Counted from the first letter of the stretch, positions 1 to 38,798 are shown. The stretch is 38,798 nucleotides of DNA from Candidatus Acetothermia bacterium (GCA_022684035.1 JAJHSB010000042.1:1-38798), one strand, 5' to 3'. Program-made: numbers and translations. The notes: a model not told the origin generated them from the letters alone.

Positions 1-140
1 ATAATTTAAAGCGACTTCACTCGGCGCTTGGCTATCGCTCGCCAAATGAATTTGAGGAGGTACTACTTAATCAGGAGAATAACAAGAGTCCCCGCCAGAC
101 TCTCCTAACCCTACCTGTCCAATCATGGGGGTGCAGTCCA
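1..140 (+). mobile_element. Right end of an IS3-family insertion sequence (truncated by window edge)
   Basis: Frame 3 reads NLKRLHSALGYRSPNEFEEVLLNQENNKSPRQTLLTLPVQSWGCSP, typical of an IS3-family transposase C-terminus. It ends in a terminus-like tgtccaatcatgggggtgcagtcCA. Confidence 0.8.
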
Positions 141-206
141 AATAGAGGCAAAAGTAGCTTTTGGATATGGAGAGAAAGAGTCTCGAACTTATTCTGGTTG
201 GAATAG
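3..206 (+). CDS. IS3-family transposase C-terminal fragment (rve/integrase core), partial at 5' edge
   Basis: Open frame from nt 3 to TAG at 204-206 with the HSALGYRSPNEFE motif. The last residues run past the IS end into flanking DNA. Confidence 0.7.
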   Translation, partial: NLKRLHSALGYRSPNEFEEVLLNQENNKSPRQTLLTLPVQSWGCSPNRGKSSFWIWRERVSNLFWLE

Positions 207-492
207 CGTTATTTGGAGAGATACAGGCTGTTTTGTAACTCGCGTAGATAGACCTTGTGTTAAAAGGCTTTATTTTGGTTTTGAGGAACATAGGATTGAG
301 GCAAGCAATTTAAACCTGAGGTCTCTTATTGGGAAAGGCGCAATAAGGTTTGAGGTTTTCCTTCAAGGGACAGAGGAAAGGTTGGCATCCTTTGAGGTAG
401 AGGTTTTGGACTTTAGATTTTGTGTAGACGATCTTAGTTTGCTTGAAAGGCAAAGGAGATATAGAGAACGGGCCTTGGAGGGGGAGCGCTGA
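141..492 (+). pseudogene. 3' remnant of an unknown gene apparently truncated by the IS3 end
   Basis: Open frame 109-492 without an ATG: ...QIEAKVAFGYGEKESRTYSGWNSVIWRDTGCFVTRVDRPCVKRLYFGFEEHRIEASNLNLRSLIGKGAIRFEVFLQGTEERLASFEVEVLDF...EGER*. It begins at the IS3 boundary. Confidence 0.35.
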
Positions 493-761
493 CTTGGTGT
501 ATCAACCACGCTTGAACGATACCGGAATAAGTGGTTGAGCCACATAGGTGAAACCCAGAAGAAGAATGGCCAGTAGTGATGCGATTGCAAGTTTGACAGT
601 CGTCGTCATTCTTATTCACCCCCTTCAAGTTGAGTGGTATACAGATGATAACACTCTGGGCATAACTTGGCAATGACCTCTTAATACCTGCGACTAAGTT
701 CACAAAAGCTTGGCTACTTCTGGGAAAGATGTTATGGTATAATAAAGCTGAGGTCTGAATC

Positions 762-1535
762 ATGAAAGAATCCATCCGCGAAGAGATAACGGACTTCGTC
801 CTGAGCTATCATGATCAGCACTCCACAGTGACTGTGTGGGGTTCTCCGATAGTTGGTTTTGCATCAGCGTCAGACTCCATGTTCAACACATTGAAATCGG
901 CTGTTAGTGAGAGTCATGCAATGCCGGCCGAATTGCTGCATAATGCACAAACAGTCGTTGCGTTTTTCCTGCCGTTTACAGAGGAAACCGCAAGAACCAA
1001 CATAGCAGGGGAAACAAGTTCATGGGAATGGGCGAGAGCATACGTTGAGACAAATAAGCTTATACACGACTTGAGCTTACACATGCAGGCCTTCTTAAGC
1101 GCTCACCACCATCAGTCAGCAATAACTCCCGCGACACACAACTACGACACAGACAAACTGATCAGTGATTGGTCACATCGCCACATTGCTTTTACAACTG
1201 GTATTGGGCGGCTTGGCCTCAACAATATGCTTATTACGGAACAGGGATGTTGCGGAAGAGTCGGGAGTTTTGTTACCAGTGCCAGGGTAGAACCGGATCC
1301 GCAACGCCAGCAGGAGGCATGCTTGTATCGATACAATGGTGAGTGCATGAAATGCGTTGAAAGGTGTGTGAACAACGCTCTCTCGAAGGATAAGTTTGAC
1401 AGGCATAAATGCCATGAGATGTGCCTTCAGAACGGGAAGCTGTTTCTATCTTTGGGAAAAACGGATGTTTGTGGTAAATGCCTGGTGGGAATTCCTTGTT
1501 CACACATTGATCCTGTGCAGAAAATGAACGCCTAA
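762..1535 (+). CDS. QueG-like (epoxyqueuosine reductase-related) iron-sulfur protein
   Basis: 257 aa with GIGRLGLNNMLITEQGCCGRVGSFVTS followed by Cys clusters CMKCVERC and CGKCLVGIPC, as in QueG-related ferredoxin-like proteins. Confidence 0.6.
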   Translation: MKESIREEITDFVLSYHDQHSTVTVWGSPIVGFASASDSMFNTLKSAVSESHAMPAELLHNAQTVVAFFLPFTEETARTNIAGETSSWEWARAYVETNKLIHDLSLHMQAFLSAHHHQSAITPATHNYDTDKLISDWSHRHIAFTTGIGRLGLNNMLITEQGCCGRVGSFVTSARVEPDPQRQQEACLYRYNGECMKCVERCVNNALSKDKFDRHKCHEMCLQNGKLFLSLGKTDVCGKCLVGIPCSHIDPVQKMNA

Positions 1536-1838
1536 CCCGGACAAGCCGGAAATCCCAATGACCAAACTTCTAGGAGCAATTTCTCAAAAAGTCTGGCCTT
1601 CCGCTTCCTCCAATACCCTTGTCAGGCCGCAAATAAATCGAGGGCTGATACCCACTAAACCCTCTCCACCGCTATCTGTTCTCCATCCTTGATTTTCCTA
1701 AACAGTTTTGGGTCATCAACTAGTCTTCAAAAGATGGCTACCGGACTTGCTGCTCGAATTTCTGCCCCCCACTTATGGGGGTAGGACTCATTATTCTCTC
1801 CAAATCCGGGGGTGACTTTCTTGATAATGGGTGAAGAA

Positions 1839-2678
1839 TCAGAAACATAATCTCATCTTGCCATCAAGCCCTTGCTTTCTGGCCAAGCGATTGACTGTGG
1901 ATACGATCTGCTGTGAGTATTCCCTCCTGACACGCTCGTCAAAGAGAATCTTGCGATATTCTTGTGTAAGGTGAGGAAAGTGCTCCTGGAGGAGGTTCTT
2001 CACTGACGGCCAGACGCCAAAGCGCGGGTTAAGCCGATCAACGTAGAAGTAATCAACACCGGCGTCCTTGAATGCCTTTAGCAGCGGCACTAAGCTTCCC
2101 TCGATCTCTGATAGATAGGGCAATAAAGGTCCGAGAAAGGCATAGGTTCTCACTCCCCTCCTCCTGGCCTCTTCCAGGAGAGCCAATCGCTTGATGGGAG
2201 AGGCGCTCCTGGGTTCGATGAGCCGATGCAAGTTCTCGTCAAGACCGGTGATTGTAACCCCAAAGTCCACACTGGCCTTTGAGCTGAGCAGATCGAGATC
2301 ACGCCCTGCCAGTGTGCTCCTGGTGAGAATAGTTAGCCGATAGCCGTAGTGGAGCAGTATTTCCAGGCACTGTCTAGTCAACTGGTAGCTAGCTTCCACG
2401 GGCTGCCAGCCATCGCACACTGAGCTTATAAATACCGTCCCTAACCGCTTTCGCCTGACCTCGCGTGCCAGAACCTGGGGCGCGTTTACCTTGACGTCAA
2501 CGAAGTTGCCCCAGGGGTCACCGGGGTGGGAAAACCTGGTAGCGAATCTCGCATAGCAATACCGACACCCATGCTCACATCCAGCGTAGCAGTTGACAGT
2601 ATAGTCAGCCAGGGCTGATTTGTTCAGGACCGACTTGCACTCCACCTCAGCTATTCGGCAATCTTCCAATGCGGTCAT
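1839..2678 (-). CDS. Radical SAM protein, SPL-like family
   Basis: 279 aa with CX3CX2C (CEHGCRYCYARF), FISSVCDGWQPVE and LTRSTLAGRDLDLLS motifs typical of SPL-family radical SAM proteins. Confidence 0.85.
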   Translation of the reverse strand: MTALEDCRIAEVECKSVLNKSALADYTVNCYAGCEHGCRYCYARFATRFSHPGDPWGNFVDVKVNAPQVLAREVRRKRLGTVFISSVCDGWQPVEASYQLTRQCLEILLHYGYRLTILTRSTLAGRDLDLLSSKASVDFGVTITGLDENLHRLIEPRSASPIKRLALLEEARRRGVRTYAFLGPLLPYLSEIEGSLVPLLKAFKDAGVDYFYVDRLNPRFGVWPSVKNLLQEHFPHLTQEYRKILFDERVRREYSQQIVSTVNRLARKQGLDGKMRLCF

Positions 2679-2829
2679 TGTACACCCTGCGTCTCAAATC
2701 ATAGTTCAATGAGGACTTACTGTCAATCTCGCGGGCACTGGTGCGGCTGGACTTCGAGGTTTTCATCCCGTGGCAAGCCATAGAACTCTTGTCTCAAGCG
2801 CTGTAAGGAGATGAGTGCTCTCTAGACTG

Positions 2830-4060
2830 CTACCTCGATAAACTTGGTGTCTGTAAGGTGTAGCCTTCCTCACTTGTGGGGAAGATTTCTTCAAGTCGCA
2901 GGGTTCTACCGGTTTGTATCGCAGTAAAGCCATATTTGTCGCGGATGCGGTCAATGGCCGTATTTAGTTGCTCTATCCTTTGGGCTGATGAGTCGAACAG
3001 GTCAAGCTGCCTGGCCGGCTCAATCAAGTTTGATACCCCAATGCCAATGAGGCGAACCGGTTGCTTTTCCCGAGCTAGGGCTTTGTCCAATAGCTCTAGT
3101 CCGGTGTCAAAGATGGTCTGATCGGTATTGCTTGCTTGCTTTAAGGTGCGGCTACGGGTAATAGTGGTGAAATCAGCGTACCTCAGCTTCAAGGTTACGC
3201 ACCTGGTGTGCTTGCCCCCCCCCCCCGGCGCAGCTCGGCACCGACCCGTTCACTCAGATAACGGAGCGTTGCCTCGAGTAACGAGCGGTCCCAAGTATCT
3301 CTCCCGAAGGTAGTTTCTCGGCTGATGGACTTGGCAGCACCAGGAGGCTCTCTCTACTTGTCTATTATCAATGCCATTAGCATAGCGATGTAGAAGCTCA
3401 CCGGAGGCACCAAAACGGCTTTTAAGGGCGTTTAGCGGCATAAGAGATAGTTTAAGCGATAGTATCGATGCCCAAACCGCTTAATATTTTTTCTGTTTTC
3501 TTGCCCACTCCTGGTAGTTTAGTAACAGGTAATGGTGCCAGAAACGAGCGCTCTTCTCCGGGAGTTATTTCCAGTAACCCGTCTGGCTTGGATAACTCAG
3601 CGGCAATCTTGGCTACCACCTTACAGCTAGCGATGCCCACCGAGGAACAAAGCTCTAGTTCATCTTTTATGCGCTGCTTTATCATTACCGCCATCTGCCA
3701 AATTGAGCCATAGATAGATTCAAAGCCAGTTGCATCCAGATAGACTTCATCCAGCCCCACCGGTTCCAGAGAGGGCGAAAAATCAGCCAGGATAGCCATA
3801 AACCTTTGTGAAGCATCACGGTATTTGGGGAAGCTACCCTCGATGAAGGTAGCTTGCGGGCAGAGACGGCTGGCAGTGGCAAGTGGCATACCCGCACGTA
3901 AACCGAAAGCCCGGGCTTCATATGAGGCGCAAGCAACTACCCCCCGTTTGTCAGAGCTACCACCAACTACTACTGGTTTGCCCTGGAGCTCAGGATTCAG
4001 CGCTTGCTATACCGAGACAAAGAAGGCATCAAGGTCTACGTGCATAATAGTTCGTGCCAT
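2830..4060 (-). pseudogene. dinB: DNA polymerase IV (DinB, Y-family), disrupted
   Basis: Pieces in different frames reconstruct Pol IV: [60 protein letters not shown]... / ...SLEPVGLDEVYLDATG...LPGVGKKTEKILSGLGIDTIA / KSISRETTFGRDTWDRSLLEATLRYLSERVGAELRR / LKLRYADFTTITRSRT...EEIFPTSEEGYTLQTPSLSR. There is an in-frame TAG at 4007-4009 and frameshifts near 3455, near 3340 and at the C12 tract 3215-3226. Confidence 0.9.
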
Positions 4061-4190
4061 TACTCACCACCATCAATATTACCCAAGAGGCGACCATCTT
4101 TTCACCTTCACGGCATTCCATCATCCTTTCCCCCTTCTCCCCTTTGATGCTTCTGTGGAATCCCGTAATACGATGGAGAAGACCCTTCTT

Positions 4191-4967
4191 TCATTTACCG
4201 ATTATGCCCCAAAGGCGGCATACTTCGGAGACAAATTCCAGAGAGAATCCCGTCAATCGTTGGAGCTCTTCTTCAGTTAGTGATCTCCTTTCCCACTCTT
4301 CCCATAGTTCAAGGGTCTGTGAGATTATCTGACATAATGGGCTTTCGTGCATATAAACCTCATGGAAGGCCATAACAGCCTTCCTCTTGCCGCTCACATA
4401 CCTACCTTTACCACAGAGTGCGATGCAAGCTGTTCTGAAGATGCTTGAGAAGATCCCATAGGAGAGTCGCTCCCTGTTTTGTTCATCGACTGATAGCTCA
4501 CGTTCGGTCACAAAGGCGCACACTTCCTTCAAGGCTCGCTCAGCTAAGGCTCTCTCTTCTTCCCTGGTGGGCTTTGGGATGAGCGACTTGATGTCACGGC
4601 CGTAGAGGAGCTTCCCTGTATTTATGAAATTCTCATACTCAAAACCTGCAGCGAGGAAAGAGTTACCCGCTTGGCTCTCTGAAACCGTGGTGAGACTGAT
4701 CCCGATAGGTTCTCGGTGCACTTCTAATAAGTCCTTGAGCCTCTCGGTGGCTATCTTTCTCGCCGCTTCTTTGAGTTCCTCCCCTATCTCCTCTTTCTTT
4801 CCGCTGGTAACCACGTAAATATCAATGTCGCTCCTGCCGGGGCTAAAATCTCCCCTTGCAACACTGCCTCCAAGGTAAATGGCTATGATATCGCCTTTAT
4901 GTTGGGATCTTTTGCAAACCACTATCAGTTCCTCAATGGATTTCCAATAATCCCTTTCAGACACCAT
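4191..4967 (-). CDS. Nucleotidyltransferase-domain protein (NTP_transf_2 / KNTase-like)
   Basis: 258 aa with the signature GGSVARGDFSPGRSDIDIYVV and a helical C-terminal region. Confidence 0.8.
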   Translation of the reverse strand: MVSERDYWKSIEELIVVCKRSQHKGDIIAIYLGGSVARGDFSPGRSDIDIYVVTSGKKEEIGEELKEAARKIATERLKDLLEVHREPIGISLTTVSESQAGNSFLAAGFEYENFINTGKLLYGRDIKSLIPKPTREEERALAERALKEVCAFVTERELSVDEQNRERLSYGIFSSIFRTACIALCGKGRYVSGKRKAVMAFHEVYMHESPLCQIISQTLELWEEWERRSLTEEELQRLTGFSLEFVSEVCRLWGIIGK

Positions 4968-5000
4968 TTTCTTCCTTCTTCCCTTCCTGTTAGGTTTCAG

Positions 5001-5696
5001 CTATTCGATCTTGATAGGCTCGTAATAATGATCGAGGTCGCCCTTCCAGTCCGCCTGCTCATACTCAGGCAAGCTCCTTCCCGTGTGAAGTGGCTTGGCA
5101 ATTAGCTCCAGCACCTCAAAGTTGGTGAAGATGTTCCCGCTGTAGCTTGTCCTCACAACCAAAGCGGTGTCCAGACCTTTGTAAGTTCCTGCCAGTGTGA
5201 TTACCTCCTCGCCCTCTTCCAGGACTCCGGCATCGGTAGCCATCAGGGCCGTCTCGATAGCGATCTTCGTCCCTGGACTGAAGAGCTCCAGTGTCTTGTC
5301 CACAAAAGTGGCCGGGACAGGACCATCCCAGCGGAGCGCGCGTCCTACGCCCGCGAATGGCCTTGTCCCCTGCACTATGAGGGCTCCTTGCTCCTCCAGG
5401 TAGCGTTTGACGTGGGCATATTCCAATCGACCAAGCCCGATAGAGATGTTTCCTTTAGGTCCCCACGTGCTTTCAGGATAGTGTGTCACAACGATCAGCT
5501 TGATGTCGGTACCCTTGAAGATGTTGAGTGCCTTGAGAGCGCTCCTTCCGGTCTCCGAGGCCACGACCATCTTCTTGATGTTCAGATCACGGGCCCGATC
5601 GCAGGCCAGCTCCAGGGCCTTTTGCGTGTTGACCTCGCCACGATACTGGAAGTAAAAGGTCGGTTTGGTGAAGCCCAATTCCTTAGTTTGTGCCAT
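5001..5696 (-). CDS. Stand-alone pyruvate kinase C-terminal (PK_C)-like domain protein
   Basis: MAQTKELGFTKPTFYFQYRGEVNTQKALELACDRARDLNIKKMVVASETGRSALKAL..., resembling the PK_C domain. Start taken at MAQ rather than the longer ORF at 5735, which would overlap the upstream gene. Confidence 0.65.
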   Translation of the reverse strand: MAQTKELGFTKPTFYFQYRGEVNTQKALELACDRARDLNIKKMVVASETGRSALKALNIFKGTDIKLIVVTHYPESTWGPKGNISIGLGRLEYAHVKRYLEEQGALIVQGTRPFAGVGRALRWDGPVPATFVDKTLELFSPGTKIAIETALMATDAGVLEEGEEVITLAGTYKGLDTALVVRTSYSGNIFTNFEVLELIAKPLHTGRSLPEYEQADWKGDLDHYYEPIKIE

Positions 5697-5697
5697 G

Positions 5698-6648
5698 TCA
5701 TTCACCTCCTTGTATTTCACCGGCTCTCTTCCCAATCAAGAGTAATACACATATGCCACACGCAAGAGTGAGCATGGCATCGCTTATGAACACGCTGGAG
5801 GGACCGATGGCAATCCACAGCCACCCTCCTAGTAGAGGGCCGACGGCCATTCCGCCCGTCGTGAAGACAACATCCATAAAGGAGAAAACGCGACCCCGAT
5901 AGAGCTCTGGTGTTAGTTCTCCAAGGAGGACTTGATAATTTGGCGCCCATACTCCGCCAACCAAGGCGAGGAAGAAAAACAGTGCTGCCATTAGTTCAAA
6001 CAGACGCACATAGACAAATGCAAAGGTCAGGGCAGCACTGCCTAGCGCCGAAATGACCAGAACTGTCCGGCGACCCAGGCGATCAGAAAACAACCCACCG
6101 AGGATTCCGGCAAGCGCTGAGCCGGCAGCGGCCAACGAAAAAAGAACCCCTATCTGCATGGAGTCAAAACGTAGTATTTCGTTGAAGTATATGATGAAAT
6201 ACTTAACGGATACCCCGTAGCTTAGGCTGCCTAAGGTTCCTATGGCAACGAGAGTGACCAGATTTCTGTCGCGGATGAACACCCTCCATGATGCCACCAT
6301 GTCGGGAAAGAACGACCGAAACAGTGATTTTACTCGCGACACCAAGCCCCTAAGAGAAGCGTTCGATAGGGTGACAATCGGCTTGTCCTCGAGTTCTGCT
6401 CGAGCCCTGTTGAACCTGTCCGCTGCCCATCCTGCTGGAACAGCAAAAACAGTCTCAAGAAGGGTAGCCGAGGTGAAAAAAATTCCAACCCCAAGCATCC
6501 CTATCCCTAATTCCCGCACATAGAGGGGCAAGGCAGTGTCCACCATCCACCCGGCCACCGAGGCAGGGAGGAAACTGACAATGATCCATCGCAGATTCTT
6601 CTCCTGCAGATGAAAGCGTGAACAAATCTTCCTTAGAGCATGCTTCAT
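5698..6648 (-). CDS. MFS transporter, apparently shortened
   Basis: 316 aa, hydrophobic, with ADRF and GLFSDRLGRR motif-A-like loops, but only about 8 TM segments by eye. Confidence 0.75.
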   Translation of the reverse strand: MKHALRKICSRFHLQEKNLRWIIVSFLPASVAGWMVDTALPLYVRELGIGMLGVGIFFTSATLLETVFAVPAGWAADRFNRARAELEDKPIVTLSNASLRGLVSRVKSLFRSFFPDMVASWRVFIRDRNLVTLVAIGTLGSLSYGVSVKYFIIYFNEILRFDSMQIGVLFSLAAAGSALAGILGGLFSDRLGRRTVLVISALGSAALTFAFVYVRLFELMAALFFFLALVGGVWAPNYQVLLGELTPELYRGRVFSFMDVVFTTGGMAVGPLLGGWLWIAIGPSSVFISDAMLTLACGICVLLLIGKRAGEIQGGE

Positions 6649-6660
6649 AGGCCTTCTTCT

Positions 6661-6897
6661 TCCCCTAACCTGGACGAGCCAGAACCAAGCAGAAAACTAC
6701 GTAGTCGGGCTCGTCCCTGAGCCCGACCTCGAGGTCAGGGACGACCTCGAGTACGTATATAGGAGATTAGGAGATTAAGTGATTGAGAGATTTCCCTAAT
6801 CACCTAATATCTTAATATCTTAATATCCTAGTCTGAACGAGCCAAAACCAAAAGGTTTCCCACTTTGCGCAAGACTTTAGAATTTAGATACTAACAC
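6661..6897. repeat. Degenerate member of the interspersed element family (ends resemble 8926-9224 and 13736-14038)
   Basis: Left end cctaacctggacgagccagaa resembles cctaacccggacaagccggaa. Right end tttgcgcaagactttagaatttagatacta resembles tttgcgcaagacttcagattttagtatcta. Confidence 0.55.
6704..6751. repeat. Two adjacent perfect 9-bp-stem hairpins with mutually complementary 6-nt loops
   Basis: GTCGGGCTC-gtccct-GAGCCCGAC then CTCGAGGTC-agggac-GACCTCGAG. Loops gtccct and agggac are reverse complements. Confidence 0.9.
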
Positions 6898-7489
6898 CCA
6901 CTTCAGGGGGCGGATATAGCATTGCTGGGCCAAAATCGATGGATGTTGCTCGACTTGCCCTTCAGGGAGCGCGGAGGACAGCGAAATCTTCACGCATTCC
7001 AACAGCTTTTGCTTGGACTCAAGCAGATTCTTGACTTCCTCTTCAGTTCTCATCCACTATACCACCTCGCCAGCCCGCTGTGAAAAGGATCGGCGCAACG
7101 AACCGCTTTGCCGCGCAGGGAATAACGTGCTCTGCCTTTCTTCTCCGGCTCACAACTGCCCAGATAACTTCGACCTTATCACCTGCTCCAAAGGGCAATT
7201 CTTTAGCTTACCGTTTCTTCTAGGGCCTGCGCGTCTGATTTATATTATGATTGTACCTTTGAAAGAAATTCTAGTCAACTGAGTTGCATAATCTCAATCT
7301 TAAGTTTATACTATAAGCTGTCCCCTATGCGATGCGTGTGTAACCTTTTTATAGCAGCGCCATAATTTGAACGGAATATTGGGAGTAGTTAGGTTTCGCT
7401 CCGGGTGGAGTTGTGTCTGGTGCTTAGGGAGAAGAAATGATGGTTGCTGGGGGTGATAGCTCCGGAATTGATGAAAGGGAGGGTGAGCC

Positions 7490-7963
7490 ATGGCGAAGGT
7501 CTTGATTGTTTACTATTCGAGGACAGGGAATACCAGGCAAATGGCAAAGCTGGTGGAGGAGGGTATTAGGGCTGAGGGGATAGATGTAGAGACGAAGGAT
7601 GTAGAGGATGTGGAGACGAATGAGTTGCTCAACGCGGAGGGGATTATCTTTGGGTCTCCGACCTATTACGGAGGGATGGCCGCGCCCCTTAAGAAATTGC
7701 TGGATGAGAGCGTTGAGTTTCACGGAAAGTTGCAAGGCAAAGTTGGTGCCGCCTTTTCCTCGTCAGCCAATATAGGCGGAGGTAATGAGACGACGGTATT
7801 GGGTATATTGAACGCCTTCTTAATTCATGGGATGGTTGTGCAAGGGGATGCGAATGATGACCACTATGGTCCAGTAGCGATTGGCGCGCCTGATAAGAGA
7901 GCGAGCCAGCAGTGCCGCAGACTGGGACAGAAGGTGGCAAGGCTAGTGAAGAAGGTTTGTTAA
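7490..7963 (+). CDS. Flavodoxin-like / WrbA-type NAD(P)H:quinone oxidoreductase
   Basis: MAKVLIVYYSRTGNTRQMAKLVEEG..., FGSPTYYGGMAAPLKKLLDES and SSANIGGGNETT motifs. Confidence 0.85.
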   Translation: MAKVLIVYYSRTGNTRQMAKLVEEGIRAEGIDVETKDVEDVETNELLNAEGIIFGSPTYYGGMAAPLKKLLDESVEFHGKLQGKVGAAFSSSANIGGGNETTVLGILNAFLIHGMVVQGDANDDHYGPVAIGAPDKRASQQCRRLGQKVARLVKKVC

Positions 7964-8101
7964 AGAAGTATGGATTTCACGGATGGAATTTACGGTTTTC
8001 ACTCGTTTAAGAGCAGCGGTCGGATAAAACTTGGATGAAAACAGCGTTATGTCAACAGAGAAGAGGAATTTAATTTCTTAAATTCGGAAAGGAGCGCAAT
8101 A

Positions 8102-8614
8102 ATGAACGTCTATGAAGTAATAAGAAGCAGAAGGAGTGTTCGCACTTATCAAGAAAAGGCAGTCTCTCAGGAGGCTTTAACCCGGATTCTCGAAACTGCC
8201 AGAATGGCCCCTTCAGGAAAAAATCGGCAGCCGTGGAAGTTTGTAGTGGTCACTAATAAGGAGACACGGAAGAGACTGGGAGAGGCAGCCAATAATCAAG
8301 ATTTTGTTGGTAAAGCTCCAGTTGTCATCGCCGCTGTGGGACTTGAGCCGGAGAAGATAAGGTCCTGTGGTATTCCCGCTGATCCAGTAGATGTTACTAT
8401 AGCAATCGACCACATGACACTGGCTGCTGTAGAAGAAGGGCTGGGAACTTGTTGGATCGGAGCATTTTCGCAGGAGAAAGTCTGTGAGATCCTTCGAATC
8501 CCTTCTTCTTTCAAAGTTATCGCACTCCTTACCCTGGGATATCCAGCCGACTCAGCTGGTGCAAAGATACGAAAATCTCTCCAGGAGATAGTCTGTTATG
8601 AGAAATTCTCCTGA
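8102..8614 (+). CDS. Nitroreductase family protein
   Basis: MNVYEVIRSRRSVRTYQEK..., ARMAPSGKNRQPWKFVVV, AAVEEGLGTCWIGAF. Confidence 0.9.
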   Translation: MNVYEVIRSRRSVRTYQEKAVSQEALTRILETARMAPSGKNRQPWKFVVVTNKETRKRLGEAANNQDFVGKAPVVIAAVGLEPEKIRSCGIPADPVDVTIAIDHMTLAAVEEGLGTCWIGAFSQEKVCEILRIPSSFKVIALLTLGYPADSAGAKIRKSLQEIVCYEKFS

Positions 8615-8925
8615 ACGAACGTGGAAATGGTGTCAGGTCTCAACATATGACATTTTTACTGTGAGATGGGAGAAAGACGTGCGGGTGGAATTCTACACCA
8701 CCTGCTAAACTGAATCAGCAAAAGCAGAGTTGGAGGGAATTTTGTAAGATCACCCGCAGAATAGTGAGGTAGTTGCCCTATCTTCATGCTTGTGCTGAAC
8801 TTACCGAAGCCTCGTTTATATTCATCGGTTTCTCTTCCCTTAGTCTGGCTAAGGATAGGCCTTGAACCTCTTAACCTTTTCCGAAAAAGCAATTCCGTTG
8901 CTTTATCCGACAGAGTTTGTTTTAC

Positions 8926-9224
8926 ACCTAACCCGGACAAGCCGGAAATCCCAATGACCAAATCTCAATTTCAAAACAATTACTCAGGAGCCAGGAGTCA
9001 GAATTCAGGAGTCAGAATGAAAAGCGACCCAGCCAAGAATTTTGAAGACTTGATTGTCTGGCAAAAGGCTCATCAATTCGTTTTATCCTTTATTCTGGCT
9101 TCTGGCTCCTGACTTCTGACTCCCGAGTAGTTACATTGGTGCTTGGAATTTGTGATTTCAATTCCCTCCCATTCCCCGCCTTCGCGAGGACAAGTTTGCG
9201 CAAGACTTCAGATTTTAGTATCTA
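8926..9224. repeat. Interspersed element copy A with inverted-repeat-bounded core
   Basis: Left flank CCTAACCCGGACAAGCCGGAAATCCCAATGACCAAATCTCAATTTCAAAACAAT and right flank ATTGGTGCTTGGAATTTGTGATTTCAATTCCCTCCCATTCCCCGCCTTCGCGAGGACAAGTTTGCGCAAGACTTCAGATTTTAGTATCTA are shared with 13736-14038. The core is in the opposite orientation. Confidence 0.9.
9017..9112 (+). pseudogene. Truncated four-helix-bundle (S23 / 23S rRNA IVP-like) start inside repeat copy A
   Basis: MKSDPAKNFEDLIVWQKAHQFVLSFILASGS*. The N-terminus matches the FEDLIVWQKAHQ... pattern of S23/IVP-like proteins, then runs into the inverted repeat. Confidence 0.65.
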
Positions 9225-9243
9225 AACGAGCATTATCTCTTTG

Positions 9244-9314
9244 GGATTGCCACGAGTTCTGCAAACTCTCGCAATGACAGGAAAAAAAGACCAAACTCTC
9301 GCAATGACAAGAAA
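9244..9314. repeat. REP-like palindrome variant with half-repeat duplicated
   Basis: ggattgccacgagttctgcaaactctcgcaatgacagg...ccaaactctcgcaatgacaagaaag. Confidence 0.7.
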
Positions 9315-9401
9315 GAGAAGATACGTTGCACCTCACTCTCGTGAGAAAAAGAGAATGACGAGGGATTAGGAGTGTAAACCTACGTGTCTATCCGGATAAA
9401 G

Positions 9402-10112
9402 TTACTTGACCTTAGACCGCTTCAGTTGACGTAGCGGCACTGGATTAAGTCCTCGTTGCTTAAGATTGGTAATGATTAACGGGAGGGCAGTCAACATAGG
9501 CGCGCTGGTGCCAAAGACAGAGTTTGCGTCGTGTAACAGAATGATACTCCCCGCGCTGCTATTCATTGCTACGTGGTGTGCAATCGCTGCTGGATCAATG
9601 AGTTTATAGTCTTGTGCATTGCAGGACCATAGCACTACTTCTCCCCGATTAGTACGTCCAGCGCTGAATGTCCGCAGATTGAATATTCCCCACGGGGGAC
9701 GGAAATATTCAATCGGCTTTCCTATGATCTGTTCCAATGCTTCTTTTCCCTGCCGGATCTCTTGCACCGTCTTTACCGGACCAAGCGACCACTGATGACG
9801 GTGATTATATGTGTGATTGCCAATGTCATGACCACCAGTTGCTATTTCCTGCACCAGATTCGGATATCTGTCGGCATGCTTTCCCACAAGGAAGAACGTC
9901 GCCTGAATGTTGTGACGAGCTAATACCTCTAATGTGCGGGGTGTATCGACTGGATGTGGTCCGTCGTCAAAGGTGAGCGCTACGCGGTTTACATCCCGCG
10001 GTCCATGCCACAGCACTTGACGACGTAAACGATGGAACCATAGATCAGGCAAGATGGTCCATAGACCGGCCAGTGAGAGAGTGATTCCGGTGATAGTCAC
10101 CAGCGCAGTCAT
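9402..10112 (-). CDS. Polysaccharide deacetylase (NodB-like)
   Basis: VALTFDDGPHP, GHDIGNHTYNHRHQWSL, YFRPPWG, IILLHDAN. Start taken at MTALVTITG, giving a 4-nt overlap with the upstream gene. Confidence 0.9.
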   Translation of the reverse strand: MTALVTITGITLSLAGLWTILPDLWFHRLRRQVLWHGPRDVNRVALTFDDGPHPVDTPRTLEVLARHNIQATFFLVGKHADRYPNLVQEIATGGHDIGNHTYNHRHQWSLGPVKTVQEIRQGKEALEQIIGKPIEYFRPPWGIFNLRTFSAGRTNRGEVVLWSCNAQDYKLIDPAAIAHHVAMNSSAGSIILLHDANSVFGTSAPMLTALPLIITNLKQRGLNPVPLRQLKRSKVK

Positions 10113-11653
10113 CGCAGTCGTTGATCGCTCTCTTCCCGCTGGTAGGCGATCTTCCCGCCGATGCACGTAAGGTCGATTTCGATCGTATTGATCTCATCGG
10201 AACAGCAATAAGGATCGCGCGCCGGCACAACAATATCAGCGAATTTTCCAGGGGAGAGCTCGCCTTTGATCCCTTCCTCAAATGAGGCGTATGCACCGCG
10301 TTCTGTGTATGCCTCGATCGCCTCTTTTACGGTAAGACGTTGATCAGGGTGTGGAGAATTAACAGCCCAATGAATTCCGTACAGAGGAGAGAAGGGCATG
10401 CAGTCCGAACCGAAGACCAACGGCACGCCGCCACAGCTAACAGTATGATGGGGATCAATCCGTCTATCCCTCTCCTTTCCCAGCGATTTTTCATACATCT
10501 TTCCTTGCCCGGACCACTCCCCGACAAAATTAGGTTGCATCGACGCAACGAGGTTTAGTTGTGCCATCTTCTCTATCTGCTCCGGCAAAATAAGCTCGAG
10601 ATGTTCGATACGGTGGCGCAATTTGCTGCTCGTCCCGGCAGTAGCATGAGCAGCGAGCACAACTGAGATTGCCTCTTCTCCGATCGCGTGGATTGCAGTC
10701 TGCAGTCTGGCCTCTTCTGCATCGCATAATATCTTCTCAACCTCGGCAGATGTAAAGTTAAGTCGGCCTTGCTGAGTGCTACCGCAGTACGGTGCATCTA
10801 ACGCTGCATTTTGCGCTCCGATCGATCCATCGACAAAGAGTTCACCGATACCGCCACAGCGAAGCCAGTGGTCACCGAATCCCGTCTCCATCCCCAGCTC
10901 GATAATATGACGCATCTCTTCCAATCGGAAATAAAGCAGGGTGCGAATAGTGAGTGATCCGTTCCGCTTTGCACTCTGGTAAGCACGAAACTGACTCGCA
11001 CGAACCGCCATATCATGAATCGAGGTTACACCGTAGGAGACAGCGATACGACAGGCAGCGCCGACTGCTGTAACGAGTGTCGTCTGATCAGGCTCGATCT
11101 GTTGGAGAAGATCCCATACCGCTTGTTCACGGAGAATCCCTGTTTGCAAATCGCATTCTGTCGCTGGATAGTGATCTTTGACATTACGCAATGCAAGGGT
11201 ATTCGCACTGATAAGATGTCCATCGATCCGGAGAGCAGCGATCGGATTATGCGGTCCAATTCGGTCCAGCTCCTCCCGGCTTAGATATCGATTATCCGGC
11301 CAGCAGCTTTCATCCCATCCCTGTCCGATGATCCATTCTCCTTGTCCACGCGCGCGGATAATATCAGATAACTGCGCCAGCACTCCTTCGCGACAAGAGC
11401 AACCAGAAAGGTCGACGAAAAAGTTCTCTCCCAGTCCTAAGTGGATAAAATGAGTGTGCCCATCAATAAACCCAGGAAGCGCAACGCGACCTTTAAGATC
11501 GATTATCTCAGTCTGCGGACCGATTAGATATTCTATCTCTTCCCGGCGACCGACTGCGGTGATTATCTCACCGGTAACGGCAAGCGCCGAATGAAAATCG
11601 CCTCCAGAAGAAAGAATCTTTCCATCTGTGAATACTAAATCAGCATATGTCAT
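10109..11653 (-). CDS. Amidohydrolase family protein (YtcJ-like)
   Basis: 514 aa: VALPGFIDGHTHFIHLGLG, QTAIHAIGEEAIS, RHRIEHLELI, VFGSDCMPFSPLYGIHWAVNSP. Confidence 0.9.
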   Translation of the reverse strand: MTYADLVFTDGKILSSGGDFHSALAVTGEIITAVGRREEIEYLIGPQTEIIDLKGRVALPGFIDGHTHFIHLGLGENFFVDLSGCSCREGVLAQLSDIIRARGQGEWIIGQGWDESCWPDNRYLSREELDRIGPHNPIAALRIDGHLISANTLALRNVKDHYPATECDLQTGILREQAVWDLLQQIEPDQTTLVTAVGAACRIAVSYGVTSIHDMAVRASQFRAYQSAKRNGSLTIRTLLYFRLEEMRHIIELGMETGFGDHWLRCGGIGELFVDGSIGAQNAALDAPYCGSTQQGRLNFTSAEVEKILCDAEEARLQTAIHAIGEEAISVVLAAHATAGTSSKLRHRIEHLELILPEQIEKMAQLNLVASMQPNFVGEWSGQGKMYEKSLGKERDRRIDPHHTVSCGGVPLVFGSDCMPFSPLYGIHWAVNSPHPDQRLTVKEAIEAYTERGAYASFEEGIKGELSPGKFADIVVPARDPYCCSDEINTIEIDLTCIGGKIAYQREESDQRLR

Positions 11654-11702
11654 TTTAATTCCTCCTACACAAGTTTACTCGCACAGTAGCAGGGAAAGCA
11701 AC

Positions 11703-11757
11703 AGAGTTCGTTGAGTTCGGAAAGAAAACAATGAACTCTATGAACCCTACGAACTCT
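11703..11757. repeat. Inverted repeat AGAGTTCGT...ACGAACTCT within a 'gaactctatgaac' interspersed repeat
   Basis: Perfect 9-bp arms. Related 'aactctat(g/a)aa' motifs recur near 22383-22421 and 31328-31345. Confidence 0.65.
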
Positions 11758-11808
11758 TTCTGGACTGCGAACCACGAACGGGGACGGTCCCCTTGTTTTC
11801 CTGTTTTC

Positions 11809-13173
11809 CTATATTCTAATCTGTTGCCATCTTCCTTGCTGAAAGTACCACCAAGTAGCCAGCCCTTGGGTAATAGTGGAGATCGTCATTGCCCACCAGA
11901 TGCCGGTTGTCTGGAAATCCAACAGAAAAGCAAGTATGTAAACTAATGGTAGACGAACGAACCAGCCATGGATAAGAGAGTATTTGAGCGGCGTCATTGT
12001 GTCGCCTGCCCCTTGTAATCCTCCGGAAAAGACCATGACCAATGCCAAAAATGGCTGGGAATAGGCCATAATGCGTAAAAAATCGGCACCGATGTCCACT
12101 ACATATGCGTTAGTTGAAAATATGCTGATAATCGGCCGGGCAAAGAAGAATAGCAGCAGTCCCATTACTGACATAAAGAGGGCGGCAAGTGCTGTTGCAG
12201 ATTTACTGCTCTGTTTAGCACGTTCTGGCTTACGTGCTCCGAGGTTCTGTCCGACGAGCGTCATTGCCGCAGCACCGAATGCGAGTCCTGGCATAAAAGA
12301 GATCGCTTCAATCTGAAAACCGATACTGAACGCTGCTACAGCGTAAGTGCTATGCACCGTCATTGCAACGAACCGCATCAGAATCATAGCGGCACCGCTG
12401 CGCACCAGTCCTTGTACACCTGCAGGAAAGCCGATACGGATAATTTTACTGATCAATGTCAGTTGCAATTTGAACCGTTTATGGAGTAGGGTACGAGCAG
12501 CAAATCGATCACTTACCAACACCCATAACCCGATTCCCCCACCGACAGAACGAGCGATAACCGTTCCCCATGCTGCACCGATGATCCCCATCTGCGGAAA
12601 GAAGCCGATGCCGAAGATGAGAAGATAATTCAATATGATATTGAGAGTATTGATCAGTGCCATAATCTTAAGTGGTGTCCGCGTATCGCCTGCTCCCTGG
12701 AGGATGGCATTGATGACGAAATTAAGCCCCATAAATAATAGACCAGCGAAGATGATGCGCAGATAAGGAATCCCCAGTGTAATAATCTCTGGCTCTGCGC
12801 CTAACAGGCGGAGGAATAACGGTGAGAAAAGCAGACCGATAGTGGCGAGGAGCGCTGTTACGATAATACTTAAGATCAACGCCTGGTCAACCACACAGGT
12901 CGATTGCTCCTTATCCTTAGCGCCGGTGTAGCGGGCGACCAATGCCTGCGCGCCGGTGGAGACGGCCAAAATGAAGATGATGACAACCATCAAGATGAAT
13001 CGTCCCATCCCCACGGCAGCTAATGGTTGAGTTCCCAGCCGGCCGACCATTATCGTATCAGCGATACCGAGTGTTGTTTGTAGCAGAGAAGTTATAACGA
13101 TCGGCCACACCAAAAAGAGGACATTTCCCACGTGATTGCCTGTGGTCAGATCTTTTGCAATCTTATGTTCCAC
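11809..13173 (-). CDS. MATE family efflux transporter
   Basis: 454 aa polytopic protein: IADTIMVGRLGTQPLAAVGMG, LQGAGDTRTPLK, GLQGAGDTMTPLKYSL. Confidence 0.92.
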   Translation of the reverse strand: MEHKIAKDLTTGNHVGNVLFLVWPIVITSLLQTTLGIADTIMVGRLGTQPLAAVGMGRFILMVVIIFILAVSTGAQALVARYTGAKDKEQSTCVVDQALILSIIVTALLATIGLLFSPLFLRLLGAEPEIITLGIPYLRIIFAGLLFMGLNFVINAILQGAGDTRTPLKIMALINTLNIILNYLLIFGIGFFPQMGIIGAAWGTVIARSVGGGIGLWVLVSDRFAARTLLHKRFKLQLTLISKIIRIGFPAGVQGLVRSGAAMILMRFVAMTVHSTYAVAAFSIGFQIEAISFMPGLAFGAAAMTLVGQNLGARKPERAKQSSKSATALAALFMSVMGLLLFFFARPIISIFSTNAYVVDIGADFLRIMAYSQPFLALVMVFSGGLQGAGDTMTPLKYSLIHGWFVRLPLVYILAFLLDFQTTGIWWAMTISTITQGLATWWYFQQGRWQQIRI

Positions 13174-13631
13174 TAATTAGCACCTTTGGTCATTATTTGG
13201 CAAATAACCCGCAAGCCGTTAATAAGCTCTTCGCTGGTTCGCTCATCGAGCTGAGAAAAGATACCGGTCAGATATTTCTGTTCAATAATGCGCGACAGCT
13301 TGGTCTTCAATGCGCTTCCTTCGGCGGTTAATTGCACTGTGACGATACGACGATCAATCTCGTCCCGTCTTCGGGTGACAAGCCCTTTCCCTTCCAGTCG
13401 GTCGATGATGCCAGATGTCGTACTCGCTGCTAAGCCGAGACCGCTGCTGATTTTACTGATCGGTTGGTTATCACTGTGCCATAAGCGGACCAAAGTGTGT
13501 AATTGCGGAATCGTCAAGTCATGCTTCTCTGCGGTTGCATGATACTCTTGGTGAAGCCGCTTGCGAATCTTACGAATTAAACTGAGAAATTCTTCCGGCC
13601 GGTTGAGTGGCATCTCTTCTTGGATTGTCAT
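13173..13631 (-). CDS. MarR family transcriptional regulator
   Basis: 152 aa wHTH: LTIPQLHTLVRLWHSDNQPISKISSGLGLAASTTSGIIDRLEGKGLVTRRRDEIDRRIVTVQLTAEG. Adjoins the MATE gene. Confidence 0.9.
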   Translation of the reverse strand: MTIQEEMPLNRPEEFLSLIRKIRKRLHQEYHATAEKHDLTIPQLHTLVRLWHSDNQPISKISSGLGLAASTTSGIIDRLEGKGLVTRRRDEIDRRIVTVQLTAEGSALKTKLSRIIEQKYLTGIFSQLDERTSEELINGLRVICQIMTKGAN

Positions 13632-13735
13632 TCTGTTCCTCGCGGTCTTTTTCGGATACTATTATTTCGCATCCGAATTTATACCTTATTATTTGTAATA
13701 TCGCAAGTAGAGAACAGGAAGAGAAATTATCTGTC

Positions 13736-14038
13736 CCTAACCCGGACAAGCCGGAAATCCCAATGACCAAATCTCAATTTCAAAACAATAACCGTGACTA
13801 CTCAGGAGTCAGAAGTCAGAAGCCAGAATAGAGGATAAAACGAATTGATGAGCCTTTTGCCAAACAATCAAGTCTTGAAAATGCTTGGTTGGTTCCCCTT
13901 TCATTCTGACTCCTGAATTCTGGCTTCTGGCTCCTGATTTATTTGGATATTGGTGCTTGGAATTTGTGATTTCAATTCCCTCCCATTCCCCGCCTTCGCG
14001 AGGACAAGTTTGCGCAAGACTTCAGATTTTAGTATCTA
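13736..14038. repeat. Interspersed element copy B; flanks co-oriented with copy A but core inverted
   Basis: Shared flanks as in copy A. The core is the reverse complement of copy A's core (with divergence). Confidence 0.9.
13809..13904 (-). pseudogene. Truncated four-helix-bundle (S23/IVP-like) start inside repeat copy B
   Basis: Reverse strand reads MKGEPTKHFQDLIVWQKAHQFVLSSILASDF*, homologous to the copy A fragment. Confidence 0.65.
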
Positions 14039-14066
14039 TTACGTGTGTGTGTTTCTAAGCTAAAGA

Positions 14067-16640
14067 TCATTGTCCGCAGCAGCGTTTATACTTCTTTCCA
14101 CTACCACACGGACATGGATCGTTGCGGCCTGGTCTCTTCTGTACACGCACTGGTGCGGCAGAGAAGAGTGAGTGGCGATCCGCACCGGCTGTTTCCCCAC
14201 CGTGATAACCACTTATTGCACGTGCACCACTACCAGCGAGCACTGCCTGCTGTGCCGTATTCTTATCGACGCGTGCAGCAAGCAGGTAACGAATGATCTT
14301 CACTTGTGAATCATTGAGCATCTGCTGAAACAGACGGAACGATTCCCGCTTGAACTCAACCTGGGGATCGGTGCCGCCATAAGCGGTCAACCCAATGCCA
14401 CCGCGCAGATCATCGAGAGTATATAAATGGGAGAGCCACCCATCATCAATGATTTTGAGAATTAAAAAGCGACTAATCAGCGGGTATTGGTTTCCCAATC
14501 TCTCCCGCTGCTTGTTGAGTGCTGCGACGAGCAGACTTTGTATTGTCACTACCAATTCATCGTAGTCTTTCCCCTCTAGCGTAGCCCGATCAACCGTGAC
14601 AAAATGTCTAAATTCGTTCACTAAACTGTCGAGATTCCACTCCTCAGGCAGCAGCGAACGATCGACATGTGTTGCCACAAGTTGTTCGCTATAGTCATCA
14701 ATCAAATCGACGAGGTACTGATCAAGGTCAGTGGTATTAAGCGCGGCACCGTTCGTAGTAGTTGGAATGAGAAATCGATTACGCAGCGAGTAGATCGCCT
14801 CCCGCTGTTTAGCGAGGACGAGGTCATATTCGAGCAGCCGTTTTCTGATCTCAAAGTTGCGGCCTTCTACGCGTTTCTGTGCCCGCCGTATCGCGGTGGT
14901 AAGCATCGCATGCTCAATCGGTTCTCCCTCTTCCATTCCTATCCGGTCCATCAACGAACCGATCATATCACCGCCGAATATACGTAGCAGATCATCCTCT
15001 AATGACAGAAAGAATTGTGATGAACCGGGATCTCCCTGGCGGCCGGCACGACCGAGAAGCTGATTGTCGATCCGCCGTGCTTCATGGCGTTGACACCCGA
15101 TAACGTGAAGTCCACCGATCTCCGCTACTCCAGGACCAAGTTTAATATCAGTCCCGCGACCGGCCATATTGGTAGCGATCGTAATCGCTCCCCTTTGCCC
15201 GGCATCCTTAATGATCGCTGCTTCTCTTTCATGATGCTTGGCATTGAGAACGTTGTGTTCCAATTTGTGCAATTTGAAGAGTTGCGACAGCCGCTCTGAT
15301 TTATCGATCGAATTGGTACCGATCAATGCCGGACGCCCGGTTTGGTGGAGTCTTTTCACTGTATCAGCAATTGCGGTAAGCTTTCCTTTTTCCGTACGAT
15401 AAATCACATCGGGCATCGACGTGCGGACCAATGGCGCATTCGTAGGGATTACAACAACATCAAGGCCATAAATCTGTTTGAATTCATCCTCTTCTGTCTT
15501 CGCTGTGCCGGTCATCCCGCAAATTCCGCGATAGAGGCCAAAGTAATGCTGCAATGTGATCTGAGCTAATGTCTGACTCTCCCGCTGAACCATCAGTCCC
15601 TCTTTCGCCTCCAATGCTTGGTGCAGGCCGTCGGAGTATCTCCGATCAGGCATCAGCCGGCCGGTAAATTCATCAACGATTATCACACGCCCGTCTTTGA
15701 CAATATAATCGTGTTCCTTCGTATACATATACCGTGCCCGAAGAGCGTTCTCCAAATGATGAAGGATATCGGTATACTCCGGCGAGTAAATATTCTCTAT
15801 TCGCAGGAAGTCTTCTGCTTTGTGAATACCGACATCAGTGAGGGTGAGACGATGTGCTTCCTCGTCGATCTTAACATCGATCCCAGGTTTGAATTGTGGC
15901 GCTAATTTGGCGAACTTGCGGTACAGAGTAATCTTCTCGGCAGTTGAACCAGAGATGATCAGCGGTGTTCGCGCCTCGTCGATTAGGATATTGTCGATCT
16001 CGTCAATGATTGCAAAGTCCAATCGTTGTTGCACTTTCTGTTCGGGTGAGATGACCATATTATCACGCAGATAGTCGAACCCAAACTGACTATTAGTTCC
16101 ATAAGTGATATCAGCCGCATATGCCGCCTTCCGCTGCTCAGGTTCTGTCGTCTCTTGAATCAATCCGACAGTAAGACCGAGAAACTCATATATCGGTCCC
16201 ATCCACTCTCGGTCACGAGACGCAAGGTAATCATTGACCGTAATAATATGGACTTTACCGGTGAGTGCATTCAGATAGGCGGGTAACGTTGCAACAAGTG
16301 TCTTCCCTTCGCCGGTCATCATCTCAGCGATTCGTCGCTGATGGAGAACGACGGCACCGAGGATCTGGACGTCGAACGGCCGCATATTAACAGTGCGAGC
16401 AGCTGCCTCGCGAACAACGGCGAATGCCTCTGGAAGGATATCATCGATTGATTCTCCCTCGTTGAGCCGATCTCTAAATACGTCGGTTTTGGATGCAAGT
16501 TGTCCATCGCTTAAAGAGCGCATTTGATCCTGAAACGAATTGGTTGCCACCAAATAACGCTGTAATCTCTTCAGCCGCTGCTCGTTTGTCTGCCCAAAGA
16601 GATAATCAATTTTGTTACGGAAGAATCCTTGCTTCACCAT
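14067..16640 (-). CDS. secA: Protein translocase subunit SecA
   Basis: MVKQGFFRNKIDYLFGQTNEQRLKR..., MRPFDVQILGAVVLHQRRIAEMMTGEGKTL, TNMAGRGTDIKLG, LLGRAGRQGDPGSSQFFLSLEDDLLR, C-terminal RNDPCPCGSGKKYKRCCGQ. Start adjusted to MVKQ. Confidence 0.98.
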   Translation of the reverse strand: MVKQGFFRNKIDYLFGQTNEQRLKRLQRYLVATNSFQDQMRSLSDGQLASKTDVFRDRLNEGESIDDILPEAFAVVREAAARTVNMRPFDVQILGAVVLHQRRIAEMMTGEGKTLVATLPAYLNALTGKVHIITVNDYLASRDREWMGPIYEFLGLTVGLIQETTEPEQRKAAYAADITYGTNSQFGFDYLRDNMVISPEQKVQQRLDFAIIDEIDNILIDEARTPLIISGSTAEKITLYRKFAKLAPQFKPGIDVKIDEEAHRLTLTDVGIHKAEDFLRIENIYSPEYTDILHHLENALRARYMYTKEHDYIVKDGRVIIVDEFTGRLMPDRRYSDGLHQALEAKEGLMVQRESQTLAQITLQHYFGLYRGICGMTGTAKTEEDEFKQIYGLDVVVIPTNAPLVRTSMPDVIYRTEKGKLTAIADTVKRLHQTGRPALIGTNSIDKSERLSQLFKLHKLEHNVLNAKHHEREAAIIKDAGQRGAITIATNMAGRGTDIKLGPGVAEIGGLHVIGCQRHEARRIDNQLLGRAGRQGDPGSSQFFLSLEDDLLRIFGGDMIGSLMDRIGMEEGEPIEHAMLTTAIRRAQKRVEGRNFEIRKRLLEYDLVLAKQREAIYSLRNRFLIPTTTNGAALNTTDLDQYLVDLIDDYSEQLVATHVDRSLLPEEWNLDSLVNEFRHFVTVDRATLEGKDYDELVVTIQSLLVAALNKQRERLGNQYPLISRFLILKIIDDGWLSHLYTLDDLRGGIGLTAYGGTDPQVEFKRESFRLFQQMLNDSQVKIIRYLLAARVDKNTAQQAVLAGSGARAISGYHGGETAGADRHSLFSAAPVRVQKRPGRNDPCPCGSGKKYKRCCGQ

Positions 16641-16927
16641 TTTAATCTCTTTCTTTAGTATAAGGGGAAGATCACCCGCTTGCAAGGCGGGCTACGGTTT
16701 ATAGCGTTCAAAAAGGAACCTTGTAAGTCACCCTTTCTGTCATTACGAGTCTGTGAAGTAAGCCCGAAGGTTGCGAGTCTGCGAAACAATCTCATTCCTT
16801 ATAATCCGACAGAGTTTGTTCTACGCCTAACCGAGAATTATCTCGCCTACAACACTATTCCGCAAGAATTTGATTTTCCGTAGTCGATCGTCTAAGATGA
16901 AATAATCGAAGTTGGGAAGGAGAAGAT

Positions 16928-17950
16928 ATGGGCAAAGAACAAGATGTGTTAGAGAATACGCTTAAACAGATTAAAAAGATACATGGTGAAGGAGCAATAA
17001 TGTGGTTGGGCGATGGGGCGGCGGCTCTCGCTGTTGATGTGATCACAAGTGGGGCACTTGCCCTGGATATCGCACTTGGAGTCGGGGGAATCCCTCGCGG
17101 TCGTATCACAGAGATCTATGGATCTGAAGGAAGTGGCAAGACCACCCTTGCGCTGCACATGCTCGCAGAGACGCAAAAAATAGGTGGAACAGCCGCATTT
17201 ATCGATGCGGAACATGCACTTGATCCGACCTATGCGCGCACTATCGGGGTCGATATCGACCATCTCCTTCTTGCGCAGCCGAATTCAGGCGAACAAGCAC
17301 TGGAAATAGTCGAGCAACTTACGCGCAGTGGAACGATCGATATCATTGTCATTGATTCTGTCGCGGCGTTGGTTCCGATTGCTGAGATCGAAGGACAGAT
17401 GGGAGACACGCAAGTTGGGCTGCAGGCACGGCTGATGTCACAGGCGATGCGGAAATTGGCAGGTGTCATCTCTCAGACACGTACAATCGTCGTTTTTATC
17501 AATCAGATCCGCGCGATGATTGGCGCCAGTCGGTTTGGGCCTGCCACCACGACCTCGGGCGGAAGAGCGCTTAAATTTTACTCCTCAGTACGCCTCAACA
17601 TCTGCAACGCCGAGAAGATCGAAGAGGGCACAGATAGAATCGGTACCCGTGTAACAGTGAGAGTGGTAAAGAACAAAGTTGCTCCACCGTTCAAAGAGGC
17701 ACAGTTTGACATCATATTCGGCAAAGGGATCGTCAAAGAACGTGAGTTACTCAATGTCGGCGATAAGTTGGGGATAGTTTCTCGCAGTGGATCGTGGTAT
17801 TCCTTCGAGGGAACTCGCCTTGGACAGGGACTGACAAATAGTTCTCGTTTCCTGAGTGAAAACCCCAAGATTGCTGTTGCTCTTGAACAGGTAGTACGGG
17901 AGAAAGCAGGTCTCCCTCCCATAATGACTGAGCAAAGTGCCCTAAGTTAA
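16928..17950 (+). CDS. recA: Recombinase RecA
   Basis: [56 protein letters not shown]. Confidence 0.98.
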
Positions 17951-17996
17951 TGAGGAGAGAAAGATTCCGCAACAGCGTGATCCTTGGGATTATCTG

Positions 17997-18446
17997 ATGA
18001 TCTTGTTACGCCACCGTCCACGTAGCAAGGCAGAGGCGCGGGAACGACTCTATCAGCGAGGGTACAGTGAAGAAGAAATCTCCGCGGTTCTTAAACGGGC
18101 TGTCGAGGAACGACTGATCGATGATCAGCTCTTTGCGCGGTTATGGGTGGAGGAGAAAATAGCACATGATCCTCTTTCACGCCGGGCACTGGCTATACAA
18201 CTCCATGAGAAAGGAATACCTACCGAGATCAGCGATGCGATTTTAAGCGAGCTCTATCCGTTGACGCTGGAAGAGCAACTTGTCAGCCGGCTGATTAACA
18301 AGCGACTGCTGCGTTATCAGAGATTATCAATTGAGCAAGCAGAACGACGTTTGATCAATTTTCTCTTGCAACGCGGTTTCTCTCCGGCAATGATAGAGGA
18401 GAGAGTAAAGCAGTCAGTTAGCGAATTTTATACCGGCAAAAGTTAA
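17997..18446 (+). CDS. recX: Regulatory protein RecX
   Basis: LLRHRPRSKAEARERLYQRGYSEEEISAVLKRAVEERLIDDQLFARLWVEEKI. Directly downstream of recA. Confidence 0.88.
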   Translation: MILLRHRPRSKAEARERLYQRGYSEEEISAVLKRAVEERLIDDQLFARLWVEEKIAHDPLSRRALAIQLHEKGIPTEISDAILSELYPLTLEEQLVSRLINKRLLRYQRLSIEQAERRLINFLLQRGFSPAMIEERVKQSVSEFYTGKS

Positions 18447-18519
18447 GAGGTTCACGGTTTGAAAAAACGTGAAAAAAGATTATCTCTCGCAACGGCGTAA
18501 AGGAAGGCCCAGGCATTAA

Positions 18520-18566
18520 AAAATTCAACCGCAGAGAACACAGAGAACAGAGAGGATAAGAAATAA
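18520..18566 (+). repeat. 'aaccgcagagaacacagagaacagagaggataagaaat' repeat
   Basis: Reverse-complement relatives at 22106-22185 (atttcttatcctctctgttttctg...tctatgttctctgtggtta). Confidence 0.65.
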
Positions 18567-18649
18567 ATATGAATTTTATTAACGCCCCTATATGGTACGG
18601 ATGGGGTTCAAACCCGCGCCTACGACTTTTCTTAACCCATCACTCCTTT

Positions 18650-18748
18650 TCCTCGCTCTGCTCAGTGCTCTCTGTGGTTTATATCAAATTCTGTGGTCTC
18701 TTCCCTACTTCGCAAGAATCCAGCGCAGACTTGACCCCATTCTGTCCT
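18650..18748 (+). repeat. Interspersed repeat shared with 31727-31810
   Basis: tcgctctgctcagtgctctctgtggttt...ctacttcgcaagaatc...cccattctgtcc versus tcgctccgctcagcgctctctgtggttt...ctacttcgcaagagtc...cccattctgtcc. Confidence 0.75.
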
Positions 18749-18758
18749 GAGTAATAAC

Positions 18759-19244
18759 ATGACTATACGAATCGGAATAGGGATAGATTTTCACCGGTTG
18801 ATACCCGGCAGAGCGCTGATAATCGGCGGCGTACAGATACCCTATCCGACCGGTCTGGCTGGACATTCTGATGCCGATGTCTTGATCCATTCAATCTGTG
18901 ATGGATTGCTCGGCGCTGCCGGTCTGAATGATATCGGTCATCATTTTCCTTCTTCTGACGAGCGTTATCAGAATATTTCGAGCCTCATCCTGCTCCGCGA
19001 TGTTGCAAAACTCATCGCTGCAAAAGGATATTCCGTCGTCAATATCGATAGTTGCATCATCGCGGAAAAACCGCAACTCGCCTCATATTTTGATGCGATG
19101 AAGAGCCAGATTGCCCCGCTCGTCAATGTCGCGCCAGAGATGATCAATATCAAGGCGACGACACCAGAAGGGATGGGAGCATTGGGACGACAAGAAGGAA
19201 TCGCTGCTCACAGCGCCTGTCTTATCGAAAAAAGAACCGCATAA
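18759..19244 (+). CDS. ispF: 2-C-methyl-D-erythritol 2,4-cyclodiphosphate synthase
   Basis: RIGIGIDFHRLIPGRALIIGGVQIPYPTGLAGHSDADVLIHSICDGLLGAAGLNDIGHHFP; C-terminal KATTPEGMGALGRQEGIAAHSACLIEK. Confidence 0.97.
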   Translation: MTIRIGIGIDFHRLIPGRALIIGGVQIPYPTGLAGHSDADVLIHSICDGLLGAAGLNDIGHHFPSSDERYQNISSLILLRDVAKLIAAKGYSVVNIDSCIIAEKPQLASYFDAMKSQIAPLVNVAPEMINIKATTPEGMGALGRQEGIAAHSACLIEKRTA

Positions 19245-20508
19245 TATCGTTGTAAGTGATGAGGAGTATCAACACGAGCAAGAGAATAAATCCACCGGTG
19301 TGGATCAGACTCTCTACCCGGGGAGGGAATGGTCGTCTTACCACGATCTCATAGAGTGCGAATAGAGCGCGACTGCCATCCAAAGCTGGGAATGGAATCA
19401 GATTAAACAGGCCTAGGCTTAAGCTGAGCAGCGCAAGAAAAGAGAAGAATACATGCGGCCCGGCGCGGATACCCTCTCCTACCATGTGAACGATCCCCAC
19501 CGGCCCGACAACTGCTTCGCCGAGCGGTATCTCTAGAATACTTATATAAATGAGTCTAATAAATGCTCCCAGTTGTTCCACTCCGGCGGAAATTCCGCGG
19601 AAGAACCCGAAGCGGCGGTAATTGGCCGGTAATCTCTCGACGATTATGCTGGTAAAGATCTCCTCAGGTGCCACGCCAGTCGTTGTAAGCACTATTTCCA
19701 TCTCTCTTTCGCCGCGGAGCAGAGTGAGATTAAGCGTATCAGCGGGGAGTATTTGTTCAATATGAAACAAGGCAAGTCTTATCCCGTCTATTCTTTCTCC
19801 TTCTATCGCGATGATTCGATCACCTGCCTGTAGACCAGCGTTGGCGAGGAATGAACCTTCCTCTAAGCTTAAAATGCGATTGGTAAATGGCGATCCGATA
19901 AGTATCCCGACGGCGTAATGGCCGCGCTCCGGGTCAAACCGAGGCCGAATCAAGTACAATCGAATTTCGCCATCCCGTTGGATGAGAAAATCGATCTCTT
20001 CTCCTTTGCTTGCGGCAATAATTGCTGTTACATCATGCGGGTTGTAGATCGGTACACCGTTGAGCGATATGATCGTATCGCCGAATTGTAACTGACCGTG
20101 CGCCGGGGTGTCAGGAATCGTTCCAGAGATTCGCTGGTAAGGGATACCGACAATCCAAAAGAGCGAGATAAAGATCACTAAAGTGACTAGGATATTGGCG
20201 GCCGGCCCAGCCAAACTGATCAGCAGCTTGACATAACCTGGTTTTGCAGTCAACAATCTTTCGCGTGGAATTGCTGAGTCGACTTCTGCCGACATAGTAT
20301 CCTCGCCGGCTATCTTCACATACCCCCCCAACGGAAGCATACGGAGGGAATAGAGTGTTTCACCAAAGCGACGCGCAATCAGCCTTGGCCCAAATCCGAT
20401 TGCAAACTCATCCACATACACCTTAAATTTCTTGGCAATGAGAAAATGGCCCAGTTCGTGCAGACCGACCAACAGGAGAATCGTTATCGCAAAGACAACC
20501 AAGGTCAT
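19222..20508 (-). CDS. rseP: Site-2 protease RseP family zinc metalloprotease
   Basis: HELGHFLIAKKFKVYVDEFAIGFGP, two PDZ-like regions, NLIPFPALDGSRALFALYE. Confidence 0.95.
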   Translation of the reverse strand: MTLVVFAITILLLVGLHELGHFLIAKKFKVYVDEFAIGFGPRLIARRFGETLYSLRMLPLGGYVKIAGEDTMSAEVDSAIPRERLLTAKPGYVKLLISLAGPAANILVTLVIFISLFWIVGIPYQRISGTIPDTPAHGQLQFGDTIISLNGVPIYNPHDVTAIIAASKGEEIDFLIQRDGEIRLYLIRPRFDPERGHYAVGILIGSPFTNRILSLEEGSFLANAGLQAGDRIIAIEGERIDGIRLALFHIEQILPADTLNLTLLRGEREMEIVLTTTGVAPEEIFTSIIVERLPANYRRFGFFRGISAGVEQLGAFIRLIYISILEIPLGEAVVGPVGIVHMVGEGIRAGPHVFFSFLALLSLSLGLFNLIPFPALDGSRALFALYEIVVRRPFPPRVESLIHTGGFILLLVLILLITYNDIMRFFFR

Positions 20509-21947
20509 TATTCTATCTCCTTTATCTCCATCTTCAGTACTTGTGTTGTTGCGGCAGTGATTTTGACCTCGTCGGCGAGTCGAATCCCCACTACCCAGAT
20601 TATCTTCTTGGCGTCACAGAGGAGTGGTATGTGCCGCCGCTCTGCATAAGGAACATGTTCGTCGATAAAAAAATCTTTTAATCGCTTCTCCGTTGCCATT
20701 CCCAGTGGTCTAAAGCGGTCACCCGGCCGGCGATTACGGAGTGAAAGCGGCAGCGTGATGCGATCAAAATCAGCGTATTCCGTCTTTGCCGGCGCACTAC
20801 AGATCTTTGCTAATGTCGGTCTCTTCTCTGTGACCGACAGAGTAAGCGTGACACCTAAATTCGTCAACTTATTCTCACCAATCACAATATTATAATCGAA
20901 AATCTTCTCTCTGTCCACTAAGACAGAACTATTACTGTATCCTTGTAGAAGGAGTTTGAGCGTATCTCCCTCTTTTAACGCCGTAGTTTTTGGAAGGTTG
21001 AGTTCCCAGCGATTAGAACCGGTATTGATTAAATCGAGCAAGCTTTTGATATGGACGAATTCGATATCTTTCAATGAGTTGCACAGCTTATATAGCGCAC
21101 CGCGAATGAGCAGTGGCTGCAGAGACGAATCTAAACTACGAAACACGGCAAGATCGAGTGAGATTGCCTGTTGTGACTTGCTCTTGATGACCATCGGCAA
21201 GTATTGGTTGGTAAAGAGAGTAAGCGAGTCATTTGCTTGCGTCATGAGGATCTCGGTTCGCTGAATCGTCTTTATGATGCGCGGATTGTAGCGAGTAAGA
21301 AGCGGTAGGAGTTCGTGGCGGATACAATTGCGCAGAGAAGTAAGCTCGATGTTTGTGTGATCCTCGCGCCATTGCAGATTCTTCTGCGCGGCAAACGCCT
21401 TTACCATTGTGCGTGTACAGGCAATTAAAGGACGAATATAGGGAAGTCGGACCGGCGGAATCCCCCTCAATCCGGAAAGACCACTACCGCGAATAAGATG
21501 CATGAGGAAAGTCTCCACTGAATCATCTAACGTATGACCGAGCGCCACTTTGGCTGCGTTTAACTGGTGAGCAGTCTGTGCGAGGAACCGGTACCGAGCA
21601 ATCCGTGCTCCTTCTTCCAAACTGACCTTTTCACGGTGGCAGAGTGCACGGACATCGCATCGACCGACAATTACTTCCAGTTTGCGGGCTCGCGCGAACT
21701 CTTCGACAAACCGGGCATCAGCAGCAGAGAGATCTCCCCGGAGTTGATGATCGAAATGAGCAACTGCCAGATTAATTCCCAACCGATCTCGCAATAAGAG
21801 GAGCACCTCAAGGAGAACGATTGAATCACTTCCGCCGGAGACAGCCGCCAAAACCAGCTCGTTCCGTTTGACCATTGAATAGTCAGCAATTATCATTGAA
21901 ACTTGCTCGATTATTGCATCGGCCGAAGTGTGACATTCAAACCTCAT
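20508..21947 (-). CDS. tilS: tRNA(Ile)-lysidine synthase
   Basis: LAAVSGGSDSIVLLEVL, VAHFDHQLRGDLSAADARFVEEFA, LGHTLDDSVETFLMHLIRGSGLSGLRGI. Start taken at MRFECHTS. Confidence 0.93.
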   Translation of the reverse strand: MRFECHTSADAIIEQVSMIIADYSMVKRNELVLAAVSGGSDSIVLLEVLLLLRDRLGINLAVAHFDHQLRGDLSAADARFVEEFARARKLEVIVGRCDVRALCHREKVSLEEGARIARYRFLAQTAHQLNAAKVALGHTLDDSVETFLMHLIRGSGLSGLRGIPPVRLPYIRPLIACTRTMVKAFAAQKNLQWREDHTNIELTSLRNCIRHELLPLLTRYNPRIIKTIQRTEILMTQANDSLTLFTNQYLPMVIKSKSQQAISLDLAVFRSLDSSLQPLLIRGALYKLCNSLKDIEFVHIKSLLDLINTGSNRWELNLPKTTALKEGDTLKLLLQGYSNSSVLVDREKIFDYNIVIGENKLTNLGVTLTLSVTEKRPTLAKICSAPAKTEYADFDRITLPLSLRNRRPGDRFRPLGMATEKRLKDFFIDEHVPYAERRHIPLLCDAKKIIWVVGIRLADEVKITAATTQVLKMEIKEIE

Positions 21948-22284
21948 TCTATGCTCCTGGATTGACGATTCCTTGGGGCGTAAATATTTATGTCTATTTA
22001 AGTAACCCCCCCGTTCTGTTTGGATCATGGACACGGCAGACAGAAAGGTTGAATGATTCACAGTTCACGGTTCGGAAAGAGTTCGTGGTTCGGAAAGAAA
22101 CTACAATCCATTTCTTATCCTCTCTGTTTTCTGTATGCTCTATGTCGGTCGTTGTTTCTCTATGTTCTCTGTGGTTAAATTTCCGTGGTTCGTAGTTCAA
22201 ATCCAACGTTCTGCTTCTTTCTTAATCTCGTTCTGGAACCCAAAACTCAAAACCTAACACCCTCTTCCCTATTTCTTCTTCTGT

Positions 22285-22308
22285 AATTGCGAGTCTGCGA
22301 AGCAATCC
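22285..22308 (+). repeat. REP-like palindrome
   Basis: aattgcgagtctgcgaagcaatcc. Confidence 0.7.
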
Positions 22309-22449
22309 TGTTATTTTAGCCTGTCCATACATGTTGTTGTTTGTTTTTAGCCATTTACCATTCACCAATAAGATCGTTGAACTATAAACTCTATAAACTC
22401 TATAAAGTCAATAAACTCTTTCTGAGCTACGAATCCTTGTTTCTCCTAT

Positions 22450-22605
22450 TTACGAATTTCGGGTAATGCAAAAATGTGCCCATTCCACAAGTAGTTCTTT
22501 ATACTGTAAATTAGATAGACAATCGAGAGACAGGCAAGCATCCGCTATATAGGTTTCCGCCATCTTCTGAGTATAAGCGATGCTGTTGGTCTTCATGATC
22601 ACGGC
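22450..22605 (-). pseudogene. C-terminal remnant of a second polyprenyl synthetase
   Basis: Reverse strand VIMKTNSIAYTQKMAETYIADACLSLDCLSNLQYKELLVEWAHFCITRNS* aligns to RAQELAEFYVADAALCLERVPNLQHKELLLEWAQYLIHRDS* of the intact gene at 23826-24902. Confidence 0.85.
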
Positions 22606-22771
22606 AACGGCGCCCGTTCATTCTCCGAGACCTCTGCCAGAGAAACCGGCCTGTTTATTGAGCGAGGGCACGAACTGGTGGAGAAACTAATATTTCCGTT
22701 CCACCATGAATTGCGCTAACGACCGGAGTTGCTCCTTTGCCGATGGGGAAATGGATGTTTCAACAACTTCG

Positions 22772-23797
22772 CTAGAAATTAAGCTTCAAATCTTTAAGCA
22801 GTTTCTCTAAGGAAATTCTCCTACTCCCCATTTGATGGAAGTTACGCGAGACTGCATCAGAAACTTTCTCATTAACAAAAGAGATAGTTACAGCATCGGC
22901 CTCGCCCACAAGCCAGAAAGCAAACCAATTGTCCCCCAACGCTATAGGGCCAGAGTAATTGGGTGGCGATGGTATCAGCCGAAACCGTTCACCCGTCTGT
23001 TTTTCTTTTTCCTTCAATGTTACGAGTGTCTCTTTTACCTGTGACGGGTTGGGGTGTTTTTGTACCTCTTCTTTGGTCGCTTGAGCATTGAAAAAGTACA
23101 AAAACTGCCTGGTTGTGTCTTGGTCTACCAATTCAATCCATTCTTGTAGCGCAAGGTAATACTCTTTTTCGTAAAACAAGGCCTCATTGATGGGTTGGCC
23201 ATATTCTCTGGGGCCAAAAACTAGACATGGTGTTTGTTCAAATAGAAACAGTTGCCGTCTGGCTTGTCTGGTAATGCGAGTCCCGAGTTCATACAACTCT
23301 TGCCTCGTATACGTACTAATTGGTTCACGAGCCAGCATTCGACTTATTTCTGCGATGATGCCTTCCTTCATCCGTTTCTTTAAGTCTCTCAGTGTATCAT
23401 AGTGCACGTAAAAAGGGATGTAGGGGACACTTTCTCCCCAATCTGCCCTGTCAGTGCCCTGAATGCCATGGAGGAATTTACGAAGATCTGCATCTCTTTC
23501 CTCCCCGCAATGAAGTGTTTTCACAAAGATAAGTATGGGTCTGTTATTAGAAATGGCCTCGTCAAACTCCTTTTTCACTGCTGGGCGCAGTGTTTTCCAT
23601 AAAATCAGAACAAATATGTCACAGTTTTTGACTTCGTCAATGTATACGGCCCGGCGATCCTTGCTCCTAGCCGACAATCCTTCAAACATAACTGGTTCTA
23701 ACTGTAACTCCAGGATCGCTATCTTGGCTATTTCCCTATCATACTCAAGCTCCCGCTTTGTTTGGGATGAACTAACAAATACCTTAAGCTTACTCAT
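22772..23797 (-). CDS. DUF4062/TIR-like N-terminal domain protein with unknown C-terminal domain
   Basis: 341 aa: MSKLKVFVSSSQTKRELEYDREIAKIAILELQLEPVMFEGLSARSKDRRAVYIDEVKNCDIFVLILWKTL, resembling the 'kVFvSSt..el..eR' DUF4062-type start. Confidence 0.6.
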   Translation of the reverse strand: MSKLKVFVSSSQTKRELEYDREIAKIAILELQLEPVMFEGLSARSKDRRAVYIDEVKNCDIFVLILWKTLRPAVKKEFDEAISNNRPILIFVKTLHCGEERDADLRKFLHGIQGTDRADWGESVPYIPFYVHYDTLRDLKKRMKEGIIAEISRMLAREPISTYTRQELYELGTRITRQARRQLFLFEQTPCLVFGPREYGQPINEALFYEKEYYLALQEWIELVDQDTTRQFLYFFNAQATKEEVQKHPNPSQVKETLVTLKEKEKQTGERFRLIPSPPNYSGPIALGDNWFAFWLVGEADAVTISFVNEKVSDAVSRNFHQMGSRRISLEKLLKDLKLNF

Positions 23798-23825
23798 CGT
23801 TATAACAATCCTTGCAGTAGTATCG

Positions 23826-24902
23826 CTAGGAATCTCTGTGGATCAAATATTGTGCCCATTCCAAAAGCAGCTCTTTATGCTGTAAGTTCGGCACGCGTTC
23901 CAAGCAAAGGGCAGCATCTGCCACGTAGAACTCCGCCAGCTCTTGAGCACGAACTACTCCGCCTAGCTTTATTATTAAATCAGTCGCCTTGGTGATCTCC
24001 GCTGGTGTTGCCGATACATTGCCCACTGTGCTCATTAGAACGGTCCGTTCTTTCTCGTTCGCGTTAGCCAAGGCATGATATAATAATACAGTCATTTTGC
24101 CTTCTCTTACATCGGAACCTACAGGTTTGCCAAGAATCTCTTCGCTGCCAATGAGACCCAAAATGTCATCGCGAAGTTGAAAGGCTGTCCCGCATTTGCC
24201 TGCAAATTCTGAGAGAGTTCTTACTGCTGGGTGTTCCGGGTCACTAACATTGAGGCCGATCATTGCCCCTGCCAGGCCCGCAAACCGAAATAAAGCTCCT
24301 GTCTTTTTCTCCAACATATCAATGATGCGATCAATATCGAGTTTATCAATCGGCAGCTTCGAATATTGAATATCAAGCATTTGCCCTTCGTCCAGCGCAT
24401 TTTGGACATGTCCGAAAAGATCGTTTGTTAGAAATGTAACTAGCTTGGGATCTACTGCATCGGTGTGGAAGAGATTGCCCAATAAAGACACCGACCATCC
24501 CTGTAGGATATCTCCGGCAAGTATCCCAACGGAAAGGCCATAATGCCTTGCTTCCTCTTCCGGATAGCCCATCTCATTCAAGGCTCGTCGATAGAACTCC
24601 TCATGCACGGTTGAATGGCCACGCCTCCGGTCGTCCCTGTCAATGATATCGTCATGGATAAGCGTCCAGGTGTGGTATACTTCGACTGCTGCTGCTGCTG
24701 GAAGCGCTATTTCTTCATCTCCCCCGACTGCCTTGCAGGCCAGAAACACTGTGGCAGGGCGGAGCGATTTCCCGCCCTTACTCAGGTAATGTAACGCTGC
24801 TTCTTGCATGTGACAGGGTTTAAAGTCTCTCTTTGCAGTATCTGACAGAAGATAACTGGTGATTTTTTCCCGATATTCTGTCAGGAGCGCCATTAATTTC
24901 AT
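23826..24902 (-). CDS. Polyprenyl synthetase (trans-isoprenyl diphosphate synthase)
   Basis: 358 aa with HDDIIDRDDRRRGHSTVHEEF (first DDxxD) and FQLRDDILGLIGSEEILGKPVGSDVREGK (second). Confidence 0.93.
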   Translation of the reverse strand: MKLMALLTEYREKITSYLLSDTAKRDFKPCHMQEAALHYLSKGGKSLRPATVFLACKAVGGDEEIALPAAAAVEVYHTWTLIHDDIIDRDDRRRGHSTVHEEFYRRALNEMGYPEEEARHYGLSVGILAGDILQGWSVSLLGNLFHTDAVDPKLVTFLTNDLFGHVQNALDEGQMLDIQYSKLPIDKLDIDRIIDMLEKKTGALFRFAGLAGAMIGLNVSDPEHPAVRTLSEFAGKCGTAFQLRDDILGLIGSEEILGKPVGSDVREGKMTVLLYHALANANEKERTVLMSTVGNVSATPAEITKATDLIIKLGGVVRAQELAEFYVADAALCLERVPNLQHKELLLEWAQYLIHRDS

Positions 24903-24931
24903 TTTTGGTTCTTCTCCAATTTAGTTGCTAA

Positions 24932-25086
24932 AAAGGATTCAAGGATTCAAGTGCTTATTATCTTAAGGATTTTATCTTAAGGATTCAAGGGTTCAAGTGC
25001 TTATTTTTTAGTAAGGATTTTATAAGCATTTCCCTCGAATCCTTACCCCGTACTTGATACGGGGCTTGATCCCCCTCGAATCCTCA
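24932..25086. repeat. Cluster of direct and inverted repeats between topA and the polyprenyl synthetase gene
   Basis: aaggattcaa(gg)(a/g)ttcaagtgcttatt occurs twice, facing ataagcatttccctcgaatcctt. Also a perfect hairpin CCCCGTA-cttga-TACGGGG at 25046-25064. Confidence 0.7.
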
Positions 25087-25120
25087 TAATCTTACCAACT
25101 TTTGGGAGATGATCCACTTT

Positions 25121-27397
25121 TCATAAATCCACCGTTTCTGCACACATCTTATTGCTGCATTTAAGGACGTCTCCTTTTTTGACAAGCACCCCTTGCCGGC
25201 AGTCCGGACAGATTTTAACCGGCATATCGCTCACAGCGAATTTGCAGGCAGGATAGGTGTTACAACCGTAAAAAACTTCTTTGCGTTTGGAGGAATATTT
25301 TTCGACAATTTCGCCAGCGCCGCATTTAGGACAAAGAATACCGGTTGAGACAGAGAAAGTCTCTTTGCACTGAGAATTCACGCAGCGGAGATAGCGACCG
25401 TATCGTCCATGGTGCAACGCCATTTGAGCACCGCATTTAGGGCAAATAATCTCCGTTGGCGGTTTATTGTCCAATTTCTCCAGGACAGAAAGAACTTCTA
25501 CTTTTTTCTCTGCATACCGGTAATCAAGGCTGGGCGGCAAATTTTGCGTTGTTTTACACTGGGGGTAGTTGGAGCATCCAAGAAAATGGGTTCCTTTCCA
25601 ATAACGGAGTTCCATCGGTCCATTACATTTTGGGCAGAGGCTGTCAGTAAAAATTTGAAATGGCTTGCCTTGTTGGTCAAACAGTCCATTTAATTTCTCT
25701 ATTTGGCGGGAGAATGGCTCGTAGAACTCTTTGAGTGCTGTCACTCGATCCATCTCTCCTGCTTCGATGAGATCGAGATCTTCCTCCATATGAGCCGTAA
25801 AGGCAATCGCTACTGTCTCAGGAATATGCTCTTCAAGAAAGTCTGCTACAACGCGGCCGAGTAAGGTGGGACGCAAACTTCCTTTCTCCTTGATAACGTA
25901 ATTCCGGTCTTGAATGGTGGAAACAATAGAAGCGTATGTACTGGGACGGCCAATCCCTGACTGCTCCAGCAGACGAACCAATCCTGCTTCAGTGAACCGC
26001 CGTGGCGGTTCGGTAAATTTTTGCATTGCTTCTACTTTTTCAAGTAGCAGAGAGTCGCCTTCTTTCAACCAGATAGGAAACAGCGGTTCAGCTTTTTCCT
26101 TACCATCGATCTTACTTGTCTCAAGGGCAAATTGGGTAAATGCCTTTTGAAATCCATCAAAGAGTAAGTTGCTGCCGGTTACCTCCAGGGTATATTGATC
26201 AGCGGAAATTACTCCTTTACGCTGGAGATAGATTGCCGGAGTCATCTGCGTGGCGAGGAACCGTGCGAAGATTAATTTATACAATTTCAATTGATCAGGA
26301 GAAAGGAACGACGCTATCTGCTCTGGACTGCGGGCCGGTGATGTCGGTCGAATCGCTTCATGTGCATCTTGTGCTTTTCGTTTGTTCTTGTAGTGACGAG
26401 CGGTCTTGCTCAGATATTCCTCCTCAAACTGATCTTTGATATAGGCACGTGCTTCAGAGAGAGCAGCAGTGGAAACCCGTACAGAGTCGGTCCTCATATA
26501 GGTAATAATTCCGGTAGTCTCTCCCGCAATCGTTACTCCCTCATATAATTCTTGTGCTATCTTCATCGTTTTGTTAGGAGAGAACCCTAAATTAGACGCT
26601 GCCGCTTGTTGCAATGAACTCGTAATAAATGGTGGCTGTGGATGTACACGACGTTGCTGCTCTGTAACCGTTTCCACAACGATCTGTGCTTGCTGGAGAT
26701 CTCTTTTGATTTTTTCTGCTTCCGCAGCAGTCGATATTTTGATCTTCTTGCCGTCTCTTCGCGTCAGCTTGGCGGAAAATGGCTTTCCATTACGTAGTGA
26801 GGCAATAATTTCCCAATACTCTTGGGCAATAAATTGCTCGATCTCTGCTTCGCGATCACTGATAAATCTCAGCGCCACCGACTGAACACGCCCGGCACTC
26901 AAGCCTTCATACTGATTTCCGGTAAGCGCCTTTGAGAGGAGAGGACTTGCGAGGTAGCCGACCAAGCGATCCAAGACACGGCGGGTTCGCTGCGCTTCCA
27001 CCTTGTTCGTATCAATCTCCTCCGTCTTACTGAGAGCCGCCTGAATCGCTCTTTCGGTAATTTCATTGAAGACCAACCGCCGGAAAGACGTCTCTTTTGG
27101 CGCAGCTTTACGCAAAACCTCAAACAGGTCATAGGCGATCGCTTCTCCTTCGCGGTCATGATCAGTGGCAAGAATTATTTCATCGGCTTGCTTAGCCGAT
27201 TTTTTTAACTTTATAATATGTATTCCTTGGACAGTGACGAATTTAGGTGCGAAATTTTTATCGATCTCTACTCCCAATTCCGTCTTTGGTAGATCGCGGA
27301 CATGTCCTCGCGATGAAAGGACGTGATACTCTTTATCAAGATAACGGGCGATCGTCTTTGCCTTTGTCGGTGATTCAACGATAACTAATTTTGACAA
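25121..27397 (-). CDS. topA: DNA topoisomerase I
   Basis: MSKLVIVESPTKAKTIARYLDKEYHVLSSRGHVRDLP, ATDHDREGEAIAYDL, GIITYMRTDSVRVS, C-terminal Cys4 zinc motifs. Confidence 0.98.
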   Translation of the reverse strand: MSKLVIVESPTKAKTIARYLDKEYHVLSSRGHVRDLPKTELGVEIDKNFAPKFVTVQGIHIIKLKKSAKQADEIILATDHDREGEAIAYDLFEVLRKAAPKETSFRRLVFNEITERAIQAALSKTEEIDTNKVEAQRTRRVLDRLVGYLASPLLSKALTGNQYEGLSAGRVQSVALRFISDREAEIEQFIAQEYWEIIASLRNGKPFSAKLTRRDGKKIKISTAAEAEKIKRDLQQAQIVVETVTEQQRRVHPQPPFITSSLQQAAASNLGFSPNKTMKIAQELYEGVTIAGETTGIITYMRTDSVRVSTAALSEARAYIKDQFEEEYLSKTARHYKNKRKAQDAHEAIRPTSPARSPEQIASFLSPDQLKLYKLIFARFLATQMTPAIYLQRKGVISADQYTLEVTGSNLLFDGFQKAFTQFALETSKIDGKEKAEPLFPIWLKEGDSLLLEKVEAMQKFTEPPRRFTEAGLVRLLEQSGIGRPSTYASIVSTIQDRNYVIKEKGSLRPTLLGRVVADFLEEHIPETVAIAFTAHMEEDLDLIEAGEMDRVTALKEFYEPFSRQIEKLNGLFDQQGKPFQIFTDSLCPKCNGPMELRYWKGTHFLGCSNYPQCKTTQNLPPSLDYRYAEKKVEVLSVLEKLDNKPPTEIICPKCGAQMALHHGRYGRYLRCVNSQCKETFSVSTGILCPKCGAGEIVEKYSSKRKEVFYGCNTYPACKFAVSDMPVKICPDCRQGVLVKKGDVLKCSNKMCAETVDL

Positions 27398-27454
27398 TTT
27401 TAATGACTCCCTATCAAAAATTTTGCTGATTATAAAAGAGAATGGTAGGTAAAA

Positions 27455-27892
27455 TCAACGAGCAATCATCTCGGCCAGAGCCCGCTCATATTGTTGTGCC
27501 ATCAACGGTGAAGAGATCATAAAGTCGGCGGACGACCGGTTACAAGCAATGGGAATATTCCATACGACAGCGATTCTGAGCAACGCCTTGACATCCGGAT
27601 CATGCGGATGTGGTTGAAATGGATCCCAGAAAAAGACGAGAAAGTCAATCTTCCCTTCGGTGATCTTTGCTCCGACTTGCTGGTCACCTCCCAAAGGCCC
27701 GCTGGCAAACCTAGTGAGAGCGAGGCCAGTCTTTTCTATGAGCATCGCCCCGGTTGATCCAGTAGCATACAGATTGTGACTCGCAAGTAAATCGCGATTA
27801 GAAACTACCCAATCAAGCAGCTCGGGTTTCTTGTTATCATGTGCGATAAGCGCGATATTTTTCTTGCTCTCCATTGTGAGTATATTTTGCAT
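27455..27892 (-). CDS. mgsA: Methylglyoxal synthase
   Basis: [101 protein letters not shown]. Confidence 0.97.
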
Positions 27893-28147
27893 GATCTGTT
27901 CTTCTCCTTAACCGACCGGTTTCGCTAAGTGTAGATCAAAGGAGCGGGAAAGGCAAATGATGGAAGGAGCAAAGAATGATAGCTGATGGAAATTATACAT
28001 TCAACGACCTCGATGAAAGTGCTTTTGCACTCTATCCTGCTCAATGATCTATGGCTACACCTCTCATCTCTATTGCAGAAAGAGAGATTGATCGGGTATA
28101 GTTCTTGCACCGGTCATGGTTGGAAGAGAGAGAAGATAGGAGAAGAA

Positions 28148-29581
28148 GTGAATAATAGGTTGAAGATCGATATCGCTAAAATATTCAATGTGCATCCGTT
28201 TGCCAGAGAGATTATCGAGCAGTTAGAGAACGCCGGATTCGAGGCGGTTATCGTCGGCGGTGTGGTGCGAGATAGTATTCGTGAGTTGATCGAAGATGAT
28301 TATCAATTCCTCCCCGACGATATCGATATTGCAACTTCTGCCCTGCCGACGGAAGTAAAACAGGTCTTTTCCCATCTCAAAATCATCTCTGTAGGAGAGG
28401 AGTTTGGAGTGTTGCTCCTCGTTGCCCCTGATGGCAGAGAGTACGAGGTAGCTACGTTCAGAGTTGAAGAAGGCTATGATGGTCGTTGGCCGGCTGAAGT
28501 GGAACTTATCCGCGACCTCAAAGGAGATATTCTACGGCGTGATCTTACAGTCAACGGGCTTGCCGCTACTGGTGACGGATGGGTCATCGATTACGTTGGT
28601 GGCATTGCTGATCTAAAGAAGAAGGTGATTCGCGCGATCGGTGATCCAGAAAAACGGTTTGCAGAAGATTATCTGCGTATGATGCGGGCGATCCGCTGTG
28701 CTTGCAGCTTGAAGGGAACAATCGATCATGATACGAGCGCCGCGATCCGTACCAATGCCGCTCATATCTTGTCGATCTCATGGGAGAGAATCTCTGACGA
28801 ATTATTTCGTATTCTGTGCACTGACAGCAGTTTTTACGGTCTCCAATTGCTCGATGACCATGGGCTGCTCAGCTATATCCTCCCGGAAGTCACAGCGACC
28901 AAAGGGGTGGCTCAACCTGAGGAGTACCACCCAGAAGGAGATGTTTACACCCATACACTGAGAGCAATCGATGTCGCCGATGGTTTTGTTAAAGATCCGG
29001 TCGTCAAACTGGCTATCCTGCTGCATGATATCGGCAAGGAATATGCTTATAAGCAGAGCGGAGGGGCTAACATGGGAGGACATTGCGCAGTGGGAGCGCG
29101 GATGGCAAAGGAAATTGGCAAACGTCTCCGCTTGAGCCGGGATGATATGGCGCGAATTGATTTTCTCGTACGTCATCACATGCGAATCGCTGATTTCCCC
29201 AAGATGGGGCGTGGCAAACAGATCCGCTTCATCAGCGAGGGAGCGGTCAAGAATCAACAGAGAATGGCGCAGAGATTCCCTCTTTTCTTCGACCTTCTTA
29301 AGGTATTGATCGCCGATTGTGAAGCGAGCGCTCATCGCTCAGCAGGTTGGCTACCGATTATCTCCGAGACTCTGCGCGTCATTGACCATATCGATCGCGT
29401 TTGCGGACTGAACAGGGCGCGGGAGATTATCAACGGCCATGATATCCTTGCATTAGGAGTCAAACCCGGGCCGCAGATCGGGCAACTGTTAGAATCGATT
29501 CACGATCGAATCCTTGCCGGCGAAATCACTTCCCGGCCGCGAGCGCTCTCAGAAGCGCGACGATTAGTTCACCAAATTTAG
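28148..29581 (+). CDS. CCA tRNA nucleotidyltransferase / poly(A) polymerase family with HD domain
   Basis: AVIVGGVVRDSIRELIEDDYQFLPDDIDIATSALP, RDLTVNGLAA, DPEKRFAEDYLRMMRAIR, LLHDIGKEYA...HHMRIADFP. GTG start assumed. Confidence 0.92.
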   Translation: MNNRLKIDIAKIFNVHPFAREIIEQLENAGFEAVIVGGVVRDSIRELIEDDYQFLPDDIDIATSALPTEVKQVFSHLKIISVGEEFGVLLLVAPDGREYEVATFRVEEGYDGRWPAEVELIRDLKGDILRRDLTVNGLAATGDGWVIDYVGGIADLKKKVIRAIGDPEKRFAEDYLRMMRAIRCACSLKGTIDHDTSAAIRTNAAHILSISWERISDELFRILCTDSSFYGLQLLDDHGLLSYILPEVTATKGVAQPEEYHPEGDVYTHTLRAIDVADGFVKDPVVKLAILLHDIGKEYAYKQSGGANMGGHCAVGARMAKEIGKRLRLSRDDMARIDFLVRHHMRIADFPKMGRGKQIRFISEGAVKNQQRMAQRFPLFFDLLKVLIADCEASAHRSAGWLPIISETLRVIDHIDRVCGLNRAREIINGHDILALGVKPGPQIGQLLESIHDRILAGEITSRPRALSEARRLVHQI

Positions 29582-29768
29582 GGAAGAGTGTCCTCGTCTT
29601 CTCGGTCAACTCAAACTAAAGTAAAGTGAATAGTAACTATTCAGCGATCAAGGATAAACAAGGAGATATGGGCAAGAGAAAAATATAGGTCGCGAGATTT
29701 ATGGACCCAATAACTCTGAAGAACTTTATCCACCAGTGTGCCTGCCGCTGGAAGAGTGGTACATCGAT

Positions 29769-31298
29769 ATGGCAAAGAATACTTCTCTTAATATCAGTCG
29801 CGATCTTACATTGAACCTTGAGGAGATCATCGGGCAATGTATTGCTATTCTCGGTATACGCGGTTCAGGAAAATCAAATACCGCTGGTGTGATCTTTGAA
29901 GAGTTACTCAAACAGAATTATCCATTGACCATTGTCGATATTGACGGTGAATACTTCGGACTCAAAGAACATTTTGAAGTGCTAGTCATCGGATCCGGCG
30001 ACAACGTCGATATCGAAATCGATTTGGAAAGCGCAGCTGAAATCGCTGAAATCAGTTTAGAAAAAGGCATTCCGCTTGTGCTTGATTTAAGTAGTTACCT
30101 CACCGAGGAACGGAATGAATTTCTCAAAAACTACCTCAAGCGTATCTGGAGCCTGGCCGGAAAACTACGACGTCCTTATATCATTGGTATCGAGGAGAGT
30201 CACGAATTCATCCCACAGGGAATCAGAACCGAACTTAAAGAGCTTATTGCGCGCATCGCGCTGCGCGGCCGCAAGCGTGGTTTAGGAGCGATCATTATTT
30301 CACAACGCAGCGCAAAAGTGGAAAAAGATGTCTTAAGTCAAGCAGGAATGCTCTTCCTCCACCGTGTCGTCCATGAAGCTGACATGCGAGTCTATTGCGA
30401 CCTCCTTCCCTGGAGGAAAAATGAAGTCAAAGAAGTGATCAGCCATCTTGGGACAGGTGATAGCGTGTACGTAAATGGAGAGACAATTCTTCCTATCTAT
30501 GTTCGAGAGAGGGAAACATTTCATGCTGGTTTTACCCCTTCCCTGACGGTGATCGATACACCTCAACTTAAACAGGTCAGTCAATCGATTGTCGCTGCGA
30601 TTAAACGAGCCAAAACCGAGAAGAAAGACTCTCAGGAAGAAACCCTGAAAAAAGAGATTATTCAGATCAAGGAAAAGCTGGCGAAGAAAGATCAGGCTAT
30701 TCAGCAGTTAGAAGAAGTAGCCCGTACTTTAGGATATATCAAATTTGAAGTCCCGTCTCTCGTAACTGCAACAAACCAGCAGCTATCTACCAATGCGGAG
30801 CCGATAGCAAAGTTACAGGAAGAGCGACAGAACGCAAAGCAGAGTTTGTCAACCGATGCATTATATAAAAACGTAATGAGCGCAGCAGAACCTGTTGTAA
30901 TAGATCAAAACAAGACAAACGAACAACAGAATGGACTCCCATTGGCTGTCATACGCCATATTGAGAGCATAACAGCACGAGTAGGCAAGAGAGATATTCC
31001 TGAACGTCGTCTCCTCTCTTTTCTTATCAACCGTGCTCCTGCGATCTACTCCGTTGCTCAATTGGCCGGATGGACTGGTTGTGCTCCTGAAATTATCGCA
31101 ACAATTCCTTTGCAAAACTTGCTCAATCTTAATTTAGTCGTTCGGGAACGACGAATCGGTGGATACCATTACCGGAGCAATCTCAAGCCGTTTGTATTAA
31201 AAGAGTTCAGTATCTATCAGCCCGATATCACGGAGAAAGAATTTCATCTGATCACCGTCATCCTTAAAAAAAAGCTTACTGCTCTGGCGGAAAAATAG
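29769..31298 (+). CDS. HerA/DUF87-type P-loop ATPase with C-terminal winged-helix-like region
   Basis: Walker A CIAILGIRGSGKSNTAGVIFEELL, TIVDIDGEYFGL, YIIGIEESHEFIP (Walker B-like), IARIALRGRKRGLGAIIISQRSAKVEKDVLSQ. Confidence 0.8.
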   Translation: MAKNTSLNISRDLTLNLEEIIGQCIAILGIRGSGKSNTAGVIFEELLKQNYPLTIVDIDGEYFGLKEHFEVLVIGSGDNVDIEIDLESAAEIAEISLEKGIPLVLDLSSYLTEERNEFLKNYLKRIWSLAGKLRRPYIIGIEESHEFIPQGIRTELKELIARIALRGRKRGLGAIIISQRSAKVEKDVLSQAGMLFLHRVVHEADMRVYCDLLPWRKNEVKEVISHLGTGDSVYVNGETILPIYVRERETFHAGFTPSLTVIDTPQLKQVSQSIVAAIKRAKTEKKDSQEETLKKEIIQIKEKLAKKDQAIQQLEEVARTLGYIKFEVPSLVTATNQQLSTNAEPIAKLQEERQNAKQSLSTDALYKNVMSAAEPVVIDQNKTNEQQNGLPLAVIRHIESITARVGKRDIPERRLLSFLINRAPAIYSVAQLAGWTGCAPEIIATIPLQNLLNLNLVVRERRIGGYHYRSNLKPFVLKEFSIYQPDITEKEFHLITVILKKKLTALAEK

Positions 31299-31518
31299 TT
31301 CGGGGACGGATTGTGGTTTGGAAAGAAGTTCATAGAGTTTGTTGAGGTCATTGGGACAGAAGTGGCTTGTGGCCAGTAGTCTGTAGGGGCACGGCAGATA
31401 GCATTCAGCAATCAGCTCTCAGCCATCAGCAACTTGCAGTCAGTTGGGAAATAACATGTAGCGGCACACCATGCCGTGCTCCTACCGAAAATCACAACGA
31501 TATCTTCACAAAGACCCG

Positions 31519-31568
31519 CGGGTGGTTCAGAGCCAGAGTCCGTCATTGCGAGTCTGCGAAGCAATCCC
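31519..31568 (+). repeat. REP-like palindrome plus extension
   Basis: ggtggttcagagccagagtccgtcattgcgagtctgcgaagcaatcccg, inverted partner of 34524-34572. Confidence 0.75.
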
Positions 31569-31631
31569 GTTCGTAGAGGAGAGGTGACTGGTTGCTGGCT
31601 TCTGTCTACTGTCTACCGGCTTCTGATTCGA

Positions 31632-31668
31632 GATTGCCACGAGTTCTGCGAACTCTCGCAATGACAAG
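31632..31668. repeat. REP-like palindrome variant
   Basis: gattgccacgagttctgcgaactctcgcaatgacaag, nearly identical to 9245-9281. Confidence 0.7.
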
Positions 31669-31726
31669 AAAAAGAAGACGCGCCGCACCCCCTCTGTCAT
31701 TACGAAGACCTTTCTCCGTTCACCTC

Positions 31727-31810
31727 TTCTTCGCTCCGCTCAGCGCTCTCTGTGGTTTCTTTCTCTACTTCGCAAGAGTCAAGAAGAGGCTTTCTCCCAT
31801 TCTGTCCCTC
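31727..31810 (+). repeat. Interspersed repeat shared with 18650-18748
   Basis: See partner entry. Confidence 0.75.
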
Positions 31811-31823
31811 TTACCCCCTGTTT

Positions 31824-32060
31824 TTACAGGTTTAGCAGCCTGTCGATCTGCGCCCGATCAAACCCCACAACGATCGTTCCATCGATATCGAGAACAGGAA
31901 CTCCGTATTGACCGCTCTTATCGATCATTTCTTGTGCGCTTTCCATATCTGCTGCAACATCGACTTCTTCAAAGGTGACGTTATGGTCGTTTAGATACTC
32001 TTTGACTGCATGGCACCATGAGCAAGTTGGGGTTGTATAGACAATAATATTATGTTTCAT
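31824..32060 (-). CDS. Glutaredoxin family protein
   Basis: MKHNIIVYTTPTCSWCHAVKEYLNDHNVTFEEVDVAADMESAQEMIDKSGQYGVPVLDIDGTIVVGFD. Confidence 0.93.
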   Translation of the reverse strand: MKHNIIVYTTPTCSWCHAVKEYLNDHNVTFEEVDVAADMESAQEMIDKSGQYGVPVLDIDGTIVVGFDRAQIDRLLNL

Positions 32061-32184
32061 TATTCCTCCAATTATTTTTTGTTCCTATTTACTGGTACTG
32101 CCAAATAAGTTGTTTTGCTATCGTTCTTTACGTTAAGATTATAGCTTGATAAGTAATGTCGATCAATTAAATATTGGAGAAATC

Positions 32185-32613
32185 ATGGGAGAAACACGAA
32201 TTCACTTAATAGAAGGAATGCAATTTGTTGGCACAGGAAGTAGCGGCCATAGCGTGTTGATGGATGCATCGCTAAAGGTCAGCGGCGGTAAAGACAGTGC
32301 AGCGCGGCCAGTTGATCTGCTGTTAATCGCGCTGGGTGGCTGTACCGGCATGGATGTAATCTCTATCTTGCGCAAGATGAAAACTGAACCTGCAGCATTC
32401 TCAATCAAAATCGATGATGAACGGGCAGAGGACTATCCACATGTAGTGACAAAGGTACATATCACCTATTATGTTACCAATGACGTTCCAGAAGAAAATC
32501 TTAAAAAAGCGATCGACTTATCGCTCAGTAAGTATTGCCCAATTGCCAATACCATCGCTGGTGTAACGAAGATAACCTCCAGTTACGAGATTGGAACTAA
32601 CCTTCGAGGATAA
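32185..32613 (+). CDS. OsmC family protein
   Basis: MGETRIHLIEGMQFVGTGSSGHSVLMDAS...ARPVDLLLIALGGCTGMDVISILRKMK...LSKYCPIANTI. Confidence 0.9.
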   Translation: MGETRIHLIEGMQFVGTGSSGHSVLMDASLKVSGGKDSAARPVDLLLIALGGCTGMDVISILRKMKTEPAAFSIKIDDERAEDYPHVVTKVHITYYVTNDVPEENLKKAIDLSLSKYCPIANTIAGVTKITSSYEIGTNLRG

Positions 32614-32936
32614 AGTCTCTTAACTGCTGCCGGGCTGAGCTTCTTGGGACGAGGGGTGCAGCCACCCACACCTAAAGCGGGGTGGTTTACTATGCGGTGG
32701 ACGTCTCTTTTTGCAAACAGCTCCCTGAGTCGCTATTTTCCCCGGTATTACCATTATCCTATCTCTTCTCGGCTTCAATCTATTGGGCGATGGCCTACGT
32801 GATCTTCTTGACTCAAAGCAATCCCATTTTGATTAGCGAATCGGGTGGTATAACTTTTCCCCGCACTCTACCCAGTAACTTTTCCACTTTAAAATAGTGT
32901 ACAATAGAGCGCATACTGGAACAAGGAGTTAACGCT

Positions 32937-34379
32937 ATGAAAGATACACGCACCAAGATCGTGTGCACGATTGGTCCTGCTTCGCGTGATGAGAGAATAT
33001 TGCGGAAGTTAATCCGTGCCGGAATGGATGTAGCACGAATTAATTTCTCACACGGGACGCAAGCCGAGCATGCAAAGGACATCGCTGCGATCAGATCTAT
33101 CGCACAGGAAGAGAACCTGCCTATTGCAATTATGGCCGATCTGCAGGGCCCTAAGCTTCGTATCGGAATAATTAATCCTGAGCCGCTCGTTCTGAAAGAG
33201 GGTGATTTGATCATTCTCACTTCTTATCCGGCGACCGGCAAGGATAACCGGATAAACCTCCCTCACCCAGAACTGATTAGTGACGCTCGCGTCGGGGATC
33301 AGCTCTATCTTGACGACGGTACTTTCGAACTTCTCGTCGTAAAGCAACACGCTGACGAGCTCGTCTGTAAAGTTATCACGGGAGGTAATCTCTGTTCCCA
33401 AAAAGGGATCGTTATTCCACGCAACAGGCCGCGTGATAGATCACCGATTTCTGCTATCACACCTAAGGACCGAGAGGATACCCTATTCGCACTGAAACAT
33501 GGTGTTGATTTTATTGCTCTCTCGTTCGTGCGCAGCGTGCAGGACGTTGAGGCGCTCCATATGCTGATCGATTATGAGAACGCCAAACAGGAGAATATCG
33601 CGATCGTAGCTAAGATCGAAAAACGTGAAGCATTGGATGATTTTGACGCTATTCTTGCTGCAGTAGATGGAGTAATGGTTGCCCGTGGAGACCTGGGGGT
33701 AGAGATTTCAGTCGAAAATGTCCCGTTTTATCAGAAGGAGATTATCCGCAAGTGCAACGCGGTGGGAAAACCAGTGATCACCGCAACCCAGATGCTGCAA
33801 TCGATGATGAGTAACCCAAAGCCCACTCGCGCGGAAACGAGCGATGTCGCAAATGCGATACTCGATGGAACCGACGCTGTGATGCTCTCCGGAGAGACAG
33901 CAGTAGGAAGTTACCCGGTCGATGCGGTGGTGATGCTGGCGAAGATTTCCGCCATCGTCGAAGATAAGATGCTCTCTTGGGTGGACGCGGTGAGTTTTGC
34001 TGATATCGAGCGTACACAGCCGATTACAGATGCGATTAGCGATGCAGCGGCAACGATCGCCAGGAATCTCGGTGCACGGCTGATCGTCACCTCTACCTGG
34101 AGCGGATACACAGCTCGGCAAGTGGCAAGAGAGCGACCGCGAGAACCGATTCTTGCCTTAACCTCTAATGAAACAACCTATCGACGGCTGGCATTGACAT
34201 GGGGAGTGACTCCGGTGCTGCTGGCGCCATATCAAGATATTGATAAGATGTTCACAACGATTGATAACATCTTGTTCCAGATGAATTTAGCCGTACCAGG
34301 CGATCTCGTCGTCGTCACTGGTGGAGTTCCGCTAGGCGGCAGCGGACGGACCAATTTTCTGAAAGTGCATCAGTTGTAA
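32937..34379 (+). CDS. pyk: Pyruvate kinase
   Basis: TKIVCTIGPASRDERILRKLIRAGMDVARINFSHGT, MVARGDLGVEI, TATQMLQSMMSNPKPTRAETSDVANAILDGTDAVMLSGETAVGSYPV. Confidence 0.98.
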   Translation: MKDTRTKIVCTIGPASRDERILRKLIRAGMDVARINFSHGTQAEHAKDIAAIRSIAQEENLPIAIMADLQGPKLRIGIINPEPLVLKEGDLIILTSYPATGKDNRINLPHPELISDARVGDQLYLDDGTFELLVVKQHADELVCKVITGGNLCSQKGIVIPRNRPRDRSPISAITPKDREDTLFALKHGVDFIALSFVRSVQDVEALHMLIDYENAKQENIAIVAKIEKREALDDFDAILAAVDGVMVARGDLGVEISVENVPFYQKEIIRKCNAVGKPVITATQMLQSMMSNPKPTRAETSDVANAILDGTDAVMLSGETAVGSYPVDAVVMLAKISAIVEDKMLSWVDAVSFADIERTQPITDAISDAAATIARNLGARLIVTSTWSGYTARQVARERPREPILALTSNETTYRRLALTWGVTPVLLAPYQDIDKMFTTIDNILFQMNLAVPGDLVVVTGGVPLGGSGRTNFLKVHQL

Positions 34380-34523
34380 GATCTTAAGAGTTCATTTAAC
34401 TTACTGTAACCAATCAGGTGCAAAGCCTGTCCTGAGTTTATTGACGGGTTTCGGGGTTTACGGTTCAAGGCCTGTCCCTTTTGCCTGCGCCGGAATACGA
34501 CTATGGCCAAGATTGTTGCTTCG

Positions 34524-34572
34524 GGATTGCTTCGCGGACTCGCAATGACAAGTTCTGGCTCTGAACCACACC
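34524..34572 (-). repeat. REP-like palindrome plus extension
   Basis: GGATTGCTTCGCGGACTCGCAATGACA...TTCTGGCTCTGAACCAC. Its reverse complement closely matches 31519-31568 (gtggttcagagccaga...tcattgcgagtctgcgaagcaatcc). Confidence 0.75.
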
Positions 34573-34575
34573 ACT

Positions 34576-34758
34576 CCATTGGCTTTGTCATGCCTGCTGC
34601 TTTATAAATAATGTTGTAGAAACGCCAGATGGTAATCTTTCAAAAGATATGAGGTAGCTAAACGGTGTGTATACCCAGTCATTCAATAAGAGAGATAATA
34701 GAGTTGGTCATCTATTTCAAGGGAGATATAAAGCAATGCTTGGACTGTTGGACTGGGT
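34576..34758 (+). pseudogene. REP-associated tyrosine (Y1, IS200-like) transposase fragment
   Basis: GFVMP...(shift)...NNVVETPDGNLSKDMR*LNGVYTQSFNKRDNRVGHLFQGRYKAML, the hallmark RAYT segment with TAG where Q is expected. Confidence 0.88.
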
Positions 34759-34792
34759 GCTTGGATAATCTTCGATACAAAGAGGAATTGCC

Positions 34793-36925
34793 GTGAAGGA
34801 ATACTCTGAACAAGAGCTTGAGAAGCTTGCTCCCAATGGGGGAGATGAATACAATCGGCTGGTTTTCGAAAAAAGCCCATATCTTCTCCAACATGCGAAA
34901 AACCCAGTGAACTGGTACCCCTGGGGAGATGAGGCGTTTGAGAAAGCGCGCCAGGAGGACAAACCAATATTTTTATCCATCGGCTATTCAACCTGCCACT
35001 GGTGTCATGTTATGGAACATGAGTCGTTTGAGGATGCGGCAGTGGCGAAATTGATGAACCAGGTATTCGTTTCTATCAAAGTTGATCGAGAGGAGCGCCC
35101 GGACATTGATAATATTTATATGACCATCTGTCAGATGATGACCGGCGGAGGTGGCTGGCCGCTGACGATTATTATGACACCGGACAAACAGCCTTTCTTC
35201 GCCGGTACCTACATTCCCAAAGACGATCGTTACGGACGCTTGGGCATGATGACGCTCATTCCGCAGATTCAACAGATTTGGTCAACGCGCCGCCAACAAG
35301 TATTAAGTGCAGCCCAACAGATTATCACAGAATTGCACCAGCCAAAAATTAGCTCACCGGATGATGAATTGGATAAATCTATACTTAAAGAAGCCTACGC
35401 CGAACTCGGACGTCGCTTTGATTCTCGTTATGGCGGTTTTGGCAGTGCTCCCAAATTTCCATCCCCGCATAACTTGCTTTTCTTGCTTCGTTATTGGCAG
35501 CGAACGAGGGAGGAACATGCCCTGGCGATGGTGGAAAGAACCTTGCAGGCGATGCGACGCGGGGGTGTATATGATCATGTCGGGTTTGGTTTTCACCGTT
35601 ATTCCACCGATCATCAATGGCTTGTCCCTCATTTTGAAAAAATGCTTTACGATCAAGCGATGTTGGCCATCGCTTACACGGAGGCCTACCAGGCGACCAA
35701 GAAATCAATATACGCGCAAACAGCACGGGAGATTTTTACCTATGTCCTGCGGGATATGACTGATCAAAAAGGCGGGTTTTATTCTGCTGAGGATGCTGAT
35801 AGCGAAGGAAAGGAAGGCAAGTTTTACCTTTGGACTACCGACGAGATTCGTCAAGCGCTTGGGGACGAGGAAGCCGGTCTGGTGAGCAAAGTCTTTAATC
35901 TGTCTGATAAAGGTAACTTTCACGAAGAGGGCACGGCTGAATTGTCGGGAACAAATATCTTGCATCTCCGGCGACCTTTATCCGATGATGCCGTAGAACT
36001 GGGAATTTCCGAGAATGAATTATACCAACGATTAGAATCAGCGCGAGAAAAATTGTTTGAGGTGCGCGAAAAACGCATTCACCCCTATAAAGACGATAAG
36101 ATCCTTGTGGATTGGAACGGTTTGATGATCGCTGCTTTCGCTAAAGGTGCGCAAGTATTCAATGAGCCGGATTACGCCCAGGCAGCTATGCGCGCCGCCG
36201 ATTTCATCTTAGAACAGATGACCGGTCCTGATCGTCGGTTATTTCATCGTTATCGAGATGGCGAGGCGGCTGTTTCCGCCTATGTGGATGACTACGCATT
36301 TCTGATTTGGGGATTATTAGAACTCTATGAAGCTACTTTTGCGGTCCGTTATTTACAATTTGCGCTGGATTTCACTAAAGATTTGTTGACTTTCTTCTGG
36401 GATAAAGAACACGGCGGCTTGTTTTTTACGGCTGAAAATAGTGAGAAGCTGATCGCGCGACAAAAACAGATTTACGATGGTGCTGTGCCATCCGGCAATT
36501 CTGTAGCGGCGCTCAATCTGTTGCGCTTGTCGCGCATGACTGCCGCAAGCGCGTTTGAAGACAAAGCCTGGCAAATTAGCAAAACTTTTGCTGATCAGGT
36601 GAAGCAAATTCCCATTGCCTATACTCAACTGTTGTCAGCTTTGGATTTTGGATTTGGCCCATCGTTTGAGGTCGTAATTGCGGGAAGATCATCATCAACG
36701 GATACTCAGGACATGGTGAATGCTATCCGCAGACAATTCTTGCCCAATAAGGTTTTGCTGTTCGTTCCCAGTGAGGCTCCATCACCAGCCATCACTAAAA
36801 TCGCCGAGTTTACAAAATATCAGACAAGTATCGAGGGCAAAGCTACCGCTTATGTATGTCGTAATTACCTGTGCAGTGCGCCAACGACGGATATTACAAA
36901 AATCCTTGAGTTGATGCAAGAATAA
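34793..36925 (+). CDS. Thioredoxin-domain-containing protein, YyaL/DUF255 family
   Basis: 710 aa: [61 protein letters not shown]...[26 protein letters not shown] start. Confidence 0.97.
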
Positions 36926-36945
36926 ATCGAACTCATTTCCTGATA

Positions 36946-37059
36946 AGAGGATTGGGCAAGGCAGGCAGTGAATGGACCTTAGTCTACCTGATGCACAACA
37001 TCAAGAAAATCTATGCCAGAATTATGGCCGAAAAAAAGGGGGTGATCTGGATGGCTTGA
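36946..37059 (+). pseudogene. Transposase C-terminal fragment (IS1182-like)
   Basis: RGLGKAGSEWTLVYLMHNIKKIYARIMAEKKGVIWMA*, typical of the tail of IS1182-type (DDE_Tnp_1-like) transposases. Confidence 0.6.
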
Positions 37060-37073
37060 CAAGTGCATTTCAG

Positions 37074-37115
37074 GCAGCGTATAATTCTGCTTCAGCAGCG
37101 TATAATTCTGCTTCA
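37074..37115 (+). repeat. Perfect tandem duplication of a 21-bp unit
   Basis: gcagcgtataattctgcttca x2. Confidence 0.95.
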
Positions 37116-37284
37116 GGAAGGGGGGGTATTCTTCCAGCTCAGGAGAGGGTATGGAAGGAGAAAAACGGAGGTTACCGGCTGATCTGGTGGTAGCTAAAGT
37201 TAGAAGGAGAATTCCAGCTCATTCAAAAGGTCGAGTTTTTAGACAGCTTCTACAATAAGCAACGCATAAATGGAGGTGTGAATT

Positions 37285-37908
37285 ATGAATGAGATTTGTT
37301 GCGAATTAGGATTACAAGTTGGGCAGGGTGTCCCTAACTTCAAGCTCGATACATTCGAGCCGACAAAGGGAGATTTTGGGGAGATAAGCCTTGAAACATT
37401 AAAGGCAGATAAGAAATGGACGATCCTTTTCTTCTATCCTGCTGCATTTACCTTTGTCTGAGCCACTGAATTTGCTGCTCTGGCAGAGCAGTATAACAGA
37501 TTCAGAAAAATGGGTGCAGAGGTAATCACTGTCAGCACCGATACAAAGTTTGTCCAGCTTGCATGGCAGAGAGAAGAAAAGATGCTTAAGGATGTCAAAT
37601 ATCCTATGGGCGCCGACCCAACAGGAGAATTATCGAGGATGTTCGGTGTCTATGACGAAAAAACAGGGCTCGCATTAAGAGGGACATTTATAATCAGCCC
37701 GGAGGGAAAGTTATTAAACTCCGAGGTCAATTTCTACAACATGGGCAGAAATATTGATGAACTCATGAGAAAATTCAAGGCAAATCTGCATCTTGCAACG
37801 CACACAGAAGAAGGTTGTCCATCAAAGTGGAAAGAAGAAGGGGACAAGACGCTTATACCTTCTCCCCAAATGGTTGGAAAGGTTTATGAAGCATACGAGG
37901 GCAAATAA
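37285..37908 (+). CDS. Selenocysteine-containing peroxiredoxin (AhpC/Prx1 type); TGA at 37459-37461 read as Sec
   Basis: ATG at 37285 with GGAGG upstream. Continuous frame except one TGA: MNEICCELGLQVGQGVPNFKLDTFEPTKGDFGEISLETLKADKKWTILFFYPAAFTFV-U-ATEFAALAEQYNRF...GTFIISPEGKLLNSEVNFYNMGRNIDELMRKFKANLHLATHTEEGCPSKWKEEGD. U sits at the peroxidatic Cys position and a resolving-like Cys (EGCPSKW) is present. Confidence 0.92.
37475..37491 (+). promoter_or_regulatory. Putative bacterial SECIS hairpin
   Basis: ctgctc-tggca-gagcag: perfect 6-bp stem (extendable by G-U and U-A), 5-nt loop with G at position 2, loop starting 19 nt after the TGA. Confidence 0.85.
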
Positions 37909-38008
37909 TTAGAGTAAGTGTCACTTGTTCTAGGTATTAAGACGAAAGGCAAAGTTCCCTTCATCGTCGGGAGTGGCGGCATCAAAAAGATAGGGAAAGG
38001 GAAAATTT

Positions 38009-38525
38009 GTGGACTATACAGTCAAAATAGGTGGCGAAGCAGGACAGGGCATACAGACCATCGGTGATACCCTTACAAAGGTCTTTTCGCGGTTTGGTTA
38101 TCATGTGTTTTCGCATCAGGACTATGAATCCCGTATAAGAGGCGGACATAACTTTTTTCAAATAAGGTTTTCCGACGAACCCGTAACAGCGCCGAGAGAA
38201 AAATAGATATTTTAGTCGCCCTTGACAAGGAAAGCATACAACAACACGAAGATGAAATATCGGAAATCGGACAAATAGTCTATGACTCACGAGCTATAAA
38301 ACAAAAGCATGATAAACCGCATTTTTTTGATATACCATTTATGAGCCTCGCTATTGAGCATGACGGCAACAAAATAATGGTTAATACAGTCGCCACCGGC
38401 GCAGTGCTCGGAATGTTAGGGATGGACATTGACAATCTAATCGGGATAATAAAAGATGCGTTCGGGAAAAAAGGCGATGAGGTTATAAATGCTAATATTA
38501 TTGATTATTGCATAATTAATGGAGC
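38009..38525 (+). pseudogene. 2-oxoacid:acceptor oxidoreductase subunit (gamma-type domain), frameshifted and 3'-truncated
   Basis: MDYTVKIGGEAGQGIQTIGDTLTKVFSRFGYHVFSHQDYESRIRGGHNFFQIRFSDEPVTAPREK* continues in another frame: IDILVALDKESIQQHEDEISEIGQIVYDSRAIKQKHDKPHFFDIPFMSLAIEHDGNKIMVNTVATGAVLGMLGMDIDNLIGIIKDAFGKKGDEVINANI. Homology then stops at IS630-like DNA. Confidence 0.88.
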
Positions 38526-38538
38526 ACTCCCAGACGTT

Positions 38539-38798
38539 TTAACGAACCAACCCTGCTGTTTGGAAAAAGGATCGAAGAAGATCTGTTTGCCTTTGGGTAT
38601 TGCTGATAGAGGCGCCGACCAGGCGGCCAAGTTGTTCGATCTCTTCGGGTGCCAAGTTGACCAAGTCGGTATACTTGCTGTGATTCCAAACCTGTTAGAA
38701 CTAGATTAAGGTCAGGCGCATAGGCAGGTAGCCTTTGAACACGGACGGTCTTGGGGTGAGCTTCCAGGTATTTCCACAGTCTTTTTGCCCTATGGACA
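38539..38798 (-). mobile_element. IS630-family transposase C-terminal part (truncated by window edge, internal frameshift)
   Basis: Reverse strand VHRAKRLWKYLEAHPKTVRVQRLPAYAPDLN / (shift) / VWNHSKYTDLVNLAPEEIEQLGRLVGASISNTQRQTDLLRSFFQTAGLVR*, typical IS630 DDE C-terminus. Confidence 0.85.

Follow-up and report, generated by a model that had tools for sequence, protein, structure and literature searches.

Nested hairpin repeats in a Candidatus Acetothermia genome point to intervening-sequence-like mobile elements outside rRNA genes

The window, i.e. the whole stretch of 38,798 nucleotides from a Candidatus Acetothermia bacterium that was analyzed here, contains two copies of a repeat of approximately 300 bp, copy A at 8927-9224 and copy B at 13736-14038 (Table 1). 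The original prediction, made from the sequence alone, had described these copies as carrying co-oriented flanks around opposed middles, and the alignments bear this out. The left flanks (57 nt, 98% identical) and the right flanks (90 nt, 100% identical) are direct repeats, and the middles match each other in inverted orientation over 142 nt with 89% identity. As had also been noticed, both middles are bounded by inverted arms, which consist of CAGGAGTCAGAATT-type units. When folded as RNA, core A forms a hairpin of -63.4 kcal/mol (z -6.5 versus shuffled sequences) and core B one of -52.7 kcal/mol (z -4.9). The arms of core A are 7-nt tandem repeats; lag 7 gave match fractions of 0.64-0.71 and lag 14 fractions of 0.68-0.73, and none of the remaining lags between 4 and 13 exceeded 0.32. 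When the whole window was scanned for a 7-nt period, exactly the four arms of cores A and B emerged together with a few weaker places, and the search of the window for Rfam families found none.

Table 1. Positions of the two composite repeats and their parts in the window.
Feature	Position	Strand	Evidence or remark
Outer repeat left flank, copy A	8927..8980	+	98% identity with 13736-13792; ~35 genome copies of the flank
Core A, internal-deletion derivative of the PF05635 element, forward	8981..9134	+	Hairpin z -6.5; 94% identity to the left 104 nt plus right arm of the full-length element on C21
Left heptad arm, core A	8981..9016	+	CAGGAGC CAGGAGT CAGAATT CAGGAGT CAGAATG; autocorrelation maxima at lags 7 and 14
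Truncated PF05635 reading frame MKSDPAKNFEDLIVWQKAHQFVLSFILASGS*, core A	9017..9112	+	Right arm encodes the last residues
Right heptad arm, core A	9089..9134	+	Terminal repeat CTCCCGAGTAGTTAC at the end
Outer repeat right flank, copy A	9135..9224	+	100% identity with 13949-14038
Outer repeat left flank, copy B	13736..13793	+	Flank comparison with copy A
Core B, same derivative reversed	13794..13937	-	In the seven-copy clade, support 97/96
Truncated PF05635 reading frame MKGEPTKHFQDLIVWQKAHQFVLSSILASDF*, core B	13809..13904	-	Pfam and comparison with the C21 protein
Outer repeat right flank, copy B	13938..14038	+	Flank comparison with copy A

Some other features of the window are worth recording in their own right. 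A second place with 7-nt periodicity lies at 31386-31441 and 31574-31637 (ATTCAGCAATCAGCTCTCAGCC and GGTTGCTGGCTTCTGTCTACTG), which is possibly a decayed element with another arm type. Short TTGCCACGAGTTCTGCAAACTCTCGCAATGACA repeats occur at 9240-9330 and 31542-31665 and also beside many outer copies, and represent a further repeat layer. Moreover, an impB/mucB/samB (DinB-like) polymerase gene at 2830-3889 is split into a C-terminal ORF (2830-3192) and an N-terminal ORF (3452-3889), i.e. this gene is possibly broken.

The identity of the cores became apparent from the remainder of the genome. Read in gene orientation, the core starts with MKSDPAKNFEDLIVWQKAHQFVLS, which corresponds to the N-terminus of PF05635 proteins. 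This is the 23S rRNA intervening-sequence (IVS) family (S23p, 23S_rRNA_IVP), a four-helix bundle. A profile search of the genome detected one intact PF05635 gene, at C21:28984-29286 (C denotes contigs), located in a full-length parent element of 439 bp (C21:28916-29354) that is intact only once in the genome and has the layout GTAACTACTCAGGAGCCAGGAGCCAGAATTCAGGAGTCAGA-ATG, gene, TTCTGGATTCTGGCTCCTGACTCCTGAGTGGTTAC. Its protein of 129 aa matches PF05635 above the cut-off (E 5e-34), and the nearest solved structure is that of Xanthomonas XCC0516 (2GSC, E 6.6e-17). According to our reading of the surrounding sequence, the parent seems to be inserted in a putative ISL3-like transposase remnant. 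The core represents the first ~105 nt of this parent joined to its last ~50 nt, and the window cores keep the N-terminal ~27 codons of the gene and no more. The truncated frame alone gives a weak match to the Pfam profile (E 0.09 for core A), and the truncated frames of the different copies show 70-86% identity to the N-terminus of the C21 protein. All well-preserved cores have the common deletion endpoints TTTTATC^CTYTATTCTGG, hence these short copies descend from one deletion. The cores on C44 and C54 are truncated at one end, those at C9:43752 and on C67 carry extra insertions in the middle, and a deletion of another kind is seen in two short forms (C50, C81). A CCCCTGAACATGTC hairpin was found nested in two cores (L010/L052: C9:43752, C67), and another arm type (GGGGTCAAGGGGTCAAG) is nested in a PF05635 remnant (L034/L054, C51:49809).

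The search of the genome with the outer repeat or the core yielded 68 matches. The outer repeat is itself a dispersed hairpin with roughly 7-nt-periodic arms of its own, and at least four alternative middles, M1 to M4, occupy the same place in it. M1 is the commonest and gives a long hairpin of -60.8 kcal/mol, M2 has CTCGTGACTCGTGG arms, M3 is the reversed core in seven copies (copy B of the window, i.e. C68 B, as well as C64, C35, C78, C72, C9:5491 and C43), and M4 is the forward core, which is restricted to copy A. Cores outside the outer repeat occur in at least six places (C77:65082, C9:42684, C9:43752, C67, C44 and C54). The collection of all copies, which had been recommended together with the scoring of their orientation, thus gives one forward-nested, seven reverse-nested and at least six un-nested cores. 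The occurrence of the core outside the outer repeat and the existence of a gene-carrying parent uphold the proposal of a small mobile element that inserted independently in either orientation into a larger repeat. The original prediction had, however, recognized neither the gene remnant, nor the parent, nor the heptads. Mapped on the M1 hairpin, the breakpoints of M3 fall on the paired positions 65 and 158, i.e. the reverse core replaces the distal stem, while the breakpoints of M4 are off pairing by ~9 nt and those of M2 are asymmetric. This one clear case is suggestive of core insertion by hairpin-tip replacement.

Empty sites and target duplications had also been suggested as a check on the window's element, and this search gave neither a clean target-site duplication nor an intact empty site. 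When paralogues of the sequences beside un-nested cores were compared within the genome, these flanks proved rearranged and offered no clean empty site, and the DNA around the element at C21 and C9 appears to have undergone rearrangement or deletion. A DNA-level search of the other genomes of the phylum found neither the window's element nor the outer repeat. The same-genus genome G001 is syntenic with the window from 9403 to 13714, the synteny stops short of both elements, and the contigs of G001 break at both places where an empty site was looked for. Contig C53 of G001 (L144 4780-5200), which matches the window around 13.7 kb, contains no outer repeat, several other heptad-like arrays and a contig end. 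Furthermore, the window segment 36550-36916 at the end of a DUF255/DsbH thioredoxin gene has a 91-92% identical copy at C9:42290-42656, beside an un-nested core.

The opposed orientations of the two window cores had alternatively been explained by an invertible cassette. Such a switch should present the same junctions in both orientations, which is not the case here. Core A is joined to the outer repeat by CAAT/TACTCAGG and GTAGTTAC/ATTGG (the slash marks the junction), core B by CAATAACC/GTGACTACTCAGG and CTCCTGA/TTTATTTGG. The seven M3 cores have common arm changes, end truncations and the junctions AATAACC/GTGACTACTCAGG and CTCCTGA/TTTRTTTGGAWATTGG with small variations, whereas core A has a complete right terminus, arms of the un-nested type and none of the M3 truncations and junctions. 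In the tree the M3 cores form one clade (97/96) with core A outside, and among the assembled copies no locus was seen in both orientations. Differing junctions and the M3 phylogeny led us to reject the invertible switch. Among the window ORFs of 100 aa or more that were scanned with Pfam, none encodes a recombinase, as originally noted, if RecA (16928-17950) is set aside, and none is an invertase gene. A flip in place is physically possible since the arms are inverted repeats; it could be carried out by a site-specific recombinase or through recombination of the core's own arms with each other, as has been described for Wolbachia insertion sequences (PMC3004938). In their outer flanks, copies A and B are closer to each other than to the other copies, sharing a CAAAACAAT variant and the identical 90-nt right flank. 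A tree that places core A as the sister group of the M3 clade was not rejected (p-AU 0.40), hence a flip before the amplification of M3 is compatible with the tree alone. We nevertheless regard a flip as very unlikely, because it would have kept the outer/arm junctions, both of which differ, core A falls outside the reverse clade, and no invertase was detected among the scanned ORFs.

An assembly chimera that artificially joined core A to the outer repeat also has to be considered. The genome is fragmented into 81 contigs, many of which end in these repeats, and copy A is the sole forward-nested case. However, the 38.8-kb contig continues into unique sequence to either side of copy A, no other copy has junctions like those of copy A, and the 4.3 kb between the two copies are syntenic with G001, which makes a chimera highly improbable. 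Since the reverse cores form a clade excluding core A and their truncations and junctions are missing in core A, the two orientations look like separate captures, one of which was later amplified together with the outer repeat. With separate captures, the close relationship of the A and B flanks must be explained by an additional local event, and suggests that the middle was exchanged or that gene conversion took place between these neighbors at a distance of 4.8 kb.

The association of PF05635 genes with inverted heptad arms is not restricted to this genome. Homologues of the C21 protein were found in 42 of 100 genomes of the phylum. At each locus, 150 nt upstream were compared with the reverse complement of 250 nt downstream, and displaced positions served as controls. 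The inverted-arm score exceeded all 109 displaced controls at 21 of 29 phylum loci (p 4e-14), and the best period of the downstream stretch was 7 or 14 at 27 of the 29. Outside the phylum, a scan with the 21-nt string CAGAATTCAGGAGTCAGAATG gave at least 115 stretches in at least 13 named NCBI phyla, where ~0.1 would be expected by chance according to our own arithmetic for 257 Gb. From 36 genomes of other phyla, picked by the arm motif, 30 loci were returned that had been ranked by protein score and not by arms. The arm score at 24 of these 30 was above all 120 controls, and 24 showed a period of 7 or 14; phylum and arm-selected genomes combined, the arms at 45 of 59 loci scored above all displaced controls. 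PF05635 genes were present in 32 of the 36 arm-string genomes, which are not a random sample, and in 0 of 14 control genomes. Hence, in the phylum and in the 36 arm-selected genomes, PF05635 genes are usually located between matching inverted arms, mostly heptads. In viral contigs holding a 17-nt arm motif, the HMM built for this analysis detected no PF05635 gene. In several genera, PF05635 cassettes with different arms in each case lie just upstream of a gene with an IPILDLxRQYAAI-like beginning (L094, L108, L111, L112, L113), which likely encodes a DegT-type aminotransferase; this site is a possible insertion hot spot.

Arm and protein types are also linked. In a tree of 53 proteins, all eight whose genes have CAGGAGT-type arms group in a single clade (100/99), with members from the present genome, Lentisphaeria, Victivallales, Desulfotruncus arcticus DSM 17038, another Bacillota genome, Bryobacterales, Verrucomicrobiota and one further bacterium. 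The clade spans at least four phyla, where the labels may be blurred by mislabelled MAG contigs, although D. arcticus is an isolate. This distribution indicates that arm and protein travel together, and arm similarity is correlated with protein similarity among 30 loci (Mantel r 0.49, p 0.0002). A case of presence and absence at one site is found in one genus of the class, where an element separates the genes hdrA and hdrB, so named from our reading of the flanking protein sequences, in G058 and G060, whereas both genes are directly adjacent and element-free in G057, G061 and G062. This is a gain or loss at the hdrA/hdrB site, in either direction. The right arm is here read in frame into HdrB (MNRTPAHHPSPITHYPSRLLYFPGC versus MNRLVYFPGC). 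The extra N-terminal peptide HHPSPITHYPS of HdrB is encoded by the right arm (L098 1869-2018, G058; L092); arm sequence can thus be read into host proteins, which is a warning to annotators.

Collectively, we consider it probable that each window copy consists of two nested selfish hairpins, in which the core is a MITE-like derivative of an IVS-type element that was captured twice in the outer hairpin. The starting point would be a small IVS-type mobile element with a PF05635/S23p gene between inverted heptanucleotide-repeat arms. A single ancestral internal deletion took out the bulk of the gene but spared its first ~27 codons and both arms, and the short form then presumably spread in trans without its own gene. 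At least two insertions of opposite direction would have brought it into the distal portion of the outer hairpin, whereupon the reverse-nested composite was copied to at least seven places and the forward-nested one stayed single. We infer that the S23p protein may recognize and bind its own heptad hairpin and drive or help its mobilization, and that insertion may favor or replace hairpin tips.

Whether the S23p protein plays any role in this process is the point at which a serious rival has to be weighed, namely that the hairpins spread passively by replication slippage, template switching or repair capture. Among the 115 matches to the 21-nt arm string that were listed, 3 are cut by a contig edge and only 2 have a clear PF05635 match, so that 110 of the 112 usable ones are without a clear PF05635 gene, which favors passive spread; target deletions also seem to accompany several insertions, and the search of the genome for an RVT_1 reverse transcriptase gave no match, which removes this enzyme as the mobility enzyme here. 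On the other hand, each arm unit has been inherited together with its protein clade across phyla, PF05635 genes occur in most of the genomes selected by the arm motif, and relics with the first codons of the gene exist in several phyla; among the listed matches, six more keep just the first codons or are cut, for example MKEPAKTFEDL. Passive spread is therefore in our view unlikely. To our knowledge, PF05635 proteins have no known catalytic activity, hence another enzyme may do the cutting. Together with the missing RVT_1 and three Y1 transposase matches in the genome, this leaves a partner enzyme as a candidate. In a further alternative, a hairpin-processing Y1 (HUH) transposase would mobilize the cores, as in REP/RAYT or IS200/IS605 systems, with the PF05635 gene as cargo. 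The three Y1 matches and the hairpin nature of the substrate are in line with it; the repeats are, however, linked to PF05635 genes, and Y1 genes alone leave the co-inheritance of arm and protein unexplained, making this alternative quite unlikely.

Our favored explanation of nested IVS-type hairpins finds its closest counterpart in the IVS of 23S rRNA genes in Coxiella and Leptospira (PMC4990558). These likewise have a PF05635 gene inside a stem of inverted terminal repeats, as does the parent element described here, heptamers in tandem up to the start codon (GACAGAT in Coxiella, CAGGAGT in the present element), and insertion at hairpin tips with replacement of a loop, which the M3 case suggests for the core as well. 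The Coxiella study described S23p, the heptamers before its start codon and the tip replacement in rRNA helices, and cited earlier authors for the idea that IVS were once mobile (PMC4990558). In contrast to these IVS, the present element occurs in several copies that are intergenic, in a transposase-like remnant or inside other repeats and not in rRNA genes, and its gene-less derivatives spread and nest. With MITEs the core has in common that it is short, arose by internal deletion from a full-length element of the same genome, has terminal inverted repeats and outnumbers its parent, whereas this parent is without a recognizable transposase, the arms are heptad arrays and no target-site duplication was seen. 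IS1272 also inserts by replacing part of an inverted repeat without target duplication, but it encodes a transposase (PMC5678879), and the core has one well-placed case (positions 65/158) with the others being less symmetric. Finally, heptanucleotide tandem repeats, such as STRR sequences, are known between genes of distant lineages; TAACTGA repeats were reported in Beggiatoaceae, cyanobacteria and Bacteroidetes, for whose transmission "no mechanism is evident" (PMC4679880), and GGGAATC repeats in Xanthomonas and Nostoc (PMC4692102). Unlike these, many arrays found here enclose PF05635 genes, or relics of such genes, as inverted arms. S23p does not occur in the texts of PMC4679880 and PMC4692102, and in the open-access literature we found no paper joining S23p IVS with heptanucleotide repeats or describing S23p elements outside rRNA.

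The IVS have been known for more than 25 years as oddities of rRNA genes, and the function of the S23 protein is unassigned. We also know of no agreed origin for the heptanucleotide repeats in cyanobacteria and other bacteria. Our comparisons are pointing to IVS-like elements outside rRNA that appear to shed MITE-like derivatives and may represent a widespread, little-described class of mobile DNA. A broader generalization, about which we are somewhat more doubtful than confident, is that PF05635 proteins define a large class of mobile elements without recognizable transposase, with lineage-matched heptad arms, travel across phyla, shedding of gene-less hairpins and mutual nesting at hairpin tips, in which the rRNA IVS would be a special case and many orphan heptanucleotide repeats would be relics. 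If arm and protein co-evolve, the puzzles of the IVS and of the heptanucleotide repeats would merge into one testable question, namely whether S23p proteins bind the heptad hairpins of their own elements and move them.
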